The notes under the pieces are model-generated. The model had not been told where the DNA came from and did no database searches. It saw nothing but the letters and a program-made list of their open reading frames with translations. The position numbers and the translations under genes are program-made. Positions 1 through 38,582 of a DNA stretch of 38,582 bases are shown here, piece by piece. This DNA is from Candidatus Bipolaricaulota bacterium (GTDB taxonomy: Bacteria > Bipolaricaulota > Bipolaricaulia > UBA7950 > UBA9294), in the NCBI GenBank assembly GCA_018817505.1, contig JAHITR010000185.1, forward strand, positions 1 to 38,582, given 5' to 3'. How positions within the stretch are numbered: position 1 is the stretch's first letter; the number at the start of each line of letters is the position of its first letter.

Positions 1-345
1 CGCAGAGACAAACACACTGGTATCAGCACCCGTTTCTTCAAGATAGTCGAAATTCCACGGATCGCCCTCACGATCGCCCTGCGCATCCCAGACAATGTAG
101 GCACCTGTTTTGGGGTCCAGAATCTTCAAGTCCGGCGACATCTTGTCCCGAATGTCGCAGTCGATGTTTTGATCATTGTCAATGACGACAATCCATATCT
201 CGTCGCCTTCTTGGATGTTTGTCACTCGATTCTGGCCATTCTTGTCGGATGAAAAATAAATCTGGGCGTCCGTCGCAAAGGCTGAAAGGGCAAACAATGC
301 GAGGGCAGCAGCCATAGCAGCCAATGCTCCAAGTCTTCGATTCAT
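1..345 (-). CDS. Secreted protein of unknown function (C-terminus beyond left edge)
   Basis: I do not recognise this family. The reading frame starts at an ATG at 345 behind a strong GGGGAGG Shine-Dalgarno and stays open for 115 codons to the window edge, so the protein is incomplete. Residues 1-24 form a clear signal peptide (MNRRLG, an Ala/Leu-rich core, then a SAFA cleavage site), so the product is exported. The mature part is acidic and looks like a beta-rich extracellular domain: it contains DEIWIVVIDNDQNIDCD at about 48-64 and DPKTGAYIVWD at about 77-87. One Cys (about 63) is visible. No catalytic motif is seen. It could be a surface-layer or adhesin-like protein, but that is only inference from the export signal and composition. 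Confidence 0.75.
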   Translation of the reverse strand, partial: MNRRLGALAAMAAALALFALSAFATDAQIYFSSDKNGQNRVTNIQEGDEIWIVVIDNDQNIDCDIRDKMSPDLKILDPKTGAYIVWDAQGDREGDPWNFDYLEETGADTSVFVSA

Positions 346-423
346 TTGAATCCCTCCCCAAAAGCAACCATTCGATGTTAGCTGTCGCAAACACCCCTCA
401 TTTGCAGCTTGCACAACTGCCAA

Positions 424-466
424 GTCGCGCACAACTTGAGCGCGACCGACCCCCATTGACTCAATG
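424..466 (-). promoter_or_regulatory. Two inverted repeats upstream of the secreted protein gene
   Basis: Positions 424-446 hold GTCGCGC and GCGCGAC, perfect 7-bp arms around a 9-nt loop. Positions 454-466 are a perfect 13-nt palindrome (CATTGACTCAATG). They lie 80-120 nt before the start codon of the gene ending at the left edge. They could be a leader hairpin and an operator. No convincing -35/-10 pair was found. Apart from these repeats and the tRNA-like remnant at 597-648, the 430 bp between the two genes shows nothing I can support. Confidence 0.35.
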
Positions 467-596
467 ACTAAGAGTAGGTCCGAAAGGCTCTACAATGCAA
501 GAGAAGGGCAATCCTTACGAATGGGAGGGCTGTCTACTGGCTATCGGACGACTGCTCACGATCCTAGGACAACCGATATGCGGACCAGATCAATAG

Positions 597-648
597 GAAA
601 GCCCCTCAAGAGGGGCTTTCAGTCGTCTGGCTCCCCGTATCGGACTGC
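597..648 (-). repeat. Remnant of tRNA-Asn 3' end plus terminator (direct repeat of 1659-1711)
   Basis: On the minus strand this stretch reads through the last ~22 nt of a tRNA (AGTCC, then CGGGGAGCCA), the spacer GACGACTG, and a GAAAGCCCC/GGGGCTTTC hairpin. It matches the 3' end, spacer and terminator of the intact tRNA-Asn at 1659-1711 in the same orientation, with about 40 of 52 positions identical by eye, including 14 in a row (CGTCTGGCTCCCCG on the plus strand). The tRNA 5' half, anticodon arm and a pairing T-arm are missing, so it is not a functional tRNA. Confidence 0.6.
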
Positions 649-762
649 TTTCAAACCTCTCACGGGCTTGTGATCCCGTCAACACTCGCCCAGTTCGACT
701 TCTCGCAGCCGGAGGGCATGTCGATTCCTGCTTCAGCTTTAGCAGAGGGCGTGCCCAATCGT

Positions 763-768
763 TATTAT
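763..768 (+). promoter_or_regulatory. -10 box for a probably leaderless GNAT gene
   Basis: TATTAT lies 9 nt before the ATG at 778 and there is no Shine-Dalgarno before that ATG. No good -35 is visible. This spacing is what a leaderless transcript needs. Confidence 0.35.
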
Positions 769-777
769 GGTTCCGCC

Positions 778-1575
778 ATGGTTGCAAGTATCGAACACGA
801 TCCAGCCGATTTGACGTTCGAGGAATTCGCCTCGTTGAATGATGTGTGCTTCCCACACGAGCCTGTGAGCGAGGCTTCATTTGCCAATCGTTCATCACCT
901 CACATGTGGACGGTGAGAGTGAACGGGCTGCTCGTTGGCTACTCGAGCATGAGTCGCAGTTCGAAAGCACCACACATCAAGCGAATCGGGATTCATCCAG
1001 ACTTCCGCTCAAGAGGCTTCGCGAAGCGCCTCATGAAGCGGATGCTCTCTCTCGCTGCCGAAGAAAGTGTTTGCGAAGTACGCCTGCTGGTTGAGCAAGA
1101 CAACGACGCGGCGATTGGACTCTACCGCAGCTTCAATTTCGAGGTCACCGGTGAGAGCGTGCAGTTCTCATCCGTGGTCCGTTCATCAGGGAGCGAGGCG
1201 CATCGCGCAGTACCGATTGATGAATACGACTGGCCCCGTGACAGGCTACATCTCCCTGAGTCCCTCCAGATGCTGGCCAAGAGGCACAATCCTCCGCATT
1301 CACTTGTGCTGCTCTTCCTCGAAGAGGAGACACCAATCGGATACGCCCTGTTCTGCCCGGATTACCCGGGATGCTCTCCATTCGTTTTGCTGAGAGACTC
1401 GGTTGCCGTCGAGCAGGTAGTGGGGCTTCTCAATGACTATGCTTTGCCGGGCAAGCGTAACGTGAAGATTACAACAGCAGACTCCAAAGCCATCGCGACG
1501 TTTACACAAGTCGGGACTCATGTCAACTACAGGTTGTTCGAGATGACGAAGCGACTCACTTCATCTGATGAATGA
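778..1575 (+). CDS. Tandem GNAT-family N-acetyltransferase
   Basis: Acetyl-CoA dependent N-acetyltransferase of the GNAT superfamily; the acceptor substrate cannot be told. The first domain (about residues 1-125) has the acetyl-CoA binding strand and loop IGIHPDFRSRGFAKRLM and the terminal LLVEQDNDAAIGLYRSFNF. The second half (about 140-265) looks like a degenerate second GNAT fold (SLVLLFLEEETPIGYALF) without a clear pyrophosphate-binding loop, as in other two-domain GNATs with one dead half. Start choice: the frame is open to 670 and an ATG at 718 has GGAGGG only 1 nt away, but the ATG at 778 begins where GNAT homology would start and has a -10 box 9 nt upstream, so I prefer 778. The gene stands alone between two direct copies of a tRNA-Asn 3' end, which suggests it may have arrived by integration. 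Confidence 0.8.
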   Translation: MVASIEHDPADLTFEEFASLNDVCFPHEPVSEASFANRSSPHMWTVRVNGLLVGYSSMSRSSKAPHIKRIGIHPDFRSRGFAKRLMKRMLSLAAEESVCEVRLLVEQDNDAAIGLYRSFNFEVTGESVQFSSVVRSSGSEAHRAVPIDEYDWPRDRLHLPESLQMLAKRHNPPHSLVLLFLEEETPIGYALFCPDYPGCSPFVLLRDSVAVEQVVGLLNDYALPGKRNVKITTADSKAIATFTQVGTHVNYRLFEMTKRLTSSDE

Positions 1576-1658
1576 GAACCTCTCCCTGAAATCGGACTAG
1601 AGATTCGTGCAATGAAGCCTGCCGCATGTCGGTCTCGACAGTGGTACACTAGAAAGAC

Positions 1659-1683
1659 GAAAGCCCCTTGGAAAGGGGCTTTC
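1659..1683 (-). terminator. Rho-independent terminator of tRNA-Asn
   Basis: A perfect 9-bp stem (GAAAGCCCC / GGGGCTTTC) just after the tRNA CCA end on the minus strand, followed by T-rich CGTCTTTC. It may also stop the convergent GNAT transcript. Confidence 0.65.
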
Positions 1684-1690
1684 ATCCGTC

Positions 1691-1766
1691 TGGCTCCCCG
1701 GGTAGGACTTGAACCTACAACCATTCGGTTAACAGCCGAGCGCTCTGCCAATTGAGCTACCGAGGA
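1691..1766 (-). tRNA. tRNA-Asn (GTT)
   Basis: A complete 76-nt cloverleaf on the minus strand with encoded CCA. The acceptor arms TCCTCGG and CCGGGGA pair (one G-T pair), the D arm contains AGCTCAATTGGCAGAGC, the anticodon loop holds GTT (complement of 1731-1733) and the T arm is GTAGG TTCAAGT CCTAC. A terminator follows directly. The 165 bp upstream, up to the M20 peptidase gene, should hold its promoter, but no clean -35/-10 pair is visible. Confidence 0.97.
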
Positions 1767-1931
1767 AGGCGGCAATCCTGTGGATTGCTGTCGAGTTTCG
1801 AAATCCAGAGATTCCGAAACATCGCATCCGTTCTTCGAGTTGCTTCGAGTTTACGTTCGCAAACGTCGGGCGACTTGTTGAGTCAGCAACCTTCTGAGTT
1901 CGAGCAATTCTACTAAGGCGTCATGCGCCCG

Positions 1932-3014
1932 TCAACCACCATCCGCCGCGAGTTCGACGATGTTGCGGAGGATCTCGGTGACCTTCTCAAGATCCTTGAT
2001 CACAATGTGCTCGTCAGTCGAGTGGGCCGCTTTCCCGCCATAGCCGAGAACCACGGTGTCTACACCACGGCCACTCAATACGAGGGCATCCGTGCCCCCG
2101 AGTATGACGCTGGTAGTTGGCTCAAGGCCCGCCTTGGCGATGGCCTGTTTCGCCAGCTGCACCACAGCCTCGTTCTCATCGACCAAGGAGGCCGAATACT
2201 CAAATCGCAAATCGACGTTGGCGATCGCACCGGCTTCCTTGGCTGCCTCTTCAAATGCCTTCTTCATCTTTTCGCCTTGGACGTGACATTTTTCATCATT
2301 CAGGCTGCGGCATTCGCCTTTGAGCGTTACTCGTTCCGGCACGCCATTGCGAATCACGCCGCCTTCGATGATGCCGATGTTGGCAACCGTCTCTTCGTCC
2401 AATTTGCCCTCTTCGAATGTCGTGATGGCATGAGCGGCAACACGGATAGCTGATACTCCAGCTTCGGGCATGGCAGCGTGGGCGGCCTTGCCGATGATTT
2501 CGATGTCCAAAGAGGCATGCGTGGGTCCGCCGAGGATAATGGTCGCTGGGTCGTCGCTATCGACAATGAATCCACGCTTTGCTGACACAAGCGAGAGATC
2601 GAGATTCTTGGCACCCACAAGCCCAATCTCCTCTCCACGGGTCACGACGATGTCGACTGGGGGGCGACGGTCGGCACTCAGGAGGGCTTCAATGATTGCT
2701 GCCAGCCCTGCCTTGTCATCCGCCCCAAGGATCGTCTCCCCTTTGGATCGAATGACACCATCCTCGATCACTGGCTCAATGCCGATGCCGGGTCTGACGG
2801 TGTCTGCGTGCGCTCCCAAGAAGATCGGCTCTGCATTCTCTGAATTCAGAGGAGGGACGTGGGCGATCAGATTGCCGTGAGCATCCAAGGTACATTGTGC
2901 ACCCAGCTCTCGTTCGACCAATCCTCTTGCGAATTGAATGAAAGTTGCTTCATTCCCGGATTCCGAGTCGATTTTCACCATGTCGCAGAACATGTTAACT
3001 AGCCGCTCGTTCAT
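1932..3014 (-). CDS. M20-family metallopeptidase, PepT-like
   Basis: Cytoplasmic di-zinc aminopeptidase or amidohydrolase of the M20 clan, closest in motif pattern to tripeptidase T-type enzymes. The 360-residue protein has all expected ligands: FLGAHADTV (His69, Asp71), GADDKAG (bridging Asp near 99-100), TRGEEIGL (catalytic and metal Glu 128-129), VDSDD (about 151-155) and a C-terminal HSTDEH motif. The lid or dimerisation domain lies between about 165 and 290. There is no signal peptide. The ATG at 3014 is chosen because GGGAGG precedes it by 6 nt; the frame is open further upstream but that part does not resemble the family. The gene is divergent from the AMMECR1 gene and has no operon partner. 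Peptide scavenging is the likely role; the exact substrate is unknown. Confidence 0.88.
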   Translation of the reverse strand: MNERLVNMFCDMVKIDSESGNEATFIQFARGLVERELGAQCTLDAHGNLIAHVPPLNSENAEPIFLGAHADTVRPGIGIEPVIEDGVIRSKGETILGADDKAGLAAIIEALLSADRRPPVDIVVTRGEEIGLVGAKNLDLSLVSAKRGFIVDSDDPATIILGGPTHASLDIEIIGKAAHAAMPEAGVSAIRVAAHAITTFEEGKLDEETVANIGIIEGGVIRNGVPERVTLKGECRSLNDEKCHVQGEKMKKAFEEAAKEAGAIANVDLRFEYSASLVDENEAVVQLAKQAIAKAGLEPTTSVILGGTDALVLSGRGVDTVVLGYGGKAAHSTDEHIVIKDLEKVTEILRNIVELAADGG

Positions 3015-3119
3015 TTTGCCTCCCGCCCTTCGTCGCCTCAGCCTTCTCAAGGAACCCATAGGATACAACGCATGCGTACAGCTTTCATTGTTGCTGCAGT
3101 TGAAACGTGAATAGCGTGC

Positions 3120-3125
3120 TACTAT
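3120..3125 (+). promoter_or_regulatory. -10 box for a probably leaderless AMMECR1 gene
   Basis: TACTAT, preceded by TGC (extended -10), lies 9 nt before the ATG at 3135. No Shine-Dalgarno is present. The resulting TACTATGGTC segment resembles the TATTATGGTT found before the GNAT gene at 778. Confidence 0.4.
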
Positions 3126-3134
3126 GGTCTTCAC

Positions 3135-3842
3135 ATGAATGCCAACAACCAACCAACTGTAGAACGTCCTGTGCCTCGTTCTCGTAAGGGCAACTTCTGG
3201 GTGCGCTTCATTTTGGGGTTCATCGTCGTCGCTTTTGTGTGGTTCTTCGCGATTCGTCCCAATACGATCGAACTGTCGTGGTCTGAGCAAGAGCAGTTGC
3301 TTGGGCTCGCACGAGAGCAAATGGTGTCGTCATTGACTAATGATGGGTTGATCGACATTTATCCACCTGGGATTTCCGAGCGAAGTCTGCGCGATGGTGC
3401 CGCGTTTGTCTCACTCACTGTCGATGGCGCGCTGCGCGGATGCATGATCGATCAGTTCCAGCCCCACGAGCCGCTCGTGGTCAACGTCTTGCGCAATACG
3501 GAGCTTGCAGTGAGAGGCGACGACCGTTTCCAGAGGCTGACGCCAGAAGAGATCGAGCGCGCTCGCATCGCAATTTCCGTCGTGTATGACGTAGAACCCC
3601 TGTCATTTGAGGACGAGCGGGATCTACTGCGGAGGCTAGAGCCCGATCGAGACGGCGTCATCCTTGCCATTGATCAGGACATCGCCACCTATTTGCCTTC
3701 AGTTTGGCAGACGTTTCCCGATCCAGCCGAGTTTCTCTCTCAGTTGTGCATCAAGGCAGGCTGGGACGCCAATCGCTGGAGGATGCAGCCATATCCGACG
3801 ATTTCGACCTATCATGTGTTTGCTTTCGAGGAGCCCGAGTAG
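3135..3842 (+). CDS. Membrane-anchored AMMECR1-domain protein
   Basis: 235 residues. Residues 1-22 are basic and hydrophilic, 24-42 form one membrane helix (FWVRFILGFIVVAFVWFFAI), and the rest is an AMMECR1 domain recognised by the family core GAAFVSLTVDGALRGCMID (usual form LRGCIG), the ERARIAISV strand and YLPSVWQTFPDPAEFLSQLC near the end. AMMECR1 domains have no firmly established reaction and are often found with Memo and radical-SAM partners; neither partner is in this window. The usual bacterial and archaeal forms are soluble, so the N-terminal anchor is uncommon. With basic residues on the N-terminal side the domain may face outward, but topology is inferred. The downstream alkyltransferase gene begins 64 nt later and may be co-transcribed. 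Confidence 0.85.
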   Translation: MNANNQPTVERPVPRSRKGNFWVRFILGFIVVAFVWFFAIRPNTIELSWSEQEQLLGLAREQMVSSLTNDGLIDIYPPGISERSLRDGAAFVSLTVDGALRGCMIDQFQPHEPLVVNVLRNTELAVRGDDRFQRLTPEEIERARIAISVVYDVEPLSFEDERDLLRRLEPDRDGVILAIDQDIATYLPSVWQTFPDPAEFLSQLCIKAGWDANRWRMQPYPTISTYHVFAFEEPE

Positions 3843-3906
3843 AAGGCATTGACAACCAGCCTGTGCCCTACTACTCTCGTTCTACTTCCATTGAAGGAGA
3901 CGATCC

Positions 3907-4428
3907 GTGCCAAAACGAACCAAGCGTCTTCCAGAAAAACTCTATGCGAGCACCGTAAGCTGGGAAGGTTTGATCTTCCAGGTGTTGTCGTCTGCTCATG
4001 GTGTGCGCTGGCTCGATCTTCACCCCATCACGTTGGAAGCTTTGGAGCAAAAGCTGCACGTTCGAATCGTACCTGACGATCAGCAGAATGACCTTGTCCT
4101 TAGCGAGCTTCACGCCTATTTGCGCGGCGGGTTGCACGTGTTCACTGTGCCTGTCGACTTGCGCGGAACAAGTTTTCAGTGCGACGTATGGAATGCAATC
4201 GCCAAGATACCATTTGGGCAAACAACGTCCTACGGAGAGCTTGCGAAGTCAATTGGCCGCCCCAAGGCGACTCGCGCCGTAGGGCAGGCAACCAGTGCCA
4301 ATCCCGTCCCCATCATCGTTCCGTGCCATCGCGTGATCGGATCGTCTGGCGACCTCACGGGATTCGCCGGAGGACTGCCTCTCAAGGAGCGCCTGCTGGG
4401 ACTCGAGCAGGGGACCCTCAGTCTGTAG
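3907..4428 (+). CDS. ogt: Methylated-DNA--protein-cysteine methyltransferase
   Basis: Suicide DNA-repair enzyme that transfers alkyl groups from O6-alkylguanine to its own cysteine. The 173-residue protein has the active-site PCHRV at 139-143 (Cys140), preceded by ATRAVGQATSANPVPII, and the C-terminal helix-turn-helix part FQCDVWNAIAKIPFGQTTSYGELA that carries the DNA-binding elements. The N-terminal third is the poorly conserved ribonuclease-like domain. It starts at GTG 3907 behind GGAGA at a 7-nt spacing; no in-frame ATG fits better. It follows the AMMECR1 gene on the same strand and converges on the CDF exporter with a 9-bp gap. Length and domain order fit Ogt/MGMT without an Ada domain. 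Confidence 0.95.
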   Translation: MPKRTKRLPEKLYASTVSWEGLIFQVLSSAHGVRWLDLHPITLEALEQKLHVRIVPDDQQNDLVLSELHAYLRGGLHVFTVPVDLRGTSFQCDVWNAIAKIPFGQTTSYGELAKSIGRPKATRAVGQATSANPVPIIVPCHRVIGSSGDLTGFAGGLPLKERLLGLEQGTLSL

Positions 4429-4437
4429 CCACCCGCG

Positions 4438-5340
4438 CTAGCGCCTTCGCTGCTCCTCAACATCAGGTTCGATGTGCACAACGACATTGGCAGGGTGAGA
4501 ACAAGCCCGATGCAAGGACACCTCGACATCCGAGGCAATCTTGTGGGCTTCAACAATGGAAAGCTCCGGCGCAACGAGCACGTGCAGGTCAATGAATGTC
4601 TCTCGCCCCACACGCCTAGTTCTAAGATCGTGCCATTCCCGAGTCCCTTCCACGGCCTCAAGCGCCTGTTCGATCTTTTCGATTTCATCGCGAGAGACGC
4701 CTCCCTCAGTGAGTTCATGAAGTACGACAAACAACGTTCTGCCACCGGCGGCAACGACCATCAGGCCGACGATGATCGAGGCCAGTTGATCGGCGTGTCC
4801 CCACCCAACCAAACTGCCAACGCCACCAGCGAGTACAGCGATGGACGACAACGCGTCTGATCGGTGATGCCACGCATTGGCGTGAAGCGCTGCGCTGCCG
4901 ACGCTACGGGCAACCATAACTGTGCGTCGGTACATCCATTCCTTGATGCCAATCGACACAGCGGCCACACAAATGACGGCTGGGCCTGGGAACGAATGGA
5001 TCGCTCGATACAGCGCAATGATGCCCTCCCAGGCGATGAATGCGCCGACAAGAATGAGTGCACCAGCAACAATGCCGCCAGCCAGGGTCTCAAACCGCCC
5101 GTGACCATAGGGATGATCTGCATCTGCCTTCCGTCGAGCGAGATGCATCCCGCCCAAGACGGCAAGATCGGTCGCCATATCAGATCCCGAGTGAATGCCA
5201 TCCGCGATGAGTCCCACCGATCCGGTCAAGAATCCGACGATCAGTTTGACGCCTAGCAACAGGATGTTCCATATGATCCCGACGAACGTGACGCGGTCGC
5301 CAGGATCGCGTGGTGATCGAATAGAGTGTGTACGATTCAT
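4438..5340 (-). CDS. Cation diffusion facilitator (CDF) family metal exporter
   Basis: 300-residue inner-membrane proton antiporter of the CDF family, exporting Zn2+, Fe2+, Co2+ or Mn2+. Visible hallmarks are LIADGIHSGSDMATD in helix 2 (HxxxD metal site), the HPYGHGRFE loop and LHANAWHHRSDALSS in helix 5 (second HxxxD site), then a cytoplasmic C-terminal domain with EGTREWHDLRTRRVG and HIEPDVEEQ. Two His plus two Asp in helices 2 and 5 is the pattern often seen in zinc exporters, but metal choice cannot be settled from motifs. Start: ATG 5340 lies 3 nt after GGAGG; an upstream in-frame ATG at 5352 lacks a ribosome site. It lies just downstream of the 23S-5S unit on the same strand, separated by a strong terminator. 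Confidence 0.92.
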   Translation of the reverse strand: MNRTHSIRSPRDPGDRVTFVGIIWNILLLGVKLIVGFLTGSVGLIADGIHSGSDMATDLAVLGGMHLARRKADADHPYGHGRFETLAGGIVAGALILVGAFIAWEGIIALYRAIHSFPGPAVICVAAVSIGIKEWMYRRTVMVARSVGSAALHANAWHHRSDALSSIAVLAGGVGSLVGWGHADQLASIIVGLMVVAAGGRTLFVVLHELTEGGVSRDEIEKIEQALEAVEGTREWHDLRTRRVGRETFIDLHVLVAPELSIVEAHKIASDVEVSLHRACSHPANVVVHIEPDVEEQRRR

Positions 5341-5375
5341 AATCCTCCGCATGATTCTACGATGCCGAGGGGGCA

Positions 5376-5412
5376 AGCAAAAGCCCCCTTCACATACTCG
5401 TGAAGAGGGCTT
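5376..5412 (-). terminator. Terminator of the 23S-5S rRNA unit
   Basis: On the minus strand, arms AAGCCCTCTTCAC and GTGAAGGGGGCTTTT form a long stem with a 6-nt loop, ending in TTTTGC. It starts 12 nt after the 5S gene. Confidence 0.8.
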
Positions 5413-5424
5413 GCGTATGTTAAA

Positions 5425-5541
5425 CCAGGCGACGTCCTACTCTCCCAGTCAGTTGCCCGACAAGTACCATCGGCGCAGGAGGGCTTAACTGCCGTGTTCG
5501 GGATGGAAACGGGTGTTTCCCCTCCGCTATATGTCACCTGG
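5425..5541 (-). rRNA. rrf: 5S ribosomal RNA
   Basis: A 117-nt gene on the minus strand. The ends CCAGGTGAC and GTCGCCTGG pair as the terminal helix. The conserved CACCCGTTTCCATCCCGAAC loop and the GTACTTG and GGGAGAGTAGG segments are all present. It lies 49 nt downstream of the 23S 3' region and shares its transcript. Confidence 0.95.
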
Positions 5542-5569
5542 AATCTCAAAGATCCTTCCAGACTCCAAG

Positions 5570-5590
5570 CAAGTGAACAGAGTGTGTACC

Positions 5591-5598
<8 letters not shown>
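5570..5598 (-). other. 3' strand of the 23S processing stem
   Basis: The 29 nt here pair along their whole length with 8539-8567 on the minus-strand transcript. The three positions that differ from Watson-Crick complementarity all become G-U pairs. This is the expected RNase III-type precursor stem around 23S rRNA. Confidence 0.75.
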
Positions 5599-8538
<2,940 letters not shown>

Positions 8539-8546
<8 letters not shown>

Positions 8547-8567
8547 GGCACACACTCTATTCACTTG
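8539..8567 (-). other. 5' strand of the 23S processing stem
   Basis: Pairs with 5570-5598 over 29 nt with only three G-U pairs and no mismatch. It starts immediately after the boxA-like element. Confidence 0.75.
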
Positions 8568-8597
8568 TCAAGGAGCAGCGCAGCACCTTCGCTGCGC
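8566..8597 (-). promoter_or_regulatory. boxB-like hairpin and boxA-like antitermination leader
   Basis: In transcript order there is a perfect 7-bp hairpin GCGCAGC/GCTGCGC with loop GAAGGT (8597-8578), then TGCTCCTTGACA (8577-8566). The latter matches the E. coli rRNA boxA TGCTCTTTAACA at 10 of 12 positions. The boxB-then-boxA order is that of rRNA leaders, which use NusB/NusE-dependent antitermination. The function is inferred from similarity. Confidence 0.55.
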
Positions 8598-8605
8598 AGA
8601 AGTCA

Positions 8606-8634
8606 ATCCTAACGCAGTTCCCGGAGCCTGTCAA
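8606..8634 (-). promoter_or_regulatory. Proximal promoter of the 23S-5S unit
   Basis: On the minus strand a perfect -35 TTGACA (8634-8629), a 17-nt spacer and a -10 TAGGAT (8611-8606), directly before the boxB/boxA leader. Confidence 0.65.
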
Positions 8635-8659
8635 GACTTCGATCGGGAACGACTGGGTA

Positions 8660-8688
8660 AGATTACCCCCCTGCCTACCGGCTGTCAA
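8660..8688 (-). promoter_or_regulatory. Distal promoter of the 23S-5S unit
   Basis: On the minus strand a perfect -35 TTGACA (8688-8683), a 17-nt spacer and a -10 TAATCT (8665-8660). With the proximal site it forms a tandem rRNA-type promoter pair. Confidence 0.6.
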
Positions 8689-8823
8689 GGAGTTTTGCAG
8701 AACACGTCTTCAGCGCACATGGGTGCTTCGTGCAAGATGCATTCTCATGCGATTTCCGCGATCTCGGGGAGCGCCGCGAATCATTGTCCCCTTTCTGCAA
8801 GACAGCGGACCAATTGCCATGAC

Positions 8824-9217
8824 TCACGCCCTTTCCACGCCGATCGTCTCGATCAATGAGCCCAGCCATTCCTGTGCTTCTTTATGGGGATTCTCATCAT
8901 GCCGACACAGACAAGTGACCGTCTTGCGCGGCAATCTCTCAAGATGTTTAGGGAGCAAATGCTCGAATCGCTGCGATGCAAAAATTGAGGGCGATGCACG
9001 CGGCTTCGACCCCATGTTATCCGGACCGCCACGATGCAATGAAACCAGGCTAGCAAATCAGCGGCGTGCACAACGCGACAAATTCCGCAAAGCCTGCCGA
9101 AGGATGGATTTCGCAGACTCAAGATTGCCTCCCCACCAAGGACAATGGGAATCCCAAGTGCAGCCCTTCGACAAAAGGAAGAAAGTAGTCTCGTTTGTCT
9201 GGAGAAGAGATGTTCAT
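8824..9217 (-). pseudogene. Probable decayed gene of unknown function
   Basis: Protein-like sequence continues on the minus strand only if one frameshift and one stop are read through. It begins with an ATG at 9217 (MNISSPDKRDYFLPFVEG, then LHLGFPLSLVGRQ), shifts frame by one near a run of four G, continues as NLESAKSILRQALRNLSR, meets TGA, and resumes in the same frame through PKHLERLPRKTVTCLC to EWLGSLIETIGVERA before a stop at 8824. I do not recognise the family. No clear ribosome site precedes it. It fills most of the 770-bp gap between rsmA and the rRNA promoters. It could be a recent pseudogene, a sequencing error plus pseudogene, or chance. Confidence 0.35.
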
Positions 9218-9316
9218 GTGCGATCCCGCGGCCGGGATCAGTCGAAATCCAGTCTACACGCAACACGAATTCTGCTCGATCCTCGTCATTGCAGATGGTG
9301 CCTGAGCAAACGAGAC

Positions 9317-10183
9317 TCACTCATCATCGATCGATGACGCGCTAAGCCACGCACGACTTACCTGAGCGAGCCGGTCAAGCTGATCAAATGAGAGGGTCTC
9401 GCCTCTCACCGTGCCATCGATCTCTGCCGCTTCGAGAACCTCGGCAATGGCGTCCGCAGCTAGCACGTCCTGCAATGCGCGGCGCGTCATCTTTCTTCGA
9501 TTTCTGTACAGGGTTCGCACAAGCGTGAAGAACACGCCTTCGTCTGCGTGGAATCTCGGAGATGGCAAGAAGGACATCTCCCAGTACTGCGACTCAACCT
9601 CGGGCACAGGAAAAAACGAACCTTTGCGAATCACGCGCACGCTCGACACATCGGCAAACGAGTTGACGAACACACCCAATGCTGAACCATCTCTGCCTGG
9701 GCTATGGGTGATCTTCTCAGCAACCTCCAATTGGGTGATCAGGCAGGCTGCGGAGATAACGGTTCGTTTCTTGATCAGGTGTTTCAGAATGGAGGTGGTA
9801 ATTCGATAGGGCAGGCTTCCCAAGACGAGCACTGACTGATCCTTGAATTCCTTCTGAAAATCAAACGTCAGGATATCGCAGTTGCGCACCTCAAGGTTTC
9901 CGTGCCCGGCGAACCGCTTCGCCAAACCTGCCGCCAATCGCTTGTCGATCTCGACAGCCACCACCGCTGGTGCGATGTCCACAATAGCTTCTGTCAGTGC
10001 GCCAAGCCCTGGTCCGATCTCCACGACAACATCGGGATTCTTCGTTTGAACGCGCTCGCAAATCTCAGACACAACATGGTCGTCCACCAAAAAGTTCTGA
10101 CCAAACCGCTTTGCCGGGCGCACGCCCGATTGAGACAGCAATTTCTGGACTACATTCAGATTTGTGAGCTTCTCAGCTGCCAA
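9317..10183 (-). CDS. rsmA: 16S rRNA (adenine(1518/1519)-N6)-dimethyltransferase
   Basis: Dimethylates two adjacent adenines in helix 45 of 16S rRNA late in small-subunit assembly, using S-adenosylmethionine. Motifs in order: PAKRFGQNFLVD (23-34), the SAM loop VEIGPGLGALT (54-64), VEID (77-80), and motif IV at 122-126. C-terminal HTH-like domain from about 200. Motif IV reads GSLPY where the family has NLPY, so the conserved Asn is Ser123 (codon AGC, one base from AAC). The frame is open upstream inside the preceding hydrolase gene; a TTG at 10183 behind GGTGGAG, overlapping that gene by 11 bp, is the best start, but it is uncertain. Co-transcribed with the hydrolase gene and followed by a decayed gene and the 23S-5S unit. 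Confidence 0.88.
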   Translation of the reverse strand: MAAEKLTNLNVVQKLLSQSGVRPAKRFGQNFLVDDHVVSEICERVQTKNPDVVVEIGPGLGALTEAIVDIAPAVVAVEIDKRLAAGLAKRFAGHGNLEVRNCDILTFDFQKEFKDQSVLVLGSLPYRITTSILKHLIKKRTVISAACLITQLEVAEKITHSPGRDGSALGVFVNSFADVSSVRVIRKGSFFPVPEVESQYWEMSFLPSPRFHADEGVFFTLVRTLYRNRRKMTRRALQDVLAADAIAEVLEAAEIDGTVRGETLSFDQLDRLAQVSRAWLSASSIDDE

Positions 10184-11933
10184 AGTGCTCCACCAGCCAT
10201 TCCTGGAGTGACTGAATGACACGCGCGTCCACAGGCTCGTCAAGATGTCGATAGATCAAATTCGGTTCCTCAGGATGATGCCGCAACAGATGATTGAGAT
10301 CGGGGAACACGAAGATCGAGACATCGCTATTGCCGGCTGCTGCCAGCAGATCACCTAGCAATTGAGCTTCAGAAGCTGGAACCTGAAGATCCTTCTCCCC
10401 TGACACAATCAGAACGGGTGTCTGTAATTGACGAATCGTATCCGCAGGCACTGCGAGATAGTGTTCTCTCAGCCAAGACAACGCCAGCGGCGTTGCCTTG
10501 AGCTGAGCAGCGGTGTCCTCGTTGAGCCAGGGAATCTCAGCTTGCAGCTGTGCGATGGTATAATCCGCCCACTCGCCTTGTGAGCCCTTCACGAAGGCGA
10601 TGTATTGATCTTGTTGTGCCAATGCTGCATCCAGTGCCGCACCTTCGACGCCCTGCTGGCTCAGCAATGACTGCACTTGCCAGCGAGTGATGGCATCCAG
10701 CGCCCGTGCTGCACCGGCAAGCAAGACGGTTCCCGCAATATCCGTATCCTCGACGGCCAAGACGGGCGCAAGATACGATCCTTCGCTGTGACCAATCAAG
10801 ATCACCCGCGTCGGATCGATTTCTGGCTGTGCTTTCAACGCTGCAATGGCTGATCGAGCGTCATCCAACAGATCTTCCCGTGAGGCCAATGTCGCATCGC
10901 CTTGAGAACCGCCCACTCCACGCTTGTCGAAGCGAAACGAAGCGAAGCCCACGTGAGATACAGCGACGGCCAATTGTCGATAGATATCCAGGGCCATCAC
11001 CACGGCACCCGTTTCAAGATTCACGGCATTTCCGTCTCGATCGACAGGGCCTGACCCGTGAATGAAGACCACGGCCGGATAGGATGTCTCGCCCGTGTTC
11101 GGAAGTCGCAGGGCTCCCTCCAGAGACAGGTCCCCCGATGCGAAGATAATCTCTCGCTCAATCGCGTCGCCGACAGGTTCGGCCGCTGATTCCACATCGA
11201 ATGTGATGCCCGATGGGCAAAGGTTCATGTCGTAGCCGATCGTCCCTTGATTGCGGTTGGCCAATCCCACCAAGTGCCCCTGATACTCAATGAGGGAGAT
11301 CACGGTATCCCCCAGATGGAGCTCGAATTGTTTGCCCTCGAATGGCTCGCCTCCAGAGTAGAAGGTCATGGTATTCGGACCCTCTACGCTTGCAGGTAAG
11401 GACAGCAGAGCCTGCGGAATGGCAGCCGTGAAATTTCGATCCAATGCCTCGCTGCGGATGGCCAGCAGCATGACGGCAAACTGGCCAATGAGGTTGTTAT
11501 CCAGCAATGCGAGGTTTTTGACATCAGTCACCTTGCCGCGTTGAACAGACAATCCGACTCGGACTTCCATGTCCAGACCGCGGAGCCCCATCTGTGCAGA
11601 AACGATCTGCGATCCCGAGGGCGTATCTGCTCCCAGTTGATAGCTGATGGGCAAGAAATTGCGGTCGTACTGTGTTTGCTGAGCCAAGGTGATCTTCTGT
11701 CCATTGGCAGCGATGGCGCCCTGAGAATTGAGCAGGTATCCCTCTGTGGCGTCAAATTCAAGAGTATAGACCTCCTCAAGGATAGGGACTCCATTCATTT
11801 CCAGAACGAAATGGCCTGAATCGATCACCGTTGTCATGCGCTCGGGTTCACCCCGATCTGGACTGAGAAAAACCGTAGCCAATAGCAGCACCCCAAGCAC
11901 TGCGCCTAGCAAGAGCAATAGTTTCGTGTTCAT
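10173..11933 (-). CDS. Exported or membrane-anchored alpha/beta hydrolase (serine esterase type)
   Basis: 586 residues. Residues 4-24 are a hydrophobic signal or anchor helix (LLLLLGAVLGVLLLATVFL), so the enzyme works outside the membrane. Residues 30-260 form an N-terminal beta-rich region of unknown role. The rest is an alpha/beta hydrolase: oxyanion region VFIHGSGPVDRDGN, FRFDKRGVGGS, nucleophile elbow IGHSEGS (Ser383), Asp515 in SGEKDLQVP, and His548 in FPDLNHLL. This is the dienelactone hydrolase/esterase-like pattern; ester or peptide substrates are possible. ATG 11933 follows AGGGGGG at 5-6 nt. The gene overlaps the start of rsmA by about 11 bp, so the two are probably translated from one message, although no functional link is obvious. 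Confidence 0.85.
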   Translation of the reverse strand: MNTKLLLLLGAVLGVLLLATVFLSPDRGEPERMTTVIDSGHFVLEMNGVPILEEVYTLEFDATEGYLLNSQGAIAANGQKITLAQQTQYDRNFLPISYQLGADTPSGSQIVSAQMGLRGLDMEVRVGLSVQRGKVTDVKNLALLDNNLIGQFAVMLLAIRSEALDRNFTAAIPQALLSLPASVEGPNTMTFYSGGEPFEGKQFELHLGDTVISLIEYQGHLVGLANRNQGTIGYDMNLCPSGITFDVESAAEPVGDAIEREIIFASGDLSLEGALRLPNTGETSYPAVVFIHGSGPVDRDGNAVNLETGAVVMALDIYRQLAVAVSHVGFASFRFDKRGVGGSQGDATLASREDLLDDARSAIAALKAQPEIDPTRVILIGHSEGSYLAPVLAVEDTDIAGTVLLAGAARALDAITRWQVQSLLSQQGVEGAALDAALAQQDQYIAFVKGSQGEWADYTIAQLQAEIPWLNEDTAAQLKATPLALSWLREHYLAVPADTIRQLQTPVLIVSGEKDLQVPASEAQLLGDLLAAAGNSDVSIFVFPDLNHLLRHHPEEPNLIYRHLDEPVDARVIQSLQEWLVEHFGS

Positions 11934-11958
11934 TCGATCCCCCCTGGAGTAGCCACTA

Positions 11959-11967
11959 AGTATACCA
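11959..11967 (-). promoter_or_regulatory. Extended -10 promoter of the hydrolase-rsmA pair
   Basis: On the minus strand TGGTATACT, that is TATACT with an upstream TGG, lies 26 nt before the ATG at 11933. No clear -35 is needed for this type. Confidence 0.5.
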
Positions 11968-12015
11968 CGACCGCGAATCCTGCATTCTCTGCTTCGTTCT
12001 CGTAGAGTGCACTCC

Positions 12016-12729
12016 TTATTTCCACCGCGTCAAAATCTGCTCTCTCCGGAACAACTTGATTGCGAAATAGAGGACACCGACGTCCACGATGATCAACAGC
12101 AGCGCTTCGAGAGCGATCAATCTCATGTCTACCAGCGTTTTTTGCGTGCTATAGATGATCAGAGGCACCAACCCAGGCAAGATAGCGAAACTCGAGAACT
12201 GGTAGGCCGCGCGAGCATCAGATGCTCGTGAAGAGACGATCATCGTAACTCCCACAGAGAACAACGCCAGCAGTGGCGACAATCCGAAGATTGAGGCGAG
12301 CCACGGCGCAGTCAACAACTGCAGGGGCACATCGCCAACGAGTACACGAATCAGAAGCAAGAAGACGCCGAAGCTGGCCCAATTGACAATGAGCGCAGGA
12401 ATGACGCTGGCCATGGCCTTGCCAAGAAACAGCTCTGTGTCGGAGATCGGTGTAGCCAGCAACGGCTCCAGCGTCGTCTGTTCCTTCTCCCCAACGATCG
12501 AGTAGACGGCAATAGCCAGCGGAATGATGGTCGGCAACAGCAGAAAGTACATCAACGCCGTGTTGAACAAGATAATTTGCTCAATGGGGTCGCCATCTTG
12601 GGCAGCAGTAATCATGAAAATGGAGGTCCCGACCAGAAACACAGGCAAAAGGATGACGCCGAATAGGACCATCTTGTTGCGCATCGATTCGCGCCATTCC
12701 TTCACAAGCAGAATCTTAAGCCGATTCAT
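12016..12729 (-). CDS. ABC-2 type transporter permease
   Basis: 237-residue membrane subunit of an ABC exporter. About six membrane helices are visible, starting with VLFGVILLPVFLVGTSIFM. Between helices 2 and 3 is the cytoplasmic EKEQTTLEPLLATPISDTELFLGK, the signature segment of NatB/YhaP-type ABC-2 permeases that contacts the ATPase. ATG 12729 overlaps the end of the ATPase gene by 14 bp, so the pair is translationally linked. It is the last gene of the GntR operon. The substrate is not predictable; NatAB-like pumps move sodium or small antimicrobial compounds, and regulation by a YtrA-type GntR often goes with cell-envelope stress. Confidence 0.88.
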   Translation of the reverse strand: MNRLKILLVKEWRESMRNKMVLFGVILLPVFLVGTSIFMITAAQDGDPIEQIILFNTALMYFLLLPTIIPLAIAVYSIVGEKEQTTLEPLLATPISDTELFLGKAMASVIPALIVNWASFGVFLLLIRVLVGDVPLQLLTAPWLASIFGLSPLLALFSVGVTMIVSSRASDARAAYQFSSFAILPGLVPLIIYSTQKTLVDMRLIALEALLLIIVDVGVLYFAIKLFRREQILTRWK

Positions 12730-13633
12730 GATTTCCCTCCATCAGGTCAAGATAAAGATCCTCAAGCGAAATTCTCAACTCATTAACGAATTGCACGTCG
12801 GCGCCCAGTTCGACCAGTCTTCGTACGAGGGTCGGATTCTCTGTTTCGGGGTCAGAAAGTGAGACCAACAGCCTGCCGTTGACCCATTCTGTCTTCGTGA
12901 TGAATGGGAGGTTCAGCGCGTCCTCAATTCCGGAACGCGGATTGGCCAAGTGCACGACCGTGCGCCGACCATACATCTTCTCTTTTAGGGATTGCGGATC
13001 GCCCACTGTCAGAAGCTTCGTCTTGAACAGAGCGATGCGGTCGCAGAGCCGATCAGCCTCATCGAGATTGTGCGTGCACAAGAAGATGGTTCGCTCTTCA
13101 GACTTCAACGATTCGATCAGATCGCGAACCGTTTTGGCGGCTTCGGGATCAAGCCCAGCCGTCGGCTCATCAAGAAAAAGAATCTCTGGTTCATGAAGCA
13201 ATGCACGAGCCAAAGCCAGCTTCTGGCGCATCCCTTTGGAGAAGCTACCCGCCAATCCATTGCGACGATCCCACAGCTCGAACATCTTCAAGTACTTCTC
13301 CGCCTGTTTCTCTGCATCGTTGATACCATAGAGCCTGGCGAAGAACATCAGGTTGTCCCACGCCGACAGACGCTTGTAGAGTCCCGGCGTTTCCGTAAGC
13401 ACACCCACTCGCTGCCGAATGGAACGATTGTCTCGTCCCAACGGCGTGCCGCCAATCGACGCGGATCCGCTCGTCGGAGCAATCAGCGACGAGAGCATGC
13501 GCACGGTTGTCGTCTTGCCCGCACCGTTAGGGCCGAGAAATCCGAAGACCTCGCCTTTGTCGATGTGCAAATCAAGGCTGTCAACTGCAACCAAGTCACC
13601 AAACCGCCGCGTCAATCCACGTGCTGTAATCAA
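12716..13633 (-). CDS. ABC transporter ATP-binding protein
   Basis: 305-residue ATPase driving the permease encoded next to it. Walker A GPNGAGKT (34-41), Q-loop region around VGVLTETPGLYKRL, signature SFSKGMRQK, Walker B ILFLDEPTAGLDP and the H-loop LCTHN are all intact. The C-terminal 90 residues are the regulatory extension typical of CcmA/NatA-type ATPases. It starts at a TTG (13633) with GAGGTGA upstream, and this TTG overlaps the stop of the preceding membrane-protein gene (TTGA), so translation is coupled. Family and cofactor binding are certain; transported substrate unknown. Confidence 0.93.
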   Translation of the reverse strand: MITARGLTRRFGDLVAVDSLDLHIDKGEVFGFLGPNGAGKTTTVRMLSSLIAPTSGSASIGGTPLGRDNRSIRQRVGVLTETPGLYKRLSAWDNLMFFARLYGINDAEKQAEKYLKMFELWDRRNGLAGSFSKGMRQKLALARALLHEPEILFLDEPTAGLDPEAAKTVRDLIESLKSEERTIFLCTHNLDEADRLCDRIALFKTKLLTVGDPQSLKEKMYGRRTVVHLANPRSGIEDALNLPFITKTEWVNGRLLVSLSDPETENPTLVRRLVELGADVQFVNELRISLEDLYLDLMEGNHESA

Positions 13634-14628
13634 AATGTCACCTCACTGTCAGAAACAAATGAAACCCCGCCAACCACCTCGATAGCAGATGCCAGCCGCT
13701 CAGGATTCGATGATCCGATAAGCGCAGAACGCCGGTTAAGCAAATTCAATTGAACCCCCTCTCCTCCAGCCAGAAAATAAGCCGTGGTGCCGCGTCTTGC
13801 TCGGATACCGTAGCCACCGAATTCAGCCAAGGGAGCGAAGGATCGGATACGAATATCAGCAATCTCATCGAACCGGCAGCAGAAGATTCGTATTCCGGTC
13901 AGGCCGTAGCGAATCGTAATCCCAGCTCGATTGACACGTGTGCGCTGCCCCCCGTAATAGAAGAGGAGAAGGAGCCCAATCACCCCATTCATAATGGCTG
14001 GCCAGACGCTCTCTCGAATCAGAAACCCCGATGATGCCCAAAGAACAAGGGGCACTCCGATGGACAGCCACGCCACATATCTCGGATTTTGGACGTCCCA
14101 GAAGACAACTGTCTCACCGCCTTTGACGCGTTCTATAAGATGCTTTCGGAAAGCCTCGGTCGAATGATTGTCGTCGACTACAGGGCGAACAGCTGAAGCT
14201 CGAAAGGGGCGCTTCAATTCTGCCAGTACGCCGAGCAGCACGGCGCCTCCGACGGTGAGCGCTATCATTCCCCAGGAGATCCGATAGAAGCTAGGCTCAT
14301 TCGTCGCTGCAACCAGAAGGCTGCTCTGAATTCCAACCATCAATGAGAGCACAAACTCATCCAGCAGACTCAGGGCGTTGAATCGCTTGCGCGTCTCCTG
14401 GCGCGCCCACAGTTCATCCAGCAGAACGGTCAATCCAATGAAGAAGAAGCCTAGGCCCGCAACAATCCCAAAGGCAAGCCACGGAGATCCCCAATCAGTC
14501 ACGGTGCCCACCCACCCAATCTGTAGGGGTACACGGTTCGGCCACGCAGAGACTCGTGTGAGAAACCAGATGACAAATCCGATCCATAACGCTACTGCTG
14601 GCAAGTGGGTCCAGCACGAACGTCTCAT
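13630..14628 (-). CDS. DUF1648-type membrane protein with bacterial PH-like domain
   Basis: 332 residues. A first helix (LPAVALWIGFVIWFL) is followed by PNRVPLQIGWVGTVTDWGS, which matches the DUF1648 pattern (P-R-P-hydrophobic-G-D-W) seen in SdpI-like proteins. Further helices follow to about residue 225. The soluble C-terminus (about 235-330) has the layout of a bacterial PH domain: RVNRAGITIRYGLTG, GGYGIRARRGTTAYFLAGG and a final ERLASAIE helix. It starts at ATG 14628 overlapping the GntR gene stop and ends on the TTGA shared with the ATPase gene. A role as an accessory or immunity factor of the ABC exporter is inferred from the operon; no enzyme motif is present. Confidence 0.7.
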   Translation of the reverse strand: MRRSCWTHLPAVALWIGFVIWFLTRVSAWPNRVPLQIGWVGTVTDWGSPWLAFGIVAGLGFFFIGLTVLLDELWARQETRKRFNALSLLDEFVLSLMVGIQSSLLVAATNEPSFYRISWGMIALTVGGAVLLGVLAELKRPFRASAVRPVVDDNHSTEAFRKHLIERVKGGETVVFWDVQNPRYVAWLSIGVPLVLWASSGFLIRESVWPAIMNGVIGLLLLFYYGGQRTRVNRAGITIRYGLTGIRIFCCRFDEIADIRIRSFAPLAEFGGYGIRARRGTTAYFLAGGEGVQLNLLNRRSALIGSSNPERLASAIEVVGGVSFVSDSEVTF

Positions 14629-15050
14629 GCCCGCTCCTTCCCATCGCGAAGGGACGTCGATGTGGCTCCTCGCTCAGACAATGCATTCATTTCTTGATCA
14701 AGGATCAGGCGGAGTCGGTCAGCAGACCACCCCAGAAGCAACCCGTCCACAATCCATTCCCGAACGCGCAGGCTGTACTCGTCGACCAAATCTGGGACGA
14801 CTGACGTTGTCGGAGGAGCAGCGATGCGGGTTTTTTTCCCCAATCGCACGCGAAGAAGCCCCTGTTCTGCAAGCGTTTGGTAGGCGCTTCGCACCGTGTG
14901 AAGACTAATCCCAAGTGAATCGCCCAAATCCCGCACAGACGGAAGTTCATCTCCGTGCCTCAGTTCGCCTACAAGAATTTGCTCCTTGATCTGACGAACG
15001 ATCTGGACGTAGATCGGCTGCCGGCTTCCTTCATCGATGGATATGAGCAT
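14625..15050 (-). CDS. GntR-family transcriptional regulator, YtrA type
   Basis: 141-residue repressor. The winged helix (about 10-75) shows GSRQPIYVQIVRQIKEQI, LPSVRDLGDSLGISLHTVRSAY and EQGLLRVRLGKKT, the standard GntR N-terminus. The C-terminal part is short (about 50 residues of helix), which places it in the YtrA subfamily and excludes the FadR, HutC and MocR types. YtrA regulators usually repress their own operon, which encodes ABC exporters. ATG 15050 has AGGTGA 5 nt upstream. A 23-nt palindrome overlapping the -10 box sits 16-38 nt before the start codon and is the likely operator. First gene of the four-gene operon ending at 12016. Confidence 0.92.
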   Translation of the reverse strand: MLISIDEGSRQPIYVQIVRQIKEQILVGELRHGDELPSVRDLGDSLGISLHTVRSAYQTLAEQGLLRVRLGKKTRIAAPPTTSVVPDLVDEYSLRVREWIVDGLLLGWSADRLRLILDQEMNALSERGATSTSLRDGKERA

Positions 15051-15065
15051 GTCTCACCTGTCGCA

Positions 15066-15106
15066 CTGTTATAGAACAAGTATAACAGTAGCCACTGTCT
15101 ATGCAA
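15066..15106 (-). promoter_or_regulatory. Promoter and palindromic operator of the GntR-ABC operon
   Basis: Perfect 8-bp arms CTGTTATA (15066-15073) and TATAACAG (15081-15088) flank a 7-nt centre. On the minus strand a -10 TATACT (15084-15079) lies inside the right arm, with TTGCAT as -35 (15106-15101) and a 16-nt spacer. This is the layout expected for autorepression by the GntR protein. Confidence 0.7.
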
Positions 15107-15129
15107 GGGAACTCGAATAGGGCGGGGGA

Positions 15130-15348
15130 CTAGCTATCCTCAAAGCGAGATCGCTTGACAGATCGGTGAAGCCGGTCTTCTTTGGTCTCTGGGATTTGTT
15201 CCTCAATCTTCGAGTTTGGCAAGACCCTTTCGGCCGCGCTGGGCTTGACCCATCGCAGTTTCCTGGCAATGTACTTGAAGTTGATTGACCAACCGCCCAG
15301 TCGGGGAATGAACAGCCGATCCTCGTCACTCCAAAGATTGAAGCTCAT
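15130..15348 (-). CDS. Small DUF5808-like protein
   Basis: 72-residue basic protein with no signal peptide or membrane segment. Its core, DEDRLFIPRLGGWSINF (about 8-24), resembles the DUF5808 pattern (D-RLF-VP-R-G-G-LNF) that I know mainly as a C-terminal piece of DUF1648 membrane proteins. Here it is a separate small protein near a DUF1648 gene. ATG 15348 shares an ATGA overlap with the preceding GNAT gene and has GGAGGG 5 nt upstream, which is good evidence that it is translated. The last 30 residues are charged and probably disordered. No function is known for the domain; the DUF assignment is from memory of the pattern. Confidence 0.6.
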   Translation of the reverse strand: MSFNLWSDEDRLFIPRLGGWSINFKYIARKLRWVKPSAAERVLPNSKIEEQIPETKEDRLHRSVKRSRFEDS

Positions 15349-15884
15349 TCAACCCTCCATTCCGATTGAAGAACGGACATCACATAGGTGTCGTGGAATG
15401 CACCATGCCTGAAATAGGAGTCCCGCTTGGTGCCCTCCAGCTTAAAACCGACCTTTTCGTAGGCGCGCCTTGCTCTCGGATTGAGAGAGAAGACGTCGAG
15501 TTCAATACGATGGAGATTCAGCTCCTGGAACCCATACTGAACGATGAGGGTGGCTGCTTCAGATCCGTATCCCTGATTCCACGCGTCGTGCTCTCCAATG
15601 AGAATCCCGAACACTGCAGATCGATTGACGTGGTCGATGCTATTGAATCCGCCATTGCCGATGTGGCGATCCCCATCTTTTAGCACGATGGCCAGATTGA
15701 GCTGGTCCTCATCCTTGTATTGATTGGCCAACCACTCGGTTTCTTGAACAAGCCCCATCGGATGCCGTCGCCCGAGGAATTGCAGAATTTCTTCGTCATT
15801 AATCCACGCCATACAGCGATCTATGTCTGTGGTCTCAAGCGGCCTCAGATAGAGACGTTTGCCATCCATGAATGACATTTTCAT
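15345..15884 (-). CDS. GNAT-family N-acetyltransferase, RimJ/SpeG-like
   Basis: 179-residue acetyltransferase. LYLRPLETTDIDRCMAWIND opens the fold as in RimJ/RimL and SpeG relatives; the acetyl-CoA loop is HDAWNQGYGSEAATLIVQYG and the C-terminal LDVFSLNPRARRAYEKVGF is the conserved GNAT strand-helix. Substrate could be a ribosomal N-terminus, a polyamine or an antibiotic-like amine; it cannot be chosen from sequence. Start: ATG 15884 has GGAGG 8 nt upstream; an in-frame TTG at 15899 is less likely. The stop overlaps the start of the DUF5808-like gene. It lies downstream of the pyrophosphatase terminator, so it should have its own promoter. Confidence 0.9.
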   Translation of the reverse strand: MKMSFMDGKRLYLRPLETTDIDRCMAWINDEEILQFLGRRHPMGLVQETEWLANQYKDEDQLNLAIVLKDGDRHIGNGGFNSIDHVNRSAVFGILIGEHDAWNQGYGSEAATLIVQYGFQELNLHRIELDVFSLNPRARRAYEKVGFKLEGTKRDSYFRHGAFHDTYVMSVLQSEWRVE

Positions 15885-15904
15885 ACGCCCTTCCTCCAAG
15901 CAAG

Positions 15905-15933
15905 AGGGCTCCGGGCAACTGCCCCGGAGCCCT
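15905..15933 (-). terminator. Terminator hairpin after the pyrophosphatase gene
   Basis: A perfect 11-bp stem AGGGCTCCGGG / CCCGGAGCCCT with a 7-nt loop, 24 nt after the stop codon. The T-tract is weak (CTTGCTTG). Confidence 0.6.
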
Positions 15934-15956
15934 GTGACTTCGTAAACGAATGGTTC

Positions 15957-18152
15957 CTACAAGAAGATCGGATACAGCGGGAACAGCGAAGCGAATACCA
16001 GGGCGATGACCGACATCAGCTTGATGAGAATATCGAGCGACGGGCCAACTGTGTCCTTGAGCGGGTCACCGACCGTATCGCCAGTGACAGCGGCCGCATG
16101 GGCTTCGGAGTTCTTGCCGCCGAAGTGGCCTTCTTCAATGTACTTCTTGGCGTTGTCCATCGCTCCACCGGAGTTGGCACAATAAATGGCCAACTGAATG
16201 GCTGACAACAGCGCGCCAATGAGGAATCCGCCGAGTGCGAATCGTCCAAAGATGAGGCCAAAAACAATCGGCGTCAGGACGGCGATCATGGCAGGAGCGA
16301 ACATCTTGTTCAATCCACCGTGAGCTGTAATGGTGATGCATCGGTTGTAGTCAGGCTTGTCCTTGCCAGTCATGATGCCCGGGATCTCCTTGAACTGGCG
16401 ACGCACCTCCTGAACGAGGATATCGGCCGTGCGGCTCACACCTCGAATGAGGAGTGCGCTGAAGACATACGGAACCATGGCGCCCAGCATGAGACCGGCA
16501 ATAACGAACGCGCCCATCTCGATAACGGAGCCCGATGCGGTCGTAACGCTGCCGACGATAGGAAGTTGCGGTAGCAGGACTTCCGAGGCTTGGCTAGCTG
16601 CCGACCACATATACGCGGCGATCAAGCCCAAAGCTGCAAACGCAGCTGATCCGATGGCGAATCCCTTGCCAATGGCGGCGGTCGTGTTGCCGATCGAATC
16701 AAGGCTATCCGTCTTTTCACGAACTTCAGGCGCCAACTCTGCCATCGAGGCAATACCGCCCGCGTTGTCAGCGATCGGCCCGTAGGTGTCGACGGCGACC
16801 GTCATGGCGACGAACGACAGCATACCCATCGCCGTGAAGGCAACGCCGAGCAATCCTCCAAGTTGATAGGAAATGATCGACGCAGTCGCAATAATCACGA
16901 CAGGAATGAACGTCGAGAGCATTCCGAGAGCCATGCCTTCAGTAACGCCAACTGCTGCGCCTGACTGGTTCATCTTCGACAGTTCTTTCGTAGGCTTGTA
17001 GCTGGCTGAGGTGTAGTACTCCGACGACAGGCCGATGCCCACGCCGGCTGCGAGGCCAAGAAGAACCTGCCAGAAGACATTAAGGGAAAGCGGCGAAATC
17101 CAGACGATGCCGAGAGTCGTCAATGCAGTCAGCAATGCGGCCAATCTCGTGCCGTTCATGAGCACAGACTGCATGCCTTCTTGCCGACGGCTGAAGCGGA
17201 TGTAAACGATCGCCAGCAGGCTGGCCACAATGCCGCCGGCGACGATCAATAGCGGGGCAAGCAATACCCACCAATAGTTTTCGGGGCTAAGGCCTGCAGC
17301 AAATCCCAGTTTTGCGATGAGTCCATCCACACCGATATTTGCACGACCGACGTAAATGTACATAACCATAACCATCACCGAGATGATGGCGCCGACAAAG
17401 GATTCGAGAAGGTCAGCGCCGAGTCCGCCCACGTCTCCGACGTTGTCGCCGACGTTGTCAGCGATCGTTGCTGGATTGCGCGGATCATCCTCAGGAATGT
17501 TCATCTCGACCTTGCCGACCATGTCCGCAGCCATGTCTGCGGCCTTGGTGTAGATCCCGCCACCGACGCGGTCAAACAGCGCGACAAGCGATGCACCCAT
17601 CGAGTAGGCACTAACAATCAGCGCACCACGAATGAGGTTGACGGCGAGTGACTGGACGCCGAAAAGATAGCGCGTCTCGATGACCAACGTCTCAGGCACA
17701 AACCACTGCTTGAACATGAAGACCACAGCAACGAGTCCAATAAGTGCTAGGCCTGCCACAGAAAGTCCCATGACACTGCCGCCGGAGAAGGCGACATTGA
17801 GAGCGGCCTTGAATGATTTTTCGGCCGCGTGCGCAGTTCGAGCGTTAGCGTGAGTCGCCGCGTTCATGCCGATGAAGCCTGCTGCCAAAGAGAGCAAGGC
17901 TCCAATCCAGAATGCAATCGCAATTTGCCAGAAGAACAGGACCCACAGAATGATGCCGATCACTGCCATCGTGATCAACATGATCTTCGCTTCAGAAATC
18001 ATGAACGTGAAGGCACCTGAACGGATATAGCCCTGCAGCTCCTTCATCTTCGCTGTTCCCTGGGCTTGCTTGACAACTGAGCGATTGAAAAGAAACGCGC
18101 TCAGAAGCGCCAGGACCGAGATAACGCCGGGAATTGCAATCAGTAGACTCAT
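15957..18152 (-). CDS. hppA: Membrane-bound ion-translocating pyrophosphatase
   Basis: 731-residue integral membrane pump (about 16 helices) that hydrolyses pyrophosphate and exports H+ or Na+. The substrate site is complete: DMAADMVGKVE (206-216), EDDPRNPATIADNVGDNVGD (221-240) and a second Asp-rich cluster near the C-terminus (DTVGDPLKDTVGPSLDIL). GNTTAAIGKG at 488-497 has Ala where K+-independent enzymes have Lys, so the pump is probably K+-dependent, the class that includes the Na+-pumping enzymes. Glu250 (ADLLESF) sits where the pump-gate Glu of prokaryotic enzymes lies. H+ against Na+ cannot be decided by eye. ATG 18152 has AGAGGTG some 11 nt upstream. The gene stands alone, with a nested hairpin in its upstream region. 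Confidence 0.96.
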   Translation of the reverse strand: MSLLIAIPGVISVLALLSAFLFNRSVVKQAQGTAKMKELQGYIRSGAFTFMISEAKIMLITMAVIGIILWVLFFWQIAIAFWIGALLSLAAGFIGMNAATHANARTAHAAEKSFKAALNVAFSGGSVMGLSVAGLALIGLVAVVFMFKQWFVPETLVIETRYLFGVQSLAVNLIRGALIVSAYSMGASLVALFDRVGGGIYTKAADMAADMVGKVEMNIPEDDPRNPATIADNVGDNVGDVGGLGADLLESFVGAIISVMVMVMYIYVGRANIGVDGLIAKLGFAAGLSPENYWWVLLAPLLIVAGGIVASLLAIVYIRFSRRQEGMQSVLMNGTRLAALLTALTTLGIVWISPLSLNVFWQVLLGLAAGVGIGLSSEYYTSASYKPTKELSKMNQSGAAVGVTEGMALGMLSTFIPVVIIATASIISYQLGGLLGVAFTAMGMLSFVAMTVAVDTYGPIADNAGGIASMAELAPEVREKTDSLDSIGNTTAAIGKGFAIGSAAFAALGLIAAYMWSAASQASEVLLPQLPIVGSVTTASGSVIEMGAFVIAGLMLGAMVPYVFSALLIRGVSRTADILVQEVRRQFKEIPGIMTGKDKPDYNRCITITAHGGLNKMFAPAMIAVLTPIVFGLIFGRFALGGFLIGALLSAIQLAIYCANSGGAMDNAKKYIEEGHFGGKNSEAHAAAVTGDTVGDPLKDTVGPSLDILIKLMSVIALVFASLFPLYPIFL

Positions 18153-18217
18153 AGCTCTTACAGCACCTCTTCTTTAGTAGCGGGGCCAGCCCCTCATTTT
18201 TCGCGGACGATACACGC

Positions 18218-18269
18218 AAAATCCCTATTCTTGCGGATTTGCGAAAGACCGCAAAATCACGGGGATTTT
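18218..18269 (-). promoter_or_regulatory. Nested inverted repeats upstream of hppA
   Basis: Outer arms AAAATCCC (18218-18225) and GGGATTTT (18262-18269) enclose inner arms TTGCGG (18231-18236) and CCGCAA (18249-18254). It is placed 66-117 nt before the hppA start in the 355-bp divergent gap. It could be a leader structure or a regulator site. I could not match it to the fluoride or c-di-GMP riboswitch consensus. The rest of the gap shows no other element I can support. Confidence 0.4.
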
Positions 18270-18507
18270 ATCAACTCCTTTGAGCGACCGCAACAGGCTT
18301 TTCGGAATTCCATCGCCGCTTACTCGCCGCCGACCCACTTGAGGCGTCGCCAGCTGGAATCGACTGCAGTTAGCCTCGCCGGTTGCGGGACAGATGTCCA
18401 GAACCCCTCTGACAAAGGGCCAGGTCGCAAACGGCAGCAGTCCGCCTCCCCAATCGCAGCAAACGCTATTCTCATGCCGTGAATGTAAGAATCAAAGGAG
18501 GACGACA

Positions 18508-19641
18508 ATGAAGAGAGCGTTTTCTGTTGCAGGAATCACCGCACTGTCGCTCCTTGTTTTCCTGTTTGCTGGCTATGCCCAGGAGGGATCCGCAACTTCC
18601 ATTGCGGAGCTTCTCGATCAGGAGCTCGCATCAATGGAGGCGGCTTTCGGAAGCCTGGAAGTCTTCATGGCGGAGCTCATCGGCGAAGTCAAGGGAAACA
18701 TGGGAGACATCGAGGCCTTCAATGCCAAGGTGGATGATCTTCGCGACATCGTGACGGCCGTCTCCGTCGAGATCAAAACGGCTGAAGGAAAAATCGTCGG
18801 GCTACGTGAAGACGTAAATGCCCTCGGGGCAACTCAGCAGGAGCTGAAGGTACGCATCGTCGCACTTGAGGCGGGCCTGTCCGAGCTATCGAAATTCGTC
18901 GACGAACTGAATGCGCGCCTGAAGGTAACTGGCGCGGATCTCGGCATGCTTCGCGAAGAATTCGATACCCTGATCGCAGATTACGACGTGTTTAAGGAAG
19001 CCTTTGCCGCATTCCAGGTATCGGTCTATGGCGACATCGACTCGCTACGCGACAGCGTCTACGCAGATCTGGATCTGCTTAAAGCTGAAGTGTTCGGCAA
19101 TATCGACACATTGAGCACAACCGTGTATGGCGAGATTAGCGGCCTGCAAGCGGGCGTGTACGGCGATCTCGATGCATTGAGAACTGGCATGTACGCTGAC
19201 CTCGATTTGTTCAAGGCCGACGTCTATGGCCAATTGTCAGCTCTTGAGAGCGGCTTCGCAGCCGACATCTCCATGCTGTCAATGACCACCGACGATCTTG
19301 CTCTTCGAGTTCAGGCGTTGGAAAACGAAGACGTGGGAACGTTCAAGAAGAAAGTCATCGACATCGAGCGCAACATGGCCGCGTTGGCGATTCGCATCGA
19401 CAACAATCGTGCCAAGCTTGAAGGTTTCGATCATGCCATCGCGGGCCTTTCAGATGAGATGGCCGGCACCCGCGATTCCGTCATCGCAGCGAATCAAGAA
19501 ATCTTGGCTGAGTACAACACTCGCCTGATGGCTCTTGAGTCCGTCGATTTGCAATCTCAAATTGATACGCTTTACTTCATCTCAATCGTTGCCCTGCTCG
19601 CAGGAGTTGGCGCACTGATTTGGGGATTCCTCGGAAACTAA
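18508..19641 (+). CDS. Secreted coiled-coil protein with seven 11-residue repeats and C-terminal membrane anchor
   Basis: 377 residues. A signal peptide (residues 1-24, ending FAGYA) exports it; residues 28-355 are almost all predicted coiled coil, rich in Leu, Ala, Asp and Glu; residues about 357-374 (YFISIVALLAGVGALIWGFL) form a membrane helix at the C-terminus. Residues 173-249 are seven tandem 11-residue units of the form VYGDIDSLRDS / VYADLDLLKAE, a hendecad pattern that gives a right-handed or straight coiled coil. I do not know the family. The architecture (exported rod plus terminal hydrophobic anchor) is like the Thermotoga Omp-alpha spacer rod, but no SLH domain is seen. ATG 18508 follows AAAGGAGG. 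Monocistronic, with a strong terminator. Confidence 0.8.
   Translation: MKRAFSVAGITALSLLVFLFAGYAQEGSATSIAELLDQELASMEAAFGSLEVFMAELIGEVKGNMGDIEAFNAKVDDLRDIVTAVSVEIKTAEGKIVGLREDVNALGATQQELKVRIVALEAGLSELSKFVDELNARLKVTGADLGMLREEFDTLIADYDVFKEAFAAFQVSVYGDIDSLRDSVYADLDLLKAEVFGNIDTLSTTVYGEISGLQAGVYGDLDALRTGMYADLDLFKADVYGQLSALESGFAADISMLSMTTDDLALRVQALENEDVGTFKKKVIDIERNMAALAIRIDNNRAKLEGFDHAIAGLSDEMAGTRDSVIAANQEILAEYNTRLMALESVDLQSQIDTLYFISIVALLAGVGALIWGFLGN
19024..19254 (+). repeat. Seven tandem 33-bp coding repeats
   Basis: Each 33-bp unit encodes an 11-residue hendecad beginning Val/Met-Tyr/Phe-(Gly/Ala). The units differ in DNA but keep the amino-acid pattern, which indicates selection on the protein and not recent duplication. 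Confidence 0.8.
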
Positions 19642-19676
19642 AAGCAATTGCGGATGAGATGAGGGGACGTTTTCTT

Positions 19677-19708
19677 GAGAGGGGCCAAGCGCCCCTCTCC
19701 TTTTCTTT
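19677..19708 (+). terminator. Terminator of the coiled-coil protein gene
   Basis: Perfect stem GAGAGGGGC / GCCCCTCTC followed by CTTTTCTTT, 36 nt after the stop codon. Confidence 0.85.
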
Positions 19709-19735
19709 GCAGCCGAGTGTAACAAAAGTTATATT
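19706..19735 (+). promoter_or_regulatory. Possible promoter of the HTH-smc operon
   Basis: TTTGCA (19706-19711), an 18-nt spacer and TATATT (19730-19735). The -10 is good, the -35 is weak. It overlaps the T-tract of the preceding terminator. Confidence 0.4.
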
Positions 19736-19759
19736 GGTAAACTGCTGGAGGGGTGGTGG

Positions 19760-20011
19760 ATGGATCAACTCGGGAGAAGGTTGAATAGCTTCCGCATCAG
19801 GAACGGGTGGAGCAAGCGGGCAATTGCCATTCAGCTCGGCGTTTCGATTCCCTCCATCATGCGATGGGAGGACGGCACGTCCGAGCCCAATGACTACAAC
19901 CGCTACAAAATTGAACAATTCCTGGAACAGCAAGCCCCGCTTCCCGACAGATCCCTGGCCCAACTAGACTTATTCCCTCAGCCGCAGCGTGGATCGAGGT
20001 CTCGCAGATGA
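19760..20011 (+). CDS. Small XRE-like helix-turn-helix protein
   Basis: 83 residues. Residues 1-58 form an XRE/Cro-type HTH: LGRRLNSFRIRNGWSKRAIA, LGVSIPSIMRWEDGTSEP and a closing helix YNRYKIEQFLEQQ. The tail from 59 is Pro/Gln-rich and ends in an Arg/Ser stretch (RGSRSRR) that could add non-specific DNA contact. ATG 19760 follows GGAGGGG. Its stop overlaps the smc ATG (ATGA), so the two are coupled. It may autoregulate the SMC operon or act as a DNA-binding partner of the complex; the sequence alone does not tell. No toxin or phage neighbour is present, so it is not an obvious antitoxin or phage repressor. Confidence 0.8.
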   Translation: MDQLGRRLNSFRIRNGWSKRAIAIQLGVSIPSIMRWEDGTSEPNDYNRYKIEQFLEQQAPLPDRSLAQLDLFPQPQRGSRSRR

Positions 20012-22545
20012 CGCGAATATCACGGGTAGAACTCAACGGCTTCAAATCTTTCCGCAAGCAAACGGTCATTCCGTTCTTCCCTGGCATGACGGCAATCGTC
20101 GGAGAAAACGGCTCGGGAAAGTCCAATCTGTTCGATGCCGTGAGCTTCGTCATGGGGCGGCGTTCATCTGAGCTTCGCGCCGACCGATTTGAACACCTCA
20201 TTTTCAACGGCGGTGATCGCTATCCCGCAGCAAAATCGGCTGAAGTCGTCTTGTATCTCGATAACGGCGAGGGCGAGTTCAATGCGTTTCTGGACTCCAA
20301 TCAACCGATCCCTGAGATCACAATTGGGCGTAAGATTACGCCCAAGTCGTCGACCTACACATTCATGGGGAAGGCCTGCTCTCGTACCGAATTGGAACAG
20401 CTTCTCGAATCCGCCAAGATCGACTCCAACGGGCAACAGCTCATCGCCCAAGGTCGCATTACCGAGATCGTTCGTCGAACACCCAAACGCCGCCGCGAAA
20501 TCATTGACGAAATCAGTGGCATCGCTGCCTATGATGAGAAGCGAGACAAAGCCATTTCAGAACTAAAGGATGTCAAGTCCAAGCTCAACACCCACCGAGT
20601 CATTCTCGCTGAGCGTAGAAGACGCTTGGTCGCATTGCAGACCGAGCGTGACGCGGCCATCGAATACCAAAAACTGACCGAGGAGCAGGTACAGATCCGG
20701 GACTCCATCGTTCACAAGCAGCGAGAGAAGACCGAGGCTAAGCTCAAGCAAGCCCAGGAAGAGCGCAAGGGCATGGACGAGCGAATTGCTGAATTGGAGA
20801 CAGAGGTCGCACGCCTTGATCTGGCAGTCGAGAACAAGGAGTGGGAATTGGAAGGGATGCAAGAGAATCTCTCCGGAGACCACCAGATTTCCTTGGTCAA
20901 GGAAGTCGAGCGCATTCGATCCGACATCCTGCACAAGCGTGGCGAAGTCAACTTCAAGCGGCAGCAGATCAAGAATCTGGAAGAGATGATCGAAGAGATC
21001 ACTCGCATGAAAGCACAGGAGATGACGCAAACGGCCACCGCTGGCGGGCAACGCGTCAATCCTGCTGTTCAGGCGTTACTTGAGCGCAAACGAGGCGGCG
21101 TGTATGGGACTGTTGCCTCCTTATCTACGCCGAAACCCGGCTTCGAAGTAGCGTTTGAAACTGCCGCTGGGGGAAGTTTTAGTGATCTGGTGGTCGACAC
21201 ACGAGAAACGGCGATCGAGTCCATCAACTATCTGAAGGAGAAACGCCTCGGAAGGGCACGGCTTCTTCCTTTGCGCAGGTTGGTCACCATGCGCAAGAGC
21301 TTGGCTTCTGCCGAGGCACTCAAGCTCCCTGGCGTCATTGACTATGTCATCAATCTCGTTGACTTCGATGACAAGTACCGCCGCGCATTTGAATACGTGC
21401 TCAGCGATACCATCGTTGCCGACAATCTTGAGGCGCTAAAGGGTGTCGATGGCGTGCGTGCTGTCACCCTCGACGGCGATATTCAAAGCAAGGGCGGCGC
21501 AGTCTCTGGTGGATATCGTCCCTCTGCGGGCAAGACCCCGAATGAACCTGCCAAAACCAAAGATACTGGATTCGACGTTACCCAGCGGAGACAGCAGATC
21601 TCCCGACTCCGCAAGGAGATCGACGACCTCGATGACCAGATCGCTGAGTTCGTCACGCGCTTGGAAACCGAAGAGAAACAGCTGTCTGAGCAGCAGGAAT
21701 CTAAGGTCCGTGTTAAGGGCGAAGCGCTGACACGCAGCGGCGAATTGCATGCATTGCGGGAGAGTCGCCGGGAAGCTTATCAGGGACTAGAGAATCTGCG
21801 GCGCGCGCTCACGAGATACGAGCGGCAGGAAGCCGAGGCCCAAGCCGAGCTGGATGTGATTCAACCTGAGGCAAAGCGCGATCCTTCCGAGTTCATCGAC
21901 GCGACCCTATCTGAGCTAGAGCGCAGGCTCAAGCAAAACGAGCACAAGCTTCGTCGATTGGAGCCCATCAACATGCGCGCAATCGACGAATACGATGCCT
22001 ATGAGCAAGAATTCAAGCTATTCCGCGAGCGCGTCGATGCCTTGGAGAGAGAGAAGGTGGATATCGAACGCTTAATTGGGGAAATTGAGGATCGCAAGCG
22101 TCAGCGGTTCACAGAAACCCTGGTGGCCATCGATGTGGAATTTCGTCGCATCTTCCAGAAGTTGTTCGAAGGCGGAAGTGCTTCGTTGGAACTCGAAGTT
22201 GCCGGCGATATCTCTTCCGGGTTGCTGATTCGGGCGAATCCCCCAGACAAAGAGCCGCATATCATTGACTCTTTATCAGGAGGAGAGCAAACGCTAGTGG
22301 CAACTGCGTTTATTTTCGCATTGCAGGAATACCAGAAGGCCCCGTTCTTCATCTTGGACGAGGTCGATGCGGCATTGGACATGATGAACACGACGCGACT
22401 ATCGAGGATGCTCAGTGACTATGCCAAGCGAATTCAGGTGATCGTTGTCTCGCACAATGAGGAAACTGTTCGTCACGCGGAGCGAGCGTATGGAGTGACA
22501 ATGAAGAATGGTGTGTCAGAGATTCTGGCACTGGATCTTACGTAA
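20008..22545 (+). CDS. smc: Chromosome segregation protein SMC, short-armed
   Basis: ATPase core of the bacterial condensin that loads onto DNA and organises the chromosome. Head: Walker A GENGSGKSN (32-40), then ABC signature LSGGEQ (756-761) and Walker B FFILDEVDAALD with Asp784/Glu785. The hinge spans about 362-503 (GGVYGTVASL to KGGAVSGGY). All catalytic parts are intact, but the protein has 845 residues where bacterial SMCs usually have 1150-1200: both coiled-coil arms are about 165-190 residues, roughly half the usual 330-340. Both arms are short to a similar degree, so this is not a frameshift or deletion on one side. ATG 20008 overlaps the HTH gene; scpA follows after 15 nt, then scpB, giving a full SMC-ScpAB operon. 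Confidence 0.96.
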   Translation: MTRISRVELNGFKSFRKQTVIPFFPGMTAIVGENGSGKSNLFDAVSFVMGRRSSELRADRFEHLIFNGGDRYPAAKSAEVVLYLDNGEGEFNAFLDSNQPIPEITIGRKITPKSSTYTFMGKACSRTELEQLLESAKIDSNGQQLIAQGRITEIVRRTPKRRREIIDEISGIAAYDEKRDKAISELKDVKSKLNTHRVILAERRRRLVALQTERDAAIEYQKLTEEQVQIRDSIVHKQREKTEAKLKQAQEERKGMDERIAELETEVARLDLAVENKEWELEGMQENLSGDHQISLVKEVERIRSDILHKRGEVNFKRQQIKNLEEMIEEITRMKAQEMTQTATAGGQRVNPAVQALLERKRGGVYGTVASLSTPKPGFEVAFETAAGGSFSDLVVDTRETAIESINYLKEKRLGRARLLPLRRLVTMRKSLASAEALKLPGVIDYVINLVDFDDKYRRAFEYVLSDTIVADNLEALKGVDGVRAVTLDGDIQSKGGAVSGGYRPSAGKTPNEPAKTKDTGFDVTQRRQQISRLRKEIDDLDDQIAEFVTRLETEEKQLSEQQESKVRVKGEALTRSGELHALRESRREAYQGLENLRRALTRYERQEAEAQAELDVIQPEAKRDPSEFIDATLSELERRLKQNEHKLRRLEPINMRAIDEYDAYEQEFKLFRERVDALEREKVDIERLIGEIEDRKRQRFTETLVAIDVEFRRIFQKLFEGGSASLELEVAGDISSGLLIRANPPDKEPHIIDSLSGGEQTLVATAFIFALQEYQKAPFFILDEVDAALDMMNTTRLSRMLSDYAKRIQVIVVSHNEETVRHAERAYGVTMKNGVSEILALDLT

Positions 22546-22560
22546 GAAGGAGCAAGAGAC

Positions 22561-23283
22561 TTGGAGATGGTTCGAGTCGCCGACATTCCTATTGAGGAAT
22601 TGATTGGCGAAACCTGGGAAGGCGTACTGACGCGACTCACGTCCGACATGGATCCGTGGAATATCGATCTGTCGGAATTGGCTCGCCGTTATCGCGCCTA
22701 TCTGCAAGCTCTCAAAGAAAACGACTTCGAGATCTCAGGACGCATGGTTCTGACGTGTTCCGTTCTTCTCCGTATGAAATCGGATGAGCTGTTGGCAATG
22801 GAATATCGCACGGATCGCGATGGCTTGGTTTCTGAGATCGAAGATGCGATTGAGCAAGAAGAGCTGCTTTGGGAAGAGCCGCCGAATCCCGACGATTTCT
22901 CCCTGCCCGTTCTCAGGCGTCCGCATCGACAAGTCACGCTCGGCGATCTTCGCACGGCTCTCACATCCGCGCTGAAGGTCAGCCGACGTAGAGCCGAAAG
23001 GCTGATTGATCATGTCGAAATGGAGGATTTCGATCCATTCGCCGGCTTCGAAATTGGTGGGCTCGACATTTCTGATCGTCTTCAATCGTTGCTTACAAGG
23101 ATCAAGAATTTTCTTTCCGGCAGACGCGTTCTCAGCTTCTTCAGACTCCTGGAAAAGGGAGACAAAGAGGAGCGAGTTCAGAGATTCTTCGAAATCCTGC
23201 ATCTGGCAGCCAGCGGCGATATTGAGTGCAGTCAGAGTGAATTCCTCGGGGATATTCTCATCAAACTAGAAGCTGTCGACTAG
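22561..23283 (+). CDS. scpA: Segregation and condensation protein A (kleisin)
   Basis: 240-residue kleisin subunit bridging the two SMC heads and binding ScpB. The N-terminal SMC-neck-binding part has the family segment DPWNIDLSELARRYRAYLQAL (split here by position: about 32-52), followed by ISGRMVLTCSVLLRMKS as in ScpA. The middle EDAIEQEELLWEEPPNP is acidic and flexible. The C-terminal winged helix (about 185-240) has FLSGRRVLSFFRLLE and ends in EFLGDILIKLE. TTG 22561 lies 8-9 nt after AAGGAGC; an ATG at 22567 is the alternative. Spacing of 15 nt from smc and 9 nt to scpB supports one operon. Length is normal for ScpA. Confidence 0.93.
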   Translation: MEMVRVADIPIEELIGETWEGVLTRLTSDMDPWNIDLSELARRYRAYLQALKENDFEISGRMVLTCSVLLRMKSDELLAMEYRTDRDGLVSEIEDAIEQEELLWEEPPNPDDFSLPVLRRPHRQVTLGDLRTALTSALKVSRRRAERLIDHVEMEDFDPFAGFEIGGLDISDRLQSLLTRIKNFLSGRRVLSFFRLLEKGDKEERVQRFFEILHLAASGDIECSQSEFLGDILIKLEAVD

Positions 23284-23292
23284 GGTCTGCCA

Positions 23293-24084
23293 TTGAATTC
23301 GAATGACATGACAACACACGGCCACCATCCGCGAAACGACCTCGCCCTTGCTGAAGCAGCCTTGTTTCTTGCACCACAGCCGCTCACTCGCCGTGGACTC
23401 GCCAAAATCCTCGGAGGGGTCGCACAGGCCTATGTCGATCAATTGCTGGAGGATCTCAAAGAGCGGTTCGAAGATCCAAGCCGCGGCATCGAACTTCATA
23501 TAGAAGACGGGCGCGCCCAGTTTCGAGTCAAATCCGCCTACGTCAATGAGGTGGCGCATCTCGCGCCACAGCATGACATTCCAAGACAAGAGCTGCGCAC
23601 ATTGGCGGTCATTGCCTACAACCATCCCATGACGCAAGCCAACTTGATCAAGATCCGTGGCAACAAAGGATACAAGCACGTGCAAGAGCTTCTCGAACGC
23701 AATTTGATCACCTCCGAGCCTCACGGGAGAACTACGCTACTTCATGTGACCAGGGATTTCCTTCGTCATTTTGGGCTCAACAGCGTCGATGAATTCCGGT
23801 TCCACTTTCCCACAGCAGCTGAGGAGAATGCCGAAGCATTGGCTCGCGGAATCCAAATGGATGATGATGACGAAGACGGCGCTGTTGCCCATGGAGAAAG
23901 CGAGCGGCTAGACATAGCGACAGATACGATGTCGACCGACGACGACTCCGACACGTCTGCCCATGAGCTAGCGAACCCTGTTCACCGTGAGAACTCGGAT
24001 CATTCGTTGACCCCATCCGAGTCAGAGAATGACACGGACGATGAACCCTACATAAAGCCATCAGAGGAGGTAGAACATGGATAA
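23293..24084 (+). CDS. scpB: Segregation and condensation protein B with long acidic tail
   Basis: 263 residues. Two winged helices form the ScpB core: [21 protein letters not shown] and the second, recognised by [39 protein letters not shown] and [12 protein letters not shown] (to about 165). ScpB dimers bind ScpA. From about 172 to the end the protein is an Asp/Glu/Ser-rich low-complexity tail (MDDDDEDGA and similar), about 90 residues, probably disordered. Acidic ScpB tails occur in several phyla, so this is not exceptional. Start: TTG 23293 with AGGG upstream, or ATG 23308; neither has a strong ribosome site. Its 3' end overlaps the rubredoxin gene by 8 bp. Confidence 0.92.
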
Positions 24085-24235
24085 ATGGGAATGCACAGTT
24101 TGCGGCTACATCTATGACCCTGCGGTTGGTGATCCAACTACGGGCGTCAAGCCGCGCACAGCCTTTGAGGATCTTCCCGAGGACTGGACCTGCCCCGAAT
24201 GTGGCGCAACGCCAGATCTTTTCGAACAAATCTAG
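24077..24235 (+). CDS. Rubredoxin
   Basis: 52-residue one-iron electron carrier. The two knuckles CTVCGY (Cys6, Cys9) and CPECGA (Cys39, Cys42) bind Fe, with the conserved core [14 protein letters not shown] and [11 protein letters not shown] between them; full normal length and no targeting signal, so it is cytoplasmic. Rubredoxins serve oxidative-stress reductases and other redox enzymes in anaerobes; no partner enzyme is in the window. ATG 24077 follows GGAGG and lies inside the end of scpB (8-bp overlap in another frame), so it is translated from the smc-scpAB message. The reason for this linkage is unknown. Confidence 0.95.
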
Positions 24236-24244
24236 GCCTTTAGC

Positions 24245-24281
24245 GTGACAATCCGCTCGAAACGCTCGGGCGGATTGTCAC
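24245..24281 (+). terminator. 12-bp inverted repeat after rubredoxin
   Basis: Perfect arms GTGACAATCCGC (24245-24256) and GCGGATTGTCAC (24270-24281) with a 13-nt loop, 9 nt after the rubredoxin stop. The tract that follows (TTGCTAATA) is not a good T-run and contains the next promoter, so terminator function is probable but not certain. Confidence 0.55.
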
Positions 24282-24310
24282 TTGCTAATACCATACCAAT
24301 TCGGTAGGAT
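24282..24310 (+). promoter_or_regulatory. Promoter and candidate Rrf2 operator of the Fe-S operon
   Basis: -35 TTGCTA (24282-24287), a 17-nt spacer and -10 TAGGAT (24305-24310). A short palindrome, TACC-AATTC-GGTA (24294-24306), lies between the two boxes and enters the -10, a natural site for repression by the Rrf2 protein of the operon. Confidence 0.5.
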
Positions 24311-24321
24311 TTGCTTCGGTG

Positions 24322-25479
24322 ATGGCAATGAACAAGAACGTTTATCTCGACAATAGCGCGACGACCCCCGTGGCCCCTGAAGTCCTTGAGGCCATGATTC
24401 CGTTCTTCCAATCCCGTTATGGAAATGCCTCCAGCCTCCATTCAGAAGGACGCGATGCGCGGCGAGCGGTGGAGGAGAGTCGTGCCCTGATCGCCGAACA
24501 TCTCAAAGTGCATCCCAGTGAAATCGTATTCACATCCGGGGCTACTGAAGCAGACAATCTGGCTCTTCTGGGAACCGCTCTCCGCTCAACGGGTGGACAT
24601 CTTATCACGTCCAGGATTGAGCATGATGCCGTCCGCCACTCAGCCGATTGGCTTGCCTCTCGTGGCTACGATGTGACCCTTCTTGAAGTGGACGAGTTCG
24701 GCCGAGTCAGTGCGGATGACGTTCGAGAGGCAATCCGCCCCGATACGATGCTCGTATCCGTCATGGCAGGAAACAATGAAGTCGGCACGATTCAGCCGAT
24801 TCGTGCGATTGGGGAGATTTGCAGGGAACGAAGCGTCCCCTTTCATACCGACGCCGTTCAGGCCTATGGCAAGATTGAGCTGCCCATGGATGTGATCGAT
24901 ATGCTATCGGTGTCTGCACACAAATTGCATGGCCCCAAGGGAGTTGGCTTTCTCTATGTTCGCAAAGGGACAAAACTCACTCCCTTGCTTCATGGCGGTG
25001 GACATGAGCACGGGCGTCGATCAGGCACAGAAAACGTACCTGGAATTGTGGGATTGGGAGTGGCCACCCAGATCGCGTTTGAGGAGCGTGACCGAGTCAC
25101 GCAGAGGATGGAGGGATTTCGCGAATACCTCATCCAAGAAGTACTCAAGCTCCCAGCTACAAGACTCAATGGCCATCCCACAGAGAGTCTGCCCCATATC
25201 GCCAACTTCAGTTTTGAGGCCATCGAGGGAGAGAGCCTCATCATGAAGCTGGACGAACACCACATCGCGACATCCACAGGCTCAGCTTGCTCATCGCCCA
25301 ATCTGGAACCAAGCCACGTCTTGGTAGCATTAGGCGTTCCGCTCTCCATGGCCCATGGGAGCCTGCGCGTTAGCACGGGGAGGCAGACGATGCAGGATGA
25401 TATCGATGCACTGCTGAAGGCATTGCCCATCGTCGTGCAGGAACTGCGAGACATGTCGCCGTTCAAGGTAGGAGGATAA
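24322..25479 (+). CDS. Cysteine desulfurase (NifS/IscS family)
   Basis: PLP enzyme that takes sulfur from cysteine as a persulfide and hands it to the Fe-S scaffold. About 385 residues. N-terminal YLDNSATTPV, then TSGATEADNLAL, SRIEHDAV, the PLP lysine in SAHKLHGPKG (Lys201 counted from this start) and the mobile catalytic Cys in STGSACSS (Cys323). The long Cys loop places it in the IscS/NifS group I and not SufS. Start choices are GTG 24319, ATG 24322 and ATG 24328; the -10 box ends at 24310, so the message may be nearly leaderless and 24322 is a compromise. The scaffold gene starts directly after its TAA. Confidence 0.94.
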   Translation: MAMNKNVYLDNSATTPVAPEVLEAMIPFFQSRYGNASSLHSEGRDARRAVEESRALIAEHLKVHPSEIVFTSGATEADNLALLGTALRSTGGHLITSRIEHDAVRHSADWLASRGYDVTLLEVDEFGRVSADDVREAIRPDTMLVSVMAGNNEVGTIQPIRAIGEICRERSVPFHTDAVQAYGKIELPMDVIDMLSVSAHKLHGPKGVGFLYVRKGTKLTPLLHGGGHEHGRRSGTENVPGIVGLGVATQIAFEERDRVTQRMEGFREYLIQEVLKLPATRLNGHPTESLPHIANFSFEAIEGESLIMKLDEHHIATSTGSACSSPNLEPSHVLVALGVPLSMAHGSLRVSTGRQTMQDDIDALLKALPIVVQELRDMSPFKVGG

Positions 25480-25983
25480 ATGTATACCGAAAAAGTCATT
25501 GATCACTTCCGAGAACCTCACAACCGGGGGAAGATGGAAAACTACTCCGCGGTCGGCAAAGTTGGCAATATCGTCTGCGGCGACGTGATGTGGCTCTATA
25601 TCAAGGTCGACAAGAACGACGCCGGCCAGGACATCATCACGGATATTTCGTGGGAAACCTTCGGCTGCACAGCAGCCATAGCTACGTCGTCAATGGTTTC
25701 AGACATAGGCAAAGGAAAGACGATCGAAGAAGCGATTGCTGTGACTAATCAGGATGTCGCCAGCGAACTCGGTGGGCTTCCTCCAATCAAGATGCATTGT
25801 TCGGCGCTGGCAGCAGATGCATTGAACGAAGCGATTTACGCCTACTTGATCCAAGAGAAGCGCAGCATTCCCGAAGCACTCCAGAAACGTCACGACCACA
25901 TTGCCAAGGAGATGGCCCAACTCGAAGAGCGCTATGCTGCCTTCACAGAAAAGGGGAACTCGAAGCCTAGAGGTTGCGAGTAG
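25480..25983 (+). CDS. Fe-S cluster assembly scaffold IscU/NifU N-terminal type
   Basis: 167-residue scaffold on which [2Fe-2S] and [4Fe-4S] clusters are built. The three ligand cysteines are present: VCGD (Cys33, with Asp35), FGCTAAIA (Cys63) and KMHCSALAADAL (Cys107). The usual FGCGAA is FGCTAA here. It is longer than IscU (about 125) because of a charged C-terminal helix (about 125-158) and ends in RGCE with an extra Cys, but it lacks the NifU ferredoxin and C-terminal Nfu domains. ATG 25480 follows GGAGG inside the end of the desulfurase gene. HscA, HscB and SUF components are not nearby. Confidence 0.94.
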   Translation: MYTEKVIDHFREPHNRGKMENYSAVGKVGNIVCGDVMWLYIKVDKNDAGQDIITDISWETFGCTAAIATSSMVSDIGKGKTIEEAIAVTNQDVASELGGLPPIKMHCSALAADALNEAIYAYLIQEKRSIPEALQKRHDHIAKEMAQLEERYAAFTEKGNSKPRGCE

Positions 25984-25992
25984 GCAACAGAC

Positions 25993-26418
25993 ATGAATCT
26001 GACCAAGAAATCGAGCTACGGACTCATCGCTGCCCTGGAGCTGGCACGCCATTCGCAGGCATCTCCCCAATCAGCCACTGCAATCGCAGAGCAATACTCT
26101 CTTCCCGTATCGTTTATCGAGAAGATCCTGCACGAATTGCGACATGCCGGAATCATTCGCTCCAAGCAGGGTCGCGCTGGCGGATATTACCTTGCCCGGT
26201 CTCCCGAACAGATCTCTGTTCGCGATGTTCTTGAGGCGCTTGGGGAATCCCTGGATTTGGTCGGATGTTTGAACTCGGAATCCCACTGTGATCTGACCGA
26301 TTGCTGCCCAACGCAAAGTGCGTGGCGCCACATTGACACGCGATTCAAGGGACTGCTGGATTCGCTGTCGCTTCAATCGTTGCTCCATTCAGACGCCGGG
26401 TTCGGAAAATCATCGTGA
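25993..26418 (+). CDS. Rrf2-family transcriptional regulator, IscR-like
   Basis: 141 residues. Winged HTH: SSYGLIAALELARHS, SATAIAEQYSLPVSFIEKILHEL and SKQGRAGGYYLARSPEQISVRDVLEAL are all Rrf2 hallmarks. The cluster loop has four cysteines, GCLNSESHCDLTDCC (about 92-106), compatible with binding an Fe-S cluster as IscR does (three Cys there), so it probably senses cellular Fe-S status and controls the upstream desulfurase-scaffold operon. The spacing of the Cys residues differs from E. coli IscR. ATG 25993, 9 nt after the scaffold stop, has only a weak AGG upstream. A palindrome in the operon promoter is the candidate site. Confidence 0.9.
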   Translation: MNLTKKSSYGLIAALELARHSQASPQSATAIAEQYSLPVSFIEKILHELRHAGIIRSKQGRAGGYYLARSPEQISVRDVLEALGESLDLVGCLNSESHCDLTDCCPTQSAWRHIDTRFKGLLDSLSLQSLLHSDAGFGKSS

Positions 26419-26475
26419 ATCATCGTGGAAGCATCTACTGAAGGTGTTTTTAGCCCATTCGCGTAATGCACATTA

Positions 26476-26576
26476 CCGACAGGGCTCTGATCTTTGTGAT
26501 ATAGTCGGCGCGAGAAAGAACCCCCTCATCTTTTTCACCACCCGGAGTGGGCGGCCGAGCGACAAGCACGGCCGCC
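26476..26576 (+). ncRNA. Candidate small RNA between convergent genes
   Basis: A promoter-like pair CCGACA (26476-26481), 18-nt spacer, TATAGT (26500-26505, with TGA before it) is followed by about 65 nt without an open frame and then a GGCGGCCG/CGGCCGCC hairpin (26550-26576). The transcript would start near 26512. It matches no RNA family I recognise. The hairpin may instead be only the shared terminator of the two convergent genes. Confidence 0.3.
26550..26576. terminator. Bidirectional terminator hairpin
   Basis: Perfect 8-bp stem GGCGGCCG / CGGCCGCC between the convergent Rrf2 and PrsW-like genes. Plus strand continues TACCATTTT; on the minus strand a second small hairpin and TGAAAAAG follow. 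Confidence 0.55.
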
Positions 26577-26584
26577 TACCATTT

Positions 26585-27496
26585 TCAGGATCCAATTCCC
26601 ATCGACAGAAGCCGATGCAGCAGATAAATGCCGCTAACCAGCACAGGAAACAGGATAATCAATGAGAGCGTCACCGGATAGAACGACAAAGTACTGCGGT
26701 TCATTTTCCCGGGCCACGAAAACCCTTCAGCAAAAAGCACTTCAACAGGAGAAATCCCAAATTCCCAGGGCGATCGCTCCCCATCAATGAGGGCGACAAG
26801 TGCCACAAACGGAGAATCCTCAAGCGCGCGGCGCCGTAGTGCCGTGAATAGGCCAATGTAGGCAACGGCTATAGTCCAAAGCAATGGGGTTCCCCTGCTG
26901 CTCGCCACAAGATTGAACAGACTGTGAGTGCCTGCAGCAGTCAGAAAAGCACCGGCAAACCATCCACCACGCCCCTTCACTGATCGGCACATTCCCCAGC
27001 CGATGAAGAATCCGGCGATCGCGTCGAACAAGACGTGATCGGGGAATGATCGGGCATACGCCATGAATCGGAAGACCTCGATGAAGTGACTGGAATCACC
27101 TGCAATCCAAGAGGGATAAGTGTTACCGAAGATGTACCAGAAATCTTCATAAATGGCGAAGCCGACGCCAAGGATCCCGAAATGAACGGCATAGTCCAAC
27201 GGTTCGATCAAGCTTGGATATCCTAGCCGTCCGACAGTGATTGCGAACAGGGACAGTTTCACAGATTCTTCTATCAGCGGCGCGACCAGGACAGCTCCAA
27301 CAAGACCGTCTGGCTTCAGTCCGGGGATCCATCGATCAATCACAAGGACTGGCACAACAGCCAGCATTCCTACAGCGAATGTCGTGAGGATCGGAACCAA
27401 AGGAAGTCGTCGCAGCGGATGGCTGCGGTACAGCAGAGCGATGTAGATCATTGACAATGCCGATGAGAGATAGGCCGATTGAAGAAACAGCTGCAT
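26585..27496 (-). CDS. PrsW-family intramembrane metalloprotease
   Basis: 303-residue polytopic membrane protein with about eight helices. The PrsW catalytic motifs are in order: APLIEESVK (Glu76-Glu77), GFAIYEDFWY (Glu117), FPDHVLFDAIAGF (His154) and GTHSLFN (His191). PrsW in Bacillus cleaves anti-sigma factor RsiW; no such target is in this window, so the substrate is unknown. The C-terminal 100 residues, with a soluble stretch (about 220-275) and a last helix, go beyond the core. ATG 27496 follows GGAGG at 4 nt. It is the last gene of the long minus-strand cluster, 53 nt after cdsA. Confidence 0.85.
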   Translation of the reverse strand: MQLFLQSAYLSSALSMIYIALLYRSHPLRRLPLVPILTTFAVGMLAVVPVLVIDRWIPGLKPDGLVGAVLVAPLIEESVKLSLFAITVGRLGYPSLIEPLDYAVHFGILGVGFAIYEDFWYIFGNTYPSWIAGDSSHFIEVFRFMAYARSFPDHVLFDAIAGFFIGWGMCRSVKGRGGWFAGAFLTAAGTHSLFNLVASSRGTPLLWTIAVAYIGLFTALRRRALEDSPFVALVALIDGERSPWEFGISPVEVLFAEGFSWPGKMNRSTLSFYPVTLSLIILFPVLVSGIYLLHRLLSMGIGS

Positions 27497-27549
27497 GCCG
27501 CCTCCGATGCAGAGCCCGGGTTCAGACAGGCTACGCGCACGCCCTCCGA

Positions 27550-28407
27550 CTAGAAGAATCGCACAGCGTAATGAAAGTAGAAATAGAACGCGGGCAAGGC
27601 AAACAGCAACCCATCGATGCGATCGATGGCTCCACCGTGACCCGGTAGGAACGTGCCAGTATCCTTAACGCCAGCCGCTCGTTTCAGTTTGGAAGCGAAC
27701 AAATCCCCCAATTGCGCAGCGCAACCCACAAGTACCCCGGCAATCAGCAGATGCACGAATCCGTCCCAGAAGACGAGATTCCGCCATACAGGCGAGAACG
27801 TAGCACCGACGATTCCTCCCAGCACAGCAAGGATGAATCCTCCGACAACGCCTTCCCACGTCTTGTTGGGGCTAACGTTTGGGAACGCCTTGTGCCTTCC
27901 CAAGGATTTGCCAACGAAGTACGCACCGGCGTCATAGCCCCAAACCATGAGCAAGACAACCAGCGCATTCACAGCTCCCACATGCGGTTTCTGCCCAGGA
28001 CTCCCCAGGTAAATGAGCTGGAAATAGTGCAATAGCCACGGAATGTAGAGCAATCCAAAAACGCCAGCCGCGGCTTGGATGAGGCCCGTGAGATGCGGCA
28101 TAGCGCCAAGATAGCGTAGAACCTGATAGGCGATCGCGCACATCATCACAACGTCCGCGTACTTCGCTTGGAAGAAGATGAGGCTCAGCGTAAGTACAGG
28201 CACCCAGATGAGAAACTCAGGCGCAGCAAGCGAGATTCCCAGCTTCTTCATCAGCTGCAGATACTCGACCGATGCCAAGTAGGCAACGACCATGATCACC
28301 AATCCGACAATCCACTGCACTTCGAACCGAGCCCCAACGTACAAAACGATGAAAATGACAGCCATGGCAGCGGCAGCACTCGCAAGTCGGCGCAGCAGAT
28401 TCACCAA
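27550..28407 (-). CDS. cdsA: Phosphatidate cytidylyltransferase
   Basis: Makes CDP-diacylglycerol from CTP and phosphatidic acid, the branch point to all phospholipids. 285 residues with about eight membrane helices. The CdsA signature is in the C-terminal third: LGDLFASKLKRAAGVKDTG, then LPGHGGAIDRIDGLLF, holding the metal-binding Asp residues; SPNKTWEGVVGG is also typical. It starts at TTG 28407, 8 nt after GGAGG; a GTG 3 nt downstream is the alternative. It begins 1 nt after the uppS stop codon, the uppS-cdsA order found in many bacteria, so the two are co-transcribed. Confidence 0.95.
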   Translation of the reverse strand: MVNLLRRLASAAAAMAVIFIVLYVGARFEVQWIVGLVIMVVAYLASVEYLQLMKKLGISLAAPEFLIWVPVLTLSLIFFQAKYADVVMMCAIAYQVLRYLGAMPHLTGLIQAAAGVFGLLYIPWLLHYFQLIYLGSPGQKPHVGAVNALVVLLMVWGYDAGAYFVGKSLGRHKAFPNVSPNKTWEGVVGGFILAVLGGIVGATFSPVWRNLVFWDGFVHLLIAGVLVGCAAQLGDLFASKLKRAAGVKDTGTFLPGHGGAIDRIDGLLFALPAFYFYFHYAVRFF

Positions 28408-28408
28408 G

Positions 28409-29149
28409 TCACTCGCCTCCTACAGAACCGAATCGTCGGTCACGCTTCTGAAACTCCCCTAGTATCTTCGTGAACTCCTCAGGAGTAAAATCGGGCCACA
28501 ACGTGTCGGGGAACGCAAGTTCCGCATAGGCCGCTTGCCAGAGCAGGAAATTGGAGAGGCGCTGCTCTCCACTCGTGCGAATGATGAGATCAGGATCAGG
28601 GATGCCTGCCGTGTACAAGTTGGCCTCGAAGTTCTCTGGCGTGACTTCCGCTTCAGATAGCTCTCCACTGGCAACGGCCTGAACCATCAGCTTGCACGCC
28701 CGGAGGATTTCCTGTTGCGCTCCGTAATTAATGGCGATGGTCAGAGTCAATCCTTCGCCTGCCGCCGTCTCAGCCGTCACATATTCCACGGCTTCGCGTG
28801 TTTCTTGCGGAACGCGGGCGACGTCCCCAGCGATGCGAAGGCGTATGCCTCCACGCTTCAGATCAGGCAGCTTCTCGATCGCAAACTGCTTAAGTAGGCC
28901 CATAAGCGCATCGACTTCTTGCTTGGGCCGCCGCCAATTCTCTGCCGAAAAGGCGTACAAAGTGAGAAATCGCAAGCCAAGGTCGCTGGCAGCAAAACGT
29001 ATCAGTCGTTCAGCAGCCTGCGCACCTGCGAAATGCCCCTCGGTTCGAGACAGATTGCGCTGCTGTGCCCATCGCCCGTTCCCATCCAGGATGATGGCCA
29101 CATGCTTGGGCAAGCCAGCGCGCTTTAGTTCCTCGATCGAGTCGTTCAC
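28409..29149 (-). CDS. uppS: Isoprenyl transferase (undecaprenyl diphosphate synthase)
   Basis: cis-Prenyltransferase adding isopentenyl units to farnesyl diphosphate to make the C55 lipid carrier for cell-wall synthesis. 246 residues, normal length. Motifs: IILDGNGRWA with catalytic Asp22, FAGAQAAERLIR, YAFSAENWRRP, the IAINYGAQQEI strand and the C-terminal DLIIRTSGEQRLSNFLLW. Soluble, without signal peptide. The GTG start at 29149 overlaps the folC stop by 4 bp (GTGA) and has GGAGGG upstream, so translation is coupled to folC. Confidence 0.97.
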   Translation of the reverse strand: MNDSIEELKRAGLPKHVAIILDGNGRWAQQRNLSRTEGHFAGAQAAERLIRFAASDLGLRFLTLYAFSAENWRRPKQEVDALMGLLKQFAIEKLPDLKRGGIRLRIAGDVARVPQETREAVEYVTAETAAGEGLTLTIAINYGAQQEILRACKLMVQAVASGELSEAEVTPENFEANLYTAGIPDPDLIIRTSGEQRLSNFLLWQAAYAELAFPDTLWPDFTPEEFTKILGEFQKRDRRFGSVGGE

Positions 29150-30426
29150 ATTCCCTCCATCAGCCTTCGCCTCGCGGCTGCAACGACAGTCAGTGATCCG
29201 GTGATCACGAGCACGTCCTCAGGGTTTGCATGCGCAAGCCATGCTTGGATCCCCTCAGCAATGGTATGGTACGCAGTGATGTGTTGGAAAGCCCCCCTGG
29301 CCTTCTCAACAAGTCGATCCATCGGAAGTGCGCGCGGACTGTCTGATACGCACAATCCAATCGAGGAGAAAGCTGTCTTCAGAATCGACAGCGCTGCATC
29401 GACGTCCTTGTCACCCAGGACGCCATAGAGAAGAAACCGATGCTTGGGATCGGGCACAAGCTCACTCATATCCGCCGTAAGAACCTTCATCGCCGCCTCG
29501 TTGTGCGCGCCATCGAGAAGGATCGTGGGCGATTGCCGAACGACTTCCATGCGTCCCGGCCAGAAGACGGCACCAAGTCCCGCGAGGATGGCCTCATCCG
29601 GAATGTTCCATCCACGTGCACGCAACGTACGAATCGCACCCAATACAAGGCGTAGATTGTCACCCTGCGCTGAGCCAATGAGCGGAATACGGATGCGGCG
29701 AAGCGGTTGATCCCAGTTCACATCGTAGATGGAGGCATCCCAATCGCGCGACACACGCGTCACTGCAATGTCATCCACAAGCGTCAGAATCGCCCCCACG
29801 GCCTCGCATTCCGCTCGAACGATTTGGAGGACGGATTCAGGCAACCCCGCCGTCAACATAGGCTGTCCTGCCTTGGCAATGCCTGCCTTCTCCCATGCGA
29901 TCTTCTCCACTGTATCTCCCAGGATGGCCTGATGATCCAAAGTAACGTTGGTCAGAATCGCCAACTCGGGACAGATCCCATTGGTGGCATCAAATCGGCC
30001 GCCCAGCCCGACTTCAATGACGCTGATATCCGCATGCGAACGCGCAAGAACGTCGAATGCTATGGCAGTGATGATCTCGAATTGACTTGGGACGTCAGCA
30101 AGCAACTGGAGAAGCGGGATCAATCGCTCGACGGCATCCGTCAGGTCAGCTTCAGAGATCCATTCACCGTTCAGGGCAATGCGATCTCGAAAATCGATGA
30201 GTTCCGGCGACGTAAACCGCCCCACCTTGAGTCCCGCTGCACGCAGAACGGCGTCCAGCATGGCGACGACTGAGCCTTTGCCGTTGGTGCCACCGACGTG
30301 AATCGTCGGATGGGCGAGTTGAGGCCTCCCAAGCGCATCAAGAAGTCGCTCGATTCGTTGCAGGCCCGGCTTGACCTCGAATCGTGGGAAACGATCAAGG
30401 TACTGCCGGGCCTGTTGATAGGTCAT
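29146..30426 (-). CDS. folC: Folylpolyglutamate synthase / dihydrofolate synthase
   Basis: Mur-ligase-fold enzyme adding glutamate to dihydropteroate or folate with ATP. 426 residues. HVGGTNGKGSVV (43-54) is the P-loop; FTSPELIDFRDRI, GGRFDATNG and LTNVTLDHQAILG, EKAGIAK follow as in FolC. The C-terminal domain has LLDGAHNEAAMKVL. Whether it is mono- or bifunctional cannot be read from motifs. ATG 30426 directly follows the valS stop and its GGAGG lies inside valS. It is the middle gene of valS-folC-uppS-cdsA. Confidence 0.95.
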   Translation of the reverse strand: MTYQQARQYLDRFPRFEVKPGLQRIERLLDALGRPQLAHPTIHVGGTNGKGSVVAMLDAVLRAAGLKVGRFTSPELIDFRDRIALNGEWISEADLTDAVERLIPLLQLLADVPSQFEIITAIAFDVLARSHADISVIEVGLGGRFDATNGICPELAILTNVTLDHQAILGDTVEKIAWEKAGIAKAGQPMLTAGLPESVLQIVRAECEAVGAILTLVDDIAVTRVSRDWDASIYDVNWDQPLRRIRIPLIGSAQGDNLRLVLGAIRTLRARGWNIPDEAILAGLGAVFWPGRMEVVRQSPTILLDGAHNEAAMKVLTADMSELVPDPKHRFLLYGVLGDKDVDAALSILKTAFSSIGLCVSDSPRALPMDRLVEKARGAFQHITAYHTIAEGIQAWLAHANPEDVLVITGSLTVVAAARRRLMEGM

Positions 30427-33054
30427 CTATCCTCCAAGGGAGGCCAGATTCGCTTCCAAACGCTCTTTCTTCTGCGCGAACTCGTCACGTTTGCCGTGCT
30501 CTTTCTCAACGACATCCGCTGGCGCTCGCTTCAGGAATTGCTCGTTGGCCAGCTTCGCTGTCACTTGAGCCAAATCCTTGCAGACAACGACAAGCTCAGC
30601 CTGCAAGCGAGCCTTTTCTGCCCGCACGTCGATCATGTCCGCCACATCCACGAACAGCTCCCCACACGAGAGGATCTTGCGCGCTGAGCCTTCAACGGCC
30701 TCAAGTCGCTCGCCAATCGACCAATCCTCAGTCCCAGTCAATGCCATCACTGCGCCGAGATTGGCCTTCAGGACGTCGACCAACGAGGCTCCAGATACGG
30801 CGAGTGTTGCCGAGAGCTTCGCCTTTGCCGGGACATTGAGATCGGCTCGAATGGTGCGAATGCCGGTAATCACTTCTTGCAGCGCCTCCATCTCACGCTC
30901 GGCATCTTCATCGCGAGCGCCTGCCTCTGGATAGGCAGCACGGCATACGGACTCAGGCTCTTCACCCAACACCTGCCAAATCTCTTCGGTGATAAATGGA
31001 ACCATGGGGTGCAATAGCTTGATGATGTCCCTCAGTACGGTGTACAGCACACCCTTAACTCCGTCATCAGGGCTATCCTTCAGCCGTGGCTTGATCAGTT
31101 CGACATACCAGTCGCAGAAGTCATGCCACACGAAGCTGTAGACGGCCTCTGCTGCCAGATTGAAGGTGTATGCGTCCAAGTGCTCGCAAACGGTAGTCGT
31201 GGCCTCTGACAGCCTCGACAAGATGAAGCGATCCTCTAGCTTTTCGATTGTCTCGGGCAGTTCGGGGCGCTCATGACCCAGGTGCATCAGTGCGAAACGG
31301 GTGACATTCCACAGTTTGTTGAGGAAGTTGCGCGCATCGTCCAGCTGCGTGGTCGGCGTCCGCATGGTTCGCCCCTTGGACGTTGCATGGGCGAGAGCCA
31401 ATCGAAGTGCATCGGCGCCGTATTCGTCCATCAGTTCGATGGGATCGACACTGTTGCCTTTGGATTTGCTCATCTTCTGACCTTGAGCATCGACAATGAG
31501 GGGTGTGATGTAGACGTTCTTGAACGGAACCTCGTGCATGAAGTGTAGCGATGCCATGATCATGCGAGACACCCAGAAGAACAGGATGTCGAATCCAGTC
31601 AACAGGAAATCCGTGGGGAAGAACGTCTTCAGATCCTCGGTCTCCTCGGGCCAACCCATGATAGAGAACGGCCATAGCCAAGACGAGAACCACGTATCGA
31701 GTACGTCTTCATCTTGCCGCAATGTCACAATTCGTCCGTAATGTGTTTCGGCTTGGGCGGCTGCGTCCTCATCCGAGTGGGCAGCAAAGGCATGATCATC
31801 CGGACCGTACCAGATGGGAATACGATGCCCCCACCACAGTTGGCGCGAGATACACCAATCGCGGATATCTTCCAGCCAATCGAAGTACAGCTTGGACCAA
31901 CGCTCAGGAATAAACTGAATGCGGCCATCCTTCACTGCACCGATCGCGGACTCGGCCATTTCCTTCATACGAACGAACCACTGGGTGGAAATCAGAGGCT
32001 CGATCGCCGTGGAACAGCGCTCGCAGTGGCCGACTGAATGGCGATAGGGAACCATCTTCTCAAGCAACCCGTCAGCCTTCAGCCGCTCAACGACCGCCTT
32101 CTGAGCTGTTGCACGATCCATACCAGCAAATGGCCCACCGTTCTCATTGATCGTGCCATCCCCATTGAGAATGTTGATCGATGCGAGCCCGTGCGCCTTG
32201 CCGATTTCAAAATCGATAGGATCATGAGCTGGCGTGATCTTCAGCACGCCGGTTCCGAATTCAGGATCAACTTGTGCCGCGCCGACAATGGGCAACACGC
32301 GATCGAGAATGGGCAGGCGTGCGTTCTTCCCAATCAAGTGCGCGAATCGCGCATCTTCAGGGTTGACGGCAATGGCCGTATCCCCAAGCATCGTCTCAGG
32401 ACGCGTGGTGGCAATGATCACATGGCCGCCATCTTCCAGCGGATAGCGAATGTAGTACAGCCCGCCATCGACGTCCTCGTGTTCCACTTCCAGATCCGAG
32501 ACGGCTGTCTCGCAACGCGGGCACCAGTTCACCAAATAGGCACCGCGATAAATGAGATCCTCGTTGTACAGCTTGACGAACACCTCGCGCACAGCGCGCG
32601 ACAAGCCGTCGTCTAGCGTGAACCGCTGGCGTGACCAATCGCACGAACACCCAAGCGCCTTCAGTTGCTCAATAATCTCCGAGCCATATTTCTCTTTCCA
32701 ATCCCACACACGCTGTACAAACGCCTCGCGCCCCAAGTCATGACGGCTCACGCCTTCTTTGGCTAGCTGTTTTTCCACCACATTTTGGGTGGCAATACCG
32801 GCATGATCCGTTCCCGGGAACCAGCAGGCTTCTTTGCCCTTCATTCGCTGATAGCGAATGACCAGATCCTGAAGCGAGTTGTTGAGGGCATGGCCCATGT
32901 GCAGCCGCCCAGTGACATTGGGTGGCGGAATGACGATGGAGAATGGAACCTTGCTAACAGCGCCGGTGGCCGCGCGGAAGAATTGACCCTCTTCCCAAAA
33001 GCGATGAATCTTCGCCTCGACCTCTGCCGGCTGATAGCGTTTCGACAGTTCCAT
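30427..33054 (-). CDS. valS: Valyl-tRNA synthetase
   Basis: Class I aminoacyl-tRNA synthetase charging tRNA-Val. 875 residues, normal length. PPPNVTGRLHMGHA holds the HIGH motif as HMGH (52-55); KMSKS is at 527-531 (KMSKSKGNSVDP). The editing domain lies between, with TTRPETMLGDTA and DPEFGTGVLKITPAHDP; WCISRQLWWGHRIP is in the catalytic core. The C-terminal coiled coil (about 815-875) binds the tRNA elbow. ATG 33054 is preferred because GGAGG lies 5 nt upstream; an in-frame ATG at 33066 is possible. No T-box leader is present in the 51-bp gap after ndk. Confidence 0.97.
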   Translation of the reverse strand: MELSKRYQPAEVEAKIHRFWEEGQFFRAATGAVSKVPFSIVIPPPNVTGRLHMGHALNNSLQDLVIRYQRMKGKEACWFPGTDHAGIATQNVVEKQLAKEGVSRHDLGREAFVQRVWDWKEKYGSEIIEQLKALGCSCDWSRQRFTLDDGLSRAVREVFVKLYNEDLIYRGAYLVNWCPRCETAVSDLEVEHEDVDGGLYYIRYPLEDGGHVIIATTRPETMLGDTAIAVNPEDARFAHLIGKNARLPILDRVLPIVGAAQVDPEFGTGVLKITPAHDPIDFEIGKAHGLASINILNGDGTINENGGPFAGMDRATAQKAVVERLKADGLLEKMVPYRHSVGHCERCSTAIEPLISTQWFVRMKEMAESAIGAVKDGRIQFIPERWSKLYFDWLEDIRDWCISRQLWWGHRIPIWYGPDDHAFAAHSDEDAAAQAETHYGRIVTLRQDEDVLDTWFSSWLWPFSIMGWPEETEDLKTFFPTDFLLTGFDILFFWVSRMIMASLHFMHEVPFKNVYITPLIVDAQGQKMSKSKGNSVDPIELMDEYGADALRLALAHATSKGRTMRTPTTQLDDARNFLNKLWNVTRFALMHLGHERPELPETIEKLEDRFILSRLSEATTTVCEHLDAYTFNLAAEAVYSFVWHDFCDWYVELIKPRLKDSPDDGVKGVLYTVLRDIIKLLHPMVPFITEEIWQVLGEEPESVCRAAYPEAGARDEDAEREMEALQEVITGIRTIRADLNVPAKAKLSATLAVSGASLVDVLKANLGAVMALTGTEDWSIGERLEAVEGSARKILSCGELFVDVADMIDVRAEKARLQAELVVVCKDLAQVTAKLANEQFLKRAPADVVEKEHGKRDEFAQKKERLEANLASLGG

Positions 33055-33117
33055 GATGTCCTCCATGCTTCCGATTTGTGGCTTGTATCAGGGAGCCACG
33101 TGCCCCTTCGTTAGAAC

Positions 33118-33567
33118 CTAAAGCCAATCCTTGATCGTCATCTCGTAGTCGTACAATTCGCCCTCATCGAAGAATAGGACAAGCTCTCGCTGTGCAGACG
33201 CGGGTGAATCCGAGCCATGTACTAGATTCTTGGTGAAATTGATGCCCAAATCGCCGCGAATCGTCCCCGGCGCCGCAGCTTGAGGATTCGTCGTTCCCAT
33301 CATCGCACGTACGACGTCCACCGCATGGTCGCCCTCAATGGCAAGCGCAATCACTGGCGAAGACGTGATGAAATCACGAAGCATCGGGTAGAACGGCTTC
33401 TCGACGTGCTCTTGATAGTGACGGGCAGCCAACGCCTCGTCCACTTGCAGCATCTTCATCCCGGCAATCTTGAATCCCCTGCTCTCAAATCGTGAGATGA
33501 TGTGGCCCACATGGCCCCGCTGCACGGCATCCGGTTTGCACAATACCAATGTTCGTTCGTTTGCCAT
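33118..33567 (-). CDS. ndk: Nucleoside diphosphate kinase
   Basis: Transfers the gamma-phosphate of ATP to other NDPs through a phospho-histidine. 149 residues. TLVLCKPDAVQRG opens the fold; FTKNLVHGSDS holds the active His117; MMGTTNPQAAAPGTIRGD is the nucleotide-binding loop. Length and all key residues are standard. ATG 33567 follows GGAGGA at 4 nt and starts 8 nt after the dprA stop, so ndk belongs to the dprA transcript. Confidence 0.97.
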   Translation of the reverse strand: MANERTLVLCKPDAVQRGHVGHIISRFESRGFKIAGMKMLQVDEALAARHYQEHVEKPFYPMLRDFITSSPVIALAIEGDHAVDVVRAMMGTTNPQAAAPGTIRGDLGINFTKNLVHGSDSPASAQRELVLFFDEGELYDYEMTIKDWL

Positions 33568-33575
33568 GGCTCCTC

Positions 33576-34676
33576 CTACAGTTTGCGGATGTATCGGCCA
33601 CCCTCGGCCTCGTCAATCAAGTTCTCTAATTGAAGAAGCAGAAGGATATGCGACGCCTCAGTCGGTGAGAGATCCGCCCGGGCAATGATATCGTCCATGT
33701 GGACGGGTTCAAGAGAAATGAGCGCATATACGGCTGCTTCGGCCTCACCAAGGTTCAATCCGGCATCCGCGTCTTCACTGGAAACTCGATCGCGCTTGAC
33801 GCGCAAGTCGGGGTATTCGTCAAAGATGTCGTCGACTGAATCGACCAGTGTCGCTCCTTGCTTGATGAGTCGATTCGAGCCAGCCGATGTCAGGCTGTTA
33901 ATGTTGCCTGGAACGGCAAATACATCGCGGCCCTGTTCGAGCGCACACCGCGCCGTAATCAGCGATCCACTTCGCTCAGGGGCCTGAATGACCAACACCC
34001 CCCTCGACAAGCCCGACAAGATGCGATTCCGCTGAGGGAATGTCCATTTGGCAGGTCGGCTCCCCATCGGATACTCCGACATAACGACGCCTGTTTCCAC
34101 GATACGTTCGTAGATCGGCTGATTGCTCTTGGGATAGGGATAATCAATGCCGCATCCCATCACGGCGACAGTGAATCCGCCCACATCGAGCGTGCCTTGA
34201 TGGGCAGACGCATCAATGCCTGATGCCAATCCACTGACAATGATGAACCCTTTGAGGGCCAGCTGCGAGGCAAACTTACCGGCAATCATCTTCCCATAGC
34301 TGGTGCTGCGACGGGTGCCGACAATGGCAATGGCCCGCGACGAGTCAATCGTCTGCTCCCCGCGCACGTAAAGTGCCATCGGCGGATCGTCGATTTCTCG
34401 CAGCAGAGGGGGGTAGTTCTCATCCACCAAGGTGACGATGTGAACGGCCTTGTCTTCTGCCTTGGCCATCTCTTCATCAACGGCCTTTTCGGATCGTCCC
34501 GATGCAATTGCTTCCCCGAGCACACGTGATCCAAAGACTTGGGCAAACGCAGACGCAGGAGCATTCCAGATTTCTTCAAAGGACTTAAACCGGCTGAACA
34601 GCGCCTGAGTCCGCTTTGGCGTCAACTGAGGAATGAGGTTCAGTCCAATGAGGCATTCGCGATCCGTGTAATTCAT
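33576..34676 (-). CDS. dprA: DNA processing protein DprA
   Basis: Binds incoming single-stranded DNA and loads RecA during natural transformation. 366 residues with three parts: an N-terminal helical SAM-like region, the Rossmann-like core (AIVGTRRSTSYGKMIAGKF, IVSGLASGIDASAHQG, FPQRNRILSGLS, ERSGSLITARCALEQGRDVFAVPG) and a C-terminal winged helix (from about 300). ATG 34676 has no Shine-Dalgarno, but a -10 TATAGT ends 9 nt upstream with TTGACG at -35, so the message is probably leaderless. It is the first gene of the dprA-ndk-valS-folC-uppS-cdsA-prsW run. Confidence 0.96.
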   Translation of the reverse strand: MNYTDRECLIGLNLIPQLTPKRTQALFSRFKSFEEIWNAPASAFAQVFGSRVLGEAIASGRSEKAVDEEMAKAEDKAVHIVTLVDENYPPLLREIDDPPMALYVRGEQTIDSSRAIAIVGTRRSTSYGKMIAGKFASQLALKGFIIVSGLASGIDASAHQGTLDVGGFTVAVMGCGIDYPYPKSNQPIYERIVETGVVMSEYPMGSRPAKWTFPQRNRILSGLSRGVLVIQAPERSGSLITARCALEQGRDVFAVPGNINSLTSAGSNRLIKQGATLVDSVDDIFDEYPDLRVKRDRVSSEDADAGLNLGEAEAAVYALISLEPVHMDDIIARADLSPTEASHILLLLQLENLIDEAEGGRYIRKL

Positions 34677-34685
34677 GATGGCAAG

Positions 34686-34713
34686 ACTATAACCCGCTAC
34701 CTGGCCTCGTCAA
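34686..34713 (-). promoter_or_regulatory. Promoter of the dprA cluster (leaderless)
   Basis: On the minus strand TTGACG (34713-34708), a 16-nt spacer and TATAGT (34691-34686). The last base of the -10 is 9 nt before the dprA ATG. Confidence 0.65.
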
Positions 34714-34753
34714 TCGTTCAAGCTCGTTGTGCCTCAAAACAGGATGCGCTACC

Positions 34754-35164
34754 ATGGCCGCGATCATGCCATTTCTAGGATTCGCGTTGCTGTTTTTGGA
34801 GCTCTTCTTGCTGATCGTCGTCAGCCAGGCAATCGGTTTCGGCGTCGTGTTCGCTGAAATCGTGCTGACAGTATTTGCTGGATTGTCTCTTATGCGATTC
34901 GCCGGTCGAACCGCGTTCCAGCCCGCACAGTTGATTGGTGTGTTCCTGCATGGCCTTGGATCCGGGTTCTCCATGAAGCTGCCCATTCAGCAGTTGCTGT
35001 TCGGCAGTCTGCTGCTCATCATCCCCGGATTCGCCACCGATATCTTGGGCATTGTGTTCATCGCCCGCTATTTCCTCACACGCGGCTCAGCCCCTCAATC
35101 GTCTGAGGAGCCGGGAGCTATCGACGTCGAATTTGACGTCCGTGACGACAACGAAATCGAGTAA
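34754..35164 (+). CDS. fxsA: FxsA-family membrane protein
   Basis: 136-residue inner-membrane protein. Helices at about 4-24 (LGFALLFLELFLLIVVSQAIG), 27-45 and 77-100 (LLFGSLLLIIPGFATDILGI) match FxsA, whose LLLIIPGFATDILG segment is the clearest family mark. In E. coli, excess FxsA relieves phage T7 exclusion by the F plasmid; its normal job is unknown. The C-terminal 25 residues are acidic and cytoplasmic. ATG 34754 has AGGA 9 nt upstream. The last 70 bp overlap, on the opposite strand, the end of the comEC gene. Confidence 0.88.
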   Translation: MAAIMPFLGFALLFLELFLLIVVSQAIGFGVVFAEIVLTVFAGLSLMRFAGRTAFQPAQLIGVFLHGLGSGFSMKLPIQQLLFGSLLLIIPGFATDILGIVFIARYFLTRGSAPQSSEEPGAIDVEFDVRDDNEIE

Positions 35165-36618
35165 TGGGCCAAATACGCAAACCCGACACAGCCGGCCAGC
35201 CAGATGCCAAGCATTGGCTTGACAGACCACTCCACAAACGGCACGTGCGCCAGCCATAAGACAATCCCTTGAAGTCCTCTCAGTAGAAGAGCAAAGGGCA
35301 CAATCATTTTCGTGAATAGGGGTGTTGCTGAGATCAAAACAGACAGCAGCCCTGCCCACAGCGAGAGGGCTGCCAGTGGAACAGCGACGAGATTGCTGAG
35401 TATTGACAAAGGATGAAATGCCTGAAAGTGCCAGGCAATGGCTGGTGCAGCGCCTGCTTGAGCAGCTACAGATACGATGAGCAATCGAAGCACCCATTGA
35501 TACCCTCTCCACATCTTCGTGTTCTTCAGCGCTTGTGAACACTGTGTTCCCCAACCGGATGGCAAGAAGGCGAAGAGAATGGATCCTGTCGCCGCCATGG
35601 TCAGCTGAAAGCCGGAATCAAACAGGGCACCGGGCCGGATGATCAGAATGGCTATCGCGGCAGCTGCCAAACCATTGATGGGATGAATCCAGCGCCGCAG
35701 GATGACGCCGCAATCCGCCAGCACACTCCCCAGTGCGAGGAACGCGAACAGCCATCCCGCACGCACCAAACTAACGCGCGGTCCGACCACGGTCAACGCG
35801 AGCAAAACAAGCATCCCCACCAGAGGATAGGCAAGGCGTGGCCGCAGCCCCATCCGCCGCAATCCCCACCAGGCGCCGCCAAGAAACACGCCCAAGTGAA
35901 GGCCAGATACAGCCAGCAAGTGCATAAGCCCAGTTCGAGAGAACGCCTCTTCTATATCCACAGCCAATGCAGAGCGATCGCCGAGCATCAGGCTTTGAGC
36001 CATTCCCGCCAAACGTGGAGGCAGCGCGTCACGAAGCCGCTGCAGAAGTCGTTGTCGCAAGCAGTCACCCCAATGCCACAAGGAACGACTGGCTTGATCA
36101 AGGCAACCCACCTCATCTGCGAACAAGCTGGCGAAGATGTTCTGGCGAGCCAGATAGGCGGGATAATCGAAGCCCTCAAAGGCAGTCGGAAGCTGCGTGC
36201 GCCCTCGCACAACGACCCGATCGCCGTAGTGCACTGCACCCAGTGGAAAATTGCAGGGCCAATGAACGACCAAAGATCCAGGCAAGTCATCCGGTGCCAG
36301 AGTGAACGAAATGGATGCCTCGCCCACATCTGGGTAGCTCACCACCGTGCCCGACACCTCTCGCAACCCGGGCGCTCGGCGAAGAAGCCAATCTGGAAAT
36401 TGCGGGACTGATGACTCCCGGTACATACCGATCATGCAAACGGCGACCAACAATCCCGCCATGCGAACCCATCGTGGCACCACCCGGGCGACAACCACAA
36501 TCAAGAGAACGCAGACCATGGCGCCCCACAGGACGACAACAGTCGATATCGTGAGATAGGAAGCAATCGCGATTCCCAATCCCAAGCTCAAGGCGATCCA
36601 AACCATTGCATAGGTCAT
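35095..36618 (-). CDS. comEC: ComEC/Rec2-type DNA uptake channel without metallo-beta-lactamase domain
   Basis: About 507 residues. N-terminal helices (to about 75) lead into an external OB-like DUF4131 region (GTVVSYPDVGE, RVVVRGRTQLP). The competence core follows with RTGLMHLLAVSGLHLGVFLG, GPRVSLVRAGWLFA and GLAAAAIAILIIRPGALFDSGFQL, all typical ComEC. About ten helices in total. It ends after a last helix and a short Ser-rich tail; the C-terminal metallo-beta-lactamase domain of full-length (about 750-residue) ComEC is absent. ComEC carries single-stranded DNA into the cytoplasm; with dprA nearby the organism may be naturally competent. Start is ATG 36618 (AGGA upstream) or ATG 36630. Confidence 0.9.
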   Translation of the reverse strand: MTYAMVWIALSLGLGIAIASYLTISTVVVLWGAMVCVLLIVVVARVVPRWVRMAGLLVAVCMIGMYRESSVPQFPDWLLRRAPGLREVSGTVVSYPDVGEASISFTLAPDDLPGSLVVHWPCNFPLGAVHYGDRVVVRGRTQLPTAFEGFDYPAYLARQNIFASLFADEVGCLDQASRSLWHWGDCLRQRLLQRLRDALPPRLAGMAQSLMLGDRSALAVDIEEAFSRTGLMHLLAVSGLHLGVFLGGAWWGLRRMGLRPRLAYPLVGMLVLLALTVVGPRVSLVRAGWLFAFLALGSVLADCGVILRRWIHPINGLAAAAIAILIIRPGALFDSGFQLTMAATGSILFAFLPSGWGTQCSQALKNTKMWRGYQWVLRLLIVSVAAQAGAAPAIAWHFQAFHPLSILSNLVAVPLAALSLWAGLLSVLISATPLFTKMIVPFALLLRGLQGIVLWLAHVPFVEWSVKPMLGIWLAGCVGFAYLAHYSISLSSRTSNSTSIAPGSSDD

Positions 36619-36648
36619 GATGTCCTGCATGATCCTATCTTGGATGCA

Positions 36649-36677
36649 TTGCCTTTGACCAATCGGCTGGATACAAT
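36649..36677 (+). promoter_or_regulatory. Promoter of the tmRNA gene
   Basis: TTGCCT (36649-36654), a 17-nt spacer and TACAAT (36672-36677); transcription would start about 18 nt before the mature tmRNA 5' end. Confidence 0.6.
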
Positions 36678-36701
36678 GATGGACGTTGATCATTGACAAT
36701 T

Positions 36702-37055
<354 letters not shown>

Positions 37056-37069
37056 GATCCTAGTCCAAA

Positions 37070-37100
37070 GATGGCGAGGTTCTCTTCGCCGTCTTCTTTC
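37070..37100 (+). terminator. Terminator of the tmRNA gene
   Basis: Stem GATGGCGA / TCGCCGTC (one G-T pair) with an 8-nt loop, followed by TTCTTTC, 15 nt after the tmRNA end. Confidence 0.7.
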
Positions 37101-37115
37101 AACATCGTCCTAATG

Positions 37116-37589
37116 TCACGATTCTCCGATTCTGCTTTGTGGTTCGTCCAACGATGAACCCCAGAAGGCTTGGAAGCCTTCGATCCCGGTTTGGAGCAAA
37201 CTGATCAGCGCAGACGGCTGTAGGTTGACATCTGGAAGTTGGCTTGGCTCGACCCAGAGGAATTCGAGATGAGGCTCGAGCGATGTTGGCGGCGCGTCGG
37301 AAACTAGCCCCTCGATTTCTACTTCGAAAAGCAGATTGATCTCGTGATTCGTCAATGTATCTTCGGGCCAAGCATGCTCAACCGCTCCCAGGAAACGTTT
37401 GATCGTTGGACACACTCCAAGTTCCTCTTGGATCTCTCGAACAAGGGCCTGCTTCGCGCTTTCGCGCTTCTCAATATGCCCACCCGGAAGGAAGGTATTG
37501 TTCGCTCCGATCTGATGCACAAGCAGGATCATCCCATCTACGATCACAACTCCGCGAGCAAGGTAGTGAAACACGATTCGCTCTTCCAT
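37116..37589 (-). CDS. NUDIX hydrolase
   Basis: 157-residue Mg-dependent pyrophosphohydrolase. The NUDIX box runs from Gly36 to about 58: GGHIEKRESAKQALVREIQE followed by ELG, matching GX5EX7REUXEEXGU exactly. The flanking strands (FHYLARGVVIVDGMILLVHQ before; HEINLLFEVE after) fit the fold. The substrate, whether a nucleotide, sugar nucleotide or capped RNA, is unknown. ATG 37589 starts where homology begins; it has no Shine-Dalgarno, but TACACT (complement of 37596-37601) ends 6 nt upstream, so the message may be leaderless. It converges on the tmRNA gene. Confidence 0.92.
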   Translation of the reverse strand: MEERIVFHYLARGVVIVDGMILLVHQIGANNTFLPGGHIEKRESAKQALVREIQEELGVCPTIKRFLGAVEHAWPEDTLTNHEINLLFEVEIEGLVSDAPPTSLEPHLEFLWVEPSQLPDVNLQPSALISLLQTGIEGFQAFWGSSLDEPQSRIGES

Positions 37590-37684
37590 ACGCCGAGTGT
37601 ACGGGAGCCGCAGGTGTCTGCACCAGACGGAACGCGCTCCGAAAGGTTCTCCACTCAGACCTGCCACATCCGCTCGACATGCAA

Positions 37685-37713
37685 GAACCCGCCGGATTGG
37701 CTCCGGCGGGTTC
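37685..37713 (-). terminator. Hairpin terminator after the beta-helix gene
   Basis: A perfect 11-bp stem GAACCCGCCGG / CCGGCGGGTTC with a 7-nt loop, 12 nt past the stop codon on the minus strand. The T-tract is poor on that strand and better on the plus strand (CTCTGTTTT). Confidence 0.55.
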
Positions 37714-37724
37714 CTCTGTTTTGG

Positions 37725-38582
37725 CTACTCGTCTTCGGGTTTCGGTTGGGTCAAGAAGGTAAGGTCCAGCTCCCGAGGCGGGAAGGGGGGAGACCCGAAA
37801 ACACTGTAGGTGTTCCCGTCTTTCTCGCCTGGACCCGGGATAGTATTAGCCCAGCCGGTGATCGTGCCATACCCCTCTTCACTGAGTGGAGCAGACTGAG
37901 ATCCAATTCTTGCTTCAAGCGCACAGGCTCCATAGCTCACTTCCATTCCTTGTGAGTTTCGAAGAATTCTGCTGTTGATCATGTGCAGTTCAGAGGCAAC
38001 ACCGGCTCCAACAGAAACTCCCGTGCCTTGGTTGTCGCGGATGTCGCAATTATCCAGCTCTAGTCGGCTGCACCAGAACTGAATCACGTGGCTTGATGGC
38101 GGCGAGTTTTCAATCACACAATCACGGAGCGTAGCAAATGCCCCGAAATGCAGAGTAATCGCCATTTCAGTGCGATTGAATCGGCATGCTTCGGCAGTAA
38201 TAACCGCCGCATTTGTGACGTACAAGCCAGCATCGCTGTCCTCCACCAAGACATCAAACAGAGTTACGTTGCATGCCCCATCGACGGCAATGGCAACAGC
38301 AGAGTTGCGAAAGACAACCCCTCGAACCGATACATCAATGGGGGCACTTGAGGAAACCTCAATCGATGCTCGCCACAGCAATCCTTCGAGAATCGTCCTT
38401 CCCAGTTCGGGCAATCCATTGGGTGCATGTGAAGCCGCTACGATGTTGACATTCTTATTGACGACCAGTGCCTCTCTGTAAACTCCAGCTGGGATGTAGA
38501 CAGTCCCTCCATCTGGAACACGGTCGAGGGCAGCCTGGATTGACTCCCCTGCGTCCACCCAGATCTCACGCAGTGGGAACAA
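37725..38582 (-). CDS. Right-handed parallel beta-helix protein (N-terminus beyond right edge)
   Basis: At least 285 residues, open at the right edge, so the true start and any signal peptide are outside the window. The visible N-terminal part (DAGESIQAALDRVPDGGTVYIPAGVYREALVV) is the usual opening of pectate-lyase/NosD-like beta-helices: a helix, then DGGTVYIPAGVY. Repeated turns follow (VRGVVFRNSAVAIAVDGACN, DVLVEDSDAGLYVTNAA, RFNRTEMAITLHFGAFATLR, NCDIRDNQGTGVSVG), each about 22-24 residues. The C-terminal 55 residues leave the helix. No catalytic residues can be named; such proteins are often secreted carbohydrate-active or surface proteins. Confidence 0.8.
   Translation of the reverse strand: MFPLREIWVDAGESIQAALDRVPDGGTVYIPAGVYREALVVNKNVNIVAASHAPNGLPELGRTILEGLLWRASIEVSSSAPIDVSVRGVVFRNSAVAIAVDGACNVTLFDVLVEDSDAGLYVTNAAVITAEACRFNRTEMAITLHFGAFATLRDCVIENSPPSSHVIQFWCSRLELDNCDIRDNQGTGVSVGAGVASELHMINSRILRNSQGMEVSYGACALEARIGSQSAPLSEEGYGTITGWANTIPGPGEKDGNTYSVFGSPPFPPRELDLTFLTQPKPEDE

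Follow-up and report, generated by a model that had tools for sequence, protein, structure and literature searches.

A Candidatus Bipolaricaulota genome carries an intact tRNA-Asn gene separated by about 1 kb of DNA from a second, partial copy of its own 3' end, raising the question of whether the intervening DNA, with its acetyltransferase gene, was inserted at the tRNA and, if so, by what means. The locus lies near one end of the window, that is, the whole analysed stretch of 38,582 nucleotides, which is contig C39 of a MAG of 2.66 Mb (241 contigs, 92% complete, 4.96% contaminated). The first-pass annotation had offered two origins for it: site-specific integration at the tRNA 3' end, leaving a remnant devoid of an integrase, or tandem duplication and decay of the tRNA.

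The direct repeat and the interval it encloses

A repeat search of the window recovered a direct repeat of 45 nt (602-646 and 1665-1709; 80% identity, spacing 1063), which BLAST extends to 597-646 and 1659-1709 at 82%. When the 45-mer at 1665-1709 was slid along the 38.6 kb scanned, 36 of its 45 positions matched at 602 and 24 at the next best position in the window, while 200 shuffles of the 45-mer never exceeded 28 matches. Likewise, a 55-nt probe comprising 45 nt of flank and the final 10 nucleotides of the tRNA, and stopping at the tenth, found the second copy with a score of 53 (maximum of 25 in 100 shuffles), the match spanning 42 nt of the probe. These scores confirm that the 3' end of the tRNA-Asn is directly repeated in the same orientation, as had been claimed. 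Hence, the interval has the layout of an integrative element at a tRNA 3' end, with the intact tRNA at one end and the direct repeat at the other (Table 1).

Table 1. Features of the tRNA-Asn locus in the window, and matches of repeat Y tied to tRNA-Asn across the genomes searched
Feature	Location	Strand	Basis and remarks
Distal copy of the tRNA-Asn flank, hairpin stem intact	592..627	-	Repeat and probe scores; fold z -5.2
Distal copy of the final 10 tRNA nucleotides, CGGGGAGCCA on the - strand	628..637	-	Junction with Y at or just past its inner end
Repeat Y	638..705	+	Inner side of the distal junction; sequence-only model, E 1.4e-14 at 629-691
GNAT-family N-acetyltransferase gene	718..1575	+	PF00583, E 5.7e-18; start GTG 670 or ATG 718
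Proximal tRNA-Asn flank with hairpin terminator	1654..1690	-	Sequence; fold z -5.4
Intact tRNA-Asn (GTT), encoded CCA	1691..1766	-	ARAGORN; Rfam RF00005, 65.8 bits; proximal end of the interval
Y tied to tRNA-Asn by position	G000 (the window), G012, G021, G043 (two)
Y tied to tRNA-Asn by flank	G040:C69, G047:C26, G002:C263b
Y tied to tRNA-Asn by homologous locus	G041:C12 (two), G045:C54

The two terminators might resemble each other only because the genome reuses one terminator after many of its tRNAs, and the hairpin stems of the two copies are indeed similar. We regard this as scarcely credible: the tRNA-Asn flank scores 33 against its distal copy (shuffles reach at most 17), but its best score is 20 among the flanks of the 38 other tRNAs of the genome (ARAGORN finds 39 distinct tRNAs), a value that may itself reflect hairpin similarity, and the repeat additionally takes in 10 nt of the tRNA. 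Thus, the shared 3' spacer and terminator, for which other tRNAs were to be checked, recur at none of these 38.

The extent of the repeat proved narrower than had been proposed. The copies undoubtedly share the flank, with its terminator, and the acceptor end, that is, the final 10 tRNA nucleotides; of the nine positions beyond 637, six match the tRNA by eye. However, the GGACT found there also belongs to a separate conserved repeat, here termed Y, and we accordingly do not read it as the T-loop side that the earlier description had included. Since Y itself has GGACT at this point, the boundary of the distal junction is fuzzy by a few nucleotides. These observations also bear on a tandem duplication of the tRNA-Asn after which the second copy decayed. 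Such a history would account for the duplication of both the flank and the tRNA end, but past about 10 nt of the tRNA the distal copy lacks a recognisable tRNA body, its next bases instead following Y, which is found in 21 of 100 genomes, and Rfam detects no second tRNA there even at E values up to 5. Because the distal copy thus runs into Y, this second proposal of the first-pass annotation is unsupported, and we hold it to be very improbable.

The interval contains a single sizeable gene, that of the GNAT protein, and no integrase, on both of which counts the first-pass annotation was right. Its reading frame is open from 568, with the GTG at 670 as the first listed start; judged by eye, the ATG at 718, which follows a GGAGG, is the probable start. 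The nearest NCBIfam model is rimI, with a score under the model cut-off, and the PDB matches are generic acetyltransferases. The same GNAT is found in none of the 99 other genomes, where the best match has 36% identity with fewer than 115 residues aligned; hence none of these genomes has this gene and no repeat, the case that was to be looked for. At an E value of 1e-8, only four of the 99 have matches, at 28-36% identity over parts of the protein. A pattern scan for this protein returned no match in genome contigs; plasmids contain three partial matches (at most 35.5% identity).

Genes for an M20 peptidase, AMMECR1 and MGMT (Pfam), as well as a CDF transporter (by eye), neighbour the tRNA-Asn. 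An M20 homologue is present at the tRNA-Asn locus in 18 of 19 relatives, the exception being G008; AMMECR1, MGMT and CDF are seen in fewer, partly because less DNA is covered there. In G004, a member of the window's genus (g1), the M20 gene with the tRNA and a homologue of the gene at 1-345 are collinear and separated by about 6 kb of other genes, which indicates that both sides of the window interval belong to one locus. Elsewhere in the window we observed 5S and 23S rRNA genes on the - strand (5424-8546), the window having no 16S match, as well as a tmRNA gene (36702-37055).

Repeat Y and its junctions with tRNA-Asn

We aligned 19 copies of Y into a profile and searched a sequence-only model of it against 100 genomes, the identical set being covered at class and phylum level. 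There are at least 60 matches in at least 21 of the 100 genomes, that of the window included, counts that are lower bounds because the search filters lose weak matches. The window's genome has one full copy, that in the window, and one partial match of 25 nt (on C210); by match length the nearest copies are those of G005:C38 and G002:C200. A pattern of the Y core matched five loci in genome contigs, all titled Candidatus Bipolaricaulota, and had no match in IMG/VR. In literature searches on integrative or mobile elements of Bipolaricaulota, tycheposons and cassettes with tRNA genes, none of the titles and abstract openings describes this repeat.

The 19 copies yield no consensus structure, with a fold z near 0 on both strands. 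Their third codon positions look freer across genera (18 rows, two of them out of register); within genus g16, the synonymous excess and absence of stops are weak (P 0.12 and 0.05, from 15 of the 19 rows, four having been excluded beforehand as divergent or frame-shifted), and we rejected Y as a coding sequence. Many g16 copies precede genes or operons, and near them is what may be an IS3-like terminal sequence. In genus g7, many contigs contain a related modular repeat, which is also seen at contig ends. This relative (L278-L289, L150-L152, L249) has the core TAGTGGACAACTTTNGAACTTTTGAGTGGCC, many copies and several alternative right-hand tails, one of which reads as the peptide end WPKPEILAALYTR followed by a stop; by eye, its copies differ largely by synonymous changes.

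We examined 21 tRNA-Asn loci, namely the window, 19 relatives and G043, which was included for its Y match. Y lies 0.7-1.5 kb 3' of the tRNA-Asn and in the same orientation in four of them (those of the window, G012, G021 and G043), the first three copies having been part of the profile and that of G043, weaker at E 2.8e-4, lying outside it. Among the 17 without Y, five (G002, G007, G015, G018 and G019) cover less than 1 kb of that side. At 16 loci with at least 1.5 kb available, we searched for a second copy of the flank and tRNA end, and found one far above shuffles at two, the window and G021. The latter belongs to another genus, and there Y is abutted by 48 nt that repeat the flank and acceptor end of the tRNA-Asn of G021 itself (score 76 vs 24), both flank and cargo being unrelated to those of the window. 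G004 has a marginal 21-nt terminator match (32 vs 28) lacking the tRNA end. The remaining 13 loci have no flank repeat above shuffles; they include G012 and G043, two of the four with Y near the tRNA-Asn.

A converse comparison, of the left sides of the 19 Y copies with the tRNA-Asn flanks of their own genome or genus, gave matches at 0 of 500 shuffles for five copies: the window, G002:C263b, G047:C26, G021:C41 and G040:C69, from genera g1, g10 and g7. A further two of the 19 match at 1 of 500 shuffles, and 12 show no match to a tRNA flank. The left side of one of these two, G002:C263a, fits a flank of another genus (G017, score 32) better than its own (22), which suggests that terminators alone can match, and the two marginal copies were given no weight. 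An end common to other insertions at the same site is thereby seen near the tRNA-Asn in the window, G012, G021 and G043, and joined to its flank in G040 and G047.

An interrupted and an uninterrupted site are seen in genus g7. In G010, the tRNA-Asn continues straight into the chromosome, whereas in G040:C69, Y stands in place of the tRNA body after the final 10 tRNA-Asn nucleotides; from these 10 nucleotides outward, 1326-2497 of G040:C69 is 95.3% identical to G010:C76 over 1172 nt. Since the tRNA-Asn of G040 itself was not located, the other end of its insertion is not seen. The search for an empty site in relatives, which had been suggested as a check, gave the uninterrupted locus of G010 in g7 but no empty site for the insertion of the window: in its own genus, g1, the contig of G002 ends at the tRNA and G004 has other DNA.

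In total, 11 of the 60 Y matches could be tied to tRNA-Asn, five by position, three by flank and three by homologous locus (Table 1), and no such tie could be made for the other 49. The contigs of G040, G045, G041 and G002 end either near Y or at the tRNA. The 49 matches, along with the many copies that precede genes or operons and the g7 relatives scattered over contigs and contig ends, favor an alternative in which Y is a dispersed intergenic repeat of some unspecified mover, it arrived or recombined at tRNA-Asn through rearrangement between repeats, and the GNAT interval is ordinary chromosome trapped between them rather than a mobile unit. Yet this alternative, which we consider unlikely, leaves unexplained why, in three genera that each have a flank of their own, Y should be joined to the acceptor end and flank of tRNA-Asn.

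Three other sequences related to tRNA-Asn were seen in these searches. A 27-nt tRNA-Asn end in G036:C12 was rejected as a tRNA gene, as ARAGORN finds no tRNA-Asn there. At about 6230-6335 of G046:C127 (L162), an inverted pair of the repeat core comes after an apparent tRNA-Asn remnant that, by eye, is devoid of D and anticodon arms. In G047:C243 (L148), the 3' part of a tRNA-Asn with its flank (8546-8698) is joined inside the tRNA to unrelated sequence, either as an insertion scar or through misassembly.

Candidate recombinases

No site-specific recombinase is encoded inside the interval, and the single PF00589 match of the genome lies on another contig (C185) and has relatives of 62-81% identity in several genera. 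Of 30 PF00589 loci scanned (from 39 matches), one has Y nearby, namely G040:C9, which holds a 91-aa C-terminal fragment; the wider flanks of 12 integrase regions contain no significant Y. REP sequences are dispersed intergenic repeats moved by REP-associated tyrosine transposases; Y resembles them in being dispersed and intergenic and differs in showing no hairpin. Neither Y nor its core lies within about 1.5 kb of any of the 30 transposase loci scanned, out of 73 matches, and we rejected such an origin of Y as a rule, the one array of this kind being in G002:C5. There (L163, 1215-1420), five Y-core matches of both orientations share about 140 nt, roughly 250 nt ahead of a gene for a REP-associated tyrosine transposase. 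Among the PF00589 and REP-associated tyrosine transposase loci scanned, we found no recombinase tied to Y.

Two further recombinase arrangements were noted in these genomes. At 190-2611 of G047:C237 (L171, L195), three neighbouring matches to tyrosine recombinases stand on the same strand, the layout of recombinase-in-trio elements, with no Y in the DNA examined around them. In G012:C2, G043:C99 and G041:C73 (L302, L303 and L304), integrase genes adjoin or overlap in open frame a tRNA-Gly, a tRNA-Ser and a tRNA-Thr, respectively; these are perhaps ordinary tRNA-targeting elements.

A probable insertion at the tRNA 3' end and its relation to known systems

The best reading of these sequence comparisons, and in our view a probable one, is a site-specific insertion at the 3' end of tRNA-Asn in which Y forms the end of the inserted unit. 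The first-pass annotation's proposal of site-specific integration is supported by the flanks and acceptor ends that abut Y in three genera with different flanks and by the uninterrupted and interrupted sites of g7. Under this proposal, the interval 638-1690 would be a small inserted unit of about 1.06 kb, or what survives of a larger one. Site-specific recombination at the 3' end of tRNA-Asn would have brought it into the chromosome through a crossover in or beside the final ~10 nt of the tRNA; one end would have kept the whole tRNA, and the other would consist of a second tRNA 3' end and terminator joined to Y. The responsible recombinase would have acted at both Y and the tRNA-Asn, in trans or encoded by a gene since lost, and the GNAT gene presumably arrived together with the unit. 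The first-pass annotation had called the unit a remnant; it may be a decayed element or a non-autonomous unit, and it may also be an integrase-less cassette moved in trans.

The cargoes of other Y units are diverse. In G021, the unit encodes a PLD-family nuclease and an RHH protein (Pfam), and this stretch recurs in G047 with 93.5% identity over 1006 nt beside a different flank. This sits awkwardly with a simple model in which the unit itself brings the flank copy seen at the tRNA end: it may have acquired a flank present locally, or insertion may have duplicated about 45 nt of the target. In G043, two co-oriented Ys and a WD-repeat-like gene (by eye) lie beside the tRNA-Asn, and at the homologous locus of G041 a pair of co-oriented Ys flanks a gene with an SPFH domain.

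Integration at tRNA genes leaves partial tRNA copies, as in PYG1, a genomic island of about 21.4 kb at the tRNA-Gln of Pyrococcus yayanosii with 44-bp repeats (PMC9897764). Like PYG1, the window unit has an intact tRNA at one end and a partial direct copy at the other, and its repeat of ~42-48 nt is comparable to the 44 bp there; unlike it, the unit is only about 1.06 kb long, holds a single sizeable gene and lacks an integrase.

Y units resemble integron cassettes and clusters of integrase-less cassettes in their small size, the variety of their genes, their conserved site and the shared orientation of several of them. However, Y contains no attC-like or other conserved hairpin, it is linked to a tRNA gene, and no integron integrase was identified in the genome, whose one PF00589 match is that with the 62-81% relatives (at 92% completeness). 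The GNAT, PLD/RHH (G021, and G047 by DNA identity), WD-repeat-like (G043) and SPFH (G041) cargoes point to a bolder, rather unlikely possibility, namely that Bipolaricaulota possess integrase-less cassettes that share the site Y and differ in their small cargoes, that a putative recombinase moves them in trans, and that they prefer the tRNA-Asn 3' end, where they can stack in one orientation. This would in effect be a system like an integron, with a tRNA gene as its anchor instead of attI.

That tRNA 3' ends serve as landing sites is known; what sets the present case apart is a unit of about 1 kb that has no integrase and has a conserved end in common with units of other cargo across genera of an uncultured phylum. 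If this sharing of Y reflects movement in trans, it would point to a cassette-like route, so far unrecognised, by which Bipolaricaulota gain genes; if there is no such movement, Y would still mark tRNA-Asn insertions precisely and so help to find them in this group.

Follow-up and report, generated by a model that had tools for sequence, protein, structure and literature searches.

A short-armed Smc encoded with ScpA and ScpB in Bipolaricaulota

Among the described systems closest to the one reported here, Smc-ScpAB of the Bacillus subtilis type carries an arm of 344 residues. In Burmann et al. 2017 (PMC5344682), natural prokaryotic SMC arms are reported to cluster at 238, 341 and 515 residues and possibly, as minor modes, at 163 and 423, and engineered B. 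subtilis Mini-Smc constructs are reported as functional only down to 253 residues. In simulations, step size is linked to how far the heads lie from the hinge (PMC9122525, PMC13102395); one of these studies takes this distance as the main determinant and, SMC size being conserved, expects similar steps everywhere (PMC13102395). A short-armed Smc is a natural test of whether arm length sets the DNA movement per step. The SMC of Mesomycoplasma hyorhinis is also shorter than usual (CDS of 2940 nt, 979 aa), but in total length, the dimension compared in place of the arms, it exceeds the protein described below by ~135 residues. A search for literature on Bipolaricaulota together with condensin found no paper.

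The window (the whole stretch of DNA that was analysed, 38,582 nt long) belongs to a draft Bipolaricaulota genome of 241 contigs that is 92% complete. It contains genes in the order smc-scpA-scpB, with the following features:

20008-22545, + strand: smc, short-armed Smc ATPase, 845 aa (open reading frame; Pfam SMC_N and SMC_hinge; NCBIfam)
20008-20508, + strand: N-terminal half of the head, residues 1-167, with Walker A GENGSGKS at 32-39 (Pfam and PDB alignments; anchors)
20524-21009, + strand: predicted N-terminal arm helix, residues 173-334 (AlphaFold2, most of it at high local confidence; anchor distance 194)
21088-21513, + strand: hinge, residues 361-502, with GGAVSGG at 496 (Pfam SMC_hinge; anchor span 132)
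21577-21966, + strand: C-terminal arm, residues 524-653, predicted to be interrupted by a non-helical stretch near 617-634 (AlphaFold2; heptad periodicity; anchor distance 161)
21967-21996, + strand: joint motif INMRAIDEYD, residues 654-663 (aligns with Bacillus-type TVNIGAIEEYER and PDB SMC sequences)
22105-22542, + strand: C-terminal half of the head, residues ~700-845 (PDB alignments to 5xei and 3zgx; sequence)
22561-23283, + strand: scpA (kleisin), 240 aa (Pfam SMC_ScpA PF02616, 1.6e-10; Rad21_Rec8, 1.8e-5)
23293-24084, + strand: scpB (KITE subunit), 263 aa (Pfam SMC_ScpB PF04079, 2.2e-35; TIGR00281 above its cut-off)

The smc reading frame opens with ATG and runs for 845 codons without an internal stop, and its product is matched by SMC_N over residues 4-837 (1.7e-63) and by SMC_hinge (PF06470) over residues 364-476 (2.1e-27). 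The order of parts is normal: Walker A, the motif EISGIAAYD that ends the N-terminal head half at residue 168, hinge, hinge glycines, joint, signature (LSGGEQ, 756-761) and Walker B (FFILDE, 780-785). As in other Smc-ScpAB systems, an ABC head carrying Walker A, signature and Walker B is split between the two ends of the protein, a hinge domain lies between the arms, and a kleisin and a KITE partner are encoded by adjacent genes. The first-pass annotation had described 845 residues with complete heads and hinge, and the Pfam matches, the motifs and the normal size of heads and hinge bear this out. At an E-value threshold of 0.001, Pfam gave no MukB or MksB family match, and the neighbours are ScpA and ScpB. 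Scores against both NCBIfam models fell below the curated cut-offs (TIGR02169, 1e-186, 622.9 bits against 729.4; TIGR02168, 2.4e-152, 509.1 bits against 567.35), as expected because ~330 residues are missing; these cut-offs are operational, belong to models of 1165 and 1181 positions, respectively, and are not a defining feature of the family. The archaeal-type model (TIGR02169) outscored the bacterial one, and the best PDB sequence match was the Pyrococcus structure 5xei, a likeness that covers both hinge and heads. Head motifs, joint, hinge, scpA and scpB are likewise shared with the B. subtilis type.

Arm segments, measured as distances between fixed anchors, set the protein apart. In the window Smc these distances were 194 residues for the N-terminal arm, 132 for the hinge and 161 for the C-terminal arm, compared with 355-361, 133-138 and 331-332 in full-length Smc of Bacillota. 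Three full-length Smc from our domain-wide sample gave 348-360 (N) and 313-333 (C), and the controls overall spanned 348-361 (N) and 313-334 (C). Each arm of the window Smc is therefore ~160-170 residues shorter than in the controls, with heads and hinge of normal size. Scaling the anchor distances so that a Bacillaceae Smc (L113) has the 344 residues published for B. subtilis yields an arm of ~178 residues (~26 nm), in agreement with the 165-190 residues first estimated. An arm of ~340 residues, which is typical but not defining of Smc-ScpAB, is not reached by the window Smc.

Both strands of an antiparallel arm appear to be present at matched length, judging from the protein sequence and the structural model. 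Predicted with AlphaFold2 from 6 sequences, the structure was poor overall (pLDDT 61.7, pTM 0.32), with arm helices at residues 173-334 and 524-719 that were mostly well predicted (~80-92, dipping near 285 and 625) and whose length matches expectation; the C-side helix is broken near 617-634. The hinge and some of the head regions were predicted with low confidence, and their identity comes from sequence. A search of viral contigs for further sequences to add to the prediction returned just one weak match. A hydrophobic periodicity of ~3.5 residues was strong in the C-terminal arm, where 0/1000 and 4/1000 shuffles equalled it, and weak in the N-terminal arm, where 34/1000 did. Profile alignments (TIGR02169, residues 4-331 to model positions 2-328; TIGR02168, residues 525-844 to 850-1181) suggest that the retained part of the arm resembles the head-proximal half; since coiled coils align ambiguously, we make no claim about the location of the missing part.

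Short arms could in principle stem from a collapsed repeat, a frameshift or a contig error, and the window does come from a fragmented draft. We give this explanation a negligible probability. Sequence searches recovered the homologous Smc from most of 60 relatives, and equal length recurs in dozens of genomes assembled independently of one another, at identities as low as 43%, two single-contig genomes (G036 and G038) among them. Because relatives that include single-contig genomes share the length, the assembly error named at the outset as a possible refutation is refuted in turn. Across the 54 measurable Bipolaricaulota Smc, anchor distances were 182-195 (N) and 146-163 (C), or 165-179 residues on the scale of Burmann et al. 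N- and C-terminal lengths co-vary (r = 0.93 for 54 related sequences that are not independent, kinship being uncorrected), which supports the original view that the arms were shortened in register. Short arms are fixed across every measured Smc-bearing family of the phylum (four families).

A second, full-length SMC in the same genome had been proposed as another observation that would undo this reading, but in the source genome, a draft of 92% completeness, a single SMC hinge and no other Smc were found; its remaining SMC_N matches are weak, as other ABC ATPases would give. Where relatives have intact contigs, scpB lies close downstream of smc. The gene upstream of smc (18394-19641, + strand) encodes a coiled-coil protein of 415 aa that has hydrophobic stretches close to both ends and contains repeated segments of the VYGDID/LDxL type; its Pfam matches are all below cut-off, and it is possibly a cell-envelope spacer protein.

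Within the phylum, an SMC hinge was detected in 71 of 100 genomes, all of them in families f1, f2, f4 and f6, in which 71/81 genomes had the hinge and 74/81 had ScpB. Families f3, f5, f7, f8 and f9 had neither (0/19 genomes for each), and SMC_N searches of these 19 genomes and of one further genome (G045) returned matches with ORF lengths consistent with RecF-like and Rad50-like proteins. The Rad50-like proteins were considered as divergent Smc and rejected, as four of the long ones, from f3, f5 and f7 (L096-L099), are Rad50 with CPTC or CPVC zinc hooks. Smc-ScpAB, searched for as SMC_N, hinge and ScpB, was likely lost in the five families, several of whose genomes are incomplete.

Rad50 also joins an ABC head to a coiled-coil arm, its total length is close to that of the window Smc, and Rad50 models match the latter weakly, which might indicate a protein diverted to a repair role like that of Rad50 or RecN. 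This is very improbable: the window Smc has an SMC hinge where Rad50 has its CxxC zinc hook, its single cysteine means that there is no such hook at the arm tip, scpA and scpB are adjacent, and the true Rad50 proteins read in the Smc-less families are distinct.

One single-contig record (G014, contig C1) has smc matches at two distant places (L038, L043 and L065), one covering residues 1-663 and containing an in-frame TAG, the other covering residues 489-844. This split smc is likely an assembly or sequencing problem of the record.

Beyond the phylum, we sampled 160 bacterial genomes, in most cases a single one for each family, which yielded 109 hinge-bearing ORFs with a median of 1202 aa, none of them as short as the Bipolaricaulota Smc. 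Two ORFs below 1000 aa (G365 and G364) were set aside as cut by contig ends, and the shortest apparently complete ones measured 1044-1112 aa. A search of 250 Bacillota genomes gave ~150 matches listed, nearly all of ~1180-1300 aa; three short ORFs (G333, G220 and G273) stop at a contig end or near one, and a fourth (G258) has 877 aa, with its hinge at contig position 646. Among the matches listed for relatives of a Micrarchaeota genome (G100), most were 1040-1210 aa and many ORFs were below 1000 aa; of twelve such short ORFs, most reach or nearly reach the end of their contig, and four are split, an adjacent ORF encoding their second head half. Plasmids yielded nothing beyond partial or unrelated SMC and chromosomes that were mislabelled. 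Among the sampled genomes and the matches listed, arms this short appeared in no other lineage.

The protein had been introduced as a natural short-armed condensin, and a natural Smc-ScpAB shortened in register is what we find. It is not unprecedented, given the possible 163-residue mode published in PMC5344682; that mode and the Mini-Smc constructs described there have arms of a similar order, and the constructs too were shortened in register. What is new is the lineage, the fixation of the trait across the phylum, and the absence of a detectable ParB from those families that are closest to the window.

ParB, as defined by TIGR00180 and PF02195, had no match in families f1, f2 and f6, though a diverged ParB could be missed by these models; matches were scattered in f3, f4 and f7, and PF02195 matched most of the domain-wide bacterial sample. 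This differs from the B. subtilis type and might be taken to mean that the complex is mainly a DNA clamp or tether, acting by entrapment and not as a processive extruder. Short arms would be enough for a ring, entrapment requires just a barrier, and the loading site that serves arm alignment in model bacteria may be missing. We regard this as improbable, as the ATPase motifs are all intact and Thermotoga maritima, a member of our control set in which an SMC hinge was found, likewise had no detected ParB. ParB absence alone therefore says little.

Our preferred reading, to which we assign a probability of roughly two in three, is that this is an ordinary housekeeping Smc-ScpAB condensin with a shorter reach, for which ~100-bp steps and ParB-free loading are inferred. 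The function is assigned because the parts list is that of Smc-ScpAB. The sole Smc of the bacterium would act with ScpA and ScpB as condensin, and since ~170 residues are missing from each antiparallel strand, its rod would measure ~25 nm and not ~50 nm. ATP-driven head engagement and capture of a DNA segment would proceed by analogy with other Smc complexes, and the captured segment, and with it the step, would be ~100 bp, in proportion to the ~200 bp simulated for full-length Smc. Loading would presumably be independent of ParB-parS, because no ParB was detected in f1, f2 and f6.

Smaller DNA steps are a prediction. The first-pass annotation held that the protein bears directly on models of step size; its relevance to these models is fair (PMC13102395), while loop extrusion and a changed step are predictions. 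In one simulation of a full-length complex, captured loops of ~138 bp gave no translocation (PMC13102395); a motor with short arms might therefore be inefficient or operate in another way. The rescue lengths reported for B. subtilis in PMC5344682 (down to 253 residues) do not include ~178, which counts against easy transfer.

The motor might also be normal with arm length not setting the step, with DNA movement taking place close to the heads and kleisin or through scrunching, and the shortening being tolerated with little effect on the step. Simulated steps were alike with or without DNA reaching the hinge (225 vs 207 bp; PMC13102395), and the heads, joint, ScpA and ScpB, on which such models rely, are all kept. 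We nevertheless consider this unlikely, since the narrow range of arms across the phylum (165-179) argues for a length constraint and the same study ascribes step size mainly to the head-hinge distance.

The protein is real, conserved and well placed for tests of step-size models, and is a variant of a known machine. It is evolutionarily stable, occurs in many species, and combines about half the usual head-hinge distance with otherwise conventional parts, so that comparison by expression is possible without engineering. The broader proposition, that a whole phylum uses half-length Smc-ScpAB with ParB-free loading and extrusion steps of about half size, and that arm and step co-vary in nature, is tentative and, in our view, less likely than not. 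The phylum also adds an independent example from nature to the periodicity proposed for SMC arm lengths (344 - 2x91 = 162, near 165-179); the fit argues weakly for such a period, because a single evolutionary event probably underlies it and because the windows of functional length in B. subtilis are broad compared with the period.

Elsewhere on the contig, a tmRNA lies at 36702-37055 (+ strand). Its ARAGORN-predicted tag, AGKNNNCEQLRICYAVPKLGIAAR, looks atypical, and a neighbouring frame reads ...TANNYAFATPSLN, making the tag frame ambiguous. At 5424-8546 (- strand) are 23S and 5S rRNA genes with no adjoining 16S, and no 16S rRNA gene was found on the whole 38.6-kb contig; the rRNA genes may be unlinked in the source genome.
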